Shown here piece after piece: positions 1 to 64,000 of a stretch of DNA of 64,000 nt; position 1 is the stretch's first letter, and each line of letters starts with the position of its first letter. The position numbers were made by a program, and so were the translations under genes. The stretch is from an uncultured Prevotella sp. (GTDB lineage Bacteria > Bacteroidota > Bacteroidia > Bacteroidales > Bacteroidaceae). The stretch is taken from positions 128,169-192,168 of the forward strand of contig CAKQMS010000001.1 in NCBI GenBank assembly GCA_934254985.1. Direction: 5' to 3'. The notes under the pieces were generated by a model. It had not been told where the DNA came from. It did no database searches and saw only the letters and a list, made by a program, of their open reading frames with translations.

Positions 1-1
1 T

Positions 2-937
2 CCTGCTGGCGGCGTAGAGCAAGGTTGGCAATTGGCTATGCGCTCAAAGAGTCCTTATGGTCCTTATGAGTCGAAAACGGTATTGGCTCAAGGCAAGACA
101 AAGGTAAATGGTCCTCACCAAGGAGGATGGGTGCACACACAATATGGTGAAGACTGGTTCCTCCACTTCCAAGACAAGGGTGCCTATGGCAGAGTGGTAT
201 GGTTGCAACCTGTAGACTGGTCTTCGGGCTGGCCAATAATGGGCAAGAAGGGTGAACCTCTTACAACTTATCGTAAGCCAAAGTCATCATCGACAACAAT
301 CGTGAACCCACAAGAGAGCGATGAGTTTAATGCTCCAAAGCTTGGTTTGCAATGGCAATGGCAGGGCGACTACAAGCAATACTATGGTATGCCTACTGCT
401 AATGGCGTATTCCGTATGTTCACCTATCGTCATTCTGCCGACAAAAACCTATGGGATGTTCCAAGCATGCTATTGCAGAAGACTCCTGCCGATAAGTTCT
501 GTGCCACAGCTAAGCTTCGCCTTGCTGCCAAGGCAGAGAATCAATTTGGTGGATTGATAATGATGGGACGTGGCTATAGCTGTCTGGTTGTAGAGCGCAT
601 AGGCGATAGCTTCCAACTCCAGCAGCGCACATGTAACAAGGCTGACAAGGGCGAAAAAGAAGCTAAGCAGGTATTGGCAACTTTCAAGCCTACCGACCGC
701 GATAAGATTGACTACCATCCTGCTATTTACATGGACATCTATCTAAGAATGAACGTCGAAGGCGGTAAGGCTTCGTTTGCCTATAGCCTCAACGGCAAAT
801 CATTCAAGCCTGTTGGCGACACCTTCACCATGCGCGAAGGCAAATGGGTAGGAGCAAAAGTTGGTATGGTTGCCATTGACAACAATACAAAATCTGATGC
901 CGGTCTCTTAGACATCGACTGGTTTAGAATAGATTAA
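2..937 (+). CDS. Glycoside hydrolase family 43 protein, C-terminal part (5' end outside window)
   Basis: The reading frame is open from the left edge, so the true start lies upstream; a TTG and ATG near positions 32-38 are internal. The first residues (PAGGVEQGWQ, then RSKSPYGPYE) look like the last blades of a GH43 five-bladed beta-propeller, the fold of secreted arabinofuranosidases and beta-xylosidases that trim hemicellulose or pectin side chains. After a serine/threonine-rich linker (around SSSTTIVNP) about 200 residues form a likely beta-sandwich of the GH43 C-terminal type, ending in LDIDWFRID, a common end for this concanavalin-like domain. The catalytic propeller residues are not in the window, so the exact activity cannot be judged. 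A strong terminator follows. Family assignment is likely; substrate is unknown. Confidence 0.75.
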   Translation, partial: PAGGVEQGWQLAMRSKSPYGPYESKTVLAQGKTKVNGPHQGGWVHTQYGEDWFLHFQDKGAYGRVVWLQPVDWSSGWPIMGKKGEPLTTYRKPKSSSTTIVNPQESDEFNAPKLGLQWQWQGDYKQYYGMPTANGVFRMFTYRHSADKNLWDVPSMLLQKTPADKFCATAKLRLAAKAENQFGGLIMMGRGYSCLVVERIGDSFQLQQRTCNKADKGEKEAKQVLATFKPTDRDKIDYHPAIYMDIYLRMNVEGGKASFAYSLNGKSFKPVGDTFTMREGKWVGAKVGMVAIDNNTKSDAGLLDIDWFRID

Positions 938-960
938 TTTCTTATACACACATACAAAAG

Positions 961-996
961 CCTTGCTTGCCACGTTTGCAAGCAAGGTTTTTGTTT
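961..996 (+). terminator. Intrinsic terminator after the GH43 gene
   Basis: Perfect 10-bp stem CCTTGCTTGC / GCAAGCAAGG (961-970 and 978-987) with a 7-nt loop, followed directly by a T-rich tract. Confidence 0.9.
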
Positions 997-1097
997 TCTT
1001 TACTTCCTATTCAACTATCGAAAAGTATTTCGATTGTTGATTAATACAATTTCCTTCCTCTTCCAAAACTATTGCATTAAATTACGCAATTAGCTAC

Positions 1098-1195
1098 CTC
1101 TTTCGACTAACCTAGGTTAGTAGGTCATAGAAGCCTACTTACTTTGCCATTTATATTAATATACTTGACCGACTAACCTAGGCTAGTCGAAAGAG
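1098..1195. repeat. 30-bp inverted repeat with palindromic arms
   Basis: The left arm (1098-1127) and the right arm (1166-1195) are reverse complements with two mismatches, separated by 38 nt. Each arm contains its own palindrome: ACTAACCTAGGTTAGT at 1106-1121 is perfect, and the copy at 1170-1189 is nearly so. A 7-bp direct repeat AATTAGC lies just outside both arms (1088-1094 and 1202-1208). This could be a miniature mobile-element remnant or a REP-like element; it is not a canonical terminator because no T-tract follows. Confidence 0.6.
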
Positions 1196-1371
1196 TAATA
1201 TAATTAGCCATTTATTGGCAGCTTTTATAGATGCCATATAAGCATATATCCCTATAGCGAGTTGATAGTTCTCATAACCGCATACATTCTCTATCAGACA
1301 ATGATGAGGATGTATACGGTTATTCCATTGATTGACTTTTACTATATTGAAGAATGTTTTTCTTGAATTAA

Positions 1372-1638
1372 TCAAGCTTGATAATACACCATATCATCAT
1401 TAATACCATGTTTGCAAAAACCTGCATCGGCAAACATTCCATAGAAATTTAAATCTTCATCAAGTTCTGGCCAATGAATTCCATATCTACTCAAGAAGAA
1501 CTTCTGTCGTTGTTCTTGAGAAGCATGTGCAAGCTGATGCCATTGGCTGAAAGGATAACCAGCCTTCCATCCATTTGTAGTTTCAACCCATATATGAGTA
1601 TCGTCTACCCAAACCTTACTGACACGATATTGTTCCAT
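1372..1638 (-). CDS. DUF2442 domain-containing protein
   Basis: Small protein of 88 residues from the ATG at 1638 (starting MEQYRV). The alternating pattern of a short beta-strand with D-x-x-I-W-V followed by a conserved aromatic stretch (GYPFSQWHQLAHAS) and the end segment GIHWPELDEDLNFYGM fits DUF2442, a compact domain of unknown function often found beside DUF4160 in toxin-antitoxin-like pairs. No DUF4160 partner is visible here. An in-frame ATG at 1656 exists but lies upstream of the -7 element at 1646-1653, so the inner ATG was chosen. The gene is isolated and convergent with the GH43 gene. Function unknown. Confidence 0.7.
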   Translation of the reverse strand: MEQYRVSKVWVDDTHIWVETTNGWKAGYPFSQWHQLAHASQEQRQKFFLSRYGIHWPELDEDLNFYGMFADAGFCKHGINDDMVYYQA

Positions 1639-1645
1639 CTTTTTG

Positions 1646-1653
1646 CAAATATA
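1646..1653 (-). promoter_or_regulatory. -7 element TATATTTG of the DUF2442 gene
   Basis: Matches the Bacteroidetes consensus TAnnTTTG and ends only 7 nt before the chosen ATG at 1638, which would leave a very short or absent 5' leader. Confidence 0.45.
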
Positions 1654-1771
1654 CAAAAAAATGAATTAATCATATAGATTGGATAGTTAAATATTACAAT
1701 TTATGATTTATTGCTTGCATTCCTAATCAACAAAAATAGAGATTATTAATGCTCATATCAGATAAAATGCG

Positions 1772-1779
1772 TAATTTTG
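1772..1779 (+). promoter_or_regulatory. -7 element TAATTTTG upstream of murF-alr
   Basis: TAnnTTTG match 28 nt before the ATG at 1808. No clear -33 TTG partner is seen. Confidence 0.5.
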
Positions 1780-1807
1780 CATGCAGAATTAAAATACAAA
1801 GACGTAT

Positions 1808-4288
1808 ATGAATTACACTATCGAGAAGGTAACCACACTGATAGGTGCGCGTCGCTATGGAGATTCTGATGCCAGCATAGGTTTTATCCTTACTGACAGC
1901 AGATCGTTGTGTTTCCCTGAGGAGACATTGTTTTTTGCTTTGAAGTCTGACCGCAACGATGGTCACAACTATATTCCAGAACTTTACCGTCGCGGAGTAC
2001 GCAACTTCGTGGTATCAGAGGTTCCTAAGGGTTGGGCGTCAGATTATCCTGAGGCTAACTTCCTGAAGGTTGTTAACACCCTTGAAGCTTTGCAGCGTTT
2101 GTCAGAACGCCATCGTGACGAGTTCAACATTCCTATTGTCGGCATTACAGGTAGCAATGGTAAGACCATGGTAAAGGAGTGGCTCTATCAGCTGTTGTCG
2201 CAGAAGAAATACGTTACTCGCTCTCCTCGCAGCTACAACTCGCAGATTGGTGTACCTCTTAGTGTATGGCTCTTGGAACCAAGCACCCAGGTGGGAATAT
2301 TCGAGGCTGGTATCAGTCAGCCAGGCGAGATGCTTGCGCTTCGCGATATCATACAGCCAACGATAGCTGTGCTAACCAACGTGGGCAATGCTCACCAAGA
2401 GAACTTCTCTACTATGGAAGAGAAATGTCGCGAAAAACTCATCCTCTTCCATGATGCTGAGACTATTGTATATAATCTCGACGACAAACTGATAGCAAAT
2501 GCTGTTGACACTTCTGCCGACTGCACAGGCGAACGCTTGGCATGGTCGACAGAGAACAAGAAGGCCGCTATGTATGTTGCTGATATCGCTAAAGACGAGA
2601 CTTCTACAACTATCTCGTATAGCTATAAGGGTGGCGAGCAGAATAAGTATACCTTGCCTTTCATCGATGATGCTTCGGTAGTAAACTCTATAATCTGCGC
2701 TACTATAGCATTGAAGTTAGGACTCTCTGCTGCCGAGATTGCTGAAGGCATGAAGGCATTGGAACCTGTTGCTATGCGATTGGAGGTTAAGGAAGGCAAC
2801 CACGGATGTACTCTTATCAACGACTCTTATAATTCAGATATCAACTCCCTCGATATAGCTCTCGACTTCATGAACCGTCGTCCCGACCATCAAGGACGTC
2901 GTCGTACTCTTATTCTGAGCGATATGTTCCAGAGCGGTATGGAGCCTAAGGCACTATATAAAGAGGTAGGCGACTTGGCTCGCAAACGTGGAGTTGTGAA
3001 ATTCATTGGTATCGGTCCTGCCATCATGGAGAATGGCGATATGATACAGATATCAGAAAAGTATTTCTTTGAGTCGGTAGAAGAATTCATACATAGCAAG
3101 GTATTCCACTCTCTGAGAGATGAGGTTATATTGCTAAAGGGTGCACGTCAGTTTGGCTTCGACCAGATAACAGAACTCCTTGTACATAAGGTACATGAGA
3201 CGATATTGGAAGTAAACCTCAACGCCATTGTCGACAATCTCAACTGGTATCGCTCGTTCCTAAAACCAGAGACAAAATTGGTGTGCATGATAAAGGCTGA
3301 CGCTTATGGTGCAGGTAGCGTGGAGATAGCAAAAACCCTACAAGACCATCGCGTAGACTATCTCGCTGTGGCTGTTGCCGACGAGGGTGCAACTCTCAGA
3401 CGTAATGGTATCACAAGCAACATCATGGTGATGAACCCTGAGATGACAGCCTTTAAGACTATGTTCGACTATGATCTTGAACCAGAGGTTTACAACTTCC
3501 GTCTGCTCGACGCTTTGATAAAGGCAGCTGAAAAAGAAGGAATCACAGGCTATCCTGTTCACATCAAGCTCGATACTGGCATGCATCGCCTTGGCTTCGA
3601 CCCTAAGAAAGATATCGATAAGCTCATCGACCGTCTGCGTCGTCAAAACTCTATCATTCCTCGTTCTGTATTCTCACATTTCGTAGGTTCAGATAGCGAC
3701 AACTTCGATGACTTCTCTGCCCAGCAGTTTGCGCTCTTTGATGAGGGTAGCAAGAAGTTGCAAGCTGCTTTCAGCCACAAGATATTGCGCCATATGGACA
3801 ACTCGGCAGGCATCGAGCATTTCCCTGAGCGTCAGATGGATATGTGCCGATTGGGCTTAGGTCTCTATGGTATAAACCCACGCAACAATCAGATTATCAA
3901 TAATGTTAGTTCGCTAAAGACTACCATCCTGCAAATACGCAACGTGCCTGCAACAGATACCGTGGGCTATAGCCGTAAGGGCACTCTACAGCACGACTCC
4001 GTGATAGCTGCAATTCCTATAGGATATGCAGATGGTCTGAACCGTCATCTTGGCAATCGCCATTGCTATTGCTTGGTAAATGGCAAGAAAGCAGAATATG
4101 TGGGCAATATCTGTATGGACGTTGCCATGATTGATGTAACAGGTATAGACTGCAAAGAAGGCGACACCGTAGAGATATTTGGCGACCATCTGCCAGTAAC
4201 AGTTCTATCGGAGGTTTTGGACACTATTCCATACGAAGTTCTTACAGGAATAAGCAACCGAGTAAAGAGAATTTACTTCCAAGACTAA
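1808..4288 (+). CDS. murF-alr: Bifunctional UDP-MurNAc-tripeptide:D-Ala-D-Ala ligase / alanine racemase
   Basis: Protein of 826 residues carrying two enzymes of peptidoglycan precursor synthesis. The first half is a Mur ligase: the ATP-binding loop GITGSNGKT is at about residues 112-120, and the central and C-terminal ligase domains run to about residue 455. This half adds D-Ala-D-Ala to UDP-MurNAc-tripeptide. The second half is a PLP-dependent alanine racemase with the Schiff-base lysine in MIKADAYG (K496) and the catalytic tyrosine in GYSRKG (Y721); it interconverts L- and D-alanine. The MurF-Alr fusion is known throughout Bacteroidetes, so its length and fusion are normal for the order. 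The gene stands alone with a -7 element 28 nt upstream. It acts in the cytoplasm and is probably essential. Confidence 0.96.
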   Translation: MNYTIEKVTTLIGARRYGDSDASIGFILTDSRSLCFPEETLFFALKSDRNDGHNYIPELYRRGVRNFVVSEVPKGWASDYPEANFLKVVNTLEALQRLSERHRDEFNIPIVGITGSNGKTMVKEWLYQLLSQKKYVTRSPRSYNSQIGVPLSVWLLEPSTQVGIFEAGISQPGEMLALRDIIQPTIAVLTNVGNAHQENFSTMEEKCREKLILFHDAETIVYNLDDKLIANAVDTSADCTGERLAWSTENKKAAMYVADIAKDETSTTISYSYKGGEQNKYTLPFIDDASVVNSIICATIALKLGLSAAEIAEGMKALEPVAMRLEVKEGNHGCTLINDSYNSDINSLDIALDFMNRRPDHQGRRRTLILSDMFQSGMEPKALYKEVGDLARKRGVVKFIGIGPAIMENGDMIQISEKYFFESVEEFIHSKVFHSLRDEVILLKGARQFGFDQITELLVHKVHETILEVNLNAIVDNLNWYRSFLKPETKLVCMIKADAYGAGSVEIAKTLQDHRVDYLAVAVADEGATLRRNGITSNIMVMNPEMTAFKTMFDYDLEPEVYNFRLLDALIKAAEKEGITGYPVHIKLDTGMHRLGFDPKKDIDKLIDRLRRQNSIIPRSVFSHFVGSDSDNFDDFSAQQFALFDEGSKKLQAAFSHKILRHMDNSAGIEHFPERQMDMCRLGLGLYGINPRNNQIINNVSSLKTTILQIRNVPATDTVGYSRKGTLQHDSVIAAIPIGYADGLNRHLGNRHCYCLVNGKKAEYVGNICMDVAMIDVTGIDCKEGDTVEIFGDHLPVTVLSEVLDTIPYEVLTGISNRVKRIYFQD

Positions 4289-4343
4289 CAATAAGTGGTA
4301 TGAGCAACATTAAGTAATGTTACTATACATATTAATTAAGGAA

Positions 4344-4385
4344 ATGGTGCAAGGATATAAAAATTATTTTGTATCTTTGCACCAT
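4344..4385. promoter_or_regulatory. Dyad-symmetric promoter/operator of the permease-kduI-transporter group
   Basis: A -7 element TATCTTTG lies at 4372-4379. It is overlapped by the right half of a perfect 9-bp inverted repeat, ATGGTGCAA (4344-4352) and TTGCACCAT (4377-4385), with 24 nt between. The left half falls where the -33 element should be, and no TTG is present there. The layout suggests control by a dimeric regulator; the regulator is not identified. Confidence 0.5.
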
Positions 4386-4471
4386 TATCTATTATTATAC
4401 GTCTTGATGCAAACAACAAGACGCAATATACTATGGTCTACCAGAAACAACAAAAACAATAATAACAAAAA

Positions 4472-5836
4472 ATGGAACAAGTATTTAGCTACATTATCAG
4501 CCTTGGCGCAAGTGTGATGATGCCTATCATCTTTACTGTCATAGGCTTGTGCATTGGTATGAAATTCGGTAAAGCTTTGAAGTCAGGTCTCTTCGTAGGC
4601 GTGGGCTTCGTAGGCTTGGGTGTAGTTACAGCATTGCTGACAACAAACTTCAACGACCCATTGAAAGCCATTTCCGACATCTATCATCTACAACTAAACG
4701 TTTTCGACATGGGATGGCCAGCTGCAGCTGCCGTAGCCTACAACACAGCAGTAGGCGCTTTGATTATTCCTATTTGCTTGGGTGTAAACCTATTGATGTT
4801 GTTGACTAAGACAACACGTACTGTCAACATCGACCTCTGGAACTACTGGCACTTTGCATTTATTGGTGCTGTTGCCTACTTTGTAATGGACGAGAGCCTT
4901 GCATGGGGCTATTTCGCAGCTATCATCTGCTACATCATCACTTTGGTGTTTGCCGACCTCACAGCAGAGAAATTCCAGAAATACTACGACCTTGACGGTA
5001 TTTCTATTCCACAGCCTTTCTGCCAGAGCTTCACTCCTTTCGCCATATGCTTCAACAAACTCTTCGACCTTATCCCTGGTTTCTCTAAGCTCGACATCGA
5101 TGCCGAAGGCTTGAAGAAGAAGTTTGGTGTATTGGGCGAACCATTGGTATTGGGAGTTATCGTAGGTGCCTTGATTGGTTGGGCTGCAGAACTCGATATC
5201 AAGAAGATTCTCTTCCTCGGTGTTACCATGGGTGCCGTTATGGAGTTGATTCCTCGTATCACCTCTCTCTTCATCGAAGGTTTGAAGCCTATCTCTGAAA
5301 AGACTCAGGAGTTGGTAAAGAACAAGTTCAATGGCAAGAAGGTACACATCGGTATGAGTCCTGCTTTGGTTATCGGTCATCCTACCACCTTGGTATCTTC
5401 TATCATCCTTATCCCTGTAATCCTTGCTATAGCAGTATTCTTGCCAGGCAACCAGTTCTTGCCATTGGCATCACTTGCAGGTATGTTCTACCTCTTCCCA
5501 ATGATATTGCCATTCACCAAGGGTAATGTGGTAAAGACAATCATCATCGGTCTTATAGCTCTCGTTATCGGTCTTTATTTCGTTACCGACATGGCTCCTG
5601 ACTTCACAATGGCTGCCAACCATGTATTTGCTGCTACAGGCGATAAGGCTGCACATATTCCTGACGGATTCTCTGGTGGAGCTCTCGACTTTGCATCCTC
5701 ACTATTTGGATGGATTATCTATAAGCTCACATGCTATATTCCTTACATCGGTCCTGCAATCCTCACACTCTTCACATTGGCATTGATGGTTTACAACAAC
5801 CGCAAGATTTGCAAGGAAGAGAAAGCAGCCAAGTAA
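4472..5836 (+). CDS. PTS galactitol-type EIIC-like membrane permease (orphan)
   Basis: Integral membrane protein of 454 residues with about ten to twelve hydrophobic segments. It resembles the EIIC component of the galactitol/type II PTS family: the conserved start (GASVMMPIIFTVIGLCIGMKFGKALKSG is represented at residues 12-39), a DMGWPAAAAVAY segment, and IGHPTTLVSS in the second half. No EIIA, EIIB, HPr or EI gene is nearby, so a phosphotransfer mechanism is doubtful; it may be a facilitator or secondary carrier for a sugar or sugar acid. It is followed 39 nt later by kduI and then by a hexuronate-type MFS carrier, so an uronate or related substrate is inferred. Start chosen at the first ATG before the first membrane segment. 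Confidence 0.75.
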   Translation: MEQVFSYIISLGASVMMPIIFTVIGLCIGMKFGKALKSGLFVGVGFVGLGVVTALLTTNFNDPLKAISDIYHLQLNVFDMGWPAAAAVAYNTAVGALIIPICLGVNLLMLLTKTTRTVNIDLWNYWHFAFIGAVAYFVMDESLAWGYFAAIICYIITLVFADLTAEKFQKYYDLDGISIPQPFCQSFTPFAICFNKLFDLIPGFSKLDIDAEGLKKKFGVLGEPLVLGVIVGALIGWAAELDIKKILFLGVTMGAVMELIPRITSLFIEGLKPISEKTQELVKNKFNGKKVHIGMSPALVIGHPTTLVSSIILIPVILAIAVFLPGNQFLPLASLAGMFYLFPMILPFTKGNVVKTIIIGLIALVIGLYFVTDMAPDFTMAANHVFAATGDKAAHIPDGFSGGALDFASSLFGWIIYKLTCYIPYIGPAILTLFTLALMVYNNRKICKEEKAAK

Positions 5837-5875
5837 TACAAACATTATTAACGATAATAATATAATAAACGAAAT

Positions 5876-6853
5876 ATGAAAAAGTTTTTTATTACAACAA
5901 CAATGTGTCTCGCAGCCTTCATGGCTTCAGCACAATGCTGTGGAAACAGCGCCTACGAAGTAAAGGCAGAAAACGCATATACCAACTACAATGTGCGCTA
6001 TGCTAGCAACCCACAAGATGCAAAGCACTACACAACAGACCGCTTGCGCAAGGAGTTTGCTATCGAAAAGATATTTGCTCCAGGCGAAGTAAACTGGACA
6101 TACACCATGTTCGACCGTTTCCTCATCGGTGGTGCAGAGCCTACAACAGCTCCTATCAAGCTCACATCATTGGCTTGCCTCTACACAGACAAGCCTACAG
6201 ACAAGAAGCGTTTGCTCGACAATCGCGAGCTCGGTATCATCAACATCGGTGGTAAGGGTACTGTAACTGTTGACGGCAAGAGCTACGACCTCGACTTCCA
6301 GGAGGCTCTCTACGTAGGTCGTGCTGACGAGAAGAACAACAAGGAGATTGTTCTCACAAGCAAGGATCCTGCTAATCCTGCTAAGTTCTATATGAACAGC
6401 GCATGCGCTCATCAGTCATTCCCTACAAAGAAGGTTACTCTTAAGGAAGCAAACAACATCAAGGCAGGTTCTTTGAAGGAGAGCAACGACCGTGTTATCC
6501 ACCAGATGATTATCGATGGTGTTGCTGGAGTTAGAACATGCCAGCTTCAGATGGGTATCACCGAACTTAAGGAAGGTTCTGTATGGAACACAATGCCTGC
6601 TCACACCCACACTCGCCGTATGGAGACATACATATATTATAATGTACCACAGGGACAGAAGATTCTTCACATGATGGGCGAACCACAGGAAACACGTCCT
6701 GTATGGCTCAACAACGAGCAGGCTGTTATTGCTCCTGAGTGGTCTATCCATTGCGCTGCAGGTACAAGCAACTATACCTTTATCTGGGGCATGGCTGGCG
6801 AAAACCTTATCTACAACGATATGCAGGTAATCAAGATTCCTGAGTTGAAATAA
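5876..6853 (+). CDS. kduI: 5-keto-4-deoxyuronate isomerase (KduI) with signal peptide
   Basis: Protein of 325 residues, homologous over its mature part to KduI (4-deoxy-L-threo-5-hexosulose-uronate ketol-isomerase), which converts the unsaturated-uronate breakdown product DKI to DKII in pectin and glycosaminoglycan degradation. The cupin metal site is visible as MPAHTHTRRME and the later IHCAAGTSNYTF. Family members are usually about 280 residues; the extra length is a typical Sec signal peptide (basic start, hydrophobic core, cleavage near MASAQ) plus a short spacer. Secretion to the periplasm is thus predicted, which is unusual for an isomerase that is cytoplasmic in enterobacteria. It sits between the orphan EIIC-like permease and the ExuT-like transporter, consistent with uronate use. 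Confidence 0.9.
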   Translation: MKKFFITTTMCLAAFMASAQCCGNSAYEVKAENAYTNYNVRYASNPQDAKHYTTDRLRKEFAIEKIFAPGEVNWTYTMFDRFLIGGAEPTTAPIKLTSLACLYTDKPTDKKRLLDNRELGIINIGGKGTVTVDGKSYDLDFQEALYVGRADEKNNKEIVLTSKDPANPAKFYMNSACAHQSFPTKKVTLKEANNIKAGSLKESNDRVIHQMIIDGVAGVRTCQLQMGITELKEGSVWNTMPAHTHTRRMETYIYYNVPQGQKILHMMGEPQETRPVWLNNEQAVIAPEWSIHCAAGTSNYTFIWGMAGENLIYNDMQVIKIPELK

Positions 6854-6872
6854 TATAAAACAAAAATAATTT

Positions 6873-6919
6873 AGAGGGTTAGGAGTGATGCAGTTCGTCT
6901 GCATCGCTCCCCCACCTCT
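6873..6919 (+). promoter_or_regulatory. Intercistronic stem-loop between kduI and the MFS gene
   Basis: A 12-bp stem GGAGTGATGCAG / CTGCATCGCTCC (6882-6893 and 6899-6910, one G-U pair) closes the loop TTCGT, with an outer AGAGG/CCTCT helix across an internal loop. No T-tract follows, so it is more likely an RNA-processing or stability element, or a translational control element 22 nt before the MFS start, than a terminator. Confidence 0.55.
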
Positions 6920-6941
6920 CAACCTAATCTACAAAACAACA

Positions 6942-8396
6942 ATGTCAAAGCTACAAACAACAAAAATGACAAACTGGCGTTGGGTAATGTGTGCAATGCT
7001 TTTCTTTGCAACCACCGTCAACTACATGGACCGTCAGGTTCTTTCTCTTACATGGAAAGACTTCATCTCTCCAGAGTTTCACTGGAACGATGAAATCTAT
7101 GGTAACATCACCGCTGTATTCTCTTTGCTCTATGCAGTAGCCAACCTCTTCGCAGGAAAGTTCGTTGACTGGATGGGCACAAAGAAGGGTTATCTTTGGG
7201 CTATCCTCATCTGGTCGCTCGGTGCCGTATTGCATGCATTCTGCGGTATCTTCACCGAAGGATGGGTTGGTGGCGACTTCTCATCAAAAGAAGCACTCAT
7301 TGGTGCTACAGGCGATGTTGCCATCGTGATTTCTACAGTCAGCATGTATGCTTTCTTGTTCTGCCGTTGCGTCCTCGCACTTGGTGAGGCTGGCAACTTC
7401 CCTGCAGCTATCAAGGTTACAGCAGAGTATTTCCCTAAGAAAGACCGTGCTTTCGCTACATCTATCTTCAACTCAGGCGCAAGCGTAGGTGCTCTTGCTG
7501 CTCCTGCTACTATTCCTCTCATCGCTAAGGCTGTTGGTTGGGAAATGGCATTCATCATCATTGGTGCCCTTGGCTTCATTTGGGCTGGTATCTGGATTTT
7601 CGTTTACGACAAGCCTAATCAGTCAAAGCATGTCAACGATGCTGAGCTCAACTATGTAAACCAGGACGAAGCTAACGAGACAGAGGCTGAGAAGAAAGAA
7701 GAAGCTGAAGAAAAGCAGATGAGCATCCTTCAGGCTTTCAAATATCGTCAGACATGGTCGTTCGTATTCGGTAAGTTTATGACCGATGGTGTATGGTGGT
7801 TCTTCTTGTTCTGGGCTCCAGCTTATTTCTCTGATCAGTATGGCTACACCTCAGACTCTTCTATGGGTATCGCACTTATCTTCACCCTTTATGCTATCGT
7901 AACTGTATTGTCAATGTTCGGTGGTTATCTTCCAAAGCTCTTCGTTGAGCAGAAGGGTATGAATCCATATCAGGGTCGTATGCTCGCCATGTTGATCTTC
8001 GCTTTCTTCCCTATGCTCGCTCTCTTTGCTCAGCCATTGGGACAGTATAGCGCATGGTGGCCAGCTATCATCATCGGTTTTGTAGGTGCAGGACACCAGG
8101 CTTGGTCAGCAAACATCTTCTCTACCACAGGTGATATGTTCCCTAAGTCAGCTATCGCTACCATCACAGGTATCGGCTCTATGGCAGGTGGTGTAGGCTC
8201 GTTCCTCATCAACAAGGGTTCTGGTGCTTTGTTCACCTATGCAGAAACTCAGGGTGAAGCCTTCACCTTCATGGGCTTCGATGGTAAGCCAGCAGGCTAC
8301 ATGATCATCTTCTGCATCTGTGCCGTTGCTTACCTCATTGGTTGGACAGTAATGAAGACTCTCGTACCAAAGTACAAGCCAATCGTTTTGGACTAA
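6942..8396 (+). CDS. MFS transporter, hexuronate (ExuT)-like
   Basis: Major facilitator of 484 residues with about twelve membrane segments. The first segment motif NYMDRQVLSLTW and the following GKFVDWMGTKKGY loop are typical of the anion:cation symporter branch that includes ExuT (galacturonate/glucuronate) and related sugar-acid carriers. A charged, glutamate-rich cytoplasmic loop (around residues 245-270) lies between the two six-helix halves. The ATG at 6942 was chosen because it precedes the short hydrophilic N-terminus and follows an A-rich stretch; the frame is open upstream, but that part crosses the stem-loop at 6873-6919. Downstream of kduI and probably co-transcribed. Substrate is inferred from context as hexuronate or an unsaturated oligouronate product. 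Confidence 0.85.
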   Translation: MSKLQTTKMTNWRWVMCAMLFFATTVNYMDRQVLSLTWKDFISPEFHWNDEIYGNITAVFSLLYAVANLFAGKFVDWMGTKKGYLWAILIWSLGAVLHAFCGIFTEGWVGGDFSSKEALIGATGDVAIVISTVSMYAFLFCRCVLALGEAGNFPAAIKVTAEYFPKKDRAFATSIFNSGASVGALAAPATIPLIAKAVGWEMAFIIIGALGFIWAGIWIFVYDKPNQSKHVNDAELNYVNQDEANETEAEKKEEAEEKQMSILQAFKYRQTWSFVFGKFMTDGVWWFFLFWAPAYFSDQYGYTSDSSMGIALIFTLYAIVTVLSMFGGYLPKLFVEQKGMNPYQGRMLAMLIFAFFPMLALFAQPLGQYSAWWPAIIIGFVGAGHQAWSANIFSTTGDMFPKSAIATITGIGSMAGGVGSFLINKGSGALFTYAETQGEAFTFMGFDGKPAGYMIIFCICAVAYLIGWTVMKTLVPKYKPIVLD

Positions 8397-8446
8397 TCCA
8401 GATAACATCTAATCATTATAATTAGACATTATCTGATACATATAAG

Positions 8447-8490
8447 AAAACTCCCCCATTCTTTCCTCGTTGAAAGAATGGAGGAGTTTT
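8447..8490. terminator. Bidirectional terminator between convergent genes
   Basis: Stem of about 19 bp: AAAACTCC plus CATTCTTTC on the left, GAAAGAATG plus GGAGTTTT on the right, with loop CTCGTT. T-runs occur on both strands. It separates the MFS gene from the convergent lipoprotein gene. Confidence 0.85.
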
Positions 8491-8523
8491 CTTTGTTACA
8501 GTTTCGTTATTACGGTTTCTTTA

Positions 8524-9039
8524 CTATATATCAAACTCCAATGTCGAATTTTGCTTGAAAGAAACTATACCGTTGTAAGCAGGAGATGATGAATTGTATT
8601 TACCATAGTAATCTGCGAAATACACCTTGAGGTGATATTTGTTAGATGTCAGATTAGATAGTTTAAAACCTACATCATATTTACAATAGCAATCAACCTC
8701 AACCGTAGGATCTTCCTTATAAGGAGCTATCACTATTTTTATTTCATCTTGTTGCGAGTCTACTTGGGCGTTGATTCTCTCTGTTACGCAGTCGTATTGC
8801 AAGTCTGTAATACGGAATGAAGCTACACCTTTGTCGCCTACAGATATCATTATCTTAGGAGTCTTCTCCTTTTCTTCTTCATAAAAATCAGATTGGCTTT
8901 CTTCTAATGAATACGAAGTTTTGCAGCCAGTATCTACCAAGTCGCTTAACTTTACTGGCTCCATCAAGCTTTGCTCTGATGAACAAGCTGTCAATGCTGT
9001 TAATCCCAGCATAACAAATCCAAACAATTGTACTTTCAT
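8524..9039 (-). CDS. Hypothetical lipoprotein
   Basis: Protein of 171 residues with a lipoprotein signal peptide; the lipobox LTAC places the lipidated cysteine at about residue 19. The mature part is acidic and beta-rich, with four further cysteines (DTGC, YDC, and the pair in DCYCKYD) that could form disulfides in the periplasm. It contains segments reminiscent of an immunoglobulin-like fold (VASFRITDLQYDC; YHLKVYFADYYGKY), but no family is recognised. It begins 4 nt after the oxidoreductase gene, so it is almost certainly the last gene of the same transcript, and it ends at a bidirectional terminator. Confidence 0.7.
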   Translation of the reverse strand: MKVQLFGFVMLGLTALTACSSEQSLMEPVKLSDLVDTGCKTSYSLEESQSDFYEEEKEKTPKIMISVGDKGVASFRITDLQYDCVTERINAQVDSQQDEIKIVIAPYKEDPTVEVDCYCKYDVGFKLSNLTSNKYHLKVYFADYYGKYNSSSPAYNGIVSFKQNSTLEFDI

Positions 9040-9043
9040 AAGC

Positions 9044-10090
9044 CTATTTTTTTATAATTGAACGAATAAAATCCATTAAGGAATAAGTATCTATAAATGT
9101 TTCTAAAGATTGCGGTCTGCAATTACCTTTCCCTTCAACAGCATCCACAAAACTCTTTATAGCTCCATAATAGCCTTGTGTGAATATCTGATTGTTTTGC
9201 ATCAAAGGTACGAAATTATTTCTACCAAACAACTCCGTTGTCACATTTTTATGGTCAAAGACCTTTTCCAAAGGTACTCCACAAATAACATGTGGTTTCT
9301 GTTTGAAGGTAAGGCTATCCATCTGTCCCAATGTATAAATGCCTTTATTAGTATTTATAGTCATGCTTTCTTGTGCGTCAGACCAAGAATAGCCTGTGGA
9401 AAGTTCCAAAATTCCTGTAGCATTAGCATGCTTAAGCACCAGCATCAATGTATGTCCATTGATGGATTCCACACATCTAACATCAGGTTTTCCAAACAGA
9501 TATATTACACTATCTAAAGGATGGATAAAGAGATCGAGAAGAGTATCACCCTCAGGATAGGTACCTGTCAAGTATTTCAAGTTGTATGTTATTGTACCCT
9601 TACAACTCTGCAATTCTTTTTTCAAAATTTGCATTGCTGGTGCATAGCGCTTTTGCAAGTCAACAACTGCTAAAACTTTAACTTGCTTCTGTAATTCAAC
9701 CAAACACATCAACTCTTCGGTGCATGAACATGGAGGTTTCTCTATAAACAAAGCCTTTTTATGCTCTAACACCTTTGACGCAATAGAGAAATGTGACTTT
9801 GGTGAAGCCGATACAAATACGCCCTTAATTTCTTCGTCTTTCAATATATCATCCAATGATGTCGTGGCATGAACATTAGGAAAGGCTTCTTCTATCAAGC
9901 ATAGCTTGCTCGGAGATTTACAGCAGATGTACTTTAATGGTACATGCAGATAGTCGAGCACAGGGTAGAGATTGTTTGTGCTATGATTTCCTATACCCAC
10001 AAAGGCGTACTTGCCCCTATAGTTTTGCTGCAACAATCTAATACTTCGTATATGTTTATAACGGTCTATTATGTTTTTAATATATTCCAT
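9044..10090 (-). CDS. Gfo/Idh/MocA family oxidoreductase
   Basis: Predicted NAD(P)-dependent sugar or cyclitol dehydrogenase of 348 residues. The Rossmann nucleotide loop is VGIGNHS (about residues 31-37), and the family signature EKPP is at about residues 117-120. The C-terminal alpha/beta domain is typical of the family. The start at 10090 was chosen because its ATG overlaps the stop codon of the upstream radical SAM gene by one base (TAATG), a standard translational-coupling arrangement; the frame extends a little further upstream inside that gene. Substrate unknown; pairing with a radical SAM/SPASM enzyme suggests modification of a sugar, peptide or envelope metabolite. Confidence 0.85.
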   Translation of the reverse strand: MEYIKNIIDRYKHIRSIRLLQQNYRGKYAFVGIGNHSTNNLYPVLDYLHVPLKYICCKSPSKLCLIEEAFPNVHATTSLDDILKDEEIKGVFVSASPKSHFSIASKVLEHKKALFIEKPPCSCTEELMCLVELQKQVKVLAVVDLQKRYAPAMQILKKELQSCKGTITYNLKYLTGTYPEGDTLLDLFIHPLDSVIYLFGKPDVRCVESINGHTLMLVLKHANATGILELSTGYSWSDAQESMTINTNKGIYTLGQMDSLTFKQKPHVICGVPLEKVFDHKNVTTELFGRNNFVPLMQNNQIFTQGYYGAIKSFVDAVEGKGNCRPQSLETFIDTYSLMDFIRSIIKK

Positions 10091-11157
10091 TAGCAAATAG
10101 TATTTTTGATGTATCTCTGATAAGTCACTGCGATATTGTCTGTCCATTGATATTTGCCATAGAAAAGTTCGATTATTCTCTTAGGCAAGAATCTTTCGAG
10201 GTTACGCAGCAGGATGATGTCATACTTGCGATGAAAGTTTATCCAACAGGCATTGCACTCTTTAGAGTATCGGCATTGTACTTTTGTCGTCTGCCGTGAA
10301 TTGAATATTTCATCCAATGAATGCTCATAAACATTACCTAACTTTACACCTAAGTTCTGACACAATGGAACATCGCCATTTGAATGAATCACCAGCTCGC
10401 TAAATATGCTTTGACAACGCAACTTCAATTTACCATTTCTCCATTCTTTATACAAAGCCACGAAGTCGAAGTTCTCTTCTGTGTCGTGAATGCTCTTAGG
10501 AATATTCTGAATGTAATGAGCCATATCGACAGAAAGCAAATCTGCAGTAGTATCAAAGAAGTCCATTGTTCCATAAATACCGATGCGTATGTCGACATCG
10601 TATTTCTTAGCGATTCCTATCACGTAGTTCATATCCTTAAAGCTGTTCCATGGAGATAGACAAAACATCAAAGAAATATCAACATCATCCTTTAAAGATT
10701 CAACAACTTCTATCACTTTATCATGCCCATTGCAACCTCTCATAGCTTTGTATGTTTCCTTATCACCATCAAGCGATACGTACAGATGATTAGGATGATA
10801 GCGTCTAACTGCTTCAATAACCTTTTGAGGTGCAAGGCAATTTGATAATAGCGTATAGTTAGGATGATTATTCTTAAACCATTCCATGATTGCATCTGCC
10901 TCTGGATGCAACAGGAACTCTCCTCCCTCCAAACCAACAACAGTATTCCTCGCAACACACTTGCTCGCCATTATCTCCTTTATTTTCGATAAGGATAGAT
11001 GCTCTTCTGGCTTCTGCCATATTGAACAATGTTTGCAACGTGACTGGCACTTGGTGGTAGAGTAAATCATCAAAGTGCTCAGTCTTTTGTGATGCGGACG
11101 AATGATATTGTTGAGGTATAGCACCCCATTTCGTAAATAGTCTATAGTCTTGTACAT
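10090..11157 (-). CDS. Radical SAM protein with SPASM-like C-terminus
   Basis: Protein of 355 residues. The radical SAM [4Fe-4S] motif CxxxCxxC is at C37, C41 and C44 (TKCQSRCKHCSIW), followed by a GGEFLL motif that normally contacts SAM. The C-terminal part has cysteines around HSNGDVPLCQN, VQCRYSKECNACW, which fits a SPASM or twitch domain holding an auxiliary Fe-S cluster. Members act on peptides, sugars or protein side chains. No precursor peptide gene was seen next to it. It is coupled to the downstream Gfo/Idh/MocA gene by a TAATG overlap and lies 76 nt after the sigma factor-barrel gene, with a stem-loop in the gap. Reaction unknown. Confidence 0.85.
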   Translation of the reverse strand: MYKTIDYLRNGVLYLNNIIRPHHKRLSTLMIYSTTKCQSRCKHCSIWQKPEEHLSLSKIKEIMASKCVARNTVVGLEGGEFLLHPEADAIMEWFKNNHPNYTLLSNCLAPQKVIEAVRRYHPNHLYVSLDGDKETYKAMRGCNGHDKVIEVVESLKDDVDISLMFCLSPWNSFKDMNYVIGIAKKYDVDIRIGIYGTMDFFDTTADLLSVDMAHYIQNIPKSIHDTEENFDFVALYKEWRNGKLKLRCQSIFSELVIHSNGDVPLCQNLGVKLGNVYEHSLDEIFNSRQTTKVQCRYSKECNACWINFHRKYDIILLRNLERFLPKRIIELFYGKYQWTDNIAVTYQRYIKNTIC

Positions 11158-11162
11158 TTTAA

Positions 11163-11216
11163 TCTTTCAAAGCTTTTGTGCTTCTATTAGTAAAGAGGCA
11201 ACAAAAGCCAGAAAGA
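11163..11216 (-). promoter_or_regulatory. Stem-loop between the sigma-barrel gene and the radical SAM gene
   Basis: Two stacked inverted repeats: TCTTTC/GAAAGA (11163-11168 and 11211-11216) and GCTTTTGT/ACAAAAGC (11172-11179 and 11201-11208). No T-tract follows on the minus strand, so it could be an attenuator or processing site rather than a terminator. Confidence 0.45.
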
Positions 11217-11233
11217 CTGCATAAGGGACATCA

Positions 11234-12952
11234 TTACCATGTAAACCTAATGCCAAATGGTATGGTGATTGTGAATGGATGCTCTGTCCATATAGTATGA
11301 ACGGAACTACCATTTGGTATATACCAATTCAGCGATGGCTCCAAATATATTCCCCAATTAGGCGCAAACTTATATTGCACACCAACACTTGTGCCTACGC
11401 TCCATTGTAGCGAAGGTGAGAAATGCCAATTGTTAGTATATGGCGTATTCTCTCCCACTACATACTTTTCATTTGTTTTACCGTATACAGGTATATGCAT
11501 AGTACCACCTAACGATGAATACATAGACCACTTCTTGACATTGAGCCATCTATATGCCACTTGCAAAGGAATTCCCAGGTAATGAACATTTTGCTTTCGC
11601 TTAATGTAATAAGTATCTTCTCCTAAGGTGAAGTCGGACTTCAAAAGAGAATACTTCAAACCTGTAGACATACTCCAATTATTTCCCAACAACTTTGTTA
11701 CCGAAATACCAAAGGTTATTGGCTTGTCATGATGTTCATGCTCTACGATTTTGCCATCGTTCTTTATATTGTTGTTTATATTATTCTTATTATTGAGAGC
11801 AATCTCCTTAAGAGCTTTCTCTTCTTCCGACAATCCTTCATGTTCTTTGGTCTGCAAATAATTATAATATTCTTCCCAAGTAGAGAACTTGGTAGGAGCC
11901 ACAGGGCCATCAGGACCATCAGGACCATCAGGACCAGGTACCCCACTTCCTATATTACCACTTAATATCTTATAAGCATTTTGAGCCAAGGTTGTGCCCA
12001 ACGAACTAGCCGCAAGCAAATGCCACTTATGCTTTTTATGAAGAGTCGTTTCTTCGGTTATATATGGTTTATCATATTCGTGCCTGAGTATTCTTGTAGT
12101 ATCAGGAACAATGCTATCATTCTTTGTTTCTGCAATATGAATGTTGTCCAAGGTATTTTGAATCTGAAGTGAGTCGATAGCAGGTATAGAATCAGATATT
12201 GTCTGAGCGATATTTGGATAGATTTCCTTTGCTACAATAATCTGTATTTTATCCTTTTGAGTTGGCTTTTCCTCCATTTGCTTCTTAGCAATCTTCGTCC
12301 TACCTTTACCATCCTTTTTTATCTGTGCGGTCTTTATGTCTTCATTTTTTATATTGTACTTTCGCCATAAGATACGATATAGAGGTATACTAATAAAGAC
12401 AATTGAGACTATAGCTAACATTCGTTTGTTGATAATCTTTCTCAACATGGCTTTAGCTCTTGCTAATTGTGAAGAAGAACTATGTGGTTCTATTCCCAAT
12501 ATTTCAGCAATCTCTTTATGAGAATATCCTTCTATCACAGCCATCTGGAAAACCTTACTATAACCTGTAGGTAATTGGCTTATGATTTCCCTAATCTCCT
12601 TTTCCTCTAACAAATTCTCTGGAGTGGAACTCTCTTCTACATATAATTCCTCATCTATAAGTGACGAGAAAGGTATTAATTTACCTTTTTGCTTATACTT
12701 CTGTAACTTCAAAGCCTCATTTCTTGCAATAGCACACACCCATTCTCCAAATTTTGAAGCGTCTCTGAGTTGATGAAGAGAATAATAAGCACGTATAAAC
12801 ACCACTTGGACGAGGTCATTCAATACGTCCTCGTCCTCATTGGTAATATTGAAGCATACTTTTCTCACCATTGGTGTATATGCCTCAATTAGTATTGCTA
12901 AAGCAGTTGTATCTCCAGTCTTTACTCGCCTTACTATCTCTATAATATCCAT
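11234..12952 (-). CDS. ECF sigma factor fused through one TM helix to an outer-membrane beta-barrel
   Basis: Protein of 572 residues from the ATG at 12952. Residues about 18-88 are a sigma-70 region 2 (including ASKFGEWVCAIARNEALK) and about 115-173 a region 4 with helix-turn-helix (GYSHKEIAEILG). A single hydrophobic helix follows at about 178-196 (MLAIVSIVFISIPLYRILW). A long polar region (about 200-405) includes a PGPDGPDGPDGPV repeat. The last 160 residues alternate like an eight-stranded porin-type barrel (GISVTKLLGNNWSMSTGLKY, LGIPLQVAYRW, SVGVQYKF) and end in RFTW, an aromatic C-terminus as used for BAM recognition. The sigma domain should be cytoplasmic and the barrel in the outer membrane, so one chain may span the envelope. 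No anti-sigma domain is visible. The frame is open 31 codons upstream, but the conserved sigma start supports the inner ATG. Confidence 0.85.
   Translation of the reverse strand: MDIIEIVRRVKTGDTTALAILIEAYTPMVRKVCFNITNEDEDVLNDLVQVVFIRAYYSLHQLRDASKFGEWVCAIARNEALKLQKYKQKGKLIPFSSLIDEELYVEESSTPENLLEEKEIREIISQLPTGYSKVFQMAVIEGYSHKEIAEILGIEPHSSSSQLARAKAMLRKIINKRMLAIVSIVFISIPLYRILWRKYNIKNEDIKTAQIKKDGKGRTKIAKKQMEEKPTQKDKIQIIVAKEIYPNIAQTISDSIPAIDSLQIQNTLDNIHIAETKNDSIVPDTTRILRHEYDKPYITEETTLHKKHKWHLLAASSLGTTLAQNAYKILSGNIGSGVPGPDGPDGPDGPVAPTKFSTWEEYYNYLQTKEHEGLSEEEKALKEIALNNKNNINNNIKNDGKIVEHEHHDKPITFGISVTKLLGNNWSMSTGLKYSLLKSDFTLGEDTYYIKRKQNVHYLGIPLQVAYRWLNVKKWSMYSSLGGTMHIPVYGKTNEKYVVGENTPYTNNWHFSPSLQWSVGTSVGVQYKFAPNWGIYLEPSLNWYIPNGSSVHTIWTEHPFTITIPFGIRFTW
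11905..11936 (-). repeat. 9-bp tandem repeat in the linker of the sigma-barrel gene
   Basis: About three and a half copies of GGACCATCA in tandem; they encode the GPD-type tripeptide repeat in the periplasmic linker and can expand or contract in frame. Confidence 0.75.
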
Positions 12953-13057
12953 ATTTATGGTAAATGTACTTTTGGTGCTTTCTTTTATAAAGATAGACAG
13001 AAACAAGAAAAGACTGCATGGCTTATTGTTAATAAACGATAACAATAAGTTTTTTAC

Positions 13058-14020
13058 TTACCACTTCAGCTTACCATACTTCTCTTTATACCACAGTTGC
13101 CAACCATTGACAAGGTTTTGCCAAACAACATAGGCACCGGGAGCAACGGCTGCAAGAGGATTAAGGAAGGTGAGGGTGAGCCAAATGGCTACGATAGTGT
13201 TCTTTTGTCCGAGAGCCTGGCCTGCGCTGATGCTGGCACCATAATGGCGACCAACGGCTTTGCCTATGGCAAACTGAATGAGGCATACTACTAATGGAAC
13301 AATAAGCAAGAGAGCCAAAATATAGCCAGAAACTTGAGCGTGAATGATGTTGCGAACGGTCTCACCCATAAGGATAGTGAGGTTGAAACACCACATATAA
13401 AATCCTAAATCCTTTATGCTCTTTACCTTGTCGACAAAGCGAGGTAAGAACTTACGGCTGAGCAAAGCTAAGAGCAATGGAACTACAAGCACCGTGGTTA
13501 CATTGCGAAACACCATCATGCTCATATATAAGAATGTGACGTTGGCACCTTTTTCTACCATAGGAAAGAGCAAAGGAATGATAACCATGGTGAAGATGTT
13601 GGCGATGACGGTATATGTGGTAAGCGAACCAATGCTTCCACCAAGTTTTTCTGTAACCACAGCCACAGCTGCTGCAGTAGGACAAATAAAGCAGATAAAA
13701 GCTGCTTCGAGCACAAGCTTTACATTGTATGATGCACCAAAGAGATAGATGGCTACAACCATTGATGCAGCCAAGGATGTGCGAATAATTTGGAGGATAA
13801 AATGCCATTTTTGTGGGCGCATTTCCTTTATCTCTATCTTACAGAAGGTTACATAGAGCAAAGCAAATAGCACTACAGGCATGAGAGATATAAGGTGTGG
13901 ACCTACAGCATCGCCTATAGGTTCGAGAAAGGGAATGTTGGCAAACAACAGATAGCCTATAGCTCCTAATACAAGTGAGCAAGGCAACGCAAATCTACGA
14001 AAGAATCTCCACAAAGCCAT
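13058..14020 (-). CDS. Bile acid:sodium symporter-like (BASS) family transporter
   Basis: Membrane protein of 320 residues with nine to ten hydrophobic helices. The segment FICPTAAAVAVVTEKLGGS and the later SAGQALGQKNTIVAIWLTLTFLNPLAAVAPGAYVVWQN match the two repeated halves of BASS-type carriers, which move organic anions with sodium. The ATG at 14020 (MALWRFFRR) was chosen: the frame continues 43 codons upstream, but that part is low-complexity and derives from the TATATA-rich tract. It lies between the sigma-barrel gene and typA on the same strand, after the typA terminator. Substrate unknown; bile acids need not be the cargo. Confidence 0.8.
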   Translation of the reverse strand: MALWRFFRRFALPCSLVLGAIGYLLFANIPFLEPIGDAVGPHLISLMPVVLFALLYVTFCKIEIKEMRPQKWHFILQIIRTSLAASMVVAIYLFGASYNVKLVLEAAFICFICPTAAAVAVVTEKLGGSIGSLTTYTVIANIFTMVIIPLLFPMVEKGANVTFLYMSMMVFRNVTTVLVVPLLLALLSRKFLPRFVDKVKSIKDLGFYMWCFNLTILMGETVRNIIHAQVSGYILALLLIVPLVVCLIQFAIGKAVGRHYGASISAGQALGQKNTIVAIWLTLTFLNPLAAVAPGAYVVWQNLVNGWQLWYKEKYGKLKW

Positions 14021-14131
14021 AATACAGATGTTTTTATTTAGGGGAGTTAGAGATAGTGAGAACTCAAAATTGTTGGTATATATATGTATATATAATATAA
14101 GGTATATATATAAATATGTATATATAAAAAT

Positions 14132-14159
14132 AGGAGGAAGTTCAAACAAACTTCCTCCT
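14132..14159 (-). terminator. Intrinsic terminator of typA
   Basis: Stem AGGAGGAAGTT / AACTTCCTCCT (14132-14142 and 14149-14159), followed on the minus strand by ATTTTTATATA. It is adjacent to a long TATATA-rich tract at about 14080-14128. Confidence 0.8.
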
Positions 14160-14175
14160 TATTTATGTATAGGAA

Positions 14176-15978
14176 CTATTCCTTGTTTGCTCTCTTACGC
14201 TCGAGGTGATCGAGAATAATCTTGCGCATACGCATGCTCTTAGGAGTAACCTCAACGAGCTCGTCGCCCTTGATATACTCAAGACATTCCTCAAGACTCA
14301 TCACAGTCTTAGGGATAACGCGTGCCTTTTCATCAGAACCTGAAGCACGAACGTTGGTAAGCTGCTTAGCCTTAGTAACGTTGATTACAAGGTCGTTGTC
14401 GTGAACATGCTCGCCCACTACCTCGCCTGCATAAACCTCATCACCTGGATCGATGAAGAACTTACCACGATCCTGAAGCTTATCGATAGCATAAGCATAT
14501 GATGTACCAGTCTCGAGAGCTATCATCGAACCATTGGTACGACGCTGAATCTCGCCCTTGAAAGGCTGATAGTCTTTAAAGCGGTGTGCCATGATAGCCT
14601 CACCCTGAGATGCTGTAAGCACATTAGTACGCAAACCGATGATACCACGTGAAGGAATCTCGAACTCGATATTTACACGGTCAGCCTGGCTTTCCATAGA
14701 TGTCATCTCACCCTTACGGCGTGTCACCATATCAATCATCTTACTTGCAAACTCCTCAGGCACATTGATTGTGAGTTCCTCGATAGGCTCACACTTCACA
14801 CCATCGATAGTCTTGTAGATAACCTGTGGCTGACCAACCTGAAGCTCATAGCCTTCGCGACGCATAGTCTCGATAAGCACAGAGAGGTGGAGCACACCAC
14901 GTCCGCTAACAATCCACTTATCTGTACAATCCTCGAAAGGACGAACGCGAAGAGCAAGGTTCTTCTCCAACTCCTTATCCAAACGCTCCTGGATGTGGCG
15001 TGAAGTACAATATTTACCCTCTTTACCGAAGAATGGACTGTCGTTGATAGTGAAGAGCATGCTCATGGTAGGCTCATCGATAGCGATAGGAGGCAATGCT
15101 TCTGGATTGTCGTAGTCGCAGATGGTGTCACCAATCTCAAACTTCTCCAAACCGATAACAGCACAAATATCGCCAGACTCTACGCTGTCAGTCTTCTTAT
15201 GACCCATACCCTCAAAGGTATGAAGTTCCTTAATCTTGGTCTTCTCCATAGATCCGTCGCGATGGCAGATAGTAACATTCATACCATCCTTGAGTACACC
15301 ACGATGAACGCGACCTACGGCGATACGACCAGTATAGTTGCTATAGTCGAGAGATGTGATAAGCATCTGAGGAGTACCCTCAAGCTGCTTAGGGGCAGGG
15401 ATAACCTCAACTATCTTATCGAGAAGATAGTCGATATTGTCAGTAGGCTGATTCCACTCCTCAGCCATCCAGCCATTCTTAGCTGAACCATAAACTACAG
15501 GGAAATCGAGCTGATCTTCTGTAGCATTGAGAGAGAACATGAGGTCGAAGACCATTTCATATACCTCCTCAGGACGACAGTTAGGCTTGTCTACCTTGTT
15601 GACAACCACGATAGGCTTCAAACCAAGCTGCAAAGCTTTCTGCAACACGAAGCGAGTCTGAGGCATAGGACCTTCAAAAGCGTCGACGAGCAAAAGGCAT
15701 CCGTCTGCCATGTTAAGCACACGCTCTACCTCACCGCCGAAGTCAGAGTGTCCAGGAGTATCAAGAATATTAATTTTAGTACCTTTCCAATTAATGGAAA
15801 CGTTTTTAGAAAGAATTGTGATACCCCTCTCACGCTCGAGGTCGTTGGCATCAAGCACTTCGCCACTGTTATCCTGACCGTCGCGGAAAAGCTTTCCAGC
15901 GAGCATCATCTTGTCTACGAGAGTTGTCTTGCCATGGTCGACATGGGCAATAACTGCTATGTTTCTAATGTCTTGCAT
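14176..15978 (-). CDS. typA: Ribosome-associated GTPase TypA/BipA
   Basis: Translational GTPase of 600 residues, the usual family length. The G1 motif [11 protein letters not shown] lies near the N-terminus, followed by RGITILSKN (switch I), [12 protein letters not shown] (G3) and VVNKVDKP (G4, NKxD). Domains II, III and V and the BipA-specific C-terminus follow. TypA binds 70S ribosomes and helps large-subunit assembly and stress adaptation. The ATG at 15978 ([16 protein letters not shown]) fits the family start; the frame is open nine codons further upstream without homology. It is divergent from rpsO with about 130 nt between them, and a -7 element TAATTTTG is at 16003-16010. Confidence 0.97.
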
Positions 15979-16002
15979 TGTATATAATGTATAAATCAGG
16001 TG

Positions 16003-16010
16003 CAAAATTA
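16003..16010 (-). promoter_or_regulatory. -7 element TAATTTTG of typA
   Basis: TAnnTTTG match 24 nt before the typA start, divergent from the rpsO promoter. Confidence 0.55.
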
Positions 16011-16030
16011 CAAAAAAATATTGTATACTC

Positions 16031-16061
16031 TTGCCATTATAAGAAAAAAGTTGTAACTTTG
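16031..16061 (+). promoter_or_regulatory. Promoter of rpsO
   Basis: A -33 TTG at 16031-16033 and -7 TAACTTTG at 16054-16061 with 20 nt between, which fits the Bacteroidetes primary sigma consensus. Confidence 0.7.
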
Positions 16062-16105
16062 CATCCGCATTTGTGCAAACATTATTAATTATTTACAAAA
16101 AAGCT

Positions 16106-16375
16106 ATGTATTTAGACAAGGCAAAAAAAGAAGAGATCTTTGGTAAGTACGGAAAGTCTAACTCTGATACTGGTTCAGCTGAGAGCCAGATAGCATTGTT
16201 CTCATACCGTATTGCCCATTTGACGGAGCACGTTAAGAAGCACCGTAAAGATTATACTACCACACGTTCTTTGACTCAGTTGGTAGGAAAGCGCCGTGCA
16301 TTGCTCAATTACCTCTACGATCGCGACATCAATCGCTATCGTGCTATCATCAAGGCCCTCGGCCTCCGCAAGTAA
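16106..16375 (+). CDS. rpsO: 30S ribosomal protein S15
   Basis: Protein of 89 residues, the usual S15 length. The conserved core is clear: GKSNSDTGSAESQIALFSYRI, then LTEHVKKHRKDY and the C-terminal VGKRRALLNYL with YRAIIKALGLRK. S15 is a primary 16S rRNA-binding protein of the small subunit platform. The ATG at 16106 was chosen over an open upstream extension because the family begins MYLDxxKKEEI. It is monocistronic, with its own promoter and a strong terminator. Confidence 0.98.
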   Translation: MYLDKAKKEEIFGKYGKSNSDTGSAESQIALFSYRIAHLTEHVKKHRKDYTTTRSLTQLVGKRRALLNYLYDRDINRYRAIIKALGLRK

Positions 16376-16400
16376 TTGCAAGCAAGCACAAAAGAAACAA

Positions 16401-16430
16401 AGCCACATCCACTCGGATGTGGCTTTTTTG
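16401..16430 (+). terminator. Intrinsic terminator of rpsO
   Basis: Perfect 10-bp stem AGCCACATCC / GGATGTGGCT with loop ACTC, then six T residues. Confidence 0.95.
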
Positions 16431-16495
16431 TTTTATTACTGTTCAAGTAGGTTTGTGTTTTACTTTTAAAGACCTACAATAAATAGTAAAATTAA

Positions 16496-16530
16496 GGCCA
16501 TTGTTACTTGATTACCAAGTAGCAATGGTC
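16496..16530. terminator. Hairpin between rpsO and the zinc-ribbon gene, possible terminator of the minus-strand operon
   Basis: Stem GGCCATTGTTACTTG / CAAGTAGCAATGGTC (16496-16510 and 16516-16530, one mismatch) with loop ATTAC. On the minus strand it is followed by TTAATTTTACT. The remaining part of the 298-nt gap shows no gene. Confidence 0.5.
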
Positions 16531-16673
16531 TTTATTAGTAAGACGTACTTTTACGTTCAAACAAATGAGTTGCTAAGAAACGTAAAACAGAATACACTAA
16601 TTACTTATAATCGAATAATTAAGCATTATTCTGCAAGCACACAAAAAATCTTTTAGTAGGGATAACGAGACAT

Positions 16674-17768
16674 CTATAAGTTTGAAGCAGCTGACTGACG
16701 TGCGTTCCTTGATTCCGCCAATCTGTCATCAATATCCTTATTCATCTTCTTGTTGACGATAATCTTAGCTACAATCCATATTGCCAAATAAGCAAATGCA
16801 ACACCATAATTTGATAAATACCAAACAACAAAAAGAAGCAACCACAACCATTTCACAATGTTCTTTATCTTTTCCTTACCATTGACAAAATCAACCTCTT
16901 CTTGATCAACAGGATAAGTATAAGAATAATGCTGTCCAGTTCCGTCCATCATAAAGTTATACTTCTGATTGTCATAAGTATAATAAACAAACCAGAAAGG
17001 AACAAGCATGTACTCACCTTTAGTAGTTAAGCTACAACTAGAAGAAGCACGGAAATTTCGAATTTCCTGATTACCAATTTGATCTAACGCTGCTCGTTCG
17101 GCAGTATCGTCTACCAAGTTCTTACCATGCTTTTGCCAAACAAGTGTTTCATCAGCATTACGTGGTATTGTAATCAGATTAGAATCCTCTTCACCCAACA
17201 TTTCCGGATCGAACTTCTTTGACATCATCACATCATAAGGGAACTGCGACGTAAAGTTACGAAGTTCCTGAGGTAAGTCATCAGCACTTTCATTAGCAAG
17301 ACAAAGGAAACCAAAATTTCCAGAGGCATTACCATTCTGTGGACGCCATTTCTTTACATTTTTAGTACTAATCTTTTTACTATTGTCAGTCCAACTATCT
17401 GAGATTTTCACCTCTTGGTCGCTATAAGAAGACTCACAGCTCCATGAAGCCTGATATGTACCTTCATACAGATACATTGGGAGATAAGCACGGAACACAT
17501 TACCTGTATTAATTGCTTGGAATACATTCTTTGGAACATAATCTTGGTTGACCAAAGTATTTACCAAAGCACTTTCAAAATCCCCCTCCTGTGTCGTGAA
17601 AGGAATCATACGCTCAGGCATATCTTCCTTGCGAGTTTCTGCAACAGGATTAATGATTGTGTTTCCACATGCTGGACAAACTAAGGTTCTGTCAAATCTG
17701 CCGAATTTGGTAATCTTAGAACCACATGATGGGCAAGCAATCTTTTGTAATTCTCTTGTTTCTGCCAT
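16674..17768 (-). CDS. Zinc-ribbon membrane protein
   Basis: Protein of 364 residues and last gene of the UpxY-led operon. The N-terminus has a TFIIB-like zinc ribbon with cysteines at 12, 15, 31 and 34 (CPSCG and CPACG). A middle region of about 230 residues is soluble and tryptophan/tyrosine-rich (YLPMYLYEGTYQASW; LVPFWFVYYTYDNQKYNF). Two hydrophobic helices lie near the C-terminus (about 305-340). Zinc-ribbon proteins of this build commonly sit beside SPFH-domain proteins in bacteria, where their job is unknown. It starts 33 nt after the four-helix membrane protein gene. Role inferred: partner of the SPFH protein at the membrane. Confidence 0.65.
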   Translation of the reverse strand: MAETRELQKIACPSCGSKITKFGRFDRTLVCPACGNTIINPVAETRKEDMPERMIPFTTQEGDFESALVNTLVNQDYVPKNVFQAINTGNVFRAYLPMYLYEGTYQASWSCESSYSDQEVKISDSWTDNSKKISTKNVKKWRPQNGNASGNFGFLCLANESADDLPQELRNFTSQFPYDVMMSKKFDPEMLGEEDSNLITIPRNADETLVWQKHGKNLVDDTAERAALDQIGNQEIRNFRASSSCSLTTKGEYMLVPFWFVYYTYDNQKYNFMMDGTGQHYSYTYPVDQEEVDFVNGKEKIKNIVKWLWLLLFVVWYLSNYGVAFAYLAIWIVAKIIVNKKMNKDIDDRLAESRNARQSAASNL

Positions 17769-17801
17769 AAATTTAAGATTTAAATTGTTATTATTATATG
17801 A

Positions 17802-18494
17802 TTACTTATTATAAAGTCTATGCATACTAATTGCTGAGTTACGGCGTGAAATAACGACCTTTAGTTCTTTTGCCTTTTTAGATATCTCTTCAACACTTGC
17901 AGATGAATCTATGGCAAAGCACAAATCATCTACGGCCACCTGCATAGCAGTCTCAGCTTCCGCTACTTCAGGGAAAGATTCTCTTGGACTACTATTGACA
18001 GCATCAACACACAGTTTTACTAATCTTCGAGCTTCAACATCAGATACCATTCTCATACTTTCTCTTAATCGCAAAACCAAAGATTCAATGTTTATTGATT
18101 CAACTTCTTGTTTTTTAAGAGATTTATTCGTTGCATCATTTGCAAGAACACTTGACAGTTGAAGCACCAAAAAGATTGCCAACAATACAGATTGTACAAT
18201 AATAGCCCACGTATTAGTTTGCGGTTTAAAGTACATAAAAAGCAAACCTACTACTAATTCTATGATAAAATAAAAAAAGACGATGAGATATAGAGTAGAA
18301 GATTGTACCGACATTTTCTTGTTTGACAAGCAAAATAAAGGTGTTATCAGTATCATCAAGTAGGATACATGGATGAATCCATAACAAACCCAGTCCAAAG
18401 AGGTATGCTCTATTCCTCCAACTATAAAATAGAGGATATTAAACAAGGCTAAGAAAACAAGCCCTATAACCATTTTAAAAAATGCACTTTTCAT
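17802..18494 (-). CDS. Hypothetical four-helix membrane protein
   Basis: Protein of 230 residues from the ATG at 18494; a GTG one codon earlier is also possible. Four hydrophobic helices occupy about residues 1-125 (for example GLVFLALFNILYFIVGG and IVFFYFIIELVVGLLF). The last 100 residues are soluble and helical, with a likely coiled-coil (VSDVEARRLVKLCVD; SVEEISKKAKELKVVISRR). No family is recognised. It lies 10 nt after the SPFH gene and 33 nt before the zinc-ribbon gene, so it belongs to the same membrane-associated system. Function unknown. Confidence 0.6.
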   Translation of the reverse strand: MKSAFFKMVIGLVFLALFNILYFIVGGIEHTSLDWVCYGFIHVSYLMILITPLFCLSNKKMSVQSSTLYLIVFFYFIIELVVGLLFMYFKPQTNTWAIIVQSVLLAIFLVLQLSSVLANDATNKSLKKQEVESINIESLVLRLRESMRMVSDVEARRLVKLCVDAVNSSPRESFPEVAEAETAMQVAVDDLCFAIDSSASVEEISKKAKELKVVISRRNSAISMHRLYNK

Positions 18495-18507
18495 CACCGT
18501 TACCTTT

Positions 18508-19644
18508 TTACATTCTACTTAAAACTTCTGCAACCTTATCATCATATTGCTGTTGACTAATAAGTCCTGAATCCAATAATTTCTTCATCTTTACCAACAC
18601 ATCAGCCGGGTCTTGTGCCATTGAAGAGTTTGTTGGTTGAGCCTGCGCTGCGCCAAAACGATTTCCACCACCAAAGCCCATTGGTTGTTGAAATTGCTGT
18701 GGTTGTGGTTGCGCAAAAGCTGTTGTAGCCATTGTAGCAAAAGCATTACCTGCAGCCATTCCCAAGCCCAAGCCTGCGCCTGCACTTGCGACTCCACCAG
18801 CACCTGGATTAACTGAAATATTTTCAATTATTTCCTGCTGAACAGCCATACCATATTTTGGATCTGCAGCATATTTAGCTGCATTTAAACGTTTTCGAAG
18901 CTTCATTCGTTCCTCAGAATCGACAACTTGGAGTGAATTAAAAGAAAAATTATGAATACGAATTCCAAATTCGTCTAATGCATTTTGTATTTTAGGAGTT
19001 ACCTTTTCTGTAATATCATTAATATAAGGATACAAAGTATTTATAGATTCAGTGCGCGATATGTCAGAAACCATTTGAGCAACCAAGGCACCAATACGTT
19101 GTGTTATTTGAGCTTTAAAGAATTCTTTTAAATCTTCACTTGTAAATACACTGTTTCCACCCATCAATTTCTTATAACATTCAGCAGCAGCATTGTCATT
19201 CTCATCTATATCAAAATATATTTGAAAATCACCATTACCAATAACATCTGTAGGAACTCCATCACCATAATGATAATCCACACATTGTATGGGATCTTCT
19301 GTTCCCCATTTCATTGTTTGCATAGATGTTGTTACATGATAAACTTGACACGTAAAAGTTGACACTCCTCCAGAAAGCATATTACGAATACGTCCTAAGA
19401 CAGGAATGTTATCTGTAGCAACAACATGTCGTCCCGAATGAAGAACACCATAGAGAATGCCATTTTTGATAAAAATAACTTGCTCATTTGGAGCCACTGT
19501 TATCACAGACCCCATATTGAAGTCTTGTCGAGGGTCAATATAAATAAGAGCATCAACGTCCAACTGACGCTGTATAAACTCGACGATGTTACGACTGCCA
19601 CCTGCGAAGTTGGCATCATTCTCATTTCTATGAAATAATCCCAT
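18508..19644 (-). CDS. SPFH domain protein with C-terminal SHOCT motif
   Basis: Protein of 378 residues. The N-terminal SPFH (band 7) domain of the YdjI/virion-core-like branch runs from about residue 25 to 245, with the characteristic start (VEFIQRQLDVDALIYIDPRQDFNMGS appears around residues 21-46) and VAPNEQVIFIKNG. A helical segment (SEERMKLRKRLNAAKYAADPKYG) follows, then a glycine/alanine- and glutamine-rich linker (about 275-340). The last 33 residues, DVLVKMKKLLDSGLISQQQY onward, form a SHOCT oligomerisation motif. SPFH proteins form large membrane-linked rings that organise microdomains. No N-terminal signal or TM helix is visible, so it probably sits on the cytoplasmic face. Third gene after the ATPase in the operon. 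Confidence 0.85.
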   Translation of the reverse strand: MGLFHRNENDANFAGGSRNIVEFIQRQLDVDALIYIDPRQDFNMGSVITVAPNEQVIFIKNGILYGVLHSGRHVVATDNIPVLGRIRNMLSGGVSTFTCQVYHVTTSMQTMKWGTEDPIQCVDYHYGDGVPTDVIGNGDFQIYFDIDENDNAAAECYKKLMGGNSVFTSEDLKEFFKAQITQRIGALVAQMVSDISRTESINTLYPYINDITEKVTPKIQNALDEFGIRIHNFSFNSLQVVDSEERMKLRKRLNAAKYAADPKYGMAVQQEIIENISVNPGAGGVASAGAGLGLGMAAGNAFATMATTAFAQPQPQQFQQPMGFGGGNRFGAAQAQPTNSSMAQDPADVLVKMKKLLDSGLISQQQYDDKVAEVLSRM

Positions 19645-19660
19645 AATAATATAGATTTAA

Positions 19661-20416
19661 TTACTTTTTATGTTTATACTTAAAGTCTTCTATTTCCTTA
19701 CCAAGATCATCACGCTGAGTATTCAACTCTGATGCCTTGTTATTCAATTCTGATTCTGACTCTGGCTCCGTATTATCTTCCAACTCACGATTAGCTGCAT
19801 CCGCTTTACGATCCAAATCCTTATATTTATCTTCCATGTCATCAAGCATCTTATCATCTTCGGCTTCTTGTTCTGCCAATTCTTGTTGATTCACCTCTTC
19901 ATCCTCCCGTTGTTCTTTGGTTTCATCCTGCATCTCAGTTCCATCTTCATCCCAGCCATTGTCTGATTCTTCATTTTTTTCATTCTCTTCTTCAGATGTA
20001 TCAGAAGCATTATCCTCAGCCCATCCATCAGAAGAGTCACTGTCCTTCTCACCCAAAGAATCAGAACCTTCCATAGAATCTTCTACAGGAGAGTCCGATG
20101 TATCAGCAATATCATCAGAAACGCCAGTTCTTTCCCAATTGTCTGTTTGACCAAAGAATTGATCAAAACTATCGCCACGACCATCTTGGTCAAAGATTTT
20201 ATCAAATTCATCACTAGAATCATCTTGCTCTTGATCAAAGAGTTGATCAAATCCATCACCTCCAGGTTGGCCAAAGAATTGATCAAATCCATCTGGATCT
20301 GTACATGTATCACTATCGTCAAACTGATCAAATTCATCAGGTTCTATACCACAATCGTCAAATTGATCAAATCCATCAGGTTCTGTACATGTATCACAAT
20401 CGTCAAATTCACACAT
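19661..20416 (-). CDS. Acidic repeat protein with FDQF-type motifs and C-terminal coiled coil
   Basis: Protein of 251 residues, strongly acidic and low in complexity. The first 90 residues contain six spaced copies of a short aromatic-acidic motif, FDQF at 16-19, 29-32, 44-47 and 84-87, and the variants FDQL (56-59) and FDKI (71-74), with 12-15 residues between them. A serine/aspartate/glutamate-rich stretch follows (about 95-165), and the last 80 residues are a charged predicted coiled coil. Repeated short linear motifs of this type usually recruit several copies of a partner; the ATPase and the SPFH ring are the obvious candidates. It is 4 nt after the ATPase gene and 16 nt before the SPFH gene. 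No family recognised. Confidence 0.6.
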   Translation of the reverse strand: MCEFDDCDTCTEPDGFDQFDDCGIEPDEFDQFDDSDTCTDPDGFDQFFGQPGGDGFDQLFDQEQDDSSDEFDKIFDQDGRGDSFDQFFGQTDNWERTGVSDDIADTSDSPVEDSMEGSDSLGEKDSDSSDGWAEDNASDTSEEENEKNEESDNGWDEDGTEMQDETKEQREDEEVNQQELAEQEAEDDKMLDDMEDKYKDLDRKADAANRELEDNTEPESESELNNKASELNTQRDDLGKEIEDFKYKHKK

Positions 20417-20420
20417 AAGC

Positions 20421-23108
20421 TTATTTTTTAGTTAAAGATTCATATATTACTTTTGATGGTACATGCAAGAATGTATCATACTTAACATGCCTCCAAAAAT
20501 ACACTTTTACACAAGACAACAACTCTCTATTAAATGGTTCATCATTCAATTCCGACTTTATAAGACTACTTATCTTTGAAAGTACATTTTTAAGTTTTTC
20601 GACTTCTCTACATCCATTACCTACATATTTTTTAAATATGCGTCGAGCAACTTCCTTAGCCAACACCCTACGATTGTAATCACAGCTTGCTTGACAATAT
20701 GGACACAATTTACATTCGGGATAAGGACGCAGTTTATCTGCTTTATCATTCCAGTAAGTTGAAAGTTGACGAATGCCATCATCAGACAGAGATATGCTAA
20801 TATTATTATCCAGACGATAATCTGGTGTTATTATTTCCTCAGGCTCATCTAAGCGATTAAAAAATAAGAATGCTTCACCTGGTTTAAGTTTGGCTAATCG
20901 ATTGAGTTGCAAATCACTCATACTTGTAGAATCTGCCAATATTTCCTTGTCTTGCTTTTCCACCAATCTAAAGGCAACTTTAATATCTGTCAAAGCAACT
21001 ATATCTATACCCACCTTGCGTGGAGACTGGTCGGCAATTGCCATTCCAACTCCATAAGAACGTATTTCAGCAAGCATACGCTTGACCAAACCTTGCGCAA
21101 CAGCAGCAGGATTTGCCGAACCTTCACCGCCAGAATTAGTATCAGCATCCAACAACACATGTGCCTCTTCCAACAATATAAAGTTGCGCAGTCCTCCTTC
21201 ACCTATATAATTGGCATTAACATAAGATAAAATAGAAAGAAGTAATAAAGCTATTAGCAAAGCTTTCTGATCTGAATTCTCGATTGCCGCCAACTCGATG
21301 ACTGTAGGTTTAGATAACAAATCATCTATTGGTATAGAGAAATAGTTATCAAACAAATTCACGAGGCTTTTCAATCGTACTACACCTGCACGACCAATAT
21401 TCCTTGCATCTCCTGTGTAACCTATCTCTGCAAAGGTTTCTTGGAAGCATTTTACAAAATCTACAATATTAAATACACGCCCTTTATCCGCTACCGTATA
21501 TGAGTCCAACCACTTAAAATCAGAATAACAATTATTGATTGCATCCTCAAAAATCTTGTCCAAAGGAGTCGACATAGATACACCTGCAGCAAAAGCAGTC
21601 TTCAATGTTGACTTGTAGGTTTCCAAACGTACATTCTTTGGGGGAACAAAAGGATTAAAAACAAAAGGCGATATAAAATTTTTACCTGGAGTAAAGACCT
21701 GTAAATCAGGAATACTTTGCACTAATGACCTATATTCATTTTTTGCAGGTTCTATAACTAAAAATGGTATATGATGCTTTTTCCAAAGACGATCTAACAA
21801 TCCAACAGAAAAGGTTGTCTTTCCAGAGCCTGGTGTACCAACAATAAGCATATGCTTGGCCAAATCTTTAAGCGAAAGTCCAATAACATCATTTGTTGAA
21901 GCACGTAACTTTCCTAATTGCAAATCACCAGAATTAATCAGATTTTTGGAATAGGTACGACTATTTTTAGCAGCCTCATTCACATAATATCCAGCATTAA
22001 TTCTGTCACTTCCTATTGGTAATCTAAAGAAAGATACTGCTTCCTCTGCCGTTATGACATAAGGGAAACGATAAAACGCAGGAGAAACAACCCCACTATT
22101 CCATAATGCTACTTTTCGTTCACGATTGCAAATAATATCATTTGCCACCCATGGCAAAGTGAAGATATTTTCTGTACTTGTACCAAATTCATTAGTGGCA
22201 AGAGATACAAAATTCAAATTAGGGCTTTGACCTTTAGTTGTACCCAATTGTCCTAAAGTCCTTGTCGCAATGCCAGCTATCTCGTCCTTATTAGCCCATA
22301 CCAATATATTGTAGTTAAAAAGTGCTCTACTTTTATTATCGTTATAATAATGATAAACAGCAGCAATTCGATCGGCAGAAGAGATACTGACATTGCCAAT
22401 TTGCCCATCATTAACTCCTCGATTAAGCATACTGATATTTTGGTTTACTTGACTCAGTTCAGCAAGTTCCTCCTGGCTATAATAAGTAGGCATTAATTGG
22501 AATGACACTGCACAATAAGGATATTCTATCAAAACATTTGCAATGCGATCTAATTCAGGATAATCAAAAGGTAAAGTGTCAAAAGCATAACAAGCTGGAA
22601 AATAAGAATTCTGTAAATCTTCGATACGCTCGTCTTTAACAATTGCTTTCATTTCATGGTTGACCATCAAATTAGAACATAATGAAGAATATTCGTCTAA
22701 GTCAACCTGTTCGAACTCATATTTTCCACTTTTAAGAGTTGCCTTCAAAATATTAGCAAAAGTGTTTTGTAAAGTTTTACTCTGTTGCTCGTCTTGATAT
22801 ATACACCTAACAGAACAATACAAATCAACACTTGCTTGATAAGGCTGATTTTCCACAGGCTTTGAAATCCATGAAATGTCAAAAGAGACATCAACAACCT
22901 TTTGCAACTGTACATATAAGTCCTTGTATTGTTGATAAACCTCTGTCAACATACCGACCATATCCCTACCAGCTTGTTCTATTGTCAATTGTTGTCCTTG
23001 CACAGAATCATTTTCCGAAAGAATCGAGATATGTGGAATACTTGTTATATGGAATACCGTAAGGCAAATATATTCACCACTATTAATTCTAATTGTACTT
23101 TCCATCAT
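20421..23108 (-). CDS. HerA/DUF87-like ATP-binding protein with C-terminal cysteine cluster
   Basis: Protein of 895 residues. The C-terminal half is a HerA/VirB4-type RecA-fold ATPase: Walker A GTPGSGKTT at about 424-432, Walker B NFILLEEAH at about 642-650, and a downstream sensor-like ADQSP at about 692-696. A four-cysteine motif CxxCxxCxxxC (about 799-809) follows and may bind zinc or an Fe-S cluster. The first 410 residues form a poorly conserved N-terminal region without a recognised domain. HerA-type ATPases pump DNA or act as motors in repair and in several defence systems with a nuclease or NADase partner; no such effector gene is visible here. First gene after upxY, with 9 nt between. 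Confidence 0.8.
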   Translation of the reverse strand: MMESTIRINSGEYICLTVFHITSIPHISILSENDSVQGQQLTIEQAGRDMVGMLTEVYQQYKDLYVQLQKVVDVSFDISWISKPVENQPYQASVDLYCSVRCIYQDEQQSKTLQNTFANILKATLKSGKYEFEQVDLDEYSSLCSNLMVNHEMKAIVKDERIEDLQNSYFPACYAFDTLPFDYPELDRIANVLIEYPYCAVSFQLMPTYYSQEELAELSQVNQNISMLNRGVNDGQIGNVSISSADRIAAVYHYYNDNKSRALFNYNILVWANKDEIAGIATRTLGQLGTTKGQSPNLNFVSLATNEFGTSTENIFTLPWVANDIICNRERKVALWNSGVVSPAFYRFPYVITAEEAVSFFRLPIGSDRINAGYYVNEAAKNSRTYSKNLINSGDLQLGKLRASTNDVIGLSLKDLAKHMLIVGTPGSGKTTFSVGLLDRLWKKHHIPFLVIEPAKNEYRSLVQSIPDLQVFTPGKNFISPFVFNPFVPPKNVRLETYKSTLKTAFAAGVSMSTPLDKIFEDAINNCYSDFKWLDSYTVADKGRVFNIVDFVKCFQETFAEIGYTGDARNIGRAGVVRLKSLVNLFDNYFSIPIDDLLSKPTVIELAAIENSDQKALLIALLLLSILSYVNANYIGEGGLRNFILLEEAHVLLDADTNSGGEGSANPAAVAQGLVKRMLAEIRSYGVGMAIADQSPRKVGIDIVALTDIKVAFRLVEKQDKEILADSTSMSDLQLNRLAKLKPGEAFLFFNRLDEPEEIITPDYRLDNNISISLSDDGIRQLSTYWNDKADKLRPYPECKLCPYCQASCDYNRRVLAKEVARRIFKKYVGNGCREVEKLKNVLSKISSLIKSELNDEPFNRELLSCVKVYFWRHVKYDTFLHVPSKVIYESLTKK

Positions 23109-23117
23109 TATGAATTT

Positions 23118-23870
23118 TTAGAAATCAGTTCGTTTTTCAAGCATATTTTTGGGTATATATGCAGTAAACAGAGTTCCAACCCCTGAAATGACAACACCAA
23201 CTCTAGTGTGCCCTTTGATTCTGCAGACAAAACCTTCCAAGCCTGCAAACTTGCCAGCAACTATCTTAACAACACAATTCATCTCAAAGTTCATATTGTC
23301 GTCTGCTATAAATAGTTTATTATCATCATTGACTTCATTCCATCTAATGAAGCTATTCATTTGTTGCTCAGGTATCACCAAAGGCTTGATACCATTTTTA
23401 CCAATTTTCTTTCCTGTTTCATCCTTGTGGGGCACATAATAATGATGAAAGAAGTCAAGTTCGCCTTTCCCTACATAATGTTTCATTTCTGTCTCAGTGC
23501 TCTTAACAAACAGGAAATTGGGAATCAAGGACACTTGCTTGGTTTTGCGCTTGCCATTTAGGATACAGCATTTTTCTTTCATTGGCAAGAAGACCTCAAT
23601 TCCTTTTGCCTCAAGAAAAAATTTAGCTTTCTGTTCTTGTCCATACGCTGCCCTCATCAAAAACCAAACCGCCTCTTCTACATTGTCTGTAGAAGAGGCG
23701 GCAGATATATTATTTAGAGTACTATGAGCACTCTGTTTTGGCATATAGTTGGGGGTCACCCCATTATGAATACTATGGGGAGACGTGGAGACTTTTGATA
23801 CACCACTATTCAGAGAGTTTACTCCGTTATTTTGTCCTTTACACAAAGAGACAGACCTTTTATTAGGCAT
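23118..23870 (-). CDS. upxY: UpxY-type NusG-like transcription antiterminator
   Basis: Protein of 250 residues. The NusG N-terminal (NGN) domain starts at about residue 67 (AVWFLMRAAYGQEQKAKFFL) and the KOW domain is near the C-terminus (VVKIVAGKFAGLEGFVCRI). UpxY paralogues of NusG are loaded at the leader of their own operon in Bacteroides and stop premature termination; they usually head capsule operons. The first 66 residues are a low-complexity, serine/asparagine-rich extension; an internal ATG at 23744 (MPKQSAHST) is an alternative start. Here it heads an operon with ATPase and SPFH genes and no glycosyltransferases. The leader upstream is long and structured and ends in a terminator-like stem with a T-tract. 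Confidence 0.85.
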   Translation of the reverse strand: MPNKRSVSLCKGQNNGVNSLNSGVSKVSTSPHSIHNGVTPNYMPKQSAHSTLNNISAASSTDNVEEAVWFLMRAAYGQEQKAKFFLEAKGIEVFLPMKEKCCILNGKRKTKQVSLIPNFLFVKSTETEMKHYVGKGELDFFHHYYVPHKDETGKKIGKNGIKPLVIPEQQMNSFIRWNEVNDDNKLFIADDNMNFEMNCVVKIVAGKFAGLEGFVCRIKGHTRVGVVISGVGTLFTAYIPKNMLEKRTDF

Positions 23871-24198
23871 ATAGATAGACTATTATAACATAAAAAAGAA
23901 AAAGCGGGGATCATGCCTAGTTACCCATTCTACAAACTGAGGTCCTGAGATTACCCATCATCGTTGAATGAGCAACCACAGACCCCACGCCGATATGAAT
24001 TATATATACGAAGATATAATCATACAACGTGACATCTGCTAGTTGCCATGTTCTTGACGATGATTTGAAATTTCTCAGGTTTCAGTTTGTCATGAACTAG
24101 CGCGTAGCAAACGCCCTTCCAAATTTACATTGTCCCCATTCCCTTGCTGAATCCGACATTTTTAATGCATTCTTCAGCTATCGGCATGAGTACAATAG
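23871..24198 (-). promoter_or_regulatory. Structured leader of the UpxY operon with terminator-like element
   Basis: About 320 nt lie between the predicted transcription start and upxY. Read on the minus strand, a helix pairs 24095-24100 with 24039-24044 (CTAGTT/AACTAG) and extends by CATG/CATG. Near the end, GCGTGGGGTC (23990-23981) can pair with GATCCCCGC (23912-23904), which is followed at once by TTTTTCTTTTTT, as in an intrinsic terminator, about 20 nt before the upxY ATG. A direct repeat TTACCCAT (plus strand, 23921-23928 and 23951-23958) sits in the loop. A 20-codon open frame (ATG at 24148 on the minus strand) could be a leader peptide. Confidence 0.55.
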
Positions 24199-24230
24199 CA
24201 AAAGTACAACAAATATATATAACTTCAAAA
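24199..24230 (-). promoter_or_regulatory. Promoter of the UpxY-ATPase-SPFH operon
   Basis: -33 TTTTG at 24230-24226 and -7 TACTTTTG at 24206-24199, separated by exactly 19 nt, an excellent match to the Bacteroidetes consensus. Transcription would start near 24192. Confidence 0.75.
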
Positions 24231-24468
24231 CTTTTTTTGTTTTTTTTTCAAACAAAGATAAAAAACATATAACTACACCGACGCTTTTCAATATTTATTT
24301 CCAACTTCACATCGTTCTGCAATTCTCAGAATCTGTTGCATGCATAGATATTAGATGACATACAAACATAATACTAACACACATACAAACAAAAAGGTGG
24401 GACAGGTCTCACGACCACCCCACCTTGAGAACAGAGTAAAATGTATAGGAAAAATACTGTTTACTTGT
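24231..24468. other. Gene-free interval between the UpxY promoter and lpxA
   Basis: AT-rich stretch with T-runs next to the promoter and the lpxA terminator at 24391-24425. No gene is supported. An open frame on the plus strand across this region and lpxA is an antisense shadow. Confidence 0.6.
24391..24425 (-). terminator. Intrinsic terminator of the efflux-lpxA operon
   Basis: Stem AAGGTGGG / CCCACCTT with a 16-nt loop region; on the minus strand it is followed by TTTGTTTG. Confidence 0.8.
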
Positions 24469-25248
24469 TTAGAGCTTGGAAATAATACCAAGCTTTGTTT
24501 CACGAATGAACTTAACGATATTCTGAATCTCAGGACCATCAGGTACCTGGTCAACAACCTGGTTGACAGCATCGAATACGCTTGTTTGTCCATGGAACAC
24601 CAGACGATAAGCATTTGCTATGTGTGCAATCACCTTTTCGTCTACACCGTAGTTGCGAAGTACGGTACTGTTTACACCACCGTAGCGTACAGGGTTGTCG
24701 GTAGCTACGATGAATGGAGGCACATCCCTGCTAAAGCGAGTACCACTCTGAATCATAGCGGCATCGCCCACACGAGCGCCAGGGTTAGCGATAACGCCAG
24801 AAGAGAAGATGATGCGGTCGCCAATGATGCAGTCGCCAGCAATCTTTGTACCATAGCCAAAGACATTCATCTGACCAACCTTGGTGTCGTGAGAGATATG
24901 AACGCCCTCCATGAGGAAGTTACGGTCGCCGATGACAGTCTGACCATCAGAGAATGTAGCACGGTTGATAACAACATTCTCGCGAATGATATTCTCGTCG
25001 CCAATGATAAGCTGCGAAGCATCACCACGATAGTTGAAGTCTTGAGGCTCAGCACCAAGCACGGTATTCTGGAACACCTTGTTGCCCTTGCCCAAGCGAG
25101 TGCCGTTCATTATGCTAACGTAAGGATAGATGATACAGTTGTCGCCTATCACAACGTCGTCTTCGATATATGCGAAAGGATAAATAGTAACATTGTTACC
25201 AATCTTCGCCTTTGGGCTTACACAAGCCTTGTCACTAATATTGCTCAT
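24469..25248 (-). CDS. lpxA: UDP-N-acetylglucosamine acyltransferase (LpxA) homologue
   Basis: Left-handed beta-helix acyltransferase of 259 residues, the usual LpxA length. Many hexapeptide repeats are visible (for example VVIGDNCIIYPYVSIMNG), with GAEPQDFNYRGD and the catalytic-histidine region EGVHISHDTKVG matching LpxA rather than LpxD. The C-terminal helical bundle (VFHGQTSVFDAVNQVVD) follows. It catalyses the first step of lipid A synthesis, adding a hydroxyacyl chain to UDP-GlcNAc in the cytoplasm. In most Bacteroidales lpxA sits with lpxD and lpxC-fabZ; here it is the last gene after an RND efflux system (15 nt after tolC-like), so it may be a second copy or a relocated gene. Confidence 0.85.
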   Translation of the reverse strand: MSNISDKACVSPKAKIGNNVTIYPFAYIEDDVVIGDNCIIYPYVSIMNGTRLGKGNKVFQNTVLGAEPQDFNYRGDASQLIIGDENIIRENVVINRATFSDGQTVIGDRNFLMEGVHISHDTKVGQMNVFGYGTKIAGDCIIGDRIIFSSGVIANPGARVGDAAMIQSGTRFSRDVPPFIVATDNPVRYGGVNSTVLRNYGVDEKVIAHIANAYRLVFHGQTSVFDAVNQVVDQVPDGPEIQNIVKFIRETKLGIISKL

Positions 25249-25263
25249 AATGTGATTGTTTTA

Positions 25264-26652
25264 TTATTTCGTACCACCTCCAAGAGCAGAGTATAGACTA
25301 ACTACAGCCTGCATCTTATAGAAGTCGTCGGTGACCTTAGAAATTTGGGCATTGAGAAGGTTTGCCTGAGCGCTGATAACCTCGAGGTATGTTGTACCGC
25401 TGCTCATATAGAGCTGACGAGTATCTTCAACATTCTTTGTATAGAGGTCGATGTTCTTTGCATCATACTCAGACTTCTCAGAATAAGTGTTGTAGCTTAC
25501 GAGAGCGTTGCCAACCTCATTACCTGCCTTGAACACAGCATTCTGCCAGCTATTGAAAGCCTGCTCCTGCTGAGCCTTTGCAACCTTCAAGCCTGCGATA
25601 AGCTGACCATTAGCAAAGATAGGCTGAGTAAGGCTACCAACAGCAGATAGCAACCACTTACCAGGATTAACGATGCCAGCACCTGCACTATTAGTATATG
25701 TGGCAGCACCAGAAATCTTGATGCTTGGATAGAAGCGGCTACGGGCAGTCTGCACATCGTGGAAGCAAGCAGCGAGCTTCATTTCTGCAGCATGGACATC
25801 AGGACGATTGTTCAAAAGCTGAATGCCAACACCTGTGCTAAACTCAGTAGGCAACTGCTGAGCATCTATAGTAGAACGCTTAATCTGCTGACCTGGCTGA
25901 TTAAGGAGAAGGCAGAGAGAATTCTCTGTTTCACGAATCTGACGATTCATATCAGCAGCCTGCGATTTAACAGAATAGTAGCTTGCTTCAGCGCTCTGAA
26001 CACTTGTAGAGCGTGCGCGACCATACTGCATCTGCAGAGCCATCATATCCCAAGTCTCCTTTGTTATCTTCTCCATCTCGTCGAGGATTTCCTTCTGGCG
26101 GTCGAGCATCAAGAGAGTATAGTATAGGTTTGCTACACCAGTAACAATCTGACTCTTCACTGCCATCTGATAATCCCTTGTAGCGAGGAGCTGCATCTGA
26201 GCATTACGCTTTACAGAAAGCAGATTGCCGAAGAGGTCGACACTCCAGCTTGCAGCCACTGGCAACTGATAAGTCTTAGAAGTCTTGGCGCCATCCCATG
26301 ACGAGAGAGTACCCTGAGGGTTGATAGCAACAGAAGGCAAGAACGCAAGTTTAGATATCAAGAGTGTAGACTCTATCATCTTAACATTGAGAGCCGCATT
26401 CTGCAAGTCAACATTCTTTTCCAAAGCCTGCTGGATAAGAGCCTGAAGCTGAGGGTCGGTGAAGACGCTCTGCCAAGGCAGATTACCGAAGCTTGTGGTG
26501 TCGTTGACAGCAAGAGTGTCTGTATTAGATACAGCATCGCGGATGATGCCCTTAGTATCTATATTGTCAGGACGCTCATACTTATTGTAGAGTCCGCAGC
26601 TGCTCATCAAAGCAGCTGCCGACAATAGTGTTATTATTTGTTTCTTGTTCAT
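25264..26652 (-). CDS. TolC-like outer-membrane efflux lipoprotein
   Basis: Outer membrane factor of 462 residues of the RND efflux family (NodT/OprM type). The signal peptide ends in a lipobox (ALMSSCG), so it is a lipoprotein. The paired long helical regions typical of TolC are visible (ALEKNVDLQNAALNVKMIES; AQQEQAFNSWQNAVFKAGNEV), as are the strand segments between them. It forms the outer-membrane channel for the pump encoded just upstream. The ATG at 26652 was chosen; a TTG three codons earlier is less likely. It begins 10 nt after the AcrB-like gene, so the two are translationally close. Confidence 0.9.
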   Translation of the reverse strand: MNKKQIITLLSAAALMSSCGLYNKYERPDNIDTKGIIRDAVSNTDTLAVNDTTSFGNLPWQSVFTDPQLQALIQQALEKNVDLQNAALNVKMIESTLLISKLAFLPSVAINPQGTLSSWDGAKTSKTYQLPVAASWSVDLFGNLLSVKRNAQMQLLATRDYQMAVKSQIVTGVANLYYTLLMLDRQKEILDEMEKITKETWDMMALQMQYGRARSTSVQSAEASYYSVKSQAADMNRQIRETENSLCLLLNQPGQQIKRSTIDAQQLPTEFSTGVGIQLLNNRPDVHAAEMKLAACFHDVQTARSRFYPSIKISGAATYTNSAGAGIVNPGKWLLSAVGSLTQPIFANGQLIAGLKVAKAQQEQAFNSWQNAVFKAGNEVGNALVSYNTYSEKSEYDAKNIDLYTKNVEDTRQLYMSSGTTYLEVISAQANLLNAQISKVTDDFYKMQAVVSLYSALGGGTK

Positions 26653-26662
26653 GGTGTTCAAA

Positions 26663-29600
26663 CTATTTCTTTCCGATAGGATGTGTATACTGCAACAACT
26701 CTGTATCTACCTGTGCGTTGTCATCATCAAACTCTATAGGCTTAACCTTCTCCTGTAGCCACTGGAATACAGCGAACAAAGCAGGCACGATGAAGAGCTG
26801 ACAGAGAGTACCGATGAGCATACCGCCTACGGCAGCAGCACCAAGAGTCTGGTTACCATTCTTACCTACACCAGATGCAAACATCAATGGCAACAAACCG
26901 ATGATCATAGCCAAAGAAGTCATCAAGATAGGACGCAGACGAGCACCTGCACCAAGGATGGCAGAATAGCGTATCGCCATACCCGTTCTACGACGCTCAA
27001 GGGCAAACTGTACGATAAGGATGGCATTCTTTGCCAACAAACCGATAAGCATGATGAGCGCAATCTGCATGTAGATGTCGTTAGAGTGACCGAAGAGGTT
27101 GGTGAAGATAAACGCTCCAGCCAAACCGAATGGTATTGAGAGGATAACCGCCAACGGAAGGATGTAGCTCTCATACTGTGCCGACAAAATCAAGTATACG
27201 AATACCAAACAGAGGGCGAAGATGATAGCTGTAGAGTCGCTTGACTCCTGCTCCGAACGTGTCATACCAGAATAATCGAGACCATAACCGGTAGGAAGCA
27301 CCTGTGCTGCAACTTCCTCAACAGCCTGAAGAGCCTGACCTGAAGAATAGCCTGTTGCTGCAGTAGCATTGACATTGATACAGGTGAAGAGGTTGAAACG
27401 GTTGACGTTAGATGGACCATATACACGGCGCAAAGAGCAATACTCGCTGATAGGAGCCATGCCCGCAGGGGTGCGCACATATATATTGGTAAGAGTTGCT
27501 GGGTTCTTACGGCTGTCTACAGTTCCCTGAATCATTACACGGTAGAGCTTACCGTATGAGTTGAAGTTGGAAGCATAAAGACCACCATAATATCCCTGAA
27601 GTGTAGACAATACTGTCTGAGGGCTGATGCCATTCTGCTTACACTTAGCAACATCAACATCCACCATATACTGAGGATAGTTAGGGTTGTAAGAAGTCAT
27701 AGCAGTAGCAATCTCAGGACGCTTGTTAAGCTCTGCAAGATAGTTCTTAGTAATCTCGAAGAACTTGTTAAGGTCGCCACCAGTCTTATCCTGCATAGAG
27801 AATGTGATACCGTTGGTAGCACCGAAACCGCTAATCATAGGTGGTGCGAACGCCAAGATCTGAGCATCCTTGATTTCGGCAGTCTGCTTATAGATCATAC
27901 CGAGCACCGATTTATACGACATAGGGTTGACGAAGAATCGCATGATACCATCGCCCTGCCACAAACCAGAGAGGTTGTAGAAGAAACCAGCTGGACGCTC
28001 TTCGAACGACTTAAGCTTAACGATGAAGGTAGCCTGGTCGGAACCCTGACCAGCGATAAAGTTGTAACCAAGCAACTGCTCACGGTTCTTAATCGCAGGG
28101 TTGTCAGCAAGCATCTTGTCAATTTGGTCGATGACAACCTTTGTACGCTCTTGGCTTGTACCAGGAGCCATAGAAACAGTACAGAAGATAACACCTGTAT
28201 CCTCATCAGGCACAAGACCAGTCTTGGTGGTAGCCATAGTTACACACATAGCGAGGATACCCACAGCTACAGCAACACCTGCAAGAATACGATGATGGAT
28301 GACATTAGCCACACCCTTCTTATATTTCTCGAGAATCTTCTCATACTGATAGTTGAAACCTTCATGGAAACGATCTATCACAGACATCTTCTTCTCGTGC
28401 TCACCATCGTGAGGCTTAAGGAAGATGGCACAAAGAGCTGGTGAAAGAGTCAACGCATTGACAGCTGAGATAAGAATTGACACAGCCATGGTAACACCAA
28501 ACTCACGATAGAACACACCGCTGGTACCACCCATAAATGATACAGGCACGAACACGGCAGCCATAACCAAGGTGATAGAGATGATGGCACCAGTAATCTC
28601 GTTCATGGCATCGATAGATGCGGTAAGAGCCGACTTATATCCCTGGTCGAGTTTAGCATGCACAGCCTCAACAACCACGATGGCATCGTCGACCACAATG
28701 GCAATAGCCAGCAGCAAGGCTGAAAGTACCAGCAAGTTGATAGAGAAGCCGAATATCCAGAGGAAGAGGAAGGTACCGAGCAACGCTACTGGTACGGCAA
28801 TCATAGGGATGAGAGTAGAACGGAAGTCCTGCAAGAAGATGTAAACCACAGCGAACACCAACAACATAGTGATGATGAGGGTGAAGATAACCTCCTCCAT
28901 AGATGCGAAGAGGAAGTCGGTAACGTCGTAGTTCAACTTATATTCTACGCCTGGAGGGAACGACTTAGCCTGCTTTTCAAGCTCAGCCTTAACGTCCTTA
29001 GCAATCTGTGTAGCGTTAGAACCAGCAATCTGCTGTACCATACCCATTACAGAAGGACGACCGTTGTTCTTCATACCTACGCTATACATCAAACCACCAA
29101 GTTCAACCTTGGCAACGTCTTTCAAACGTAGAGTCTGACCATTAGCATCGCTGCGAATGATGATATCGCCATACTCCTCAGCAGTCTTCAGACGACCCTT
29201 ATAGCGCATGGTATATTCGTATGCCATATCGCTCTGCTCACCAAACTTACCAGGAGCAGCCTCGATATTCTGCTCAGCCAAAGCTGCGCTTACGTCAGAA
29301 GGGATGAGGTTGTACTGCTTCATCTTATCAGGCTGAAGCCATATACGCATAGAATATGTCTTCATACCAGGCGATTGCACAGCACCCACACCGCTAACAC
29401 GCTTCAATGCAGGAACTACGTTGATATCGTTGTAGTTGGTAAGGAATTCGTCATCATATCGTCCGTCCTCTGTAGTAAGAGTATACATGATAACGTTAGA
29501 AGTCTGCTGCTTGTTTACAGTCACACCAACTCGAGTTACTTCGGCAGGAAGCAAAGCTTGAGCCTGAGAAACACGGTTCTGAACGTTTACGGCAGCCATA

Positions 29601-29905
29601 TCAGGGTCGGAACCCTGCTTAAAGTATACGGTGATAGAAGCCGAACCATCGTTGGTGGCCTGAGAAGTCATGTATGTCATGTTCTCCACACCGTTGATAC
29701 TCTCCTCAAGAGGAGTGATCACGGAGTTGAGCACAGTCTGTGCATCAGCACCGGTATATGTTGTGCGCACCGAAATGGTAGGAGGAGCCACATCAGGATA
29801 CTGCTCAATAGGGAGCGAGATGATACCGATGGTACCTAACAGTACGAAGAAGATGGAAACCACCGTCGAAAGTACTGGGCGCTTTATGAAGTTTGTAAAT
29901 GTCAT
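26663..29905 (-). CDS. RND efflux inner-membrane pump, HAE1 (AcrB-like)
   Basis: Protein of 1080 residues, slightly longer than E. coli AcrB. Twelve membrane helices and two large periplasmic loops are visible. The proton-relay pair in TM4 is present (AIVVDDAIVVVE), and TM10 has the conserved lysine (LLAKNAILIVQFA). The N-terminal FIKRPVLSTVVSIFFVLLG is the family start. It exports hydrophobic drugs, bile salts or detergents using the proton gradient. It lies between the adaptor gene (AcrA-like, 95 nt upstream) and the outer-membrane channel gene (10 nt downstream). Confidence 0.95.
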   Translation of the reverse strand: MTFTNFIKRPVLSTVVSIFFVLLGTIGIISLPIEQYPDVAPPTISVRTTYTGADAQTVLNSVITPLEESINGVENMTYMTSQATNDGSASITVYFKQGSDPDMAAVNVQNRVSQAQALLPAEVTRVGVTVNKQQTSNVIMYTLTTEDGRYDDEFLTNYNDINVVPALKRVSGVGAVQSPGMKTYSMRIWLQPDKMKQYNLIPSDVSAALAEQNIEAAPGKFGEQSDMAYEYTMRYKGRLKTAEEYGDIIIRSDANGQTLRLKDVAKVELGGLMYSVGMKNNGRPSVMGMVQQIAGSNATQIAKDVKAELEKQAKSFPPGVEYKLNYDVTDFLFASMEEVIFTLIITMLLVFAVVYIFLQDFRSTLIPMIAVPVALLGTFLFLWIFGFSINLLVLSALLLAIAIVVDDAIVVVEAVHAKLDQGYKSALTASIDAMNEITGAIISITLVMAAVFVPVSFMGGTSGVFYREFGVTMAVSILISAVNALTLSPALCAIFLKPHDGEHEKKMSVIDRFHEGFNYQYEKILEKYKKGVANVIHHRILAGVAVAVGILAMCVTMATTKTGLVPDEDTGVIFCTVSMAPGTSQERTKVVIDQIDKMLADNPAIKNREQLLGYNFIAGQGSDQATFIVKLKSFEERPAGFFYNLSGLWQGDGIMRFFVNPMSYKSVLGMIYKQTAEIKDAQILAFAPPMISGFGATNGITFSMQDKTGGDLNKFFEITKNYLAELNKRPEIATAMTSYNPNYPQYMVDVDVAKCKQNGISPQTVLSTLQGYYGGLYASNFNSYGKLYRVMIQGTVDSRKNPATLTNIYVRTPAGMAPISEYCSLRRVYGPSNVNRFNLFTCINVNATAATGYSSGQALQAVEEVAAQVLPTGYGLDYSGMTRSEQESSDSTAIIFALCLVFVYLILSAQYESYILPLAVILSIPFGLAGAFIFTNLFGHSNDIYMQIALIMLIGLLAKNAILIVQFALERRRTGMAIRYSAILGAGARLRPILMTSLAMIIGLLPLMFASGVGKNGNQTLGAAAVGGMLIGTLCQLFIVPALFAVFQWLQEKVKPIEFDDDNAQVDTELLQYTHPIGKK

Positions 29906-30000
29906 TTGATTTATTATTATATGGTTAGGATTGAAGATGCAAGAGCTTTAAACACTAAATCATTTTGATTCTTCACTCTTCCCTCTTCACTCTTCACTAA

Positions 30001-31206
30001 TTATTTCTTGCCCATAGCCTCAGCAAATCCCTTTGCCGAGCCCTGCTTTTCTGCGAGCTTAGCAGCATCCTCAATCTTCTTGAGATACTGAGCCTCAGAG
30101 ATAGGCTTGATTTCCTTGCCGTCGGTAAGCGATGTGATACCCTTGGAAACGTAGCGGTCGCCAACCTTCAAACCTGCAGTAACGATGTATGTCTTACCAT
30201 CATCCTGTGGGTTAACCTGGATTTCGGTATACTTCACCTTGTTGTCCTTGCCTACTACGTAAACAAACTTCTTGTTCTGAACCTCAGAGGTAGCTTCCTG
30301 AGGAATAATGATTGAGTTGCTTGCCAAAGTAGGGATTACAATCTGACCAGAACCACCGCTGCGGAGAGTATGCTCTGGGTTAGCGAAGTGTGCGATGAGC
30401 GAAACAGAACCTGTAGAAGCATCGATAACACCACTTGCCTTAACAACCTTTCCTGGGTGGTTGTAGATGCTGCCATCAGCCAACTGGAGCTTGATTTCAG
30501 GGAATGCAGAGAGAGCACCCTTCATACCACCAGCGTTCTTGGTAAGAGAAATCATATCCTTCTCTGTGAGCGAGAAGTATACCTCCATAGTAGAAATATC
30601 AGAAACTGTGGTCAAAGGCTCCTGGCTTGAAGCACTAACCAAAGCACCAACCTTGTAAGGCAAAGAACCGATAACACCAGCTGCAGGGCTCTTTACATAG
30701 CAATAGCTCAAAGCCTCTTCGGCTGAAGCAAGAGCAGCCTGAGCCTGAGCGAGAGATGCCTTTGCAGTAGAATAATTGTTCTCTGAAGTAGAGAGCTCGA
30801 ACTGACCAATAACCTTATTATTATATAGCTGCTTAGAGTTCTCGTATGTAAGCTTAGAAGTTGCGAGCTGTGCCTTAGCTGTATTTACCGCAGCCTTAGC
30901 CTGGCGAACTTGTGCCTGATAAGTTTCGTTGTCGATAACAAAAAGAAGTTGACCAACGCCTACGGTCTGACCTTCCTGTACACAAACTTTAGTGATAAAA
31001 CCAGATACCTTTGGACGAATCTGAACATCCTGGATACCCTTGATAGTTGCAGGATAAGTGGTCTGCAACTCTGTTCCCTGAGCCTCAACGGTTCTAACTG
31101 CATACTCGTTGTCTGCAAAGTTTGGCTTGCCGCCACCCGATTTGCTTCCACACGATGCGAGCACTGCGCCGAGAGCCGCAATCATTAACATCTTTGTTGT
31201 TTTCAT
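30001..31206 (-). CDS. RND efflux periplasmic adaptor (AcrA-like)
   Basis: Membrane fusion protein of 401 residues. A lipoprotein signal with lipobox LASCG precedes the biotinyl-lipoyl-like region (VSGFITKVCVQEGQTVGVGQLLFVIDN), the alpha-helical hairpin (QAKAAVNTAKAQLATSKLTYENSKQ begins at about residue 118), the second lipoyl half (SPAAGVIGSLPYKVGALV) and the beta-barrel domain. The C-terminus is charged and helical. It links the AcrB-like pump to the TolC-like channel. First gene of the operon; its leader carries a dyad symmetry element just after the likely promoter. Confidence 0.95.
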   Translation of the reverse strand: MKTTKMLMIAALGAVLASCGSKSGGGKPNFADNEYAVRTVEAQGTELQTTYPATIKGIQDVQIRPKVSGFITKVCVQEGQTVGVGQLLFVIDNETYQAQVRQAKAAVNTAKAQLATSKLTYENSKQLYNNKVIGQFELSTSENNYSTAKASLAQAQAALASAEEALSYCYVKSPAAGVIGSLPYKVGALVSASSQEPLTTVSDISTMEVYFSLTEKDMISLTKNAGGMKGALSAFPEIKLQLADGSIYNHPGKVVKASGVIDASTGSVSLIAHFANPEHTLRSGGSGQIVIPTLASNSIIIPQEATSEVQNKKFVYVVGKDNKVKYTEIQVNPQDDGKTYIVTAGLKVGDRYVSKGITSLTDGKEIKPISEAQYLKKIEDAAKLAEKQGSAKGFAEAMGKK

Positions 31207-31364
31207 ACCTAATTGTTATAATTATATTAATATTTTCGAATCTTTCCTCTTTATAGATATCGACATATAAACACGACAAACCACAATGAACAATCATAGC
31301 CCATGTGTCGTAGTATATATATTAATAAGGTGTAAATAGTTGACTCTTTTCCTATACTTCAGCT

Positions 31365-31405
31365 ATAGTCTAAAGACTATTATCGCTTTTGTGGGTGCAA
31401 AGATA
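31365..31405 (-). promoter_or_regulatory. Promoter and dyad operator candidate of the efflux operon
   Basis: A -7 element TATCTTTG at 31405-31398. About 10 nt downstream of the expected start lies ATAGTCT-AA-AGACTAT (31365-31380), a dyad of two 7-bp arms, where a TetR- or MarR-type repressor could block transcription. No -33 TTG at the ideal distance was seen, and no regulator gene is adjacent. Confidence 0.5.
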
Positions 31406-31598
31406 ACAACTATAGCGGAAAACTAACACAATTCAGTTAGTTTTTTAACAAAGATTACGAGTAGTTACAAAACTATATAAAAGATAAAAACAAATAATTG
31501 GCAAACTTGTAGCGAAAAGACAAAAAGAACTATAAATATGAATAATCGTATATATAGTCAACTATATATTAAATTATATTTGACTGCAATCATATTGA

Positions 31599-31800
31599 CA
31601 TTTGAGAGAAAGCAAAAATAGATTTGCCAGAAAGCATAGATACATTTGATAGAAAGCATAGAATGGCTGAAGCATAACTTCGATAGCGAACAAAGTCTGC
31701 TAAATCATTGAATGAAAGCAGCTTACCGAACCACTCCACACATAATCATCAATTTATGCAAAAAGTGTGATTTTTCATGGCAATTATTAAGAAAATACGC
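31599..31800. repeat. Dispersed element with 22-bp tandem repeats, copy 1
   Basis: Three tandem 22-bp units at 31599-31620, 31621-31642 and 31643-31664 share the core TTTGnnAGAAAGCA. The 135 nt that follow are also related to the second copy at 62877-63110. Intergenic, between acrA-like and cca. Confidence 0.75.
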
Positions 31801-31833
31801 TACAAACAAAAGCAAAAGCAAAAGAGATGAGAC

Positions 31834-33258
31834 TTATGCAAGTCCCATCTCTTTTGCTTTATCCATTAATAACTTCATCAAAGGTTCGCGCTCATTCTCA
31901 ACCACATTGTCGAGAACAGCATCTTTTAGAGTTTTCTTCAACTCGCCAACTTCCTTAGAAGGCTTGAGGTTGAACATCTCCATTATCTCGTTGCCATCTA
32001 TGCATGGCTGCAACAAGCGCTTGTAGTCACGCTCTTTGAGGTCGGCAAGCTTTTCACGAACAATGCGAAAATTATCCAAGAAGCGCTGTTTGCGCAAGCT
32101 ATTCTTGCTGGTAATATCGGCTTCGCAAAGAGTCATAAGGTCGTCGATGTCGTCGCCAGCATCATTCATTAGTCGGCGCACAGCACTATCCGTAACCTCT
32201 TCGTCGGAAATAACGATAGGACGCATGTGGAGGTCGACCATCTTTTGCACATACTTCATCTTTGCATCCATCGGGAGCTTCAGCCTGCGGAATATCTCAG
32301 GCACCATCTTCGCACCTAAATAATTATGGTTGTGGAATGTCCATCCGATGGCAGGCTCCCAACGTTTGCTGCGTGGTTTGCCAATATCGTGGAGCAGAGC
32401 AGCCCAACGAAGCCACAGATTGTCGCTATGCTTGCAAACATTCTCAAGCACCTCGAGGGTGTGAAGATAGTTGTTTTTGTGTGCTCGTCCGTTGCGTTCT
32501 TCAACGATGTCGAGTTTTACAAGCTCAGGCAAAATAAGGTCGAGCAGTCCCGACTCTCTGAGATAATAGAAGCCCTTGCTTGGGTGAGCAGAAAGCATTA
32601 TCTTGTTTAATTCTTCCTGTATGCGCTCTCCGCTGATAATCTTTAGCCGATGAGCATTTCTGCCCAATGCCTCGTAGGTTTCGGGCTCAATAGTGAAATT
32701 GAGCTGAGTGGCAAAACGCACACAACGAAGCATACGCAAAGGGTCGTCGGAGAAAGTGATGTCTGGATCGAGCGGAGTTGCTATGATGCCATCTTCCATA
32801 TCGTAGACACCATCAAAGGGGTCTACCAATTCACCGAATCTATCTCCATTCAAGCATACGGCAAGAGCGTTGATAGTGAAGTCGCGACGGTTTTGGTCGT
32901 CTTCCAAAGTTCCGTCTTCAACGATAGGCTTGCGCGAGTCGTGAGTGTAGCTTTCCTTTCGTGCACCCACAAATTCCACCTCCGTGTCTTTATATTTAAC
33001 TTGTGCTGTACCGAAATTCTTAAATACAGAAATATGAGCCTTCTTGCCAAGAATACCTTTTAGGGCTGTTGCCACCTGAATTCCACTTCCCACTACCACT
33101 ACGTCGATATCGTTGGAAGGGCGCTCAAGGAATAGGTCGCGAACATATCCACCTACTACATAGCATTCCAAACCAAGCGAGTCAGCGGCTTGTGAAATCT
33201 TATGGAAAATATCTTTATCAAGGAGTTCTGCCAATTGGGCATTAGTAAGGTTTCTCAT
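31834..33258 (-). CDS. cca: tRNA nucleotidyltransferase (CCA-adding) with HD domain
   Basis: Protein of 474 residues of class II nucleotidyltransferases. The head domain has GGYVRDLFLERPSNDIDVVV, the pattern that binds metal and nucleotide, and an RRDFTINA motif follows. An HD domain with LLHDIGKP is in the second half, as in many bacterial CCA enzymes and in the Bacteroides orthologue. It repairs or adds the 3' CCA end of tRNA. The ATG at 33258 was chosen over a TTG two codons earlier. A -7 element TAATTTTG is at 33281-33288. Confidence 0.92.
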   Translation of the reverse strand: MRNLTNAQLAELLDKDIFHKISQAADSLGLECYVVGGYVRDLFLERPSNDIDVVVVGSGIQVATALKGILGKKAHISVFKNFGTAQVKYKDTEVEFVGARKESYTHDSRKPIVEDGTLEDDQNRRDFTINALAVCLNGDRFGELVDPFDGVYDMEDGIIATPLDPDITFSDDPLRMLRCVRFATQLNFTIEPETYEALGRNAHRLKIISGERIQEELNKIMLSAHPSKGFYYLRESGLLDLILPELVKLDIVEERNGRAHKNNYLHTLEVLENVCKHSDNLWLRWAALLHDIGKPRSKRWEPAIGWTFHNHNYLGAKMVPEIFRRLKLPMDAKMKYVQKMVDLHMRPIVISDEEVTDSAVRRLMNDAGDDIDDLMTLCEADITSKNSLRKQRFLDNFRIVREKLADLKERDYKRLLQPCIDGNEIMEMFNLKPSKEVGELKKTLKDAVLDNVVENEREPLMKLLMDKAKEMGLA

Positions 33259-33280
33259 TATCAAAATACTTTTGGAGGTG

Positions 33281-33288
33281 CAAAATTA
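33281..33288 (-). promoter_or_regulatory. -7 element TAATTTTG of cca
   Basis: TAnnTTTG match 22 nt before the cca start codon. Confidence 0.5.
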
Positions 33289-33363
33289 CATAAAAATCTG
33301 CAAGTAATAATATATAATTGGTCAAAATTGCTCTTTGATGATGGCATTTATCATTTTTTTTGC

Positions 33364-33371
33364 TAACTTTG
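33364..33371 (+). promoter_or_regulatory. -7 element TAACTTTG of the small lipoprotein gene
   Basis: TAnnTTTG match 7 nt before the ATG at 33379; the leader must be very short. Confidence 0.5.
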
Positions 33372-33378
33372 CCACAAT

Positions 33379-33783
33379 ATGAAAACAAACATTGCTATTG
33401 TGGCTATGGCTTTGCTCACGTTGGCAAGCTGTGGCAATAAGGAAGAAGACAAGGCGCAGTCGCTATATTCCGAGATAGAAAACCTATATCAGGCAGGCAA
33501 CTATCAGGCTGCCCTCGACTCTATAAAGGTGTTGAGAGAAAAATACCCTAAGGCTATAGAGTTGAGAAAGAAGTCGCTAACTCTGTGGCAAGATGCAAAC
33601 ATCAAGCTTGCACAGCAAGACATCGCCGTTACCGACTCTGCATTGCAGGTGGTGATAGCACAAATGAATGCTGCTACAGATATTGCCACACGCAACCAGC
33701 TGAGACTAAAGCGCGACTCGCTGCAAGTGAGATACGACACACAATGTGCCGTAGTGAGAGCCGTGCGCATGAAGCAGAAATGA
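33379..33783 (+). CDS. Small lipoprotein with helical repeat
   Basis: Protein of 134 residues. The signal peptide ends in a lipobox (LLTLASCGN). The mature part is helical, with a TPR-like stretch (LYSEIENLYQAGNYQAALDSIKVLREKYPKA falls at residues 29-59) followed by a coiled coil (QQDIAVTDSALQVVIAQMNA). It resembles small Bacteroidales lipoproteins found before the DUF1599 gene. The next gene has its own promoter 40 nt downstream. Function unknown. Confidence 0.7.
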   Translation: MKTNIAIVAMALLTLASCGNKEEDKAQSLYSEIENLYQAGNYQAALDSIKVLREKYPKAIELRKKSLTLWQDANIKLAQQDIAVTDSALQVVIAQMNAATDIATRNQLRLKRDSLQVRYDTQCAVVRAVRMKQK

Positions 33784-33823
33784 AAAATTCGCCTTCGGCG
33801 TGCCATATCTCAATTATAATCAC

Positions 33824-33831
33824 TAACTTTG
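33824..33831 (+). promoter_or_regulatory. -7 element TAACTTTG of the DUF1599 gene
   Basis: TAnnTTTG match 10 nt before the ATG at 33842. Confidence 0.5.
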
Positions 33832-33841
33832 CACCCACATT

Positions 33842-34387
33842 ATGGAAAATAAAGATACAGAACAGCAGTTTAAGGATGTTATGGCAGAATGCCGTAGCCT
33901 GTTTGCCAAGAAACTCCACGACTATGGAGCTTCGTGGCGAATACTTAGACCATCGTCGCTTACCGACCAGCTATTCATCAAAGCAAAACGCATTCGCTCT
34001 TTGGAGATAAAGCAGGTGTCGCTGGTGGGCGAAGGCATACGCCCTGAATTCATAGCTCTTATCAACTATGGTATAGTGGGCTTGATACAGATAGAAAAGG
34101 GATTTGCCGACCAGGTGGACATCACTCCTGAGGATGCCTTGGCAATGTATGACGAAAAGGCTAAAGAGGCTCTCGACTTGATGATAAAGAAAAACCACGA
34201 CTACGACGAGGCTTGGCGCGATATGCGTGTATCGTCGTATACTGATTTCATTCTTACCAAGATACAGAGAGTGAAGGAGATTGAGGACATCAACGGACAA
34301 ACTCTCGTATCAGAAGGCATTGATTCCAACTATATGGACATCATAAACTATTCTGTGTTTGGAGCTATAAAGACTAAGGAGAGCTAA
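33842..34387 (+). CDS. DUF1599 domain-containing protein (tandem duplicated domain)
   Basis: Protein of 181 residues consisting of two related halves. Each half has an HDYxxxWRxxRxSSxTDxxxxKxxR segment and ends with an INYxxxGxIxxE-type helix: [20 protein letters not shown] in the first half and [20 protein letters not shown] in the second. DUF1599 is now described as a nucleotide-modification-associated domain; in Bacteroidales it is a core gene before the DoxX and tpiA genes. It ends 7 nt before the DoxX-TpiA gene, so the two are likely co-transcribed. Biochemical role unknown. Confidence 0.85.
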
Positions 34388-34394
34388 CATAGGG

Positions 34395-36455
34395 ATGCTT
34401 GCAATATTGGTAAATATATGTAGGGCTATTCTTGGCTTGACCTTCATATTCTCAGGATATGTAAAGGCTACAGACCCTTTAGGTTCTCAATACAAGATAC
34501 ATGATTATCTTGAGGCTTTAGGGTTGGCGAGCATTGTACCCGACTGGCTCACGCTCATCATGGCTATAGGACTGGCGGCAGTAGAGTTTTCGTTGGGTAT
34601 ATTTACTCTCTTCGCTATGCGCCGGCATGCAACATCGAAACTGATGTTGGCTTTCATGGCAATGATGACAGCCGTCACAGTTTGGATAGCTATAGCAAAT
34701 CCTGTATCCGACTGCGGATGCTTCGGCGATGCGATAATACTTACGAACGTAGAGACGCTCATCAAGAACATTGTGCTTTTGGCTTGTTCGGTGATGATAT
34801 TCATATATCCGCAGAAGATGGTGCGATTCATATCGCGCCCTGCTCAATGGATAGCCATTAACTATACAGTACTGTTTAGTATCGTCTCGTCAATACTGAG
34901 TCTGTATCTGCTTCCACCTTTCGACTTCCGACCTTATTATATAGGTGCCGACATAGTGAAAGGAATGGAAATACCGGAAGGAGCTGAGCAACCGGAGTTT
35001 GAGACAACATTCGTGTTGGAGAAAGATGGCAAGAAGCAAACCTTCACCATCGACAACTATCCCGACTCTACTTGGACATTCGTTGACTCGAAGACGGTTC
35101 AGACAAAGCAAGGCTATGTGCCACCTATCCATGATTTCAACATGGAAGATGCCGAGGGCAACGACCTAACGGCAGACATCCTTGGGCATAAAGGATATAC
35201 ATTCCTGCTGATATCGCCACATCTGGAAAATGCCGACGACTCTAACTTCGGCGAGATTGACCAGATATACGAGTATGCAAAGGAAAACGACATTCCATTC
35301 TATTGCCTGACAGCAAGTACAGACAAGGGACGTCAACATTGGCAAGACATAACAGGTGCGGAATATCCGTTCCTTACTACCGACGAGACAACGCTGAAGA
35401 CTATCGTGCGCAGCAATCCAGGACTGCTGATGCTGAAAGGTTCGAAGATTGTGGGTAAATGGAGTCACAACAACTTGCCCGACGTAGGACAGCCTGGAGT
35501 GACACTCGCAAAACTGGAAAAGCAGAATGCCAACCAGAAGTCGGCACCACGAAAAGCGTTCATCGTGATATTGTGGTTTATATTGCCACTATCCATTCTC
35601 ACCCTTGCCGACCGCACATGGGCATGGTCGAAATGGCTAAAGAAGAAAGAGAATTCAACTATCATATTCAATTTATTTAAACGCAAAAAGAAAATGAGAA
35701 AGAAAATTGTAGCAGGTAACTGGAAAATGAACATGAACCTGCAGGACGGTGTAGCTCTCGCTAAGGAAATCAACGAGGCTTTGGTTGCAGACAAGCCAAA
35801 CTGTGACGTTGTAATCTGCACTCCTTTCATCCACTTGGCTTCAGTAGCTCAGGTTTTGGATTCTGAGGTTGTAGGTCTTGGTGCAGAGAACTGCGCAGAC
35901 AAGGCTAAGGGTGCTTACACCGGCGAAGTTTCAGCAGAAATGGTAAAGAGCACAGGTGCTCAGTATGTAATCCTCGGTCACTCAGAGCGTCGTCAGTACT
36001 ATGGCGAGACTGCTGAGATCTTGAAGGAGAAGGTAGAGTTGGCTTTGGCTAACGGTTTGAAGGTTATCTTCTGCTGCGGTGAGACTCTCGAGGAGCGTGA
36101 GGCTGAGAAGCAGAACGAGGTTGTTAAGGCTGAGTTGGAAGGTTCAGTATTCCACTTGAGCGCTGACGCTTGGAAGAACATCATCCTTGCTTACGAGCCA
36201 ATCTGGGCTATCGGTACAGGTAAGACTGCTACTTCTGACCAGGCAGAGGAGATGTTGGCATACATCCGCTCTATCGTAGCAGAGAAGTATGGCAACGAGG
36301 CTGCTGAGGAGACATCTATCCTCTATGGTGGTAGCTGCAAGGCTAGCAACGCACCTGAGCTCTTCGCTAAGCCAAACATCGACGGTGGCTTGATCGGTGG
36401 TGCTTCTTTGAAGGCTGCTGATTTCAAGGGTATCATCGACGCTTGGAAGAAGTAA
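34395..36455 (+). CDS. DoxX-like/thioredoxin-fold membrane protein fused in frame to triosephosphate isomerase
   Basis: One uninterrupted frame of 686 codons. Residues 1-433 correspond to the BT_3928-type protein: four N-terminal membrane helices of the DoxX/MauE kind ([30 protein letters not shown]), then a thioredoxin-like soluble domain (residues about 240-390), and a last helix near 395-412. A basic stretch (NLFKRKKK) leads straight into a complete triosephosphate isomerase (from 35694). In Bacteroides the two are separate neighbouring genes. Either a natural fusion would put TpiA on the cytoplasmic side of the membrane, or the stop codon was lost and TpiA is made from its own internal ATG. 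Confidence 0.85.
35694..36455 (+). CDS. tpiA: Triosephosphate isomerase (possible internal translation start)
   Basis: Complete TpiA of 253 residues within the longer frame. Catalytic residues are present: K11 in NWKMN, H96 in ILGHSERR, E168 in [12 protein letters not shown], and the phosphate loop GGASLK. It interconverts glyceraldehyde-3-phosphate and dihydroxyacetone phosphate in glycolysis. The ATG at 35694 is the exact family start and is preceded by an A-rich stretch (cgcaaaaagaaa), typical of translation starts in Bacteroidetes, so independent initiation is plausible. Codon choice from here on is visibly that of a highly expressed gene, unlike the DoxX part. Confidence 0.9.
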
Positions 36456-36478
36456 TTTCCTATAAAAACACAGTTGGT

Positions 36479-36526
36479 GGAGCAAGCCTGTGGCAATGGT
36501 CATAGGGTTTGCTCCCCGACTCTTTT
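36479..36526 (+). terminator. Stem-loop with T-tract after tpiA
   Basis: GGAGCAAGCC (36479-36488) pairs with GGGTTTGCTCC (36505-36515), followed by CCGACTCTTTTT. It may attenuate rather than fully end transcription, since the SPOR gene starts 20 nt later. Confidence 0.6.
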
Positions 36527-36545
36527 TAATTTAATCCATATCATC

Positions 36546-37214
36546 ATGCAAAATCTCGAACATCGACTTTTCAACAAAACTAAGCTACTACTCGTTATGC
36601 TGATAATGAGTTGCACTACTGTTATGGCTCAGACCTTTACCGACCATGTACGCAAAGACGGAAATGGCAAGGCTACTGTAACCATCACTCAAAGCGCCGA
36701 TGTAGAGAAACTCGTTAATAGCCGTCCGGCTCTTACCGAGAAACAAAAGATTGCCGAACAGCAAGCCGAAACAGCAAAAGCCGCTAAGGAAGCTAAAGAA
36801 CGCGAAAAGGCAAAAGAGATTATCAACAACCGACCACAACATAATGGCGGAACTCATGCATCGACATCAACAAATAATGATGCTGACGACAACGACATGA
36901 ATATACCTACCGTAGATATGCGTAAAAAGATGATACGCAACGGATATAAGGTAACAGGCTACCGCGTGCAAGCTTTTGCAGGTCGTAATTCCAAGGCCGA
37001 CCGCATAAAGGCAGAAAGCGTTGGTAATGCCATAAAGATGAAATACCCAGACCAGCCTGTATACGTACACTTCTATTCTCCAAGATGGATTTGCCGTGTG
37101 GGCAACTATCGCACATACGAAGAGGCAGCAAAGATGCTTAAGCTCGTGAAAGGTATGGGCTATTCAGCAGCAACAATTGTAAAAGGACAGATAACAGTTA
37201 AAGGTGGACAATAA
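36546..37214 (+). CDS. SPOR domain-containing secreted protein
   Basis: Protein of 222 residues. It has an N-terminal signal peptide (LLLVMLIMSCTTVMAQ), a lysine/alanine/glutamate-rich helical region (about 60-95), an asparagine/serine linker and a C-terminal SPOR domain (about 140-222, GYRVQAFAGRNSKADRIKAE). SPOR domains bind denuded septal peptidoglycan glycan strands, so it probably acts in cell division or wall maintenance in the periplasm. The ATG at 36546 was chosen since the signal peptide follows it; the frame is open upstream across the stem-loop. In Bacteroidales this gene regularly lies between tpiA and folE. Confidence 0.88.
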   Translation: MQNLEHRLFNKTKLLLVMLIMSCTTVMAQTFTDHVRKDGNGKATVTITQSADVEKLVNSRPALTEKQKIAEQQAETAKAAKEAKEREKAKEIINNRPQHNGGTHASTSTNNDADDNDMNIPTVDMRKKMIRNGYKVTGYRVQAFAGRNSKADRIKAESVGNAIKMKYPDQPVYVHFYSPRWICRVGNYRTYEEAAKMLKLVKGMGYSAATIVKGQITVKGGQ

Positions 37215-37304
37215 GGCTACATAATCTTTTATTTATAGTCTTTATAATGGGAACAAGCATTCCCCCACTCCATCTTATCAACATATATAAACAGAAATAG
37301 ACAA

Positions 37305-37895
37305 GTGAATCCAGAAACAGAATTTCGTGACGGCTTAGATACTTTAGCCAGTCACTACCACGACATATTGTCACTTCTTGGTGAAGACCCTGAGCGTGAA
37401 GGATTAGTAAAGACTCCTATGCGTGTAGCAAAGGCCATGCAGATGCTCACCCGTGGATATTTCCAAGATCCACACAAGGTTCTCACCGACGCTTTGTTCA
37501 AAGAAGACTACAACCAGATGGTTATAGTAAAGGATATAGATGTTTTCTCGCTTTGCGAACACCACATGTTGCCTTTCTATGGCAAAGCTCATGTGGCCTA
37601 TATTCCAAATGGCTACATCACAGGCTTGAGCAAGATTGCCCGCGTGGTGGATATCTATAGCCATCGTCTGCAGGTGCAGGAACGACTCACACAGCAGATT
37701 AAGGAGTGCATACAGGAAACTCTAAATCCGCAGGGTGTGATGGTGGTTATCGAAGCTAAGCACATGTGTATGCAGATGAGAGGGGTAGAGAAGCAAAACT
37801 CTGTTACCGTAACGAGCGACTTCTGTGGAGTGTTCGACGACCTCAACACTCGTCAGGAGTTTATGAACCTTATAAAGAGTAAGTCTTCTATCTAA
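37305..37895 (+). CDS. folE: GTP cyclohydrolase I
   Basis: Protein of 196 residues starting at a GTG. The zinc ligands are visible as C84 and H87 ([10 protein letters not shown]) and C155 ([10 protein letters not shown]). The TPMRVAKAM and [23 protein letters not shown] segments are conserved family motifs. It converts GTP to 7,8-dihydroneopterin triphosphate, the first step of folate and queuosine-related synthesis. Gene order tpiA-SPOR-folE-xth is conserved in the order. No ATG is available at the conserved N-terminus, which supports GTG. Confidence 0.97.
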
Positions 37896-37937
37896 GTATA
37901 CTCACTCATCATAAATATTACACCTTATTATATATAT

Positions 37938-38696
37938 ATGAAGTTCATATCTTGGAATGTCAATGGACTAAGGGCTTGCGTAGGCAAAGATTTCGAGAAG
38001 TCGTTTGCTGAACTTGATGCTGATTTCTTCTGCTTGCAAGAGACGAAGATGCAGCATGGACAGCTCGACCTTAACTTCCCTGGCTATCATTCTTATTGGA
38101 ACTATGCCGAAAAGAAAGGATATTCGGGCACAGCAATATATACCAAGCACGAGCCCCTAAGCGTGACTTATGGCATAGGCATAGATGAGCACGACCACGA
38201 AGGAAGAGTGATAACTCTTGAGATGCCTAACTTCTATCTCGTAACGGTATATACTCCAAACTCGCAAGATGGTTTGCGTCGTTTGGACTATCGCATGCAA
38301 TGGGAGGCAGACTTCATGGCTTATCTTAAGAAGCTTGACGAAAAGAAACCTGTTATAGTTTGTGGTGACCTCAACGTGGCTCACGAAGAGATAGACATCA
38401 AGAATCCGAAGACAAACCGCAAGAATGCAGGCTTCACAGACGAAGAACGCGAGAAGTTTACTACCCTATTGAATGCCGGCTTCACCGATACTTTCAGATA
38501 TTTGCATCCAGAGCAGGTAACATATAGTTGGTGGTCGTATCGCTTCAAAGCTCGTGAGAAGAACGCTGGTTGGCGTATCGACTACTTCCTCGTATCCAAC
38601 CGCCTACGCGATATGATTGAAAAGGCTGATATCCATACCGAGATATTTGGCTCTGACCATTGCCCGGTAGAGTTGGTTGTGAAGAGTGAAGAGTGA
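37938..38696 (+). CDS. xth: Exodeoxyribonuclease III (AP endonuclease)
   Basis: Protein of 252 residues of the exonuclease III/APE family. The catalytic motifs are in order: [17 protein letters not shown] (metal-binding Glu), [11 protein letters not shown] (Asp/Asn), WRIDYFLVS and GSDHCPVEL (catalytic Asp-His). It cuts DNA at abasic sites and trims 3' ends in base excision repair. The gene follows folE by 42 nt and is followed by repeats and a hairpin. Confidence 0.96.
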
Positions 38697-38789
38697 AGAA
38701 CGAAGAGTGAAGAATCTTAGTGAAGAATAAATAATATAGTATAAAGAATTAGGGGTGAAGAGTGAAGATTTTAAGACTTCACTCTTCAC
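38690..38789. repeat. Short GAGTGAA-type repeats ending in a hairpin
   Basis: Several copies of GAGTGAAGA in tandem or near tandem follow the xth stop. They end in a perfect 13-bp stem, GTGAAGAGTGAAG / CTTCACTCTTCAC (38755-38767 and 38777-38789), followed by TTTT, likely the terminator. The same short motif occurs at about 29970-29998. Confidence 0.7.
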
Positions 38790-38836
38790 TTTTAGTTAAT
38801 GCTAGTTAAAGAGTTGCTTAATAGCCGTTTTTTTTG

Positions 38837-38844
38837 TTACTTTG
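38837..38844 (+). promoter_or_regulatory. -7-like element TTACTTTG of ftsX
   Basis: One mismatch from TAnnTTTG, 34 nt before the ftsX ATG at 38879. Confidence 0.4.
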
Positions 38845-38878
38845 CAAAGAATTTGGCATATTATATACTGTTTTGACC

Positions 38879-39760
38879 ATGGTAAAGAAACAAAATAAGA
38901 CCGGCAAACGTTCAGGTTTGCAGGCAGTAACGTTGTGTATAAGTACCGCCATGGTACTTGTATTATTAGGCTTAGTGGTATTCACTACATTGGCAGGCCA
39001 CAACCTATCATCGCATGTTAAGGAAAACCTTGTTGTCACATTGATGCTGGAACAAGATATGAGTTCGTCGGAAGGACAACACATGTGTTTGTCTGTAAAG
39101 CAACGCCCATATATCAAAACCATCAACTTTATTAGCAAAGAACAAGCTCTAAAGGAAGCAACAAAGACTATGGGTGCCGACCCTTCGGAGTTTACAGATG
39201 GTATAAATCCTTTCTTTTCATCTATAGAGATTACTCTCAAAGGCGACTATGCCAATACAGACTCGCTGAAATGGATAGAAAAAGAACTGAAGAAATATCC
39301 TCGTGTGAGCGAGATAACATATCAGAAAGACTTGATTGAAGCCGTTAACCGTAACCTTACAAAGATAGGTATGGTGCTATTGGCATTGGCTTTGCTCTTG
39401 ACTTTCGTATCGTTCGCTCTCATCAACAACACCGTGCGCTTGGGTATCTTTGCTCGAAGATTCTCAATACACACAATGAAACTCGTTGGTGCTTCATGGG
39501 GATTTATCCGCCGACCTTTCCTTCGTCGTGCTATGACTATAGGACTGGTGGCATCTATCATCGCTATTGCAGCATTGGGAGGAATGCTCTATGCACTAAT
39601 GTGCTATGAGCCAGATATCCTAACAATTGTTACATGGCGCGAGATGGCTATCACAGCAGCATCGGTAGTAGTGTTTGGTGTGGTGATAACAGCAATATGC
39701 GCTAATATCTCTGTCACAAGATTCCTTAAGATGAAGGCAGGCGAACTTTACAAGATATAA
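38879..39760 (+). CDS. ftsX: Cell division protein FtsX
   Basis: Protein of 293 residues with four membrane helices in the FtsX pattern: one near the N-terminus (about 22-42), a large extracytoplasmic domain, and three in the second half (LALALLLTFVSFALINNTV; GLVASIIAIAALGGMLYAL; AASVVVFGVVITAICANI). It pairs with the ATPase FtsE to control peptidoglycan hydrolases at the septum; ftsE is not in this window. The ATG at 38879 was chosen over an open upstream frame that begins in the promoter region. It heads a conserved run with DUF3098, uppP, truB, queA and folK. Confidence 0.9.
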   Translation: MVKKQNKTGKRSGLQAVTLCISTAMVLVLLGLVVFTTLAGHNLSSHVKENLVVTLMLEQDMSSSEGQHMCLSVKQRPYIKTINFISKEQALKEATKTMGADPSEFTDGINPFFSSIEITLKGDYANTDSLKWIEKELKKYPRVSEITYQKDLIEAVNRNLTKIGMVLLALALLLTFVSFALINNTVRLGIFARRFSIHTMKLVGASWGFIRRPFLRRAMTIGLVASIIAIAALGGMLYALMCYEPDILTIVTWREMAITAASVVVFGVVITAICANISVTRFLKMKAGELYKI

Positions 39761-39827
39761 AGCACAGGTAGCGAAAAGGGATAAAGATTACACATTATTA
39801 TATATATAGGAATAAAAAACATAGAAT

Positions 39828-40166
39828 ATGGAAGATATAAACAAAGAGATTGCTGGTAATGCTATGGAACAGCATGAAGCAACAATACAGCATGAAGCGA
39901 CTGCACAGCAGAATGCTACTGTATCAGATAAAAAGAATTATGCTTTCGGCAAGATGAACTTCATTCTTATGGCTGTAAGCATGCTAATAGTTATCATTGG
40001 TTTTATACTGATGAGCGGTGCAAGCTCTGATGAGACAGCATTCAATGAAGATATCTTCAGCCCAATGCGAATCAAGGTTGCTCCTGTGGTTTGCTTCATA
40101 GGTTTTGTATCTATGATTTATGCTATTGTTCACAAGACTAAAGACAATAAGGAGGAGCAGGCATAA
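39828..40166 (+). CDS. DUF3098 family membrane protein
   Basis: Protein of 112 residues. A polar, glutamine/alanine-rich N-terminus with imperfect repeats ([17 protein letters not shown]) is followed by two membrane helices ([22 protein letters not shown] and [18 protein letters not shown]). The segment FGKMNF is the DUF3098 mark. Found between ftsX and uppP in Bacteroidetes. Its stop codon overlaps the uppP start (TAATG). Function unknown. Confidence 0.88.
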
Positions 40167-40969
40167 TGGATTGGTTACAAGCACTTATTCTCGGAGCTAT
40201 ACAGGGTTTGACAGAATATCTACCGGTTAGTAGTAGTGGTCACCTCACCATAGGCTCTTACCTTTTTGGAGTAAATCCCGACGACAATCTCACCTTTACA
40301 GTTGCTGTGCATGTGGCAACAGTATTGAGCACATTGGTTATATTGTGGAAAGAGGTGGCATGGATATTCAAAGGACTCTTTAAATGCCAGATGAACGAAG
40401 AGACTCGCTATGTACTTAACATCGTAGTCTCAATGATTCCTATCGGTATAGTAGGTGTATTCTTCAAAGACTACGTAGAAGACATCTTCGGTTCTGGTCT
40501 TGCTATCGTTGGAGCAATGCTCTTGGTAACAGCCTGCTTGTTGGCATTCTCTTACTTTGCACGCCCACGTCAGAAGGAAAAGATTTCTATGCGTGATGCC
40601 TTCATCATCGGTTTGGCTCAAGCATGCGCAGTAATGCCAGGTCTTTCTCGCTCAGGTAGTACCATCGCTACAGGACTCTTGCTTGGCAACAAGAAAGAGA
40701 GCCTTGCCCAGTTCTCGTTCCTTATGGTGATACCTCCAATCCTTGGAGAAGCTCTGCTCGACATAGTAAAAGCTATGAAGCATGGTGTAGAAGCTACTGC
40801 AGGCGATATTTCTATGCTTGCATTAACAGTTGGCTTCATCTCTGCTTTCGTCTTCGGATGCTTGGCTTGCAAGTGGATGATAAACATCGTGAAGAAAGGT
40901 AAGCTTATCTACTTCGCTATCTATTGCGCCATAGTAGGTGCTACAACATTGATTTGCTCAATTATCTAA
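40166..40969 (+). CDS. uppP: Undecaprenyl-diphosphatase
   Basis: Membrane phosphatase of 267 residues, BacA/UppP type. The two signature motifs are [12 protein letters not shown] near the N-terminus and [14 protein letters not shown] in the middle; about seven to eight membrane helices are present. It recycles undecaprenyl diphosphate to the monophosphate carrier for peptidoglycan and other wall polymers and contributes to bacitracin tolerance. Start overlaps the upstream stop by one base, which indicates translational coupling. Confidence 0.96.
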
Positions 40970-40981
40970 CCCCTCAACTGA

Positions 40982-41683
40982 ATGAAGGATTTCATAAAAG
41001 GAGAAATATTGGCTATCGACAAGCCATATCACATGTCGAGCTTCGGAGCCTTGGCTCATGTAAGATATCTGATGTCTAAGAGATTGGGCAAAAAGGTGAA
41101 GATTGGTCATGCTGGCACCCTCGATCCTTTGGCTACAGGAGTGTTGGTGTTGTGTACTGGTAAGACCACAAAACTCATCGACCAACTGCAGCAACATACC
41201 AAGGAGTATATAGCAACTATGCAACTTGGTGCTACTACCGACAGCTACGACCGTGAGCATACAGTAAACCACACCTACCCTACCAAGCATATCACTCGTG
41301 AGCTGATAGACAGCACTATACCACAGTTCATTGGCGATGTGCAGCAGGTGCCACCAACATACAGTGCGGTAAAGGTGAATGGCGACAGAGCTTATGCTTT
41401 GCGCCGTCAGGGCGACAGCGTAGAGCTAAAGCCAAAGACTGTGCGCATTGATGAGATAGAAGTTTTGGACTTCAATCCAGAAGATATGACAATGGCTATA
41501 CGTGTGGTTTGTGGCAAAGGTACATACATCCGCGCCATAGCACGCGACCTTGGCAGAGCGTTGAAGAGTGGAGCTTATCTAACTTCATTGCGTCGCACAA
41601 GAGTTGGCGAAGTTAAAGTAGAAGAATGTGTAGACTTCGACCACTTCTCTGAGTGGCTCGAAAAACAATTAGAAACAGAATAG
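40982..41683 (+). CDS. truB: tRNA pseudouridine(55) synthase TruB
   Basis: Protein of 233 residues. The catalytic aspartate is in GHAGTLDPLATGVLV; other conserved motifs are KPYHMSSFG at the start, QVPPTYSAVKVNGDRAYALRR, and CGKGTYIRAIARDLG. It forms pseudouridine at position 55 of the T-loop of tRNA. The family often carries a C-terminal PUA extension; this short form stops soon after the catalytic domain. Gap of 12 nt to uppP. Confidence 0.96.
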   Translation: MKDFIKGEILAIDKPYHMSSFGALAHVRYLMSKRLGKKVKIGHAGTLDPLATGVLVLCTGKTTKLIDQLQQHTKEYIATMQLGATTDSYDREHTVNHTYPTKHITRELIDSTIPQFIGDVQQVPPTYSAVKVNGDRAYALRRQGDSVELKPKTVRIDEIEVLDFNPEDMTMAIRVVCGKGTYIRAIARDLGRALKSGAYLTSLRRTRVGEVKVEECVDFDHFSEWLEKQLETE

Positions 41684-41696
41684 AAACAATAATATA

Positions 41697-42863
41697 ATGA
41701 AACTATCACAATTCAAGTTTAAGTTGCCTGAGGAACAGATAGCCCTCTATCCTCATGGTTTCATTCGTGAATTCGAAAACGAAAAAGGAGAAAAGGAACA
41801 GTTCCGTATTGTACGCCGTGATGAGGCACGCCTTATGGTTCTCCACCGTAAGTCTGGAAAGATTGATATGTATCAGAAAGATGAAAACGGCAAGGAGATT
41901 GAGGGTAAGTTCATCGAATTTCGTAATATCATAGACTATTTCGACGAAGGTGATGTTTTTATTCTCAACGACACTAAGGTATTCCCTGCTCGCCTCTATG
42001 GCACAAAGGAGAAGACAGATGCCAAGATTGAGGTATTCTTGCTTCGTGAACTAAACCGCGAGATGCGCCTTTGGGATGTTCTCGTAGAACCTGCAAGAAA
42101 GATTCGTATTGGCAACAAGTTGTTCTTTGATGAGACTGGCACTATGGTTGCCGAAGTTATCGACAACACAACAAGCCGCGGTCGTACTCTTCGTTTCCTT
42201 TACGACTGTCCTCACGATGAATTCAAGCAAGAGCTCTTTGCCCTCGGCGAAGCTCCTCTGCCTCGTTATGTCATCGACAAGCGCGAGAACCACCACGGAA
42301 CAGAAGAAGACCATGAAGACTTCCAGTGCATCTTTGCAAAGAACGAGGGTGCTGTCACAGCTCCAGCCACTGGTCTCCACTTCACACGCGAACTAATGAA
42401 ACGTATGGAGATTTATGGTATCAATACTGCTTACATAACACTTCATTGTGGTTTGGGCAACTTCAGCCCTATTGAGGTTGAAGACCTTACAAAGCACAAG
42501 ATGGACTCTGAGCAGATGGAGGTTACACAGGAGGCTTGCGACATCGTAAACAAAGCCAAGGAGGCTGGTCATCATATATGCTCTATCGGCACAAGTGTGC
42601 TCAAGGCTACAGAAACAGCTGTTGGCGTAGACGGAAAACTGAAGGAGTATTCAGACTGGACAAACAAGTTCATCTTCCCTCCTTACGATTTCGGACTCTC
42701 TGACTCTATGGTTGCCAACTTCTATCATCCACTCTCTCCACTACTCATGGCTACTGCAGCATTTGGTGGTTACGAGCAAGTGATGGAATGCTACAATCTG
42801 GCTGTTAAGAATGGTTATCAGTTTGGATGCTACGGCGACTCGCTACTTATTCTTAACGATTAA
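41697..42863 (+). CDS. queA: S-adenosylmethionine:tRNA ribosyltransferase-isomerase
   Basis: Protein of 388 residues, about 40 longer than typical QueA; extra residues are near the N-terminus (FENEKGEKEQ; KDENGKEIEGK) and in the middle. Family motifs are NDTKVFPARLYG, LGEAPLPRYV, GAVTAPATGLHFT and FIFPPYDF. It transfers the ribosyl part of SAM to preQ1-modified tRNA to make epoxyqueuosine. Located 13 nt after truB and 2 nt before folK. Confidence 0.95.
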   Translation: MKLSQFKFKLPEEQIALYPHGFIREFENEKGEKEQFRIVRRDEARLMVLHRKSGKIDMYQKDENGKEIEGKFIEFRNIIDYFDEGDVFILNDTKVFPARLYGTKEKTDAKIEVFLLRELNREMRLWDVLVEPARKIRIGNKLFFDETGTMVAEVIDNTTSRGRTLRFLYDCPHDEFKQELFALGEAPLPRYVIDKRENHHGTEEDHEDFQCIFAKNEGAVTAPATGLHFTRELMKRMEIYGINTAYITLHCGLGNFSPIEVEDLTKHKMDSEQMEVTQEACDIVNKAKEAGHHICSIGTSVLKATETAVGVDGKLKEYSDWTNKFIFPPYDFGLSDSMVANFYHPLSPLLMATAAFGGYEQVMECYNLAVKNGYQFGCYGDSLLILND

Positions 42864-42865
42864 TA

Positions 42866-43276
42866 ATGCATACAGTATACCTCTCGTTAGGTTCAAATAT
42901 CGGCAACCGTCGTGGTATCATGCGCGAAACTCTTAGGCTATTAGGAGAGAATGTAGGCGAAGTAAGCAAGACTTCGAGTCTTCACGAAACAGAACCATGG
43001 GGATTCAGTTCGCCTAACAAATTTCTTAATGCTTGTGTTGAGGTTAAGACCACACTCTCTCCTCGCCGACTACTTGAAGTAACACAGAGCATAGAGCGCA
43101 AACTTGGTAGAATGAACAAGTCGGCAAACGGCACTTACGAGGACCGTATCATAGATATAGATATTCTGATGTATGACGATATCACTATCAATGAGCCAGA
43201 CTTAAAGATACCACATCCGCTGATGCACGAGCGTGACTTCGTGATGAAACCACTTCGTGAGATTTGCAAGATATAA
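42866..43276 (+). CDS. folK: 2-amino-4-hydroxy-6-hydroxymethyldihydropteridine pyrophosphokinase
   Basis: Protein of 136 residues, a short HPPK. The family motifs are LSLGSNIGNRRGIM, ETEPWGF, LNACVEVKT and the ATP/metal site RIIDIDILMYDD followed by IPHPLMHERDFV. It pyrophosphorylates the pterin substrate in folate synthesis. Start codon 2 nt after the queA stop (TAATA-ATG), so the two are coupled. A strong bidirectional terminator follows. Confidence 0.95.
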   Translation: MHTVYLSLGSNIGNRRGIMRETLRLLGENVGEVSKTSSLHETEPWGFSSPNKFLNACVEVKTTLSPRRLLEVTQSIERKLGRMNKSANGTYEDRIIDIDILMYDDITINEPDLKIPHPLMHERDFVMKPLREICKI

Positions 43277-43337
43277 TCTTAGTAACAAGATAAATCTTAT
43301 AGCAACGATACAAATCCTTTAATATAAGGATAAAAAC

Positions 43338-43393
43338 AATCACCACAGTAAAAGCAACAATAATATAAATTGCTATTTACTGTGGTGATTTTT
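43338..43393. terminator. Bidirectional terminator between folK and the AraC-type gene
   Basis: Perfect 15-bp stem AATCACCACAGTAAA / TTTACTGTGGTGATT (43338-43352 and 43376-43390), with T-runs on both strands. Confidence 0.92.
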
Positions 43394-43438
43394 ATTATAG
43401 GAAGCCAATATCAACAGCTTACCATAAAGATTCTATTA

Positions 43439-43876
43439 TTATCTTTTTTTGATTTCAGGATGCTCCAAAAGGAAATTCATTCTGTAAGAACGTGGAGTCA
43501 TCTTCTTGAATTTATAGAAAGCAGCATAGAAAGATTGGCGATTTGCAAAGCCAACCATTTCTGCAATCTGTCCCATGTTCAATTCGATGCTTCGCTTATC
43601 TGTAAGCAATGTCATCGCGTCATTAATACGATAGGAATTTACAAAGGAAGTAAAATTCTGATGAAAGCGAGTGTTTACGACAGCGCTAATATAACGCGTG
43701 TTGGTGTGAAGATCTTCTGCAAGCTGCTTAGCAGAATAATCTTTGTCCTTGTACTTCTTTTCCATTACAATCTTTGCAAGGATTCCCTCCTGAAGTTGGT
43801 CCATCATCTCTGGACTAACAAGCGACCTGTATTTAGCCTCCTTGGGCTTCAGCTCGTGCAAGTTATACTTTACCAT
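43439..43876 (-). CDS. Small AraC-type helix-turn-helix regulator
   Basis: Protein of 145 residues that consists almost only of an AraC-type DNA-binding domain with two helix-turn-helix motifs: AKQLAEDLHTNTRYISAVVN and IAEMVGFANRQSFYAAFYKFK, ending in the typical TPRSYRMNF. No sensor domain is present. Such stand-alone domains in Bacteroidales are often derived from hybrid two-component systems or act as small activators. It has a good promoter embedded in an inverted repeat, which suggests autoregulation. Target genes unknown. Confidence 0.85.
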   Translation of the reverse strand: MVKYNLHELKPKEAKYRSLVSPEMMDQLQEGILAKIVMEKKYKDKDYSAKQLAEDLHTNTRYISAVVNTRFHQNFTSFVNSYRINDAMTLLTDKRSIELNMGQIAEMVGFANRQSFYAAFYKFKKMTPRSYRMNFLLEHPEIKKR

Positions 43877-43923
43877 AAAAATGAATAAAATTGTTACCTG
43901 TTATACCTTTTACTTTACTTTTG

Positions 43924-43966
43924 CAAAGGTAAAAATTCATTTTCAAATAGCAAAATTTTACCTTTG
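43924..43966 (-). promoter_or_regulatory. Promoter of the AraC-type gene inside an 11-bp inverted repeat
   Basis: -33 TTTTG at 43955-43951 and -7 TACCTTTG at 43931-43924 with 19 nt between. The -7 lies inside the left arm of a perfect inverted repeat CAAAGGTAAAA (43924-43934) and TTTTACCTTTG (43956-43966); the right arm lies just upstream of the -33. Confidence 0.65.
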
Positions 43967-44204
43967 CTTTTTATAAATATGTTTACTATTAAACAAAAAA
44001 TATGTTATAACACATCGAAAGTAGCAAGTAAACTTACATATGCCATAATGACATAATAAGATAAAAAGACATCGTTTTAGCAACAAATAGATAAAGTTTT
44101 TGCAACAAGATGTGATTATTACAAATATAATTGCTAACTTAGCGGACACATTTCGAAAAAGGGCATAATATATGCTCAATCATAACTGCTAAACGCTTTA
44201 CCAT

Positions 44205-45080
44205 ATGGCAATGAGACAAATAAAGATTACTACAAACATAACCAACCGCGACAGCGAGGGACTTGACAAATATCTTTCTGATATTTCACGAGAACCAATG
44301 ATATCTGTTGAGGAGGAAACAGAATTGGCACACAAGATACACCTCGGAGGTGTAGAAGGTGAAAGAGCCCGCGACAGACTCGTTAAAGCCAACCTTAGAT
44401 TTGTAGTGTCTGTAGCTAAACAATATCAACATAAGGGATTGTCGCTTACCGACCTTATTAATGAAGGAAACATTGGTCTGGTCAAGGCTTCTGATAAATT
44501 TGACGAGACAAGAGGTTTCAAGTTTATTTCTTATGCAGTTTGGTGGATTAGACAAAGCATCATGCAAGCCCTCGCCGAGCAAGGACGTTTGGTGAGAATA
44601 CCTCTAAACCAAGCAGGTTGCATTATGCGCATTAATCAAGCTATATCCAAATTCCAACAAGAGCAAGGACGTATGCCTTCGACCGAGGAATTGGCTGAGA
44701 TTACTGGTATCGAAGAAGATAAAGTAAGACAAGGTATTGCCACCGACAGCAAAGAAACAAGTATCGACGCACCTATCAACGATGGCGAAGATAATTCTAT
44801 GGCAGAACGCCTGGTCTCTGACGACTCACATACCGATAAACAGATAGATAAAGAGTCGATGGAAAAGGATGTTGAAACACTTCTTGCTTCAATACTCCAC
44901 GGCAAAGACCTTATTATTATGCGCGAAAGCTTCGGTATTGGAACTCCTGAGAAAACTCTCGACGAGATAGCTACAGAGATGGCGCTAACACGCGAAAGAG
45001 TGAGACAAATTCGCGAAAGATGCATCATGAAAATAAGACAGAGCGGACATACTAAGATATTATTAAAGTATCTCGGATAA
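44205..45080 (+). CDS. RpoD-like sigma-70 factor (divergent group 1/2)
   Basis: Protein of 291 residues with the region order of the short Bacteroidetes primary sigma: region 1.2 (GLDKYLSDISREPMISVEEETELAHKI at about residues 18-44), region 2 (VKANLRFVVSVAKQYQ; FKFISYAVWWIRQSIMQAL), region 3 and region 4 (LTRERVRQIRERCIMKIRQSG). It departs from the usual RpoD in region 4.1 (LLASILHGKDLIIMRESFGIG instead of a TDRE-type helix) and in region 3, so it may be an alternative group 2 sigma rather than the main one. ATGs at 44205 and 44211 are both possible; the family start MRQxKIT favours the second. Monocistronic with its own terminator. Confidence 0.8.
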   Translation: MAMRQIKITTNITNRDSEGLDKYLSDISREPMISVEEETELAHKIHLGGVEGERARDRLVKANLRFVVSVAKQYQHKGLSLTDLINEGNIGLVKASDKFDETRGFKFISYAVWWIRQSIMQALAEQGRLVRIPLNQAGCIMRINQAISKFQQEQGRMPSTEELAEITGIEEDKVRQGIATDSKETSIDAPINDGEDNSMAERLVSDDSHTDKQIDKESMEKDVETLLASILHGKDLIIMRESFGIGTPEKTLDEIATEMALTRERVRQIRERCIMKIRQSGHTKILLKYLG

Positions 45081-45120
45081 TCAGCCTTTGACTTACGATT
45101 TGATTACAACAATATACAAT

Positions 45121-45165
45121 AACACGAAAAACCGACACTATTGTTTGGCTTTTCGTGTTATTTTT
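45121..45165 (+). terminator. Intrinsic terminator of the RpoD-like gene
   Basis: 10-bp stem AACACGAAAA / TTTTCGTGTT (45121-45130 and 45150-45159) with an inner stem, followed by ATTTTTG. Confidence 0.88.
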
Positions 45166-45167
45166 GT

Positions 45168-45175
45168 TACCTTTG
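45168..45175 (+). promoter_or_regulatory. -7 element TACCTTTG of icd
   Basis: TAnnTTTG match 28 nt before the icd start, directly after the upstream terminator. Confidence 0.55.
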
Positions 45176-45203
45176 CCCTCAAATTATTAACAACAACACT
45201 ATT

Positions 45204-46400
45204 ATGGAAAAGATAAAGATGACAACTCCCATCGTTGAGATGGATGGCGACGAAATGACTCGCATACTTTGGAAGATGATAAAAGACGAACTTATCCTTC
45301 CTTTTGTTGACTTGAAGACAGAATATTACGATCTTGGTTTGCCTAACCGTGATAAGACAAACGACCAGGTAACTATTGACTCTGCTGAGGCAACAAAGAA
45401 ATATGGCGTGGCAGTAAAGTGCGCTACCATCACCCCTAACGCTCAGCGTATGGACGAGTATCATCTACACAAGATGTGGAAGAGCCCTAACGGCACTATC
45501 CGTTCTATCCTTGATGGCACAGTGTTCCGTGCTCCTATCACCATCCCAAGTATCAAGCCTGTAGTAAAGAACTGGGAAAAGCCTATCACTATAGCACGTC
45601 ATGCTTACGGCGATGTATATAAGAGCGTAGAGATTAAGGCTGAAGAGGCAGGCGTAGCAAAGCTCGTTTTCGAAGGCAAGAGCGGTAAGAAGGAAGAGAT
45701 TGTTATCCACGAGTTCGACGGACCAGGAGTTATCCAGGGTATGCACAATACCGATAAGTCTATCGCTTCGTTTGCTCATTCATGCTTCAAATTCGCTATT
45801 GATACCAAGCAAGACCTTTGGTTTGCAACCAAGGATACCATATCAAAGAAATACGATGCACGCTTCCGCAAGATATTCGAAGATATCTATGAGAAACAGT
45901 ATAAAGCTGAGTTTGAGCGCCTTGGCATAGAATATTTTTACACATTGATAGATGATGCAGTAGCAAGAGTAATCCGCTCAAAGGGTGGTTTTATCTGGGC
46001 TTGCAAGAATTATGATGGTGATGTGATGAGCGATATGCTCTCTACAGCCTTCGGCTCATTGGCTATGATGACAAGCGTATTGGTAAGTCCTGATGGCAAC
46101 TATGAGTATGAGGCTGCTCACGGCACCGTGACTCGCCACTACTATCGCTATCTTAAGGGTGAAGAAACATCTACCAACCCTATGGCAACTATCTTTGCTT
46201 GGAGCGGAGCTTTGCGCAAGCGTGGAGAACTTGACAATAACGATGCTCTTGTAGACTTTGCTAATCGCTTAGAGGCAGCTTGCTTCAAGACCCTTGGCGA
46301 AGGCATCGTTACAAAAGACCTTGTTAACCTTATGGAGGGTGTAGAGGCTAAGGCTGTTACATCGGCAGAATTTATCAAGGCTATTAAGGAACGTATTTAA
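45204..46400 (+). CDS. icd: NADP-dependent isocitrate dehydrogenase, eukaryotic type
   Basis: Protein of 398 residues of the homodimeric type II IDH family found in eukaryotes and Bacteroidetes. Conserved motifs are [61 protein letters not shown] and [19 protein letters not shown]. It oxidises isocitrate to 2-oxoglutarate with NADPH formation. The ATG at 45204 fits the family; the upstream open frame would include the terminator and promoter. It is monocistronic and ends at a strong terminator. Confidence 0.97.
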
Positions 46401-46440
46401 TCAGCGTTAGTATCCAACAACATTGGAAACTATATAAACA

Positions 46441-46487
46441 AAAAACTCCTGCAACAAATGGCATCAAGCCTTGTTGCAGGAGTTTTT
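46441..46487. terminator. Bidirectional terminator between icd and the OmpA-like gene
   Basis: Perfect 17-bp stem from AAAAACTCCTGCAACAA to TTGTTGCAGGAGTTTTT with a 13-nt loop. Confidence 0.95.
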
Positions 46488-46547
46488 GTTTTGAAGTAAT
46501 TATTGTTACTTCGATATCTTTAATTCTATATCCTTATGTCGATAAGA

Positions 46548-47405
46548 TTACTTCTCCTCTGGAGCCTTATCGATAAGATCCATAAACTGGTCAAGCTTTG
46601 GAGTGATGATAATCTGAGTGCGACGGTTGCGCTGCTTACCTACAGAAGTATCGTTAGAAGCCAATGGATTATACTCACCACGACCACCTGCAGTAAGACG
46701 CTTAGGATCTACACCATAGTGATTCTGCAGATACTGCACAACAGAAGATGCACGAAGACAAGAGAGGTCCCAGTTGTTGCGGATATTCTCACGTGAGATA
46801 GGCACATTATCTGTGTTACCCTCGATAAGTACGTCATAGTCCTTGTAGTCCATGATAATCTTAGCAATCTTCGACAATGTCTCCTGAGCACGGTCGTTAA
46901 CTTCGTACGAACCACTCTTATAAAGCATATTGTCGGCAAGAGAGATGTATACTACACCCTTGAGCACCTGAACATCAACCTCTTTCAATTCCTCACGACT
47001 GAGTGAGCGAGTAAGATTGTTGGTCAATACCATATTCAATGAGTCGCTCTTGCTCTTCACCTCTACGAGATGACGAATATACTGGTTTGACTCATTAATC
47101 TGGTCAACGAGCTTAGAGATATTGAGATTATTAGAGTTAGCATTTGTCAAACTCTTATCCAAAGAGCTTTGCAATGCAGCATAATCCTTTTTCTGCTGTT
47201 TCAGCTGTTCCTCCAGACTTGCCACACGAGCCTTGCTTGCAGCGAGTTCTTCCTTGTTGGCAGCAAGCTGATCCTTAGTGTCCTGAATGTTAGCTGTTAG
47301 CTGACGGTTTTCGTTTTGGCAATTCTGCAAATCTTTCTTGCTTGCACATCCACAAAAAACAAGTGTTGATGCTAAAGCCAATGCAAATAATTTGTTTTGT
47401 TTCAT
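46548..47405 (-). CDS. OmpA family lipoprotein with coiled coil
   Basis: Protein of 285 residues. It has a lipoprotein signal (TLVFCGCASKK; the lipidated cysteine is near residue 20), a long coiled coil (about 30-120, with repeats such as QLAANKEELAASKARVASL), and an OmpA-like peptidoglycan-binding domain in the last 130 residues (IEGNTDNVPIS; LSCLRASSVVQYLQ; GRGEYNPLASN; QRNRRTQIII). It likely links the outer membrane to peptidoglycan. Monocistronic and convergent with icd. Confidence 0.92.
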   Translation of the reverse strand: MKQNKLFALALASTLVFCGCASKKDLQNCQNENRQLTANIQDTKDQLAANKEELAASKARVASLEEQLKQQKKDYAALQSSLDKSLTNANSNNLNISKLVDQINESNQYIRHLVEVKSKSDSLNMVLTNNLTRSLSREELKEVDVQVLKGVVYISLADNMLYKSGSYEVNDRAQETLSKIAKIIMDYKDYDVLIEGNTDNVPISRENIRNNWDLSCLRASSVVQYLQNHYGVDPKRLTAGGRGEYNPLASNDTSVGKQRNRRTQIIITPKLDQFMDLIDKAPEEK

Positions 47406-47587
47406 ATCAATAATAATTTGAAGTTTATACTTTTATTTAAATAGGACTATATTGTTTTGGGGATAATATAGTTTCACACCCTTTTCAAAGTGCAAAGTTA
47501 ATTATAAGACGATAATAATACATGAATGTTAGTGCCGTTTAGGGAAAATTAACCGAAAAAGCACACAATCAATAAGTATTAACTAAT

Positions 47588-48085
47588 TTATAGTAGCATT
47601 TCGCCAAGGAAATTTATCTTATCACGGTCGGCAGACAACACATCAAGCGAGCATTTGCCATCGGGCGAAAAGTCGAAGATATATTCTATGTATTCCAGTT
47701 TGTTGCGAGTAAAGAACTTCACTCTCACCAAATCTGGCTTAGGTCTTAATATTGTATAAGTCTGGATATGACCATCGAAATCAAGTGGTCCCTCACGCTC
47801 CATTGTTGAACGATAAGCCACACCGTAATATGGCAAATTGCTCATTATACTATCGCCATCGATGCGCACAGTATAAGTGGAATTAAGGAAGCGAGATTCC
47901 ATGCGTTGCGGATTTACATAGTTTACTTCAACCGTAAACTTATGCCTGGTTATAGAGTCGCTTACCATCCTTGCCACAGATTCTTGCATAGCCAACTTCT
48001 GCTCAGGTGTAAGACGTTTTGTGGCACATGATGAAAAGGCCATCAGTACAACGATAAGTATTGAAATTAATGATAGTGGTTTCAT
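47588..48085 (-). CDS. DUF4251 domain lipoprotein
   Basis: Protein of 165 residues from the ATG at 48085. The signal peptide ends in LMAFSSCATK with a lipidated cysteine. The mature part matches DUF4251, a family of Bacteroidetes envelope proteins: FTVEVNYVNPQRMESRFLNS, the SNLPYYGVAYRS turn and a final beta stretch. The open frame extends 20 codons further upstream, into the region before the metF start, but the signal peptide fixes the start. Function unknown. Divergent from metF. Confidence 0.85.
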   Translation of the reverse strand: MKPLSLISILIVVLMAFSSCATKRLTPEQKLAMQESVARMVSDSITRHKFTVEVNYVNPQRMESRFLNSTYTVRIDGDSIMSNLPYYGVAYRSTMEREGPLDFDGHIQTYTILRPKPDLVRVKFFTRNKLEYIEYIFDFSPDGKCSLDVLSADRDKINFLGEMLL

Positions 48086-48166
48086 ACTGTAACTTTTATA
48101 TTGGTTTATATGTTGCGAAGTTAATGTTTTTCCTTGAAATAGCATCGAAAAACAAATAACTTTTAG

Positions 48167-48174
48167 TATCTTTG
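48167..48174 (+). promoter_or_regulatory. -7 element TATCTTTG of metF
   Basis: TAnnTTTG match 16 nt before the metF ATG. Confidence 0.55.
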
Positions 48175-48190
48175 CAGAAAATTATGTATA

Positions 48191-49150
48191 ATGGACATAC
48201 AGAAGTTGATAAGTGAAAGAAAAGGAGAGAAGAGATTTTCGTTTGAGGTGTTGCCACCACTTAAAGGAAACGGCACAGCAAACCTCTTTTCTACCATTGA
48301 TAAATTAAAGGATTTTGATCCACTGTTCATAAACATTACAACACATCACAGCGAATACATCTACACAGAACTTGACAACGGACAATTTGAACGCAAGAGA
48401 ATCAGACGTCGCCCAGGAACTGTGGCCATAGCTGCTGCTATACAGCAGAAATATGACATTCCGGTAATTCCGCACGTGATATGTAGCGGTGCTACCATCG
48501 AAGATATAGAATACGAACTGATAGACCTTCAGTTTCTTGGTATCAGCACCTTGTTGTTGCTAAGAGGCGATAAAGCCAAAGACGACAGGATGTTTACCCC
48601 TACCCAAGGTGGACATGCACATACCACAGACTTGATAAAGCAGGTGACACAATTCAACGAAGGCTTCTTTGCCGATGGCACTCCAATAAAGCATCCTGGC
48701 AAGAAATTCCACTTTGGTGTGGCTGCTTATCCAGAAAAGCATGAGGAGGCTCCAAACATCGATATGGATATGGAATATCTTAAGATGAAACAGGACTTAG
48801 GAGCCGAATATGCCGTAACACAGCTATTCTACGACAATAAGAAGTATTTCGAATTTGTGGAAAAAGCTCGCAAAGAAGGCATCACCATACCTATCATCCC
48901 AGGCATAAAGCCTTTCGCCAAGTTGTCACAAATAACAATGGTGCCAAAGACTTTCCATTGCGATATGCCACAGGAGTTGGCACAAGAGGCGGTGAAATGC
49001 AAGACCGACGAAGAGGCTAAGCAACTTGGTATAGAATGGACAACTGCTCAATGTCAGGAACTATACAAAGCTGGCATCAGCGACATACACTTCTATACTG
49101 TTTCGGCAGCTAACTCTGTTGCCGAGGTTGTAAGAAGACTGCACATCTAA
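48191..49150 (+). CDS. metF: Methylenetetrahydrofolate reductase
   Basis: Protein of 319 residues, a TIM-barrel flavoprotein of the MetF family. Motifs include RFSFEVLPPLKGNG (usual FEFFPPK region), PLFINITTHH, PVIPHVICSGAT, LLLLRGDKAKDD and FHFGVAAYPEKHEEAPN. It reduces 5,10-methylene-THF to 5-methyl-THF for methionine synthesis. No SAM riboswitch was recognised in the short leader. Followed by a small direct repeat (about 49153-49191) and holB. Confidence 0.95.
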   Translation: MDIQKLISERKGEKRFSFEVLPPLKGNGTANLFSTIDKLKDFDPLFINITTHHSEYIYTELDNGQFERKRIRRRPGTVAIAAAIQQKYDIPVIPHVICSGATIEDIEYELIDLQFLGISTLLLLRGDKAKDDRMFTPTQGGHAHTTDLIKQVTQFNEGFFADGTPIKHPGKKFHFGVAAYPEKHEEAPNIDMDMEYLKMKQDLGAEYAVTQLFYDNKKYFEFVEKARKEGITIPIIPGIKPFAKLSQITMVPKTFHCDMPQELAQEAVKCKTDEEAKQLGIEWTTAQCQELYKAGISDIHFYTVSAANSVAEVVRRLHI

Positions 49151-49245
49151 TGTGGAAATACACTAACAAGATGTGGAAACACACTAAATATTGATGGCTA
49201 TATAAAGCCACATAAATACTTAATAAAAGAAATTCATTCAGAGTC

Positions 49246-50367
49246 ATGGACTTTAACGACGTTATCGGACAACAGGATGCCAAGAATAGGCTTTCGCAGA
49301 TGATAGAAGAGCAGAGGATTCCTCATGCCCTTATGCTCTGCGGACCCAAAGGCTGTGGTAAGATGGCTATGGCTATGGCTCTTTCGGCAACTCTTCTGCG
49401 ACAAGGACATGAGAATAGTGCCAACACAGAAGCTATGCTCAAAACATGGGAGCACCCGGACTTACATTTCACATATCCTGTGATAAAGCCTACGGGAACA
49501 TCAAGCGACCATAAGATGACAAGCGATGACTTTTCAAGGGAATGGCACGATATGATTGTCAAGAGTAGCTACTTCTCTATTGAGCATTGGCTTGAAGAGA
49601 TGAAAGCAGAGAATCAGCAAGCTATCATCTTCGAGGCAGAAAGCGACCTCATTACCCACAACTTGAGTCTTAAGTCGAGCCAAGGTGGATGGAAGATATG
49701 CTTGATATGGTTGCCGGAAAGAATGAATATCACTTGTGCAAACAAGATATTAAAGATATTAGAGGAACCACCTCAGCAGACTGTCTTCATCATGGTATGC
49801 GAAGAACCGGAAAAACTCCTCGACACCATACGAAGCAGAGTGCAGCGTATAGACTTGAAACGCATTGCTGACAGCGATATAGAAGATGCTCTGGTTAACA
49901 GAAGACTTATTGATGCTGACACAGCAAAGAGAATAGCACGCATAGCAAACGGCAGCTGGCTAAAGGCTTTGGAACAGATGGAAGCCAACAGCGAGAATGC
50001 TGAGATGCTGGAATGGTTCAAAAACCTTATGCGATTGGCTTACATGCGAAATGTGAAAGGCATGAAAGCATGGAGCGAGACTATTGCTGCTACGGGAAGA
50101 GAGAAACAGCTTAGAGCTATAACCTACTTCTCGAGGATGATAAGGGAAAACTTTATGTACAACTTCCAACTTCCGCAGCTCAACTATATGTCGCAAGAGG
50201 AAGAGGACTTCGCCAAGAACTTTGCCAAGTTTGTGAATGAAGCTAACGTGATAGAAATATCCGAACTTTTCCAAAAGGCACGAAGAGAGATAGCACAGAA
50301 TGGCAATGCAAAGATTATATTCTTTGATGTTGCGCTTCAGATGATTGTACTATTGATAAGAAAATAA
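49246..50367 (+). CDS. holB: DNA polymerase III delta' subunit (clamp loader)
   Basis: Protein of 373 residues. The AAA+ nucleotide loop CGPKGCGKMAMAM has methionine where threonine/serine is usual, in line with delta' often being ATPase-inactive. The conserved ICLIWLPERMNITCANKILKILEEPP region (about residues 149-174), the sensor IRSRVQRI and the NGSWLKALEQ helix follow. A zinc-binding cysteine cluster as in E. coli delta' is not seen. It belongs to the clamp loader that places the beta clamp on DNA. The gene order holB-PSP1-gldH is conserved in Bacteroidales. Confidence 0.92.
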   Translation: MDFNDVIGQQDAKNRLSQMIEEQRIPHALMLCGPKGCGKMAMAMALSATLLRQGHENSANTEAMLKTWEHPDLHFTYPVIKPTGTSSDHKMTSDDFSREWHDMIVKSSYFSIEHWLEEMKAENQQAIIFEAESDLITHNLSLKSSQGGWKICLIWLPERMNITCANKILKILEEPPQQTVFIMVCEEPEKLLDTIRSRVQRIDLKRIADSDIEDALVNRRLIDADTAKRIARIANGSWLKALEQMEANSENAEMLEWFKNLMRLAYMRNVKGMKAWSETIAATGREKQLRAITYFSRMIRENFMYNFQLPQLNYMSQEEEDFAKNFAKFVNEANVIEISELFQKARREIAQNGNAKIIFFDVALQMIVLLIRK

Positions 50368-50401
50368 AAAACGTAAGAAGAGCAGACAGACCAATATTAA
50401 T

Positions 50402-51832
50402 ATGGATATAAAAAACGAAGATAATAAGAAAATATGCTGCGGTGCAGACCGTGGCTTATGTCGTTGCGCCATTGGCAGACAAAATAAACAGCTCAACACT
50501 TACGACTGGTTGGCTGATGTGCCTGGCAATGCTGAGTCGACAGACTTAGTGGAGGTGCAATTCAAGAATACCCGAAAGGGATATTACCACAATGTCAACA
50601 ACCTTGACCTAAAGAAGGGCGACATTGTGGCTGTAGAGGCTAATCCTGGTCACGATATAGGTGTAGTAACATTGACTGGACGATTGGTAAAGCTTCAGAT
50701 TAAGAAAGCCAACCTAAAATCTGCTGACGATATCAAACGTGTATATCGTTTGGCTAAGCAGGTTGACATGGACAAATATGAAGAAGCCAAAAGCCGCGAA
50801 CATGGCACTATGATACAGAGCCGTCAGATAGCAAAAGATTTAGGATTGCAGATGAAGATTGGCGACGTAGAATACCAAGGTGATGGCAACAAGGCTATAT
50901 TCTACTATATTGCCGACGAGCGTGTAGACTTCCGTCAGCTTATCAAGGTGCTTGCAGAGACTTTCCATGTAAGAATCGAGATGAAGCAGATTGGTGCTCG
51001 TCAAGAGGCAGGCCGAATAGGTGGAACAGGTCCTTGCGGCCGCGAACTATGCTGCGCCACATGGATGAAGAACTTTGTTAGCGTTGGCACCACAGCTGCT
51101 CGCTTCCAAGATATTTCTCTCAATCCACAGAAGTTGGCAGGTATGTGTGCTAAACTGAAGTGTTGTCTCAACTACGAGGTCGACGACTATGTAGAGGCAG
51201 GCAAGAAGATGCCAAGTCGAGAGGTAATGCTTCAGACTCTCGATAGCGACTACTATCTCTTCAAGACAGATATCTTGGCAGGTCTTTGCACATATTCTAC
51301 AGATAAGAATATCGCAGCTAACCTTGAGACTATATCTGCAGAGAGAGCACGCCAGATTATTGAGATGAACAAGCGTGGCGAAAAGCCAGAGAACCTATGC
51401 GAAGATGGCAAGGCTCAGCCAGAGCGTCCTATCGACTTGTTGGCAGATACTGATGTTAGCCGATTCGATAAATCTAAGAAGAAGAAAAAGAAGCCTGCAC
51501 AAAACAGACAGCGTCAGCCTCGCAATAACGAGCAACCTCGCAATAATGACCAACCTCGCAACGAGCAGCCTCGCAATGACCAACCTCGCAATAACGACCA
51601 GCCTCGTAATGAGCAGCAAAGAGGTCCAAGACCTCATAAGCAGGGCCAGCAACCAAGACAACCTCAGCAAGGTCAGCCTCAGCAGCAGAATCAGCCACAG
51701 CAAGGTCAACCTCAGCAAGGACAACAGCAGGGACAGCCACGTCAACAAAGAAGACCTCATGGCAAATACAACGGTCCAAGAAACAACAACCGCAAAGAAA
51801 GACCAGAGGGCAACAAGGGCAGCGAAAGTTGA
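50402..51832 (+). CDS. ricT: PSP1 domain (RicT-like) protein with repetitive C-terminal tail
   Basis: Protein of 476 residues. The PSP1 core has the cysteine-rich motifs of RicT: CCGADRGLCRCAIG at the start, GTGPCGRELCCATWM and AGMCAKLKCCLNYE; cysteines in this family bind Fe-S clusters. In Bacillus the Ric complex affects RNA processing by RNase Y. The last 120 residues are a low-complexity tail built of PRNNDQ/PRNEQ repeats and then PQQGQ repeats, encoded by near-identical DNA repeats, ending with basic residues. The tail is common in form but variable in length in Bacteroidales; it may bind nucleic acid. Overlaps by a few bases the region before gldH. Confidence 0.88.
   Translation: MDIKNEDNKKICCGADRGLCRCAIGRQNKQLNTYDWLADVPGNAESTDLVEVQFKNTRKGYYHNVNNLDLKKGDIVAVEANPGHDIGVVTLTGRLVKLQIKKANLKSADDIKRVYRLAKQVDMDKYEEAKSREHGTMIQSRQIAKDLGLQMKIGDVEYQGDGNKAIFYYIADERVDFRQLIKVLAETFHVRIEMKQIGARQEAGRIGGTGPCGRELCCATWMKNFVSVGTTAARFQDISLNPQKLAGMCAKLKCCLNYEVDDYVEAGKKMPSREVMLQTLDSDYYLFKTDILAGLCTYSTDKNIAANLETISAERARQIIEMNKRGEKPENLCEDGKAQPERPIDLLADTDVSRFDKSKKKKKKPAQNRQRQPRNNEQPRNNDQPRNEQPRNDQPRNNDQPRNEQQRGPRPHKQGQQPRQPQQGQPQQQNQPQQGQPQQGQQQGQPRQQRRPHGKYNGPRNNNRKERPEGNKGSES
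51500..51780 (+). repeat. Internal DNA repeats coding the PRNNDQ and PQQGQ tail
   Basis: Near-identical short repeats (cctcgcaataacgagcaa-like, then caaggtcagcctcag-like) in tandem. They code for the C-terminal tail of the PSP1 protein and could change in number by slippage. Confidence 0.75.
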
Positions 51833-51846
51833 ACTCACAACATGAT

Positions 51847-52311
51847 ATGATGAAAAAGAAAATATTGTTTTTTTTCTTTATTATCTCACTATTCTCAGCA
51901 TGCAATGGAGATATGACGTATAGCAGATATACGGATATTTCCATTGCAGGATGGGAACGTAGCGACTCCGTAATCTTTAATATTCCTCCTCTTAAGCAAA
52001 CAGGCACCTACGCCCCTACCTTAGGAGTTAGAATCGACAATTCCTTTCCTTTCAAGAGTGTAGCCATAATCGTGGAGCAGACGGTATACCCCAAAAAGAC
52101 TATATTCCGCGATACGATAAACTGCAAACTATACGACGACAAGGGAAGATTACTTGGCAATGGCATCAGCAACCACCTATATATATATAATGTGGAGCCA
52201 CGACATTATCAGCAAGGCGACAGCATACATATATATATAAGGCACGACATGAAGCGCGAAATTCTACCTGGCATCACAAGCGTAGGAATAGAATTTAGTA
52301 GAAACAAATAA
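51847..52311 (+). CDS. gldH: GldH family lipoprotein
   Basis: Protein of about 154 residues with a lipoprotein signal (FFFFIISLFSACNG). The mature part matches GldH: YSRYTDISIAGWERSDSVIF, LGVRIDNSFPFKSVAIIVEQ and IYIRHDMKREILPGITSVGI. GldH is required for gliding motility in Flavobacterium, yet the gene is kept in non-gliding gut Bacteroidales, where the role is unknown. Two ATGs in a row (51847 and 51850) are possible. It follows the PSP1 gene by 14 nt and ends before a bidirectional terminator. Confidence 0.88.
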   Translation: MMKKKILFFFFIISLFSACNGDMTYSRYTDISIAGWERSDSVIFNIPPLKQTGTYAPTLGVRIDNSFPFKSVAIIVEQTVYPKKTIFRDTINCKLYDDKGRLLGNGISNHLYIYNVEPRHYQQGDSIHIYIRHDMKREILPGITSVGIEFSRNK

Positions 52312-52380
52312 AAGAAAGTCAAAATCAAGAAGGTATAACGACATTTTGTTAACCACAATTCTTGATTTTGACTTTCTTCT
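52312..52380. terminator. Bidirectional terminator between gldH and rodA
   Basis: Perfect 20-bp stem (52312-52331 and 52359-52378) beginning AAGAAAGTCAAAATC and ending GATTTTGACTTTCTT, with T-rich flanks. Confidence 0.92.
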
Positions 52381-52403
52381 TTATATATATTTTTATTATA
52401 TAC

Positions 52404-53873
52404 TTAATTAGCAAAGTCCCTGCTTGCATCTATACGCAAGAAGATGAATAGCAAGATGGTGAATCCCCATAGCGAGCTACCGCCATAACTAAAGAATGGC
52501 AACGGGATACCAATTACAGGCGTTAAGCCCAGCACCATGCCCACATTAATAAATACGTGGAATAAGAAAATGCTGAGCACACAATAGCCATAGATTCTAC
52601 CAAAGCTGAATGGTTGCCGCTCGGCTAACTTTATTAGGCGCAATATTAAAGCTAAGAACAATAACAATACGCCTGCAGCACCAACAAAGCCTTCTTCCTC
52701 GCCTACGGTACAGAATATGAAGTCGGTATCTTGCTCAGGCACAAACTTAAGCTTTGTCTGTGTACCATTCAAAAATCCTTTTCCTTTTAGTCCACCTGAG
52801 CCGATAGCTATCTCGCTCTGATGAACATTATATCCAGCACCAGCAAGGTCTTCGTCCAAACCAAGTAGCACATTGATACGCACTCGTTGGTGTGGCTCCA
52901 TGACATTGTTTAATACAAAGTCGGCAGAATAGAAGAAGGCAATACTTCCGATAGCAAAGATCAGGATATAGAAGTAGTTGCGCATACGTGTATACAAGCT
53001 ATGATAAAGCAGATAGCCTATAAGCAAGACAGATATACCTATCTGAATCCAAACGATATCGAATGGTATCACAAATTTAGAGAAGAGCAGAAAGACAAGA
53101 GTTATTCCTATCGAAACCGAAGCTATCTGCAAAGCCTTTGCCTTGTCTTTACAATAGTCGTAGACCATACCTGCAGAGAATATCTGCACCATCAGTAACA
53201 CGGCAAACTTACCCAATGAGGTTGGTGTATCCCAAAGAAGCGCCTGCTCATATTTGATACCAATGACGAAATACAAGATCATTGCCACACCTGTAAACAA
53301 GATGCCACCAGGCATTCCCTCACGATAGAACATAAGGAAGAATGAGAGGTAGACAAGAGCAGAACCCGTTTCCTTCTGTGCCACAATAAAGAGCATAGGC
53401 AAGACTACTATCGCCAAGGCTGCAGCAAAATGCTTCCAATTCTGCATATCAAAGCCATAGGTACTCATAAACTTTGCCACAGCCAATGCCGTAGCAAACT
53501 TAGCAAACTCTGCCGGTTGCACGTGTATAGGACCGAGCACAAGCCATGAGCGCGAACCTTTTATCTCATGAGGATTGAATATCGTGGCAAAGAGCAACAA
53601 TAATAACACTCCATAGATGACATACGAGAAGGTGTCGTAGAAACGATCATCGAGCATCAGGATAACGAAACCAAGAATAATGGATGTTGCCATCCACACA
53701 ATCTGCATACCAGAACGTGTAGAAAGGCTAAAGATATCGGTATCTCCAAAGGTATAGCTCGCACCACATACGCTCACCCATCCAAATATGAGGAGCGCTA
53801 CATAGATAGCTATTGTCCACCAGTCGAGACTTGCCAATAATCCTGTTTTTCTTCCATTAGTTTCTTGGACCAT
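52404..53873 (-). CDS. rodA: Rod shape-determining protein RodA
   Basis: SEDS family peptidoglycan glycosyltransferase of 489 residues with about ten membrane helices, longer than E. coli RodA because of a middle segment rich in hydrophobic helices. Motifs are GSRSWLVLGPIHVQPAEFAK, AQKETGSALVYL, and GLTPVIGIPLPFFSYGGSS at the end. It polymerises glycan strands with PBP2. It overlaps the end of mrdA by 17 nt and is the last gene of the rod operon. Confidence 0.95.
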   Translation of the reverse strand: MVQETNGRKTGLLASLDWWTIAIYVALLIFGWVSVCGASYTFGDTDIFSLSTRSGMQIVWMATSIILGFVILMLDDRFYDTFSYVIYGVLLLLLFATIFNPHEIKGSRSWLVLGPIHVQPAEFAKFATALAVAKFMSTYGFDMQNWKHFAAALAIVVLPMLFIVAQKETGSALVYLSFFLMFYREGMPGGILFTGVAMILYFVIGIKYEQALLWDTPTSLGKFAVLLMVQIFSAGMVYDYCKDKAKALQIASVSIGITLVFLLFSKFVIPFDIVWIQIGISVLLIGYLLYHSLYTRMRNYFYILIFAIGSIAFFYSADFVLNNVMEPHQRVRINVLLGLDEDLAGAGYNVHQSEIAIGSGGLKGKGFLNGTQTKLKFVPEQDTDFIFCTVGEEEGFVGAAGVLLLFLALILRLIKLAERQPFSFGRIYGYCVLSIFLFHVFINVGMVLGLTPVIGIPLPFFSYGGSSLWGFTILLFIFLRIDASRDFAN

Positions 53874-55704
53874 ATCCTATTCTTCTTTTTTGTATTTCCT
53901 CAGCACGTCGTTGTTGTGCTTCGGTTAGTTTACCATGAATATATTGTTCTATCATGAGTCCGCCTATAGGCACTCCAAATTCAGCACCGAATCCACCATT
54001 CTCTACATATACTGCTATCGCTATCTTTGGATTGTCCATAGGAGCGAAGCCCATGAATACAGAGTGGTCTTGTCCGCGGTTCTGAGCAGTACCGGTCTTA
54101 CCGCATATTGGAATATCGCTATTTGCGAGAGCCTTACATGTACCACCCAATACGGCATTTCGCATACCCCATACTATATAGTCGTACGCCTTATGGCTGG
54201 CTTTAGTATAGTGCTTACGTGTGAAAGTGGTGTCGATAGGAGTATCTGTAATACCCTTCACCACATGTGGCACCTTGTAATATCCGCGGTTGGCAATGGT
54301 TGCACCAAGGTTTGCTATCTGCAGCGGTGTAAGGTTCACCTCACCCTGTCCGATAGAGATACTGATGATGGTAAGACCATTCCATGATCCCTTGTATGCC
54401 TTGTCATAGAATTTAGAGTTAGGTATCAGTCCTCGCTTTTCGCCCGGAAGGTCGATACCAAGCTTATATCCAAATCCCATACTCACCATATAGTCGCGCC
54501 ATGTGTCCATAGCAGTCTGCACAGTGGGATATTTCTTTCTGTTGCCCATCATATAGTAGAGTCCCCAACAGAAGAAAGCATTACATGATGTTTGCACGGC
54601 AGGCACAAGACTAAGCGGAGACGAATGGCTATGACAGCCTACATGGAGTCCACGATAAGAGAAGCCATGAGCACAAGGGAAACTTGTGGCTGGAGTTATG
54701 ATGCCTTCAGTAAGGAAAGTCAAACCTTGCGAGGTTTTGAAAGTAGAGCCTGGTGGATATTGACCCATGATGGCACGGTTGAGAAGTGGCGTCCAGTTGT
54801 CGCGCGACAGCATGCGATGTGCCTTACCTCGGTTGCGACCAACAAGCATTCGCGGGTCGTAGGTAGGAGCCGACACCATAGCAAGCACCTCGCCGGTTGA
54901 AGGCTCTATAGCAACAATAGCACCCTTCTTGCCTTCGAGCAGTCGTTCGCCAAGAGCTTGAAGATTTAAATCTATGCTTAGCGTAAGGTCTTTACCAGCT
55001 ATAGGCTTTCTGTCGAGAGCACCATTATGATACTTTCCTTGAATACGTCCACGAGCATCGCGAAGCATAATCTGCATACCCTTTTCGCCTCGCAGATAAT
55101 TCTCATACGATTTCTCTATTCCCGACTTTCCTATATAGTCGCCAGGCTGATAATAGTCGTCTTCATCAATATTTGCTTGAGATACCTCAGCTACATCTCC
55201 AAGAACATGAGCAGCATAAGGATATTCATATTGTCGGATGCTACGCTTCTGTATTGAAAATCCAGGAAAGCGGAACAACTTTTCTTGGAACACACTATAA
55301 TCACGATCAGCAAGTTGAGTCATGAAGAGCTGTGGAGTAAAACGAGAATAGCCAGGATTCTTGCTGCGATCCTTTATAGCATCCATACGCTTTATGAAAT
55401 ACTCTTTAGTAATGCCCAAAGCTTCGCAGAACTCTAAGGTGTCTATATGACCCTTAGCTTCGTTCGTCACAACCATGATATCGTATGAAGGCTGATTATA
55501 AACAAGCAACTTTCCATTGCGGTCGCGAATGACACCACGCGAAGGAAACTCCACTTTCTTTAAGAAAGCATTAGAGTCAGCATTCTTCTTGTAGTCATCA
55601 CTCAACAACTGCAATGTAAACAAGCGGATGATATAGACAACAACAATAGCTATCGCCACTCCGCTTATAACATATCTGCGCTTATCAAGGTTATAATTCT
55701 TCAA
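53857..55704 (-). CDS. mrdA: Penicillin-binding protein 2
   Basis: Class B transpeptidase of 615 residues. A single N-terminal membrane helix (about 11-32) is followed by the pedestal domain and the transpeptidase domain with active-site motifs S320-T-F-K (PPGSTFK), S373-C-N (QTSCN) and K536-T-G (CGKTGTAQN). It crosslinks peptidoglycan during elongation, in complex with RodA. Located in the operon mreB-mreC-mreD-mrdA-rodA, overlapping rodA by 17 nt. Confidence 0.96.
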   Translation of the reverse strand: MKNYNLDKRRYVISGVAIAIVVVYIIRLFTLQLLSDDYKKNADSNAFLKKVEFPSRGVIRDRNGKLLVYNQPSYDIMVVTNEAKGHIDTLEFCEALGITKEYFIKRMDAIKDRSKNPGYSRFTPQLFMTQLADRDYSVFQEKLFRFPGFSIQKRSIRQYEYPYAAHVLGDVAEVSQANIDEDDYYQPGDYIGKSGIEKSYENYLRGEKGMQIMLRDARGRIQGKYHNGALDRKPIAGKDLTLSIDLNLQALGERLLEGKKGAIVAIEPSTGEVLAMVSAPTYDPRMLVGRNRGKAHRMLSRDNWTPLLNRAIMGQYPPGSTFKTSQGLTFLTEGIITPATSFPCAHGFSYRGLHVGCHSHSSPLSLVPAVQTSCNAFFCWGLYYMMGNRKKYPTVQTAMDTWRDYMVSMGFGYKLGIDLPGEKRGLIPNSKFYDKAYKGSWNGLTIISISIGQGEVNLTPLQIANLGATIANRGYYKVPHVVKGITDTPIDTTFTRKHYTKASHKAYDYIVWGMRNAVLGGTCKALANSDIPICGKTGTAQNRGQDHSVFMGFAPMDNPKIAIAVYVENGGFGAEFGVPIGGLMIEQYIHGKLTEAQQRRAEEIQKRRIGYGPRN

Positions 55705-55754
55705 ATTGGCTGTATTGTATAAATTATATGTGTGTTTGTAGAAAAACTAATAGG

Positions 55755-56255
55755 CTATTTTCTTCTCATATTGTCAACTACGACAAGTATGAGCAGAGTT
55801 ATCAACGTGCTGCCACCTACGCATTCAAGCCACAATATCCAATTAAAGAAATTGAACATTTCGAGAGTATAGAACACTACACAATATAATAATGTAGCAA
55901 TAAAAGCATAGTTGATATATTTTGCCACACCAAGCGAATAGATGGTAGGCAAAAAGTCGTCGGCACTATCGCGAGGCAAGAACAACGAAAGCAACAATGG
56001 TTGTACAAAAGCCAGCAATGTGAGCGAACATGCAGCAACACCAGGAGTGTTGGAGAATATGTCGATGCCAAGTCCTAAAAGAAAAGAGATGACAAGCGCA
56101 GCCCATCTTGGAAAGTTGCGGCGCATACATATCACAGTATACACATACAACAGAGGGGTAGCAAAGCCAAATAGATGGATATTATTCAGTACCAATGCCT
56201 GTACTATAAGTAGAACGAGGCATAATAGTATCTGTGATACAAAATTCATATTCAT
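55755..56255 (-). CDS. mreD: Rod shape-determining protein MreD
   Basis: Small membrane protein of 166 residues with five to six hydrophobic helices and conserved positions of MreD such as LVQALVLNNIHLFG near the start and FLLGLGIDIFSNTPGVAA. It links MreC to the elongasome in the inner membrane. Gap of 17 nt to mreC, 50 nt to mrdA. Confidence 0.9.
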   Translation of the reverse strand: MNMNFVSQILLCLVLLIVQALVLNNIHLFGFATPLLYVYTVICMRRNFPRWAALVISFLLGLGIDIFSNTPGVAACSLTLLAFVQPLLLSLFLPRDSADDFLPTIYSLGVAKYINYAFIATLLYCVVFYTLEMFNFFNWILWLECVGGSTLITLLILVVVDNMRRK

Positions 56256-56272
56256 ATTCTATCCCTACTTTA

Positions 56273-57133
56273 TCATTCTTTTAACTTCATAGAATCTCTT
56301 GCAGCACGCACCACATCAAGTTGTTCTTCCAAAAGGGCATTGTCTATCACGCAAACATCGCGCAACTTAGCAAAGTCGGTTGCCAGTTCCACCTGTACGC
56401 GATAAGCCAAGCCATCGGGAGAATTGTATACATGCAACACCTTGCCGACAAGAACACCTGGAGGAAATACCGCAGAATAGCCATTAGTAACTACCTTATC
56501 ATATAGTCGGAAGGTAGCATGACGTGGCACATCATCAAGCCAAGCATAGCGAGGGCTACCACCCGTCCAATGCAGATAGCCAAAATATCCTCTACCTTGC
56601 AGCGAACAGCTGATGCTCGACTTAGAACTCAGTATTGGGATGACAACAGAATAATGATCAGACGTAAGATAAACGATACCTACAACGCCTGTTCCTGCTA
56701 CCACACCCATACCATCTTTCACACCATCCACACGTCCACGGTCGATAGTGATAAAGTTATCGCGCTTGTTTACGGTATTGCTGACAACCTTGGCAGAGAT
56801 AAGTCTATAAGCAGAAAGCTGAGCTATCTGCTTTTGCTTTGCCATGGCGCTATCAGTCTTTGTCGCCAAGAGTTTATTGCCCAAGCTCTCTACTTGTTGC
56901 TCAAGGTATATGTTACGCTTAGTAAGCTCAGTATTCAGGTCTTTCAACGAGAAATAAGCCTCCACCTCGGAGTCTATCTCGTAAGCCTTGCCTGTTACGG
57001 CATTGGCAGTAGAAAACCAGGCGCTACCCTGATAGCTATTATACTTAAAGAGTAGCACAAAGCCAACGACCTCAAGCAACAAGAAGAGGAACCAATGGTA
57101 ATTTTTTGTAATAAATGCTATAAGATTTCGCAT
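56273..57133 (-). CDS. mreC: Rod shape-determining protein MreC
   Basis: Protein of 286 residues. An N-terminal membrane helix (about 13-31) is followed by a coiled coil (about 65-95, with LNTELTKRNIYLEQQVESLG) and the two beta-barrel domains (DNFITIDRGRVDGVKDGMGVV; YDKVVTNGYSAVFPPGVLVG). It acts in the periplasm, activating PBP2-RodA. It begins one base after the mreB stop. Confidence 0.95.
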   Translation of the reverse strand: MRNLIAFITKNYHWFLFLLLEVVGFVLLFKYNSYQGSAWFSTANAVTGKAYEIDSEVEAYFSLKDLNTELTKRNIYLEQQVESLGNKLLATKTDSAMAKQKQIAQLSAYRLISAKVVSNTVNKRDNFITIDRGRVDGVKDGMGVVAGTGVVGIVYLTSDHYSVVIPILSSKSSISCSLQGRGYFGYLHWTGGSPRYAWLDDVPRHATFRLYDKVVTNGYSAVFPPGVLVGKVLHVYNSPDGLAYRVQVELATDFAKLRDVCVIDNALLEEQLDVVRAARDSMKLKE

Positions 57134-57134
57134 A

Positions 57135-58157
57135 CTAACGCATCAAGAACGAGAATCTGTCGACATTCTTGAGAGCTATACCTGCACCCTTAGCTACACT
57201 GTGCAATGGATCTTCGGCAATATGGAAAGGAATATTAATCTTATCCTGCAAACGCTTGTCGAGACCACGAAGCAAAGCACCACCACCACTAAGATAGATA
57301 CCATTCTTCACGATATCGGCATAGAGCTCAGGTGGTGTATTCTCAAGAGCTGAGAGCACAGCATTCTCAATCTTTGCAACAGTCTTATCAAGGCAATGTG
57401 CAATTTCCTGATAGCATACAGGAACCTCCATAGGAAGGGCTGTGATACGGTTAGGACCATGTACGATGTAATCCTCTGGAGCCTCATCGCCAAGATCGGT
57501 AAGTGCAGAACCTACATGAATCTTGATACGCTCTGCCATACGCTCGCTGACCTTTACATTGTGCTGACGGCTCATATATTCCTGAATATCTGCTGTGAGG
57601 TCGTCGCCTGCAACACGAATAGAGTTGTTGCTAACGATACCACCCAAAGAGATAACGGCAATCTCGGTGCTACCACCACCGATATCAACAATCATGTTGC
57701 CCTCTGGTGCTTCTACGTCGATGCCAATACCGATAGCTGCTGCCATAGGTTCGAAAATCAGATATACATCACGACCATCAGCATGCTCTGCAGAGTCGCG
57801 AACGGCACGAAGCTCAACTTCGGTAGAACCTGAAGGAACACCAATAACCATACGCAAAGATGGCGAGAACAGGCGACTACCTGTGTGAACCATCTTAATC
57901 AAGCCGCGCATCATCTGCTCGCAGGCAGTAAAGTCGGCAATAACACCATCACGCAAAGGACGAATAGTACGAATGTTGTCGTGTGTCTTCTCGTACATCA
58001 TCTTTGCCTTCTGACCAACAGCAATCATCTTGTCGGTACGACGGTCAAGTGCTACAACGGAAGGCTCGTCTACTACTATCTTATCATCGCTAATGATGAT
58101 GGTGTTAGCAGTACCAAGGTCCATTGCTATTTCTTGAATAAAAGAGAAAAATCCCAT
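57135..58157 (-). CDS. mreB: Rod shape-determining protein MreB
   Basis: Bacterial actin of 340 residues. The phosphate-1 loop MDLGTANTIIISD, the phosphate-2 motif VDIGGGSTEIAVISLGG and the adenosine site YLSGGGALLRGLD are all present. It forms membrane-bound filaments that guide the elongation machinery. Head of the rod operon, 107 nt after purH, with a perfect 12-bp hairpin in between. Confidence 0.97.
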   Translation of the reverse strand: MGFFSFIQEIAMDLGTANTIIISDDKIVVDEPSVVALDRRTDKMIAVGQKAKMMYEKTHDNIRTIRPLRDGVIADFTACEQMMRGLIKMVHTGSRLFSPSLRMVIGVPSGSTEVELRAVRDSAEHADGRDVYLIFEPMAAAIGIGIDVEAPEGNMIVDIGGGSTEIAVISLGGIVSNNSIRVAGDDLTADIQEYMSRQHNVKVSERMAERIKIHVGSALTDLGDEAPEDYIVHGPNRITALPMEVPVCYQEIAHCLDKTVAKIENAVLSALENTPPELYADIVKNGIYLSGGGALLRGLDKRLQDKINIPFHIAEDPLHSVAKGAGIALKNVDRFSFLMR

Positions 58158-58215
58158 TGAAATTGAAACTGTTTTTTATTGTTGTAATAATGAAACGAAG
58201 TATTGTCGAGAAGTC

Positions 58216-58252
58216 GAGAATCGATTATGCCACTCCGACCTAATCGATTCTC
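58216..58252 (-). promoter_or_regulatory. Hairpin between purH and mreB
   Basis: Perfect 12-bp stem GAGAATCGATTA / TAATCGATTCTC (58216-58227 and 58241-58252) with a 13-nt loop. No T-tract follows on the minus strand, so it may be a processing or attenuation site rather than a classical terminator. Confidence 0.5.
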
Positions 58253-58264
58253 AATTCTTCAATC

Positions 58265-58858
58265 TTACTTCACGAACCACTCGTGAATAGCGGTATCATA
58301 GTGACTGCTTACACCGAACGCACGAGCCGCAAACATCTTGCGGTCTTCGATATCGGTTTCTGCACCCTTCTTGTTAAGGATGTCGAGCAATACGCCATAC
58401 TCAGCCTTGCTTGGCACGATGACAACATCCTTGAAGTTCTTTGCTCCAGCACGGATGAGCGAGATACCACCGATATCAATCTTCTCGATGATGTCTGCCT
58501 CAGAAGCACCACTTGCTACTGTCTGCTCGAATGGGTAGAGGTCTACGATTACGAGGTCGATACCAGGAATCTCATACTGAGCCATCTGAGCAACATCGCC
58601 TTCATTTTCGCGACGAGCCAAGATACCTCCAAAAATCTTTGGGTGAAGAGTCTTTACGCGACCACCCAAGATTGAAGGATATGTTGTGAGGCTCTCTACT
58701 GCCTGACATTCATAGCCCAATGATTCGATAAACTTCTGTGTACCGCCTGTAGAAAGGAACTTTACGCCTTCAGCGTTCAACTTTGCAAGGAGCTCATCAA
58801 GACCATCCTTGTGGAAGACTGACACCAACGCAGTCTTAATCTTTTTTGTTTCAGCCAT
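58265..58858 (-). CDS. purH: IMP cyclohydrolase (PurH N-terminal domain only)
   Basis: Protein of 197 residues that covers the MGS-like IMP cyclohydrolase domain of PurH: ALVSVFHKDGLDELLAKL, FLSTGGTQKFIESLG, TLHPKIFGGILARR, VDLYPFEQTV and IDIGGISLIRAGAKNF. It closes FAICAR to IMP, the last purine synthesis step. The usual PurH is about 510 residues with an AICAR transformylase half; that half is absent here, and a clean stop follows HEWFVK, so this is either a single-domain enzyme with the partner encoded elsewhere, or a truncation. The gene starts behind a good -7 element and precedes mreB, as full-length purH does in Bacteroides. Confidence 0.9.
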   Translation of the reverse strand: MAETKKIKTALVSVFHKDGLDELLAKLNAEGVKFLSTGGTQKFIESLGYECQAVESLTTYPSILGGRVKTLHPKIFGGILARRENEGDVAQMAQYEIPGIDLVIVDLYPFEQTVASGASEADIIEKIDIGGISLIRAGAKNFKDVVIVPSKAEYGVLLDILNKKGAETDIEDRKMFAARAFGVSSHYDTAIHEWFVK

Positions 58859-58925
58859 AAAAAAATTGTATACAATTATTGTTTAAAATGAGGGAGCAAC
58901 TCCTCACCTATTGGTTTGCAATGTG

Positions 58926-58933
58926 CAAAGTTA
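58926..58933 (-). promoter_or_regulatory. -7 element TAACTTTG of purH
   Basis: TAnnTTTG match 67 nt before the purH start. Confidence 0.5.
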
Positions 58934-59018
58934 CACATTTTTAAGATAACAGCCCCTACTTTCAGTAGGAAACTGCTATTTTCAAGATGTTAAATTATCC
59001 CAAGTCAAGTATCGTGGC

Positions 59019-60227
59019 TTACGCCTTCAAACTGTCTTGGTACCACTCAAAGAGTTTCTTCACACCGTCTTCTATCTCAACCTTGTGTGTCCAACCCAAA
59101 GAATGAAGCTTGCTTACATCAATAAGCTTACGTGGTGTGCCGTCAGGCTTGGTAGCATCCCAAACCACTTCACCCTCGAAGCCTACAGCCTCAACAACGA
59201 GCTGTGCCAAAGCCTTGATAGTAAGTTCCTTGCCTGTACCAACATTGATATGACAGTTTCTGATTTCGCCCAACGATGGTATAGCACCGCCACGACCTTC
59301 TGAGTTGTTTCTATCTACAGCGCCATCTGTCTTTGCACCATAGAATACAGAAGAATATTTCTCAATGCCGATAACATCGCTGAAGTCTACATTCAACAAC
59401 ACATGAACGCTGGCATCAGCCATATCTTCACTCCAGAGGAATTCGCGCAATGGACTACCAGTACCCCAAAGCGTAACCTTATTATTCTCAATACCATAAT
59501 AAGCCAAAGCTTTCAATATGCGCTCCTTGTCGTTGCTGCCATCCACATTACCTTCACCGATAATAGCACGTAGCTTGTCGGTAGGGTTTATTGGGCGCTT
59601 GTCCATATCCACACGAATAGCCTGCCAATTGTCGTCATGAAGCAACTTGGCGAGATATATCTTACGCATCATGGCTGGCATCACATGCGAGTTCTCAAGA
59701 TGGAAATTGTCGTTAGGACCATACAAGTTGGTTGGCATAACGGCGATATAGTTTGTACCATACTGCAGATTGTAAGATTCACACATCTTCAATCCTGCAA
59801 TCTTGGCAATAGCATATTCCTCATTGGTATATTCGAGTTCTGAAGTAAGAAGCGCATCCTCCTTCATTGGCTGAGGAGCATTCTTAGGATATATACATGT
59901 AGAACCCAAGAAGAGCAACTTCTTAACACCATGCGAATAGGCGTTGGAAATAACATTACATTGCATCTTCATATTCTGCATCAAGAAGTCGGCACGATAT
60001 AGCGAATTAGCCATAATACCTCCAACAAATGCAGCAGCCAAAACTACGGCATCTGGTTGTTCCTTGTCGAAAAATTCTTTTACTGCTACTTCATTAGTAA
60101 GGTCTAATTCACGATGACTTCTGCCAATCAAATTGTTATACCCGCGAGCTTTAAGATTTGCCCAAATAGCAGAGCCTACCAAACCATGATGACCTGCTAC
60201 ATAAATTTTTGCATTCTTATCTAACAT
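59019..60227 (-). CDS. fcl: GDP-L-fucose synthase
   Basis: Short-chain dehydrogenase/epimerase of 402 residues. The NADP-binding loop GHHGLVG is at residues 12-18; the catalytic triad is S109 (LGSTCIYP), Y138 and K142 (EEYAIAK). Family segments NLYGPNDNFHLENSHVMPAM and LWGTGSPLREFL follow. The usual length is about 320 residues; two insertions, about 220-245 and 285-320, explain the excess. It makes GDP-L-fucose from GDP-4-keto-6-deoxymannose. The partner gmd is not adjacent. Fucose is used for capsule and glycoprotein O-glycans in Bacteroidales. Confidence 0.95.
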   Translation of the reverse strand: MLDKNAKIYVAGHHGLVGSAIWANLKARGYNNLIGRSHRELDLTNEVAVKEFFDKEQPDAVVLAAAFVGGIMANSLYRADFLMQNMKMQCNVISNAYSHGVKKLLFLGSTCIYPKNAPQPMKEDALLTSELEYTNEEYAIAKIAGLKMCESYNLQYGTNYIAVMPTNLYGPNDNFHLENSHVMPAMMRKIYLAKLLHDDNWQAIRVDMDKRPINPTDKLRAIIGEGNVDGSNDKERILKALAYYGIENNKVTLWGTGSPLREFLWSEDMADASVHVLLNVDFSDVIGIEKYSSVFYGAKTDGAVDRNNSEGRGGAIPSLGEIRNCHINVGTGKELTIKALAQLVVEAVGFEGEVVWDATKPDGTPRKLIDVSKLHSLGWTHKVEIEDGVKKLFEWYQDSLKA

Positions 60228-60251
60228 AATTGCCTATTGAATTATTGGGTG

Positions 60252-60259
60252 CAAAGTTA
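60252..60259 (-). promoter_or_regulatory. -7 element TAACTTTG of fcl
   Basis: TAnnTTTG match 24 nt before the fcl ATG. Confidence 0.55.
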
Positions 60260-60344
60260 CAACTAATAAGTCAAACAAGGTGGAATAATTAATGTTTTTT
60301 TCTTAAATCAAATTAAATATCTCTCATAGTTGAAATATAATATG

Positions 60345-60352
60345 TATATTTG
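60345..60352 (+). promoter_or_regulatory. -7 element TATATTTG of the SIMPL-umuDC group
   Basis: TAnnTTTG match 32 nt before the ATG at 60385. No LexA-like palindrome was seen around it. Confidence 0.5.
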
Positions 60353-60384
60353 CGTATTAATAAACCATATAAAGATATTGAGCT

Positions 60385-61092
60385 ATGAAAATTGATATGA
60401 AATTACTACAAGCAGCTATTTTGGCTGTGAGTATTGCTTTCTTAGGTCTCTGCATTAAGTGGGGTATCGATGATTTTGCCAATAAAGACAGAAATGTCAC
60501 AGTAAAAGGCTTGGCAGAAAAGGAGGTAGAAGCAGACAAGGTGACGTGGCCAATACCTACTAAGGAACTTGGCAACGACCTGCCAGAGCTATACCAACGC
60601 ATCAACACTACTACTGCAAAGGTCAAGGCTTTCTTGAAGCAGCATGGCATCAAGGACGACGAGATAAATGTCAACGCTCCTGTTGTCATCGACCTCAATG
60701 CCGACCAATACAGCAACAACAACCGTGGTTTCCGCTACAACATCACATCTACCATAACCGTAACCTCGCAGAACGTAAAGCTTGTGCGTAGCATCATGGC
60801 TAAGCAGGGAGAATTGCTCAAGCAGGGTGTGGCTGTGCTGGATGGAGGATACGAGAACCGTATCACCTACGAATATGTGGGCTTCAGAAAGATGAAACCA
60901 CAGATGATGCAAGAGGCGATAAAGAATGCTGAGGCTACAGCCCAGGAGTTTGCAACAAACAGCAACAGCAAGCTCAACAAAATCACAAGGGCTGACCAAG
61001 GTCAGTTCTCTATCGACGACCGTGATGCCAACACTCCTTATATTAAAAAGGTAAGAGTGGTAACAACCATCACCTACTCTCTCAAAGATTAA
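60385..61092 (+). CDS. SIMPL domain-containing protein
   Basis: Protein of 235 residues of the SIMPL (DUF541) family. An N-terminal membrane anchor or signal (LLQAAILAVSIAFLGLCI) is followed by the characteristic start of the domain (VTVKGLAEKEVEADKVTW) and the two long helices interspersed with strands (KVKAFLKQHGIKDDEINV; EAIKNAEATAQEFA). SIMPL proteins are periplasmic or membrane-bound and poorly understood; BP26 of Brucella forms channel-like assemblies. It lies 16 nt before umuD, so it is probably co-transcribed. Confidence 0.85.
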   Translation: MKIDMKLLQAAILAVSIAFLGLCIKWGIDDFANKDRNVTVKGLAEKEVEADKVTWPIPTKELGNDLPELYQRINTTTAKVKAFLKQHGIKDDEINVNAPVVIDLNADQYSNNNRGFRYNITSTITVTSQNVKLVRSIMAKQGELLKQGVAVLDGGYENRITYEYVGFRKMKPQMMQEAIKNAEATAQEFATNSNSKLNKITRADQGQFSIDDRDANTPYIKKVRVVTTITYSLKD

Positions 61093-61108
61093 AACTATTT
61101 TTGAGAAA

Positions 61109-61546
61109 ATGACAAAACTTACTCTTCTAAAGGGCGACTTCGCAAGTAAGCTCGCCCTTTCTTTAGCACCAACTATAAAGGCTGGATTTCCAAGTCCTGC
61201 CGAAGACTATCTACACGATAGTCTCGACTTCAACCACGACTTGATAAAGAATCCTGAAGCCACCTTCTATGGTCGTGTTTCTGGTGACTCTATGATTGAA
61301 GCTGGTATCTGCGATGGCGATATCGCCGTCATCGACCGCTCTCTACAGCCCATAGATGGCGATATCATCGTGGCTTATGTCAATGGCGAGTTCACCATAA
61401 AATACCTAAGCCTCAGCCATAAAGACGAAGGATATATAGAACTAAAGCCTGCCAACCCCAACTATTCACCAATAAGAATAGATGCCGACGACAACTTCCG
61501 TGTGTGGGGTGTAGTGGTATGGACAATAAAACAATGGAGACGATAA
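61109..61546 (+). CDS. umuD: UmuD-like S24 peptidase
   Basis: Protein of 145 residues of the LexA/UmuD self-cleaving family. The likely cleavage site is the A25-G26 bond (KAGFPSP). Catalytic residues are S61 (SGDSM) and K98 (FTIKYL). After damage, RecA-stimulated self-cleavage gives UmuD', which joins UmuC in the mutagenic polymerase. The stop is 4 nt before umuC. Confidence 0.93.
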   Translation: MTKLTLLKGDFASKLALSLAPTIKAGFPSPAEDYLHDSLDFNHDLIKNPEATFYGRVSGDSMIEAGICDGDIAVIDRSLQPIDGDIIVAYVNGEFTIKYLSLSHKDEGYIELKPANPNYSPIRIDADDNFRVWGVVVWTIKQWRR

Positions 61547-61550
61547 CTGC

Positions 61551-62834
61551 ATGAAATGGTATGCCATCTGCGATTGTGACAACTGCTATGTTAGTTGTGA
61601 ACGTATTTTCCGTCCTGACTTGGAGGGGAAACCTGTTGTCGTGCTCTCCAACAACGACGGTTGCGTGGTGGCTCGTAGCAAAGAGGCTAAACAATTAGGT
61701 ATTAAAGCTGGCATACCATACTATCAACTCAAGCAGCTGTTTCCAAATACCGAAATAGCTGTTTTCTCATCCAACTACGAGCTATATGGCGAAATCACAG
61801 GTCGCGTAATGTCTATCATCCGCAAAATGTCGCCACAGAGTTTCCGTTATTCCATCGACGAAGCCTTTGCCATCCTCGATGGTTTCAGTATTGACCAACT
61901 CACCTCCTGGGGCCAAGAGCTTCACGACCGTGTATTGCAGTCTGTTGGCATGCCACTAAGCATAGGCATTGCTCCAACCAAGACATTGGCTAAAATGGCA
62001 TCTCATTTCGCTAAGAAATATCCTGGTTATAATCATTGCTGCATCATAGACAACGACCAGCGACGCACAAAAGCTGAAACCCTCTACCCTATCGACGAAG
62101 TTTGGGGAATAGGCAGACGCTATGCCTCTCGCATGACTGCCATGGGAATAAAAACAGCATACGACTTTGCCAGCCACTCTGATTCATGGGTGCGCTCTAC
62201 ATTCAAGAATATCGTCATTGAGCGCACATGGCAGGAGCTCAATGGTACAGATTGCATCCCCGATGATGTTCCTACCAAGAAGCAGAGCATCTGCACCAGT
62301 CGTAGCTTCGATGGTATGATCAACGATTTCGACACCTTGCGCACTCATATTGCCAACTTTGCAGCAAGATGTGCAGAGAAGTTGCGTCGTCAGCAGTCGG
62401 TAACCCATATCGTGGGTGTATTCATCGATTCCAACCACTTCCGCCCAGAGCTGGAGCAATATTGGAATATGACAGAGGTTGCCTTCCCCACTCCGTCTTC
62501 CTCAACTATCGACATAGTGAAAGCCGCCACCGTCTGCCTTTCGCGCATCTATCGCAAGGATATTCAATACAAGCGTGCTGGAGTAATACTAATGGGTGTT
62601 ATTCCCAACTCTGCCATCCAACCCGACCTCTTCACCTTCGATGTCACTCGTCACACCCACATGCAGCAACTCGACAAAGCTGTAGATAAAATAAATAAGG
62701 TGGATGGCACCGAAACCGTCATCCTATCTTCGCAACAATATCCGCGAGGCACAAAGTTTGCCGATACCATAAAACACGACTTCAAAAGCTCATGCCCTAC
62801 AACAAGGTGGTGCGAGATAATGAAAATCAAATAA
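61551..62834 (+). CDS. umuC: DNA polymerase V catalytic subunit UmuC
   Basis: Y-family polymerase of 427 residues. The catalytic carboxylates are D8 (AICDCDNCY) and D103-E104 (YSIDEAF). Other motifs: VVVLSNNDGCVVARSKEAK, PLSIGIAPTKTLAKMAS and the DUF4113-like C-terminus (IQPDLFTF). It performs translesion synthesis. Co-encoded with umuD and, unusually, downstream of a SIMPL-domain gene. Confidence 0.95.
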   Translation: MKWYAICDCDNCYVSCERIFRPDLEGKPVVVLSNNDGCVVARSKEAKQLGIKAGIPYYQLKQLFPNTEIAVFSSNYELYGEITGRVMSIIRKMSPQSFRYSIDEAFAILDGFSIDQLTSWGQELHDRVLQSVGMPLSIGIAPTKTLAKMASHFAKKYPGYNHCCIIDNDQRRTKAETLYPIDEVWGIGRRYASRMTAMGIKTAYDFASHSDSWVRSTFKNIVIERTWQELNGTDCIPDDVPTKKQSICTSRSFDGMINDFDTLRTHIANFAARCAEKLRRQQSVTHIVGVFIDSNHFRPELEQYWNMTEVAFPTPSSSTIDIVKAATVCLSRIYRKDIQYKRAGVILMGVIPNSAIQPDLFTFDVTRHTHMQQLDKAVDKINKVDGTETVILSSQQYPRGTKFADTIKHDFKSSCPTTRWCEIMKIK

Positions 62835-62876
62835 GGGCTGTCTGATATCTGATGGTTTCATCATATAAAACGAATA

Positions 62877-63110
62877 TATTTGATAGTAAACAAACGTACA
62901 TTTGATAGAAAGCAAAAATACGTTTGCCAGTAAGCATAGATAAATTTGATAGAAAGCACAAATAGCTCGAAGCATACTTTCAGCATCAAACATAGTTAGC
63001 CAACTCATTTAAGTAAAGCACCTTACAAAATCATCACACACTGCATTACTTAGTATAACGACAATAATTAGCTTTTGAGTCAAATATTAAGAAAAAACAT
63101 AACAATTAAC
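62877..63110. repeat. Dispersed element with 22-bp tandem repeats, copy 2
   Basis: Four 22-bp units at 62877-62898, 62899-62920, 62921-62942 and 62943-62964 share the TTTGnnAGnAAnCA core. The middle units are nearly identical to those at 31599-31664, and the following 120 nt are also related. Confidence 0.75.
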
Positions 63111-63314
63111 TAAAAACAATTATTCAGACTTATTGTGAATAATATTGGCAGCAAAGAGGTTCTTGGCAGATCTGTCGTGGTGCGGTTTTACAGACTTCAA
63201 GCAGAAATGTGTCACCAGTTGGACTAAACTATTCACTACACATGAAGTTAAATATCTGTAATTTATAAATAGCACAAACGTTTTTGCTGATAAAATAATG
63301 TATTTTTGTAAACA

Positions 63315-63396
63315 AAGCGTATATAAAAACAAGACCCGATAGCTTGACGAATCAGAGGCTACCGGGAATCAACGCTACAAAAATAGCGTTTTTTCT
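63315..63396 (+). ncRNA. Candidate structured small RNA upstream of the Abi_2 gene
   Basis: A -7-like element TATTTTTG is at 63301-63308. The next 80 nt contain a stem CCCGATAGC / GCTACCGGG (one mismatch) around an 14-nt loop, then an intrinsic terminator AACGCTA / TAGCGTT with TTTTTTC (63371-63396). The terminator lies 30 nt before the Abi gene start, which fits a separate short transcript rather than the end of umuC mRNA, 540 nt away. No -33 at the ideal distance is seen. Evidence is structural only. Confidence 0.4.
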
Positions 63397-63425
63397 TGTT
63401 ACAACCAAGTAAATGAACGAATTTT

Positions 63426-64000
63426 ATGGAATATTTAGAATTTGAACGGATTTTGTCTGCCAAACGAATGCAGAGATATAAGGATGCAGCGAATGGTGAT
63501 ACCCGTAAGGCTATGGCTTTGTATCGTTACAACTTGCGTTTATCGCAAGAGATGTTCACGATTGTTAGCTGCTTTGAAGTGGCATTGCGTAATGCAATTG
63601 ATAGTCTTTTGGTGCCGTCATTAGGAGAGAATTGGCTGAAAGATTCTGTTCAAGCCAATGGGTTATTCACCAACGGTCGCATGAACGAGACAAGAAAAAT
63701 CATAGAAAAAGCATACAATCGATTGGATAGACAAGGCATATACTCACATTCCAAACTGATTGCTGAAATGGAATTCGGTGTATGGAAATATATGTATTCT
63801 TCTCTACAGTATCGTGCGACAGGGCAATGTTTGTTAAGGGCATTCCCAAACAAACCTCGTTCGTCGGCAGCTGCTCAATACAACAATGCCTACATATTCA
63901 ATGAACTTGACAAGGTTAATAGTCTGAGAAACAGAATAGCGCACCATGAACCAATCTGTTTCAGACTCCATGCATCGGAAATAGACACCAGTTATATCGT
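63426..64000 (+). CDS. Abi_2-family (AbiD/AbiF-like) HEPN protein, 3' end outside window
   Basis: 191 codons are visible from the ATG at 63426; the frame is open at the right edge. The N-terminus (FERILSAKRMQRYKDAANG) and FEVALRNAIDSLL match the Abi_2 family of abortive-infection proteins. The HEPN RNase motif RxxxxH is at R168-H173 (LRNRIAHHEP). These proteins are thought to cut RNA and stop growth on phage infection. A candidate small RNA with its own terminator lies just upstream, an arrangement reported for AbiF-type toxins. Identity with AbiF in particular is not shown by the part in view. Confidence 0.8.
   Translation, partial: MEYLEFERILSAKRMQRYKDAANGDTRKAMALYRYNLRLSQEMFTIVSCFEVALRNAIDSLLVPSLGENWLKDSVQANGLFTNGRMNETRKIIEKAYNRLDRQGIYSHSKLIAEMEFGVWKYMYSSLQYRATGQCLLRAFPNKPRSSAAAQYNNAYIFNELDKVNSLRNRIAHHEPICFRLHASEIDTSYI

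Follow-up and report, generated by a model that had tools for sequence, protein, structure and literature searches.

We think, on balance, that the six-gene operon described here is the Bacteroidales form of a machine that is widespread and has been transferred laterally, in which a HerA-type ATPase moves acidic-headed proteins, with UpxY and a leader RNA as the switch. The operon lies in the window, by which we mean the whole 64,000-nucleotide stretch of uncultured Prevotella sp. DNA that was analysed, and the real unit within it, as judged by sequence comparison, is the run of ATPase, acidic protein, SPFH protein and four-TM protein genes, which recurs across ten phyla. No earlier description of such a protein-moving machine was found in the literature searched. 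A bolder formulation, that this is an undescribed cross-phylum HerA/SPFH secretion system with an acidic-tail signal and swappable toxins, through which the Bacteroidales would export a toxin-less protein or remote toxins under UpxY–leader control, is held tentatively, and we would place it slightly on the doubtful side.

Organisation and origin of the operon

All six ORFs were found on the minus strand at positions 16674–23870 in the ORF listing of the window, and the tight spacing claimed in the original prediction holds, with gaps of 4–33 nt (9, 4, 16, 10 and 33 nt in order from upxY to the zinc-ribbon gene). The features of the operon and its upstream region are:

24199..24229, minus strand: Bacteroidetes-type promoter-like site (TTTG, 19 nt, TACTTTTG), from a pattern match
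23897..24190, minus strand: structured leader RNA with an intrinsic-terminator-like hairpin and U run (fold, covariation and model R1)
23897–24003, minus strand: terminator half of the leader RNA (hairpin and U run)
23118..23870, minus strand: upxY, UpxY-family NusG-like transcription antiterminator (NF033644 match; a regulator, not a machine part)
20421..23108, minus strand: HerA/DUF87-family ATPase, 895 aa (DUF87; Walker A GTPGSGKT; LLEEAH; C-terminal C799/C805/C809)
19661..20416, minus strand: acidic protein of 251 aa with FDQF repeats, occupying the toxin or cargo gene position
18508..19644, minus strand: SPFH (Band_7_1) protein; SHOCT matches weakly at its C-terminus
17802..18497, minus strand: four-TM membrane protein, GTG start, C-terminal region non-membrane (hydropathy; 24-sequence alignment A4)
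16674..17768, minus strand: membrane protein with a zinc ribbon (two CxxC) and TM helices towards its C-terminus (alignment A3; AlphaFold2)

The operon had been thought AT-richer than its neighbours, and its G+C content is indeed 36.7% compared to 42.9% in the remainder of the window, with none of 213 same-length windows outside the operon being as low. It was probably acquired laterally in this gut-type bacterium. The plasmid collection searched held no close relative (six records, best 32% identity), nor did the phage collection (two unannotated records, 28%), and no relative was found in the viral contig collection. A clean insertion site was not found on comparing two genomes, G051 and G048, which are 82% identical over typA–rpsO and have other DNA beyond rpsO; in G048 the lpxA–efflux block lies about 8 kb further on, with rearranged genes in between. 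Of the 57 Pfam families matched by the remaining ORFs of the window, the 25 listed have housekeeping or transport roles, and on this Pfam content alone a defence island around the window was rejected. An OEP-type gene nearby (25264–26661) is grouped with an RND pump, and no outer-membrane-component-like gene was recognised among the six of the operon. A capsule function was ruled out as none of the six is a glycan gene.

The ATPase and the membrane proteins

The ATPase has a single DUF87 domain (38.4 bits, Pfam cut-off 23.2), with FtsK_SpoIIIE falling under the cut-off (21 of 24 bits), and a PDB sequence search returned three HerA/helicase chains at E 1.6e-6 or weaker. It is highly conserved in an alignment of 52 sequences (A2), and 252 stretches related to it were found in the genome contig collection. 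The predicted CxxCxxCxxxC motif is present in the window's ATPase but is not conserved in full, as C799 is invariant and C805 and C809 are retained in at least 90% of the 52 aligned ATPases, whereas C802 is not kept. The closest NCBIfam model is CedD (81.5 bits, E 5.3e-23, cut-off 600). HerA relatives are known mainly for moving DNA, which counts against a protein-moving reading, and in HerA anti-phage systems HerA is partnered with a nuclease or SIR2; the ATPase scores 33.5 of the 800 bits required by the curated HerA anti-phage model (NCBIfam), and no nuclease or SIR2 partner appears among the matches of the six proteins.

The SPFH protein matches Band_7_1 well above the Pfam cut-off (77.8 bits, cut-off 24), while the SHOCT domain also predicted for it is visible only below threshold (18.2 bits, cut-off 27); it has no PDB sequence match. 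Hydropathy gives the fifth protein the four TM segments expected of it, with no meaningful PDB sequence match, and the sixth two overlapping TM segments. The identification of the latter as a zinc-ribbon protein is supported by C12, C15, C31 and C34, which are invariant in alignment A3, though the zinc-ribbon families of Pfam were matched below cut-off. Its AlphaFold2 model has a pLDDT of 83.9 and pTM of 0.68, and its PDB matches cover the zinc-ribbon part only and are mostly ribosomal (E 0.0011 or weaker).

Distribution of the module

Related loci in which the sequence continues for at least 5.5 kb beyond the ATPase gene number 44; the SPFH gene is present in 42 of them (it is absent in L036 and L067) and the four-TM gene in 35, and an acidic ORF lies between ATPase and SPFH in 45 of the 51 loci having both (looser criterion). 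The co-occurrence of these proteins, which the original prediction suggested looking for, is seen, as is a conserved ATPase/SPFH/membrane-protein module moving between lineages. The operon is rare among related genomes, found in 4/398 of one genus and in 2/393 and 4/297 in further sets (the centre genome itself being one match in each set), and many of the relatives are metagenome assemblies. Because the module is conserved and rare among related genomes, it is neither core and invariant nor scattered, either of which had been named beforehand as grounds for abandoning the prediction. We note that locus L020, labelled Paenibacillus, has a Bacteroidales-type leader and may be a mis-binned contig, and because of this it was not counted as a transfer to the Bacillota. 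Seven neighbour clusters are present in at least 19 loci; none could be recognised as a relaxase or pilus gene, though cluster 4 has no Pfam match.

Acidic heads and toxin ends

The third protein is as acidic as had been claimed, with 93 D+E against 20 K+R, six FDQF-like repeats and its first K or R only at residue 73. It has no Pfam match and no toxin domain was recognised in it; the sole relative found shares its MCEFDD start and FDQFFGQ motif. By a strict criterion, 40 of the 82 ORFs that lie between ATPase and SPFH have acidic heads, compared to 17 of 1067 other ORFs, and 16 of these 17 come first or second behind the ATPase in loci where no SPFH was found downstream. Similarly, [DE][FYLM] occurs in the first nine residues of 45/58 heads compared to 206/1019 ORFs of the loci (cargos included).

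What the first reading of this DNA overlooked is that the acidic protein stands in the place of a polymorphic toxin among its relatives. Outside the window's clade, the gene in this position often encodes such a toxin, with an acidic head and swappable ends which include WHH/colicin DNase, TNT, papain-fold and metallopeptidase types. When 20 cargo-position proteins were scanned singly, eight had a domain above cut-off (Gln_amidase, TNT, WHH/Colicin-DNase or C39-like) and 12 had none. In the set of 58 cargos (E ≤ 0.001, where one protein may match several families) we found DUF6782 metallopeptidase (9), SprT-like (7), WHH (3), Colicin-DNase (3), Gln_amidase (3), TNT (2), C39 (2), DUF3920 (1) and M76 (1) domains. 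Toxin ends swap between machines, as the ATPases of loci L021 and L048 are 94.8% identical and the last 220 residues of their cargos unrelated, while L021 and L013 share 68% ATPase identity and have cargo ends related at E 4e-52 (it should be noted that the L021 cargo extends to the end of its contig). A small, non-acidic immunity-like ORF follows the acidic gene in 18/38 loci outside the window's clade and is missing in 20/38, and SUKH immunity proteins were identified in two of ten such ORFs scanned, both behind WHH toxins.

Within the window's clade the acidic protein is kept, but neither a toxin end nor an immunity gene could be recognised. An immunity-like gene follows the acidic gene in 0/13 loci, and none of 14 acidic protein ends is related to any of 44 others, 34 of which have ends related among themselves; nor is there an HExxH motif. 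Because immunity-like gene, related end and HExxH are all lacking, we do not carry toxin delivery over to the window's branch. Orphan WHH, Gln_amidase and DUF6782 toxins were also not found in eight ATPase-bearing Bacteroidales genomes, where the WHH and Gln_amidase controls were equally silent.

The relatives outside the window's clade have a variable C-terminal toxin domain on a common N-terminal region, and the window protein does not. These relatives resemble polymorphic toxin systems (Zhang et al. 2012, PMC3482391) in their swappable C-terminal toxins (WHH, TNT, papain-fold, peptidases) behind an N-terminal trafficking region and, partly, in adjacent immunity genes including SUKH. They differ in their head, which is an acidic repeat poor in K/R, and in having a partner machine of the HerA–SPFH–four-TM kind; the available part of that source mentions HerA/FtsK ATPases with polymorphic toxins only for T7SS and (FtsK-related) T4SS. 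T7SSb (EssC/YueA) likewise links an FtsK/HerA-superfamily ATPase to polymorphic toxins, whereas here there is a single DUF87/HerA domain rather than the several FtsK domains of EssC/EccC, and there are SPFH and Bacteroidales members. Neither WXG100 nor LXG is among the nine Pfam families of the 58 cargos or the matches of the window's six proteins.

UpxY and the leader RNA

The first gene was correctly named, as its protein matches the UpxY model NF033644 (124.6 bits, cut-off 100), but it does not belong to the machine as had been supposed: amongst the 80 loci analysed a UpxY relative was found in the window alone, which ruled out UpxY as a machine part and leaves it as a local regulator only. 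Upstream of upxY is a terminator-bearing 5' leader. Positions 23880–24190 fold at -108.5 kcal/mol (z -7.6), covariation was found in the leader RNA family, and model R1, which includes the window's own row, scores the window at 93 bits. No Rfam family was matched at gathering score, with one chance-level match beneath it. The sequences support a leader family which precedes upxY genes and other copies of the operon. The promoter-like site follows the -33/-7 consensus of Bacteroidetes-type promoters, and a similar pattern is found upstream of only two of nine other leaders looked at.

This arrangement resembles the UpxY-controlled capsule operons of Bacteroides, in which upxY is also first behind a leader with a terminator-like hairpin, but here there are no polysaccharide genes, and other copies of the operon in the Bacteroidales have the leader immediately ahead of the ATPase, with no upxY gene. 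According to PMC7819879, UpxY keeps transcription from terminating in the leaders that precede upxY; it may contact the leader here.

Proposed mechanism and alternative explanations

We propose that the ATPase, hexameric by family, would be anchored at the inner membrane by an SPFH ring together with the four-TM and zinc-ribbon TM proteins, both integral to the membrane, would recognise the lysine/arginine-poor acidic N-terminal head of a partner protein, and would thread or push this protein across (or along) the membrane. In the Clostridia, Planctomycetes, spirochaetes and others the partner is often toxin-ended and an immunity gene often comes after it, while in the window it would be the toxin-less acidic protein, with the operon on when UpxY lets RNA polymerase pass the leader RNA terminator. 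The sequences themselves show the conserved module, the acidic heads, the toxin and immunity domains, the swapping of toxins and the leader family. Movement of the acidic protein by the ATPase, its direction, the assembly of the ring, the contact of UpxY with the leader and the export of acidic-headed proteins are what we infer.

The same genes might instead form an intracellular guard, in which the toxin or acidic protein is held inactive on an SPFH scaffold until a phage or another invader disturbs the membrane or DNA and the ATPase frees or remodels it, and the immunity genes are antitoxins. We regard this as unlikely. The ATPase weakly matches defence ATPases in PADLOC (MADS mad8 51.4 bits and HerA 47.3 bits), and the operon has no outer-membrane part. 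At E ≤ 1e-15, PADLOC gives nine matches among the 93 flanking proteins of 11 Bacteroidales loci; they fall into six families, and four of the nine are to AbiD, with AbiD genes near 4/11 loci. However, the operon's other five proteins have no PADLOC match, the 25 listed of the 57 Pfam families among the rest of the window's ORFs belong to housekeeping or transport, toxin ends with SUKH immunity are typical of polymorphic toxins deployed between cells (PMC3482391), and near-identical machines carry different toxin ends (L021 and L048). The original interpretation survives in part, as a conserved, mobile ATPase/SPFH/membrane module without UpxY as a component; a role in phage defence seems unlikely.

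An envelope-stress module of the pspA-ydjGHI kind, in which the SPFH, membrane and zinc-ribbon proteins would monitor the membrane with the ATPase and acidic protein as accessory remodellers, seems marginally less likely again. The Bacillus subtilis operon similarly combines an SPFH (Band_7_1) protein with membrane proteins, one of them zinc-ribbon, and PF13421 also turned up in B. subtilis as one of the control genomes; membrane recruitment of YdjI in that species requires YdjG and YdjH (PMC8581546) and YdjG has a zinc ribbon (PMC9239133). The lack of a recognised toxin or immunity gene in the window also suits this explanation, under which the toxin-less Bacteroidales branch would be an ancestral or reduced use. 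Against it, the window has a HerA ATPase and an acidic protein but no PspA among the listed Pfam matches of the six proteins (25 of 28 for the zinc-ribbon protein), the ATPase is highly conserved and paired with an acidic ORF in 45/51 loci, and so rare an accessory distribution (4/398) is ill-suited to a general stress response.

A DNA-translocating machine of the CedD/VirB4 kind with the acidic protein as DNA mimic or regulator is very improbable, since although CedD is the nearest NCBIfam model and Saccharolobus cannot import DNA without it (PMC11868833), the 81.5 bits are far below the cut-off of 600, the seven neighbour clusters in at least 19 loci include no recognised relaxase or pilus gene, and the toxin ends are left unexplained.

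Significance

If the protein-moving machine we favour is real, around ten phyla would have in common a machine for delivering toxins or proteins that belongs to none of the named secretion types and uses an unusual signal, a long acidic tail poor in lysine and arginine. Bacterial SPFH proteins would then gain a place in protein traffic together with a directly testable substrate. For antiterminators of the UpxY type the leader RNA provides a defined candidate target, and it ties the machine to a group of Prevotella genes which includes upxY.

The operon and its genomic setting

The original prediction described six tightly spaced genes encoding, in order, UpxY, a HerA/DUF87 ATPase, an acidic FDQF protein, an SPFH protein, a four-TM protein and a zinc-ribbon TM protein, and this arrangement was confirmed on the minus strand with gaps of 9, 4, 16, 10 and 33 nt:

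23870-16674, minus strand: six-gene operon
23108-20421, minus strand: ATPase gene of the operon

UpxY (NF033644), the ATPase (DUF87) and the SPFH protein (Band_7_1) scored above curated-family cut-offs, and matches to the SHOCT and zinc-ribbon families were found below cut-off only. The ATPase also matches weakly the NF033849 'serine-rich protein' family, whose C-terminal part resembles the same ATPase and which is perhaps a fused cousin. The suspected AT-richness of the operon was borne out by a G+C content of 36.7% compared with 42.9% for the rest of the window, and nothing of equal length there is as AT-rich (0 of 213 other same-length windows were as low). The 46 other ORFs of the window contain 57 Pfam families, and the 25 listed all belong to housekeeping or transport, among them MreB, MreC, penicillin-binding protein, TypA and queuosine synthesis; the locus therefore looks like a single operon inserted into a core region. 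A clean empty insertion site was looked for and none was found. The inclusion of UpxY as a part of the machine was not supported, as UpxY was seen in the window alone among the 80 loci analysed, and it is a locally added regulator.

The leader RNA upstream of upxY

An RNA leader whose fold is much more stable than those of its shuffled versions (z -7.6) lies between a promoter-like site and upxY, and a second terminator-like hairpin was seen within the gene:

23897-24190, minus strand: leader RNA
23897-24003, minus strand: terminator half of the leader, finishing in a U run
23702-23668, minus strand: hairpin inside the upxY reading frame (15 pairs, T-rich tail), a possible further read-through point

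In the terminator half 99.6% of cells are paired, with 21 both-sided changes compared with 5.0 in shuffles, the structure having been derived from the same alignment as this count and the rows being related. The leader has no Rfam match at the gathering score, and no paper on such a leader in Prevotella was listed among the open-access papers searched. In leaders that precede upxY, UpxY proteins keep transcription from ending too early (PMC7819879), and the natural reading is therefore that this leader would be an attenuator operated by UpxY. LoaP is a known case of a NusG paralog acting through a leader hairpin (PMC12691694).

Relatives of the leader were found in 20 of 200 genus genomes by DNA similarity and in 70 of 100 by R1, the covariance model of the leader (centre genome counted). 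A UpxY-family gene follows 40–70 nt after the leader in 6 of 19 loci placed from the DNA-similarity search, with another ORF in the remainder (L122 was not placed, and L083 and L084 duplicate system loci), and it follows in 6 of 30 loci fetched by R1, some of these places being shared with the first set. The window's leader and those at L105–L124 and L127–L156 represent an RNA family present in multiple copies in Prevotella-type genomes. Its terminator hairpin covaries, and it is found upstream of upxY and many other genes, some of whose products appear by eye to be secreted repeat proteins or LytTR regulators.

Amongst loci elsewhere which encode a relative of the window ATPase, R1 matches at the operon head in L003, L005–L010 and L020, as in the window, and before an upstream gene in L023. 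Matches were obtained for 10 of the 17 loci searched that are of Bacteroidota type, a group taken to include L020 and L072, compared with none of 17 others, with four matched rows (window, L005, L006 and L008) being inside the model. Weak matches were also noted 7 kb off in L008 (29.6 bits) and on the opposite strand at the same place in L005 and L008 (21.7 bits).

Distribution and conservation of the gene set

A pattern scan of one genome per species (84,980 species) identified 252 stretches that code for an ATPase relative, and the best 80 of these were retained; ATPase matches numbered 1961 among 7996 scored proteins. Identity to the window ATPase is 43–74% in a 52-sequence alignment. The gene is rare in samples of one genus (4 of 398 genomes), one order (2 of 393) and one family (4 of 297, one match being only 35% identical), counting the centre genome each time, and the six ATPase-bearing genomes searched have one match apiece. 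A quick tree of 78 loci and the window (79 rows in all, leaving out L070 and L079) spans ten named phyla, and the phylum labels need 15 changes compared with a minimum of 10. The window falls in a 15-row set with full SH-aLRT support, which includes 13 Bacteroidota (window counted), the Verrucomicrobiota L072 and the Bacillota-labelled L020. This last contig is labelled Paenibacillus and carries a Bacteroidales-type operon and leader; because of the leader, we suspect that it may be a mis-binned metagenome contig.

Gene order, taken from a purpose-made ORF caller, recurs as the ATPase, one or more acidic ORFs, SPFH and the four-TM protein. Among the 44 loci whose downstream sequence extends for 5.5 kb or more, SPFH is present in 42 and the four-TM gene in 35; L036 and L067 have no SPFH. 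Relatives of the zinc-ribbon TM protein occur in 21 of the 80 loci (window counted), and five in alignment A3 which are encoded upstream of the ATPase are only 16–19% identical to the window's protein. The Akkermansiaceae locus L072 has the same genes in a different order. Upstream neighbours, assigned from Pfam on one member per cluster, include a zinc-ribbon TPR protein (48 loci), a ~230-aa protein with no Pfam match (41 loci) and YidD (19 loci).

Several other genes were observed near operon copies: an Abi_2/AbiD-type gene upstream on the opposite strand near L003, L005, L006 and L008 (Pfam on the L003 gene), and, each from Pfam on one member, a Mob_Pre relaxase (L006:8070-9731; cluster in 4 loci) and a phage-type integrase (L054:4894-5808; cluster in 8 loci). 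Five tandem small proteins, multi-TM by eye, are encoded between the ATPase and toxin gene at L024:12703-15816, and one or two similar proteins occur in L004, L007, L026 and L032.

Acidic heads and variable toxin ends

Strict acidic heads (first 80 residues with D/E at 25% or more and K/R at 6% or less) characterise 40 of 82 ORFs between the ATPase and SPFH compared with 17 of 1067 other ORFs. In 16 of these 17 cases the ORF comes first or second behind the ATPase at a locus where no SPFH was found downstream. By a looser measure, an acidic ORF separates the ATPase and SPFH genes in 45 of the 51 loci having both. The motif [DE][FYLM] lies within the first nine residues of 45 of 58 heads compared with 206 of 1019 ORFs of the loci. 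In heads the median position of the first K/R is residue 39, compared with 5 for all ORFs, but it varies widely (quartiles 3 and 149), and starts free of K/R are thus common and not general.

The ends of the acidic proteins are variable. When 20 proteins encoded at this position were scanned singly, 8 showed toxin-type domains and the other 12 no domain above cut-off.

Toxin-type domains in cargos, the proteins encoded at the position of the acidic gene (single scans)
L036, L038: papain-fold glutamine deamidase
L040, L053: TNT
L043, L048, L062: WHH/colicin DNase
L078: C39-like

Over 58 acidic proteins (window's counted), the metallopeptidase DUF6782 (9) and SprT-like (7) domains are commonest at E≤0.001. 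Outside the window's clade, 18 of 38 loci have a small ORF following the acidic one, and SUKH immunity proteins account for two of ten scanned, both behind WHH toxins. The ATPases of L021 and L048 are 94.8% identical and their cargo ends unrelated, and L021 has a cargo end in common with the more distant L013 (the L021 cargo runs to the contig end, and its extreme end may be missing). Such swapping of cargo ends is the hallmark of polymorphic toxins.

The proposed machine and the window's branch

By analogy with known systems, the ATPase would be held at the membrane by SPFH together with the four-TM and zinc-ribbon membrane proteins (the last with a structure model of fair confidence), and would bind the acidic head and drive the acidic-headed protein through the membrane. 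The tethering would resemble that of YdjI, which requires YdjG and YdjH for its place at the membrane (PMC8581546), and motor analogies are provided by CedD and VirB4-type pumps (PMC11868833) and the T7SS FtsK-type ATPase (PMC3482391).

In the window the acidic protein is 251 aa long, carries FDQF repeats and begins with 72 residues free of K/R. No domain was recognised in it by Pfam, including a single scan, or in the L001 acidic protein, and a sole relative was found among 998 candidates, with MCEFDD and FDQFFGQ in common. Of the 44 acidic proteins outside the window's clade, 34 have related ends among themselves; within the clade there are 14 such proteins, and no end of theirs is related to those of the 44 or contains HExxH. 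No immunity-like ORF follows the acidic ORF in the clade's 13 loci with ATPase and SPFH, and three toxin families gave no match in eight ATPase-bearing Bacteroidales genomes, in searches where the controls were silent in two of three. The window's branch keeps the machine, with no toxin domain or immunity gene recognised in the clade's sequences, and either the acidic protein itself is exported, or toxins are encoded elsewhere, or the function is different.

No description of the HerA/DUF87, SPFH and polymorphic-toxin set was found among the open-access papers searched. We therefore call it a variant of polymorphic-toxin machinery, hitherto undescribed in the literature searched, and the operon family may possibly represent a new secretion system.
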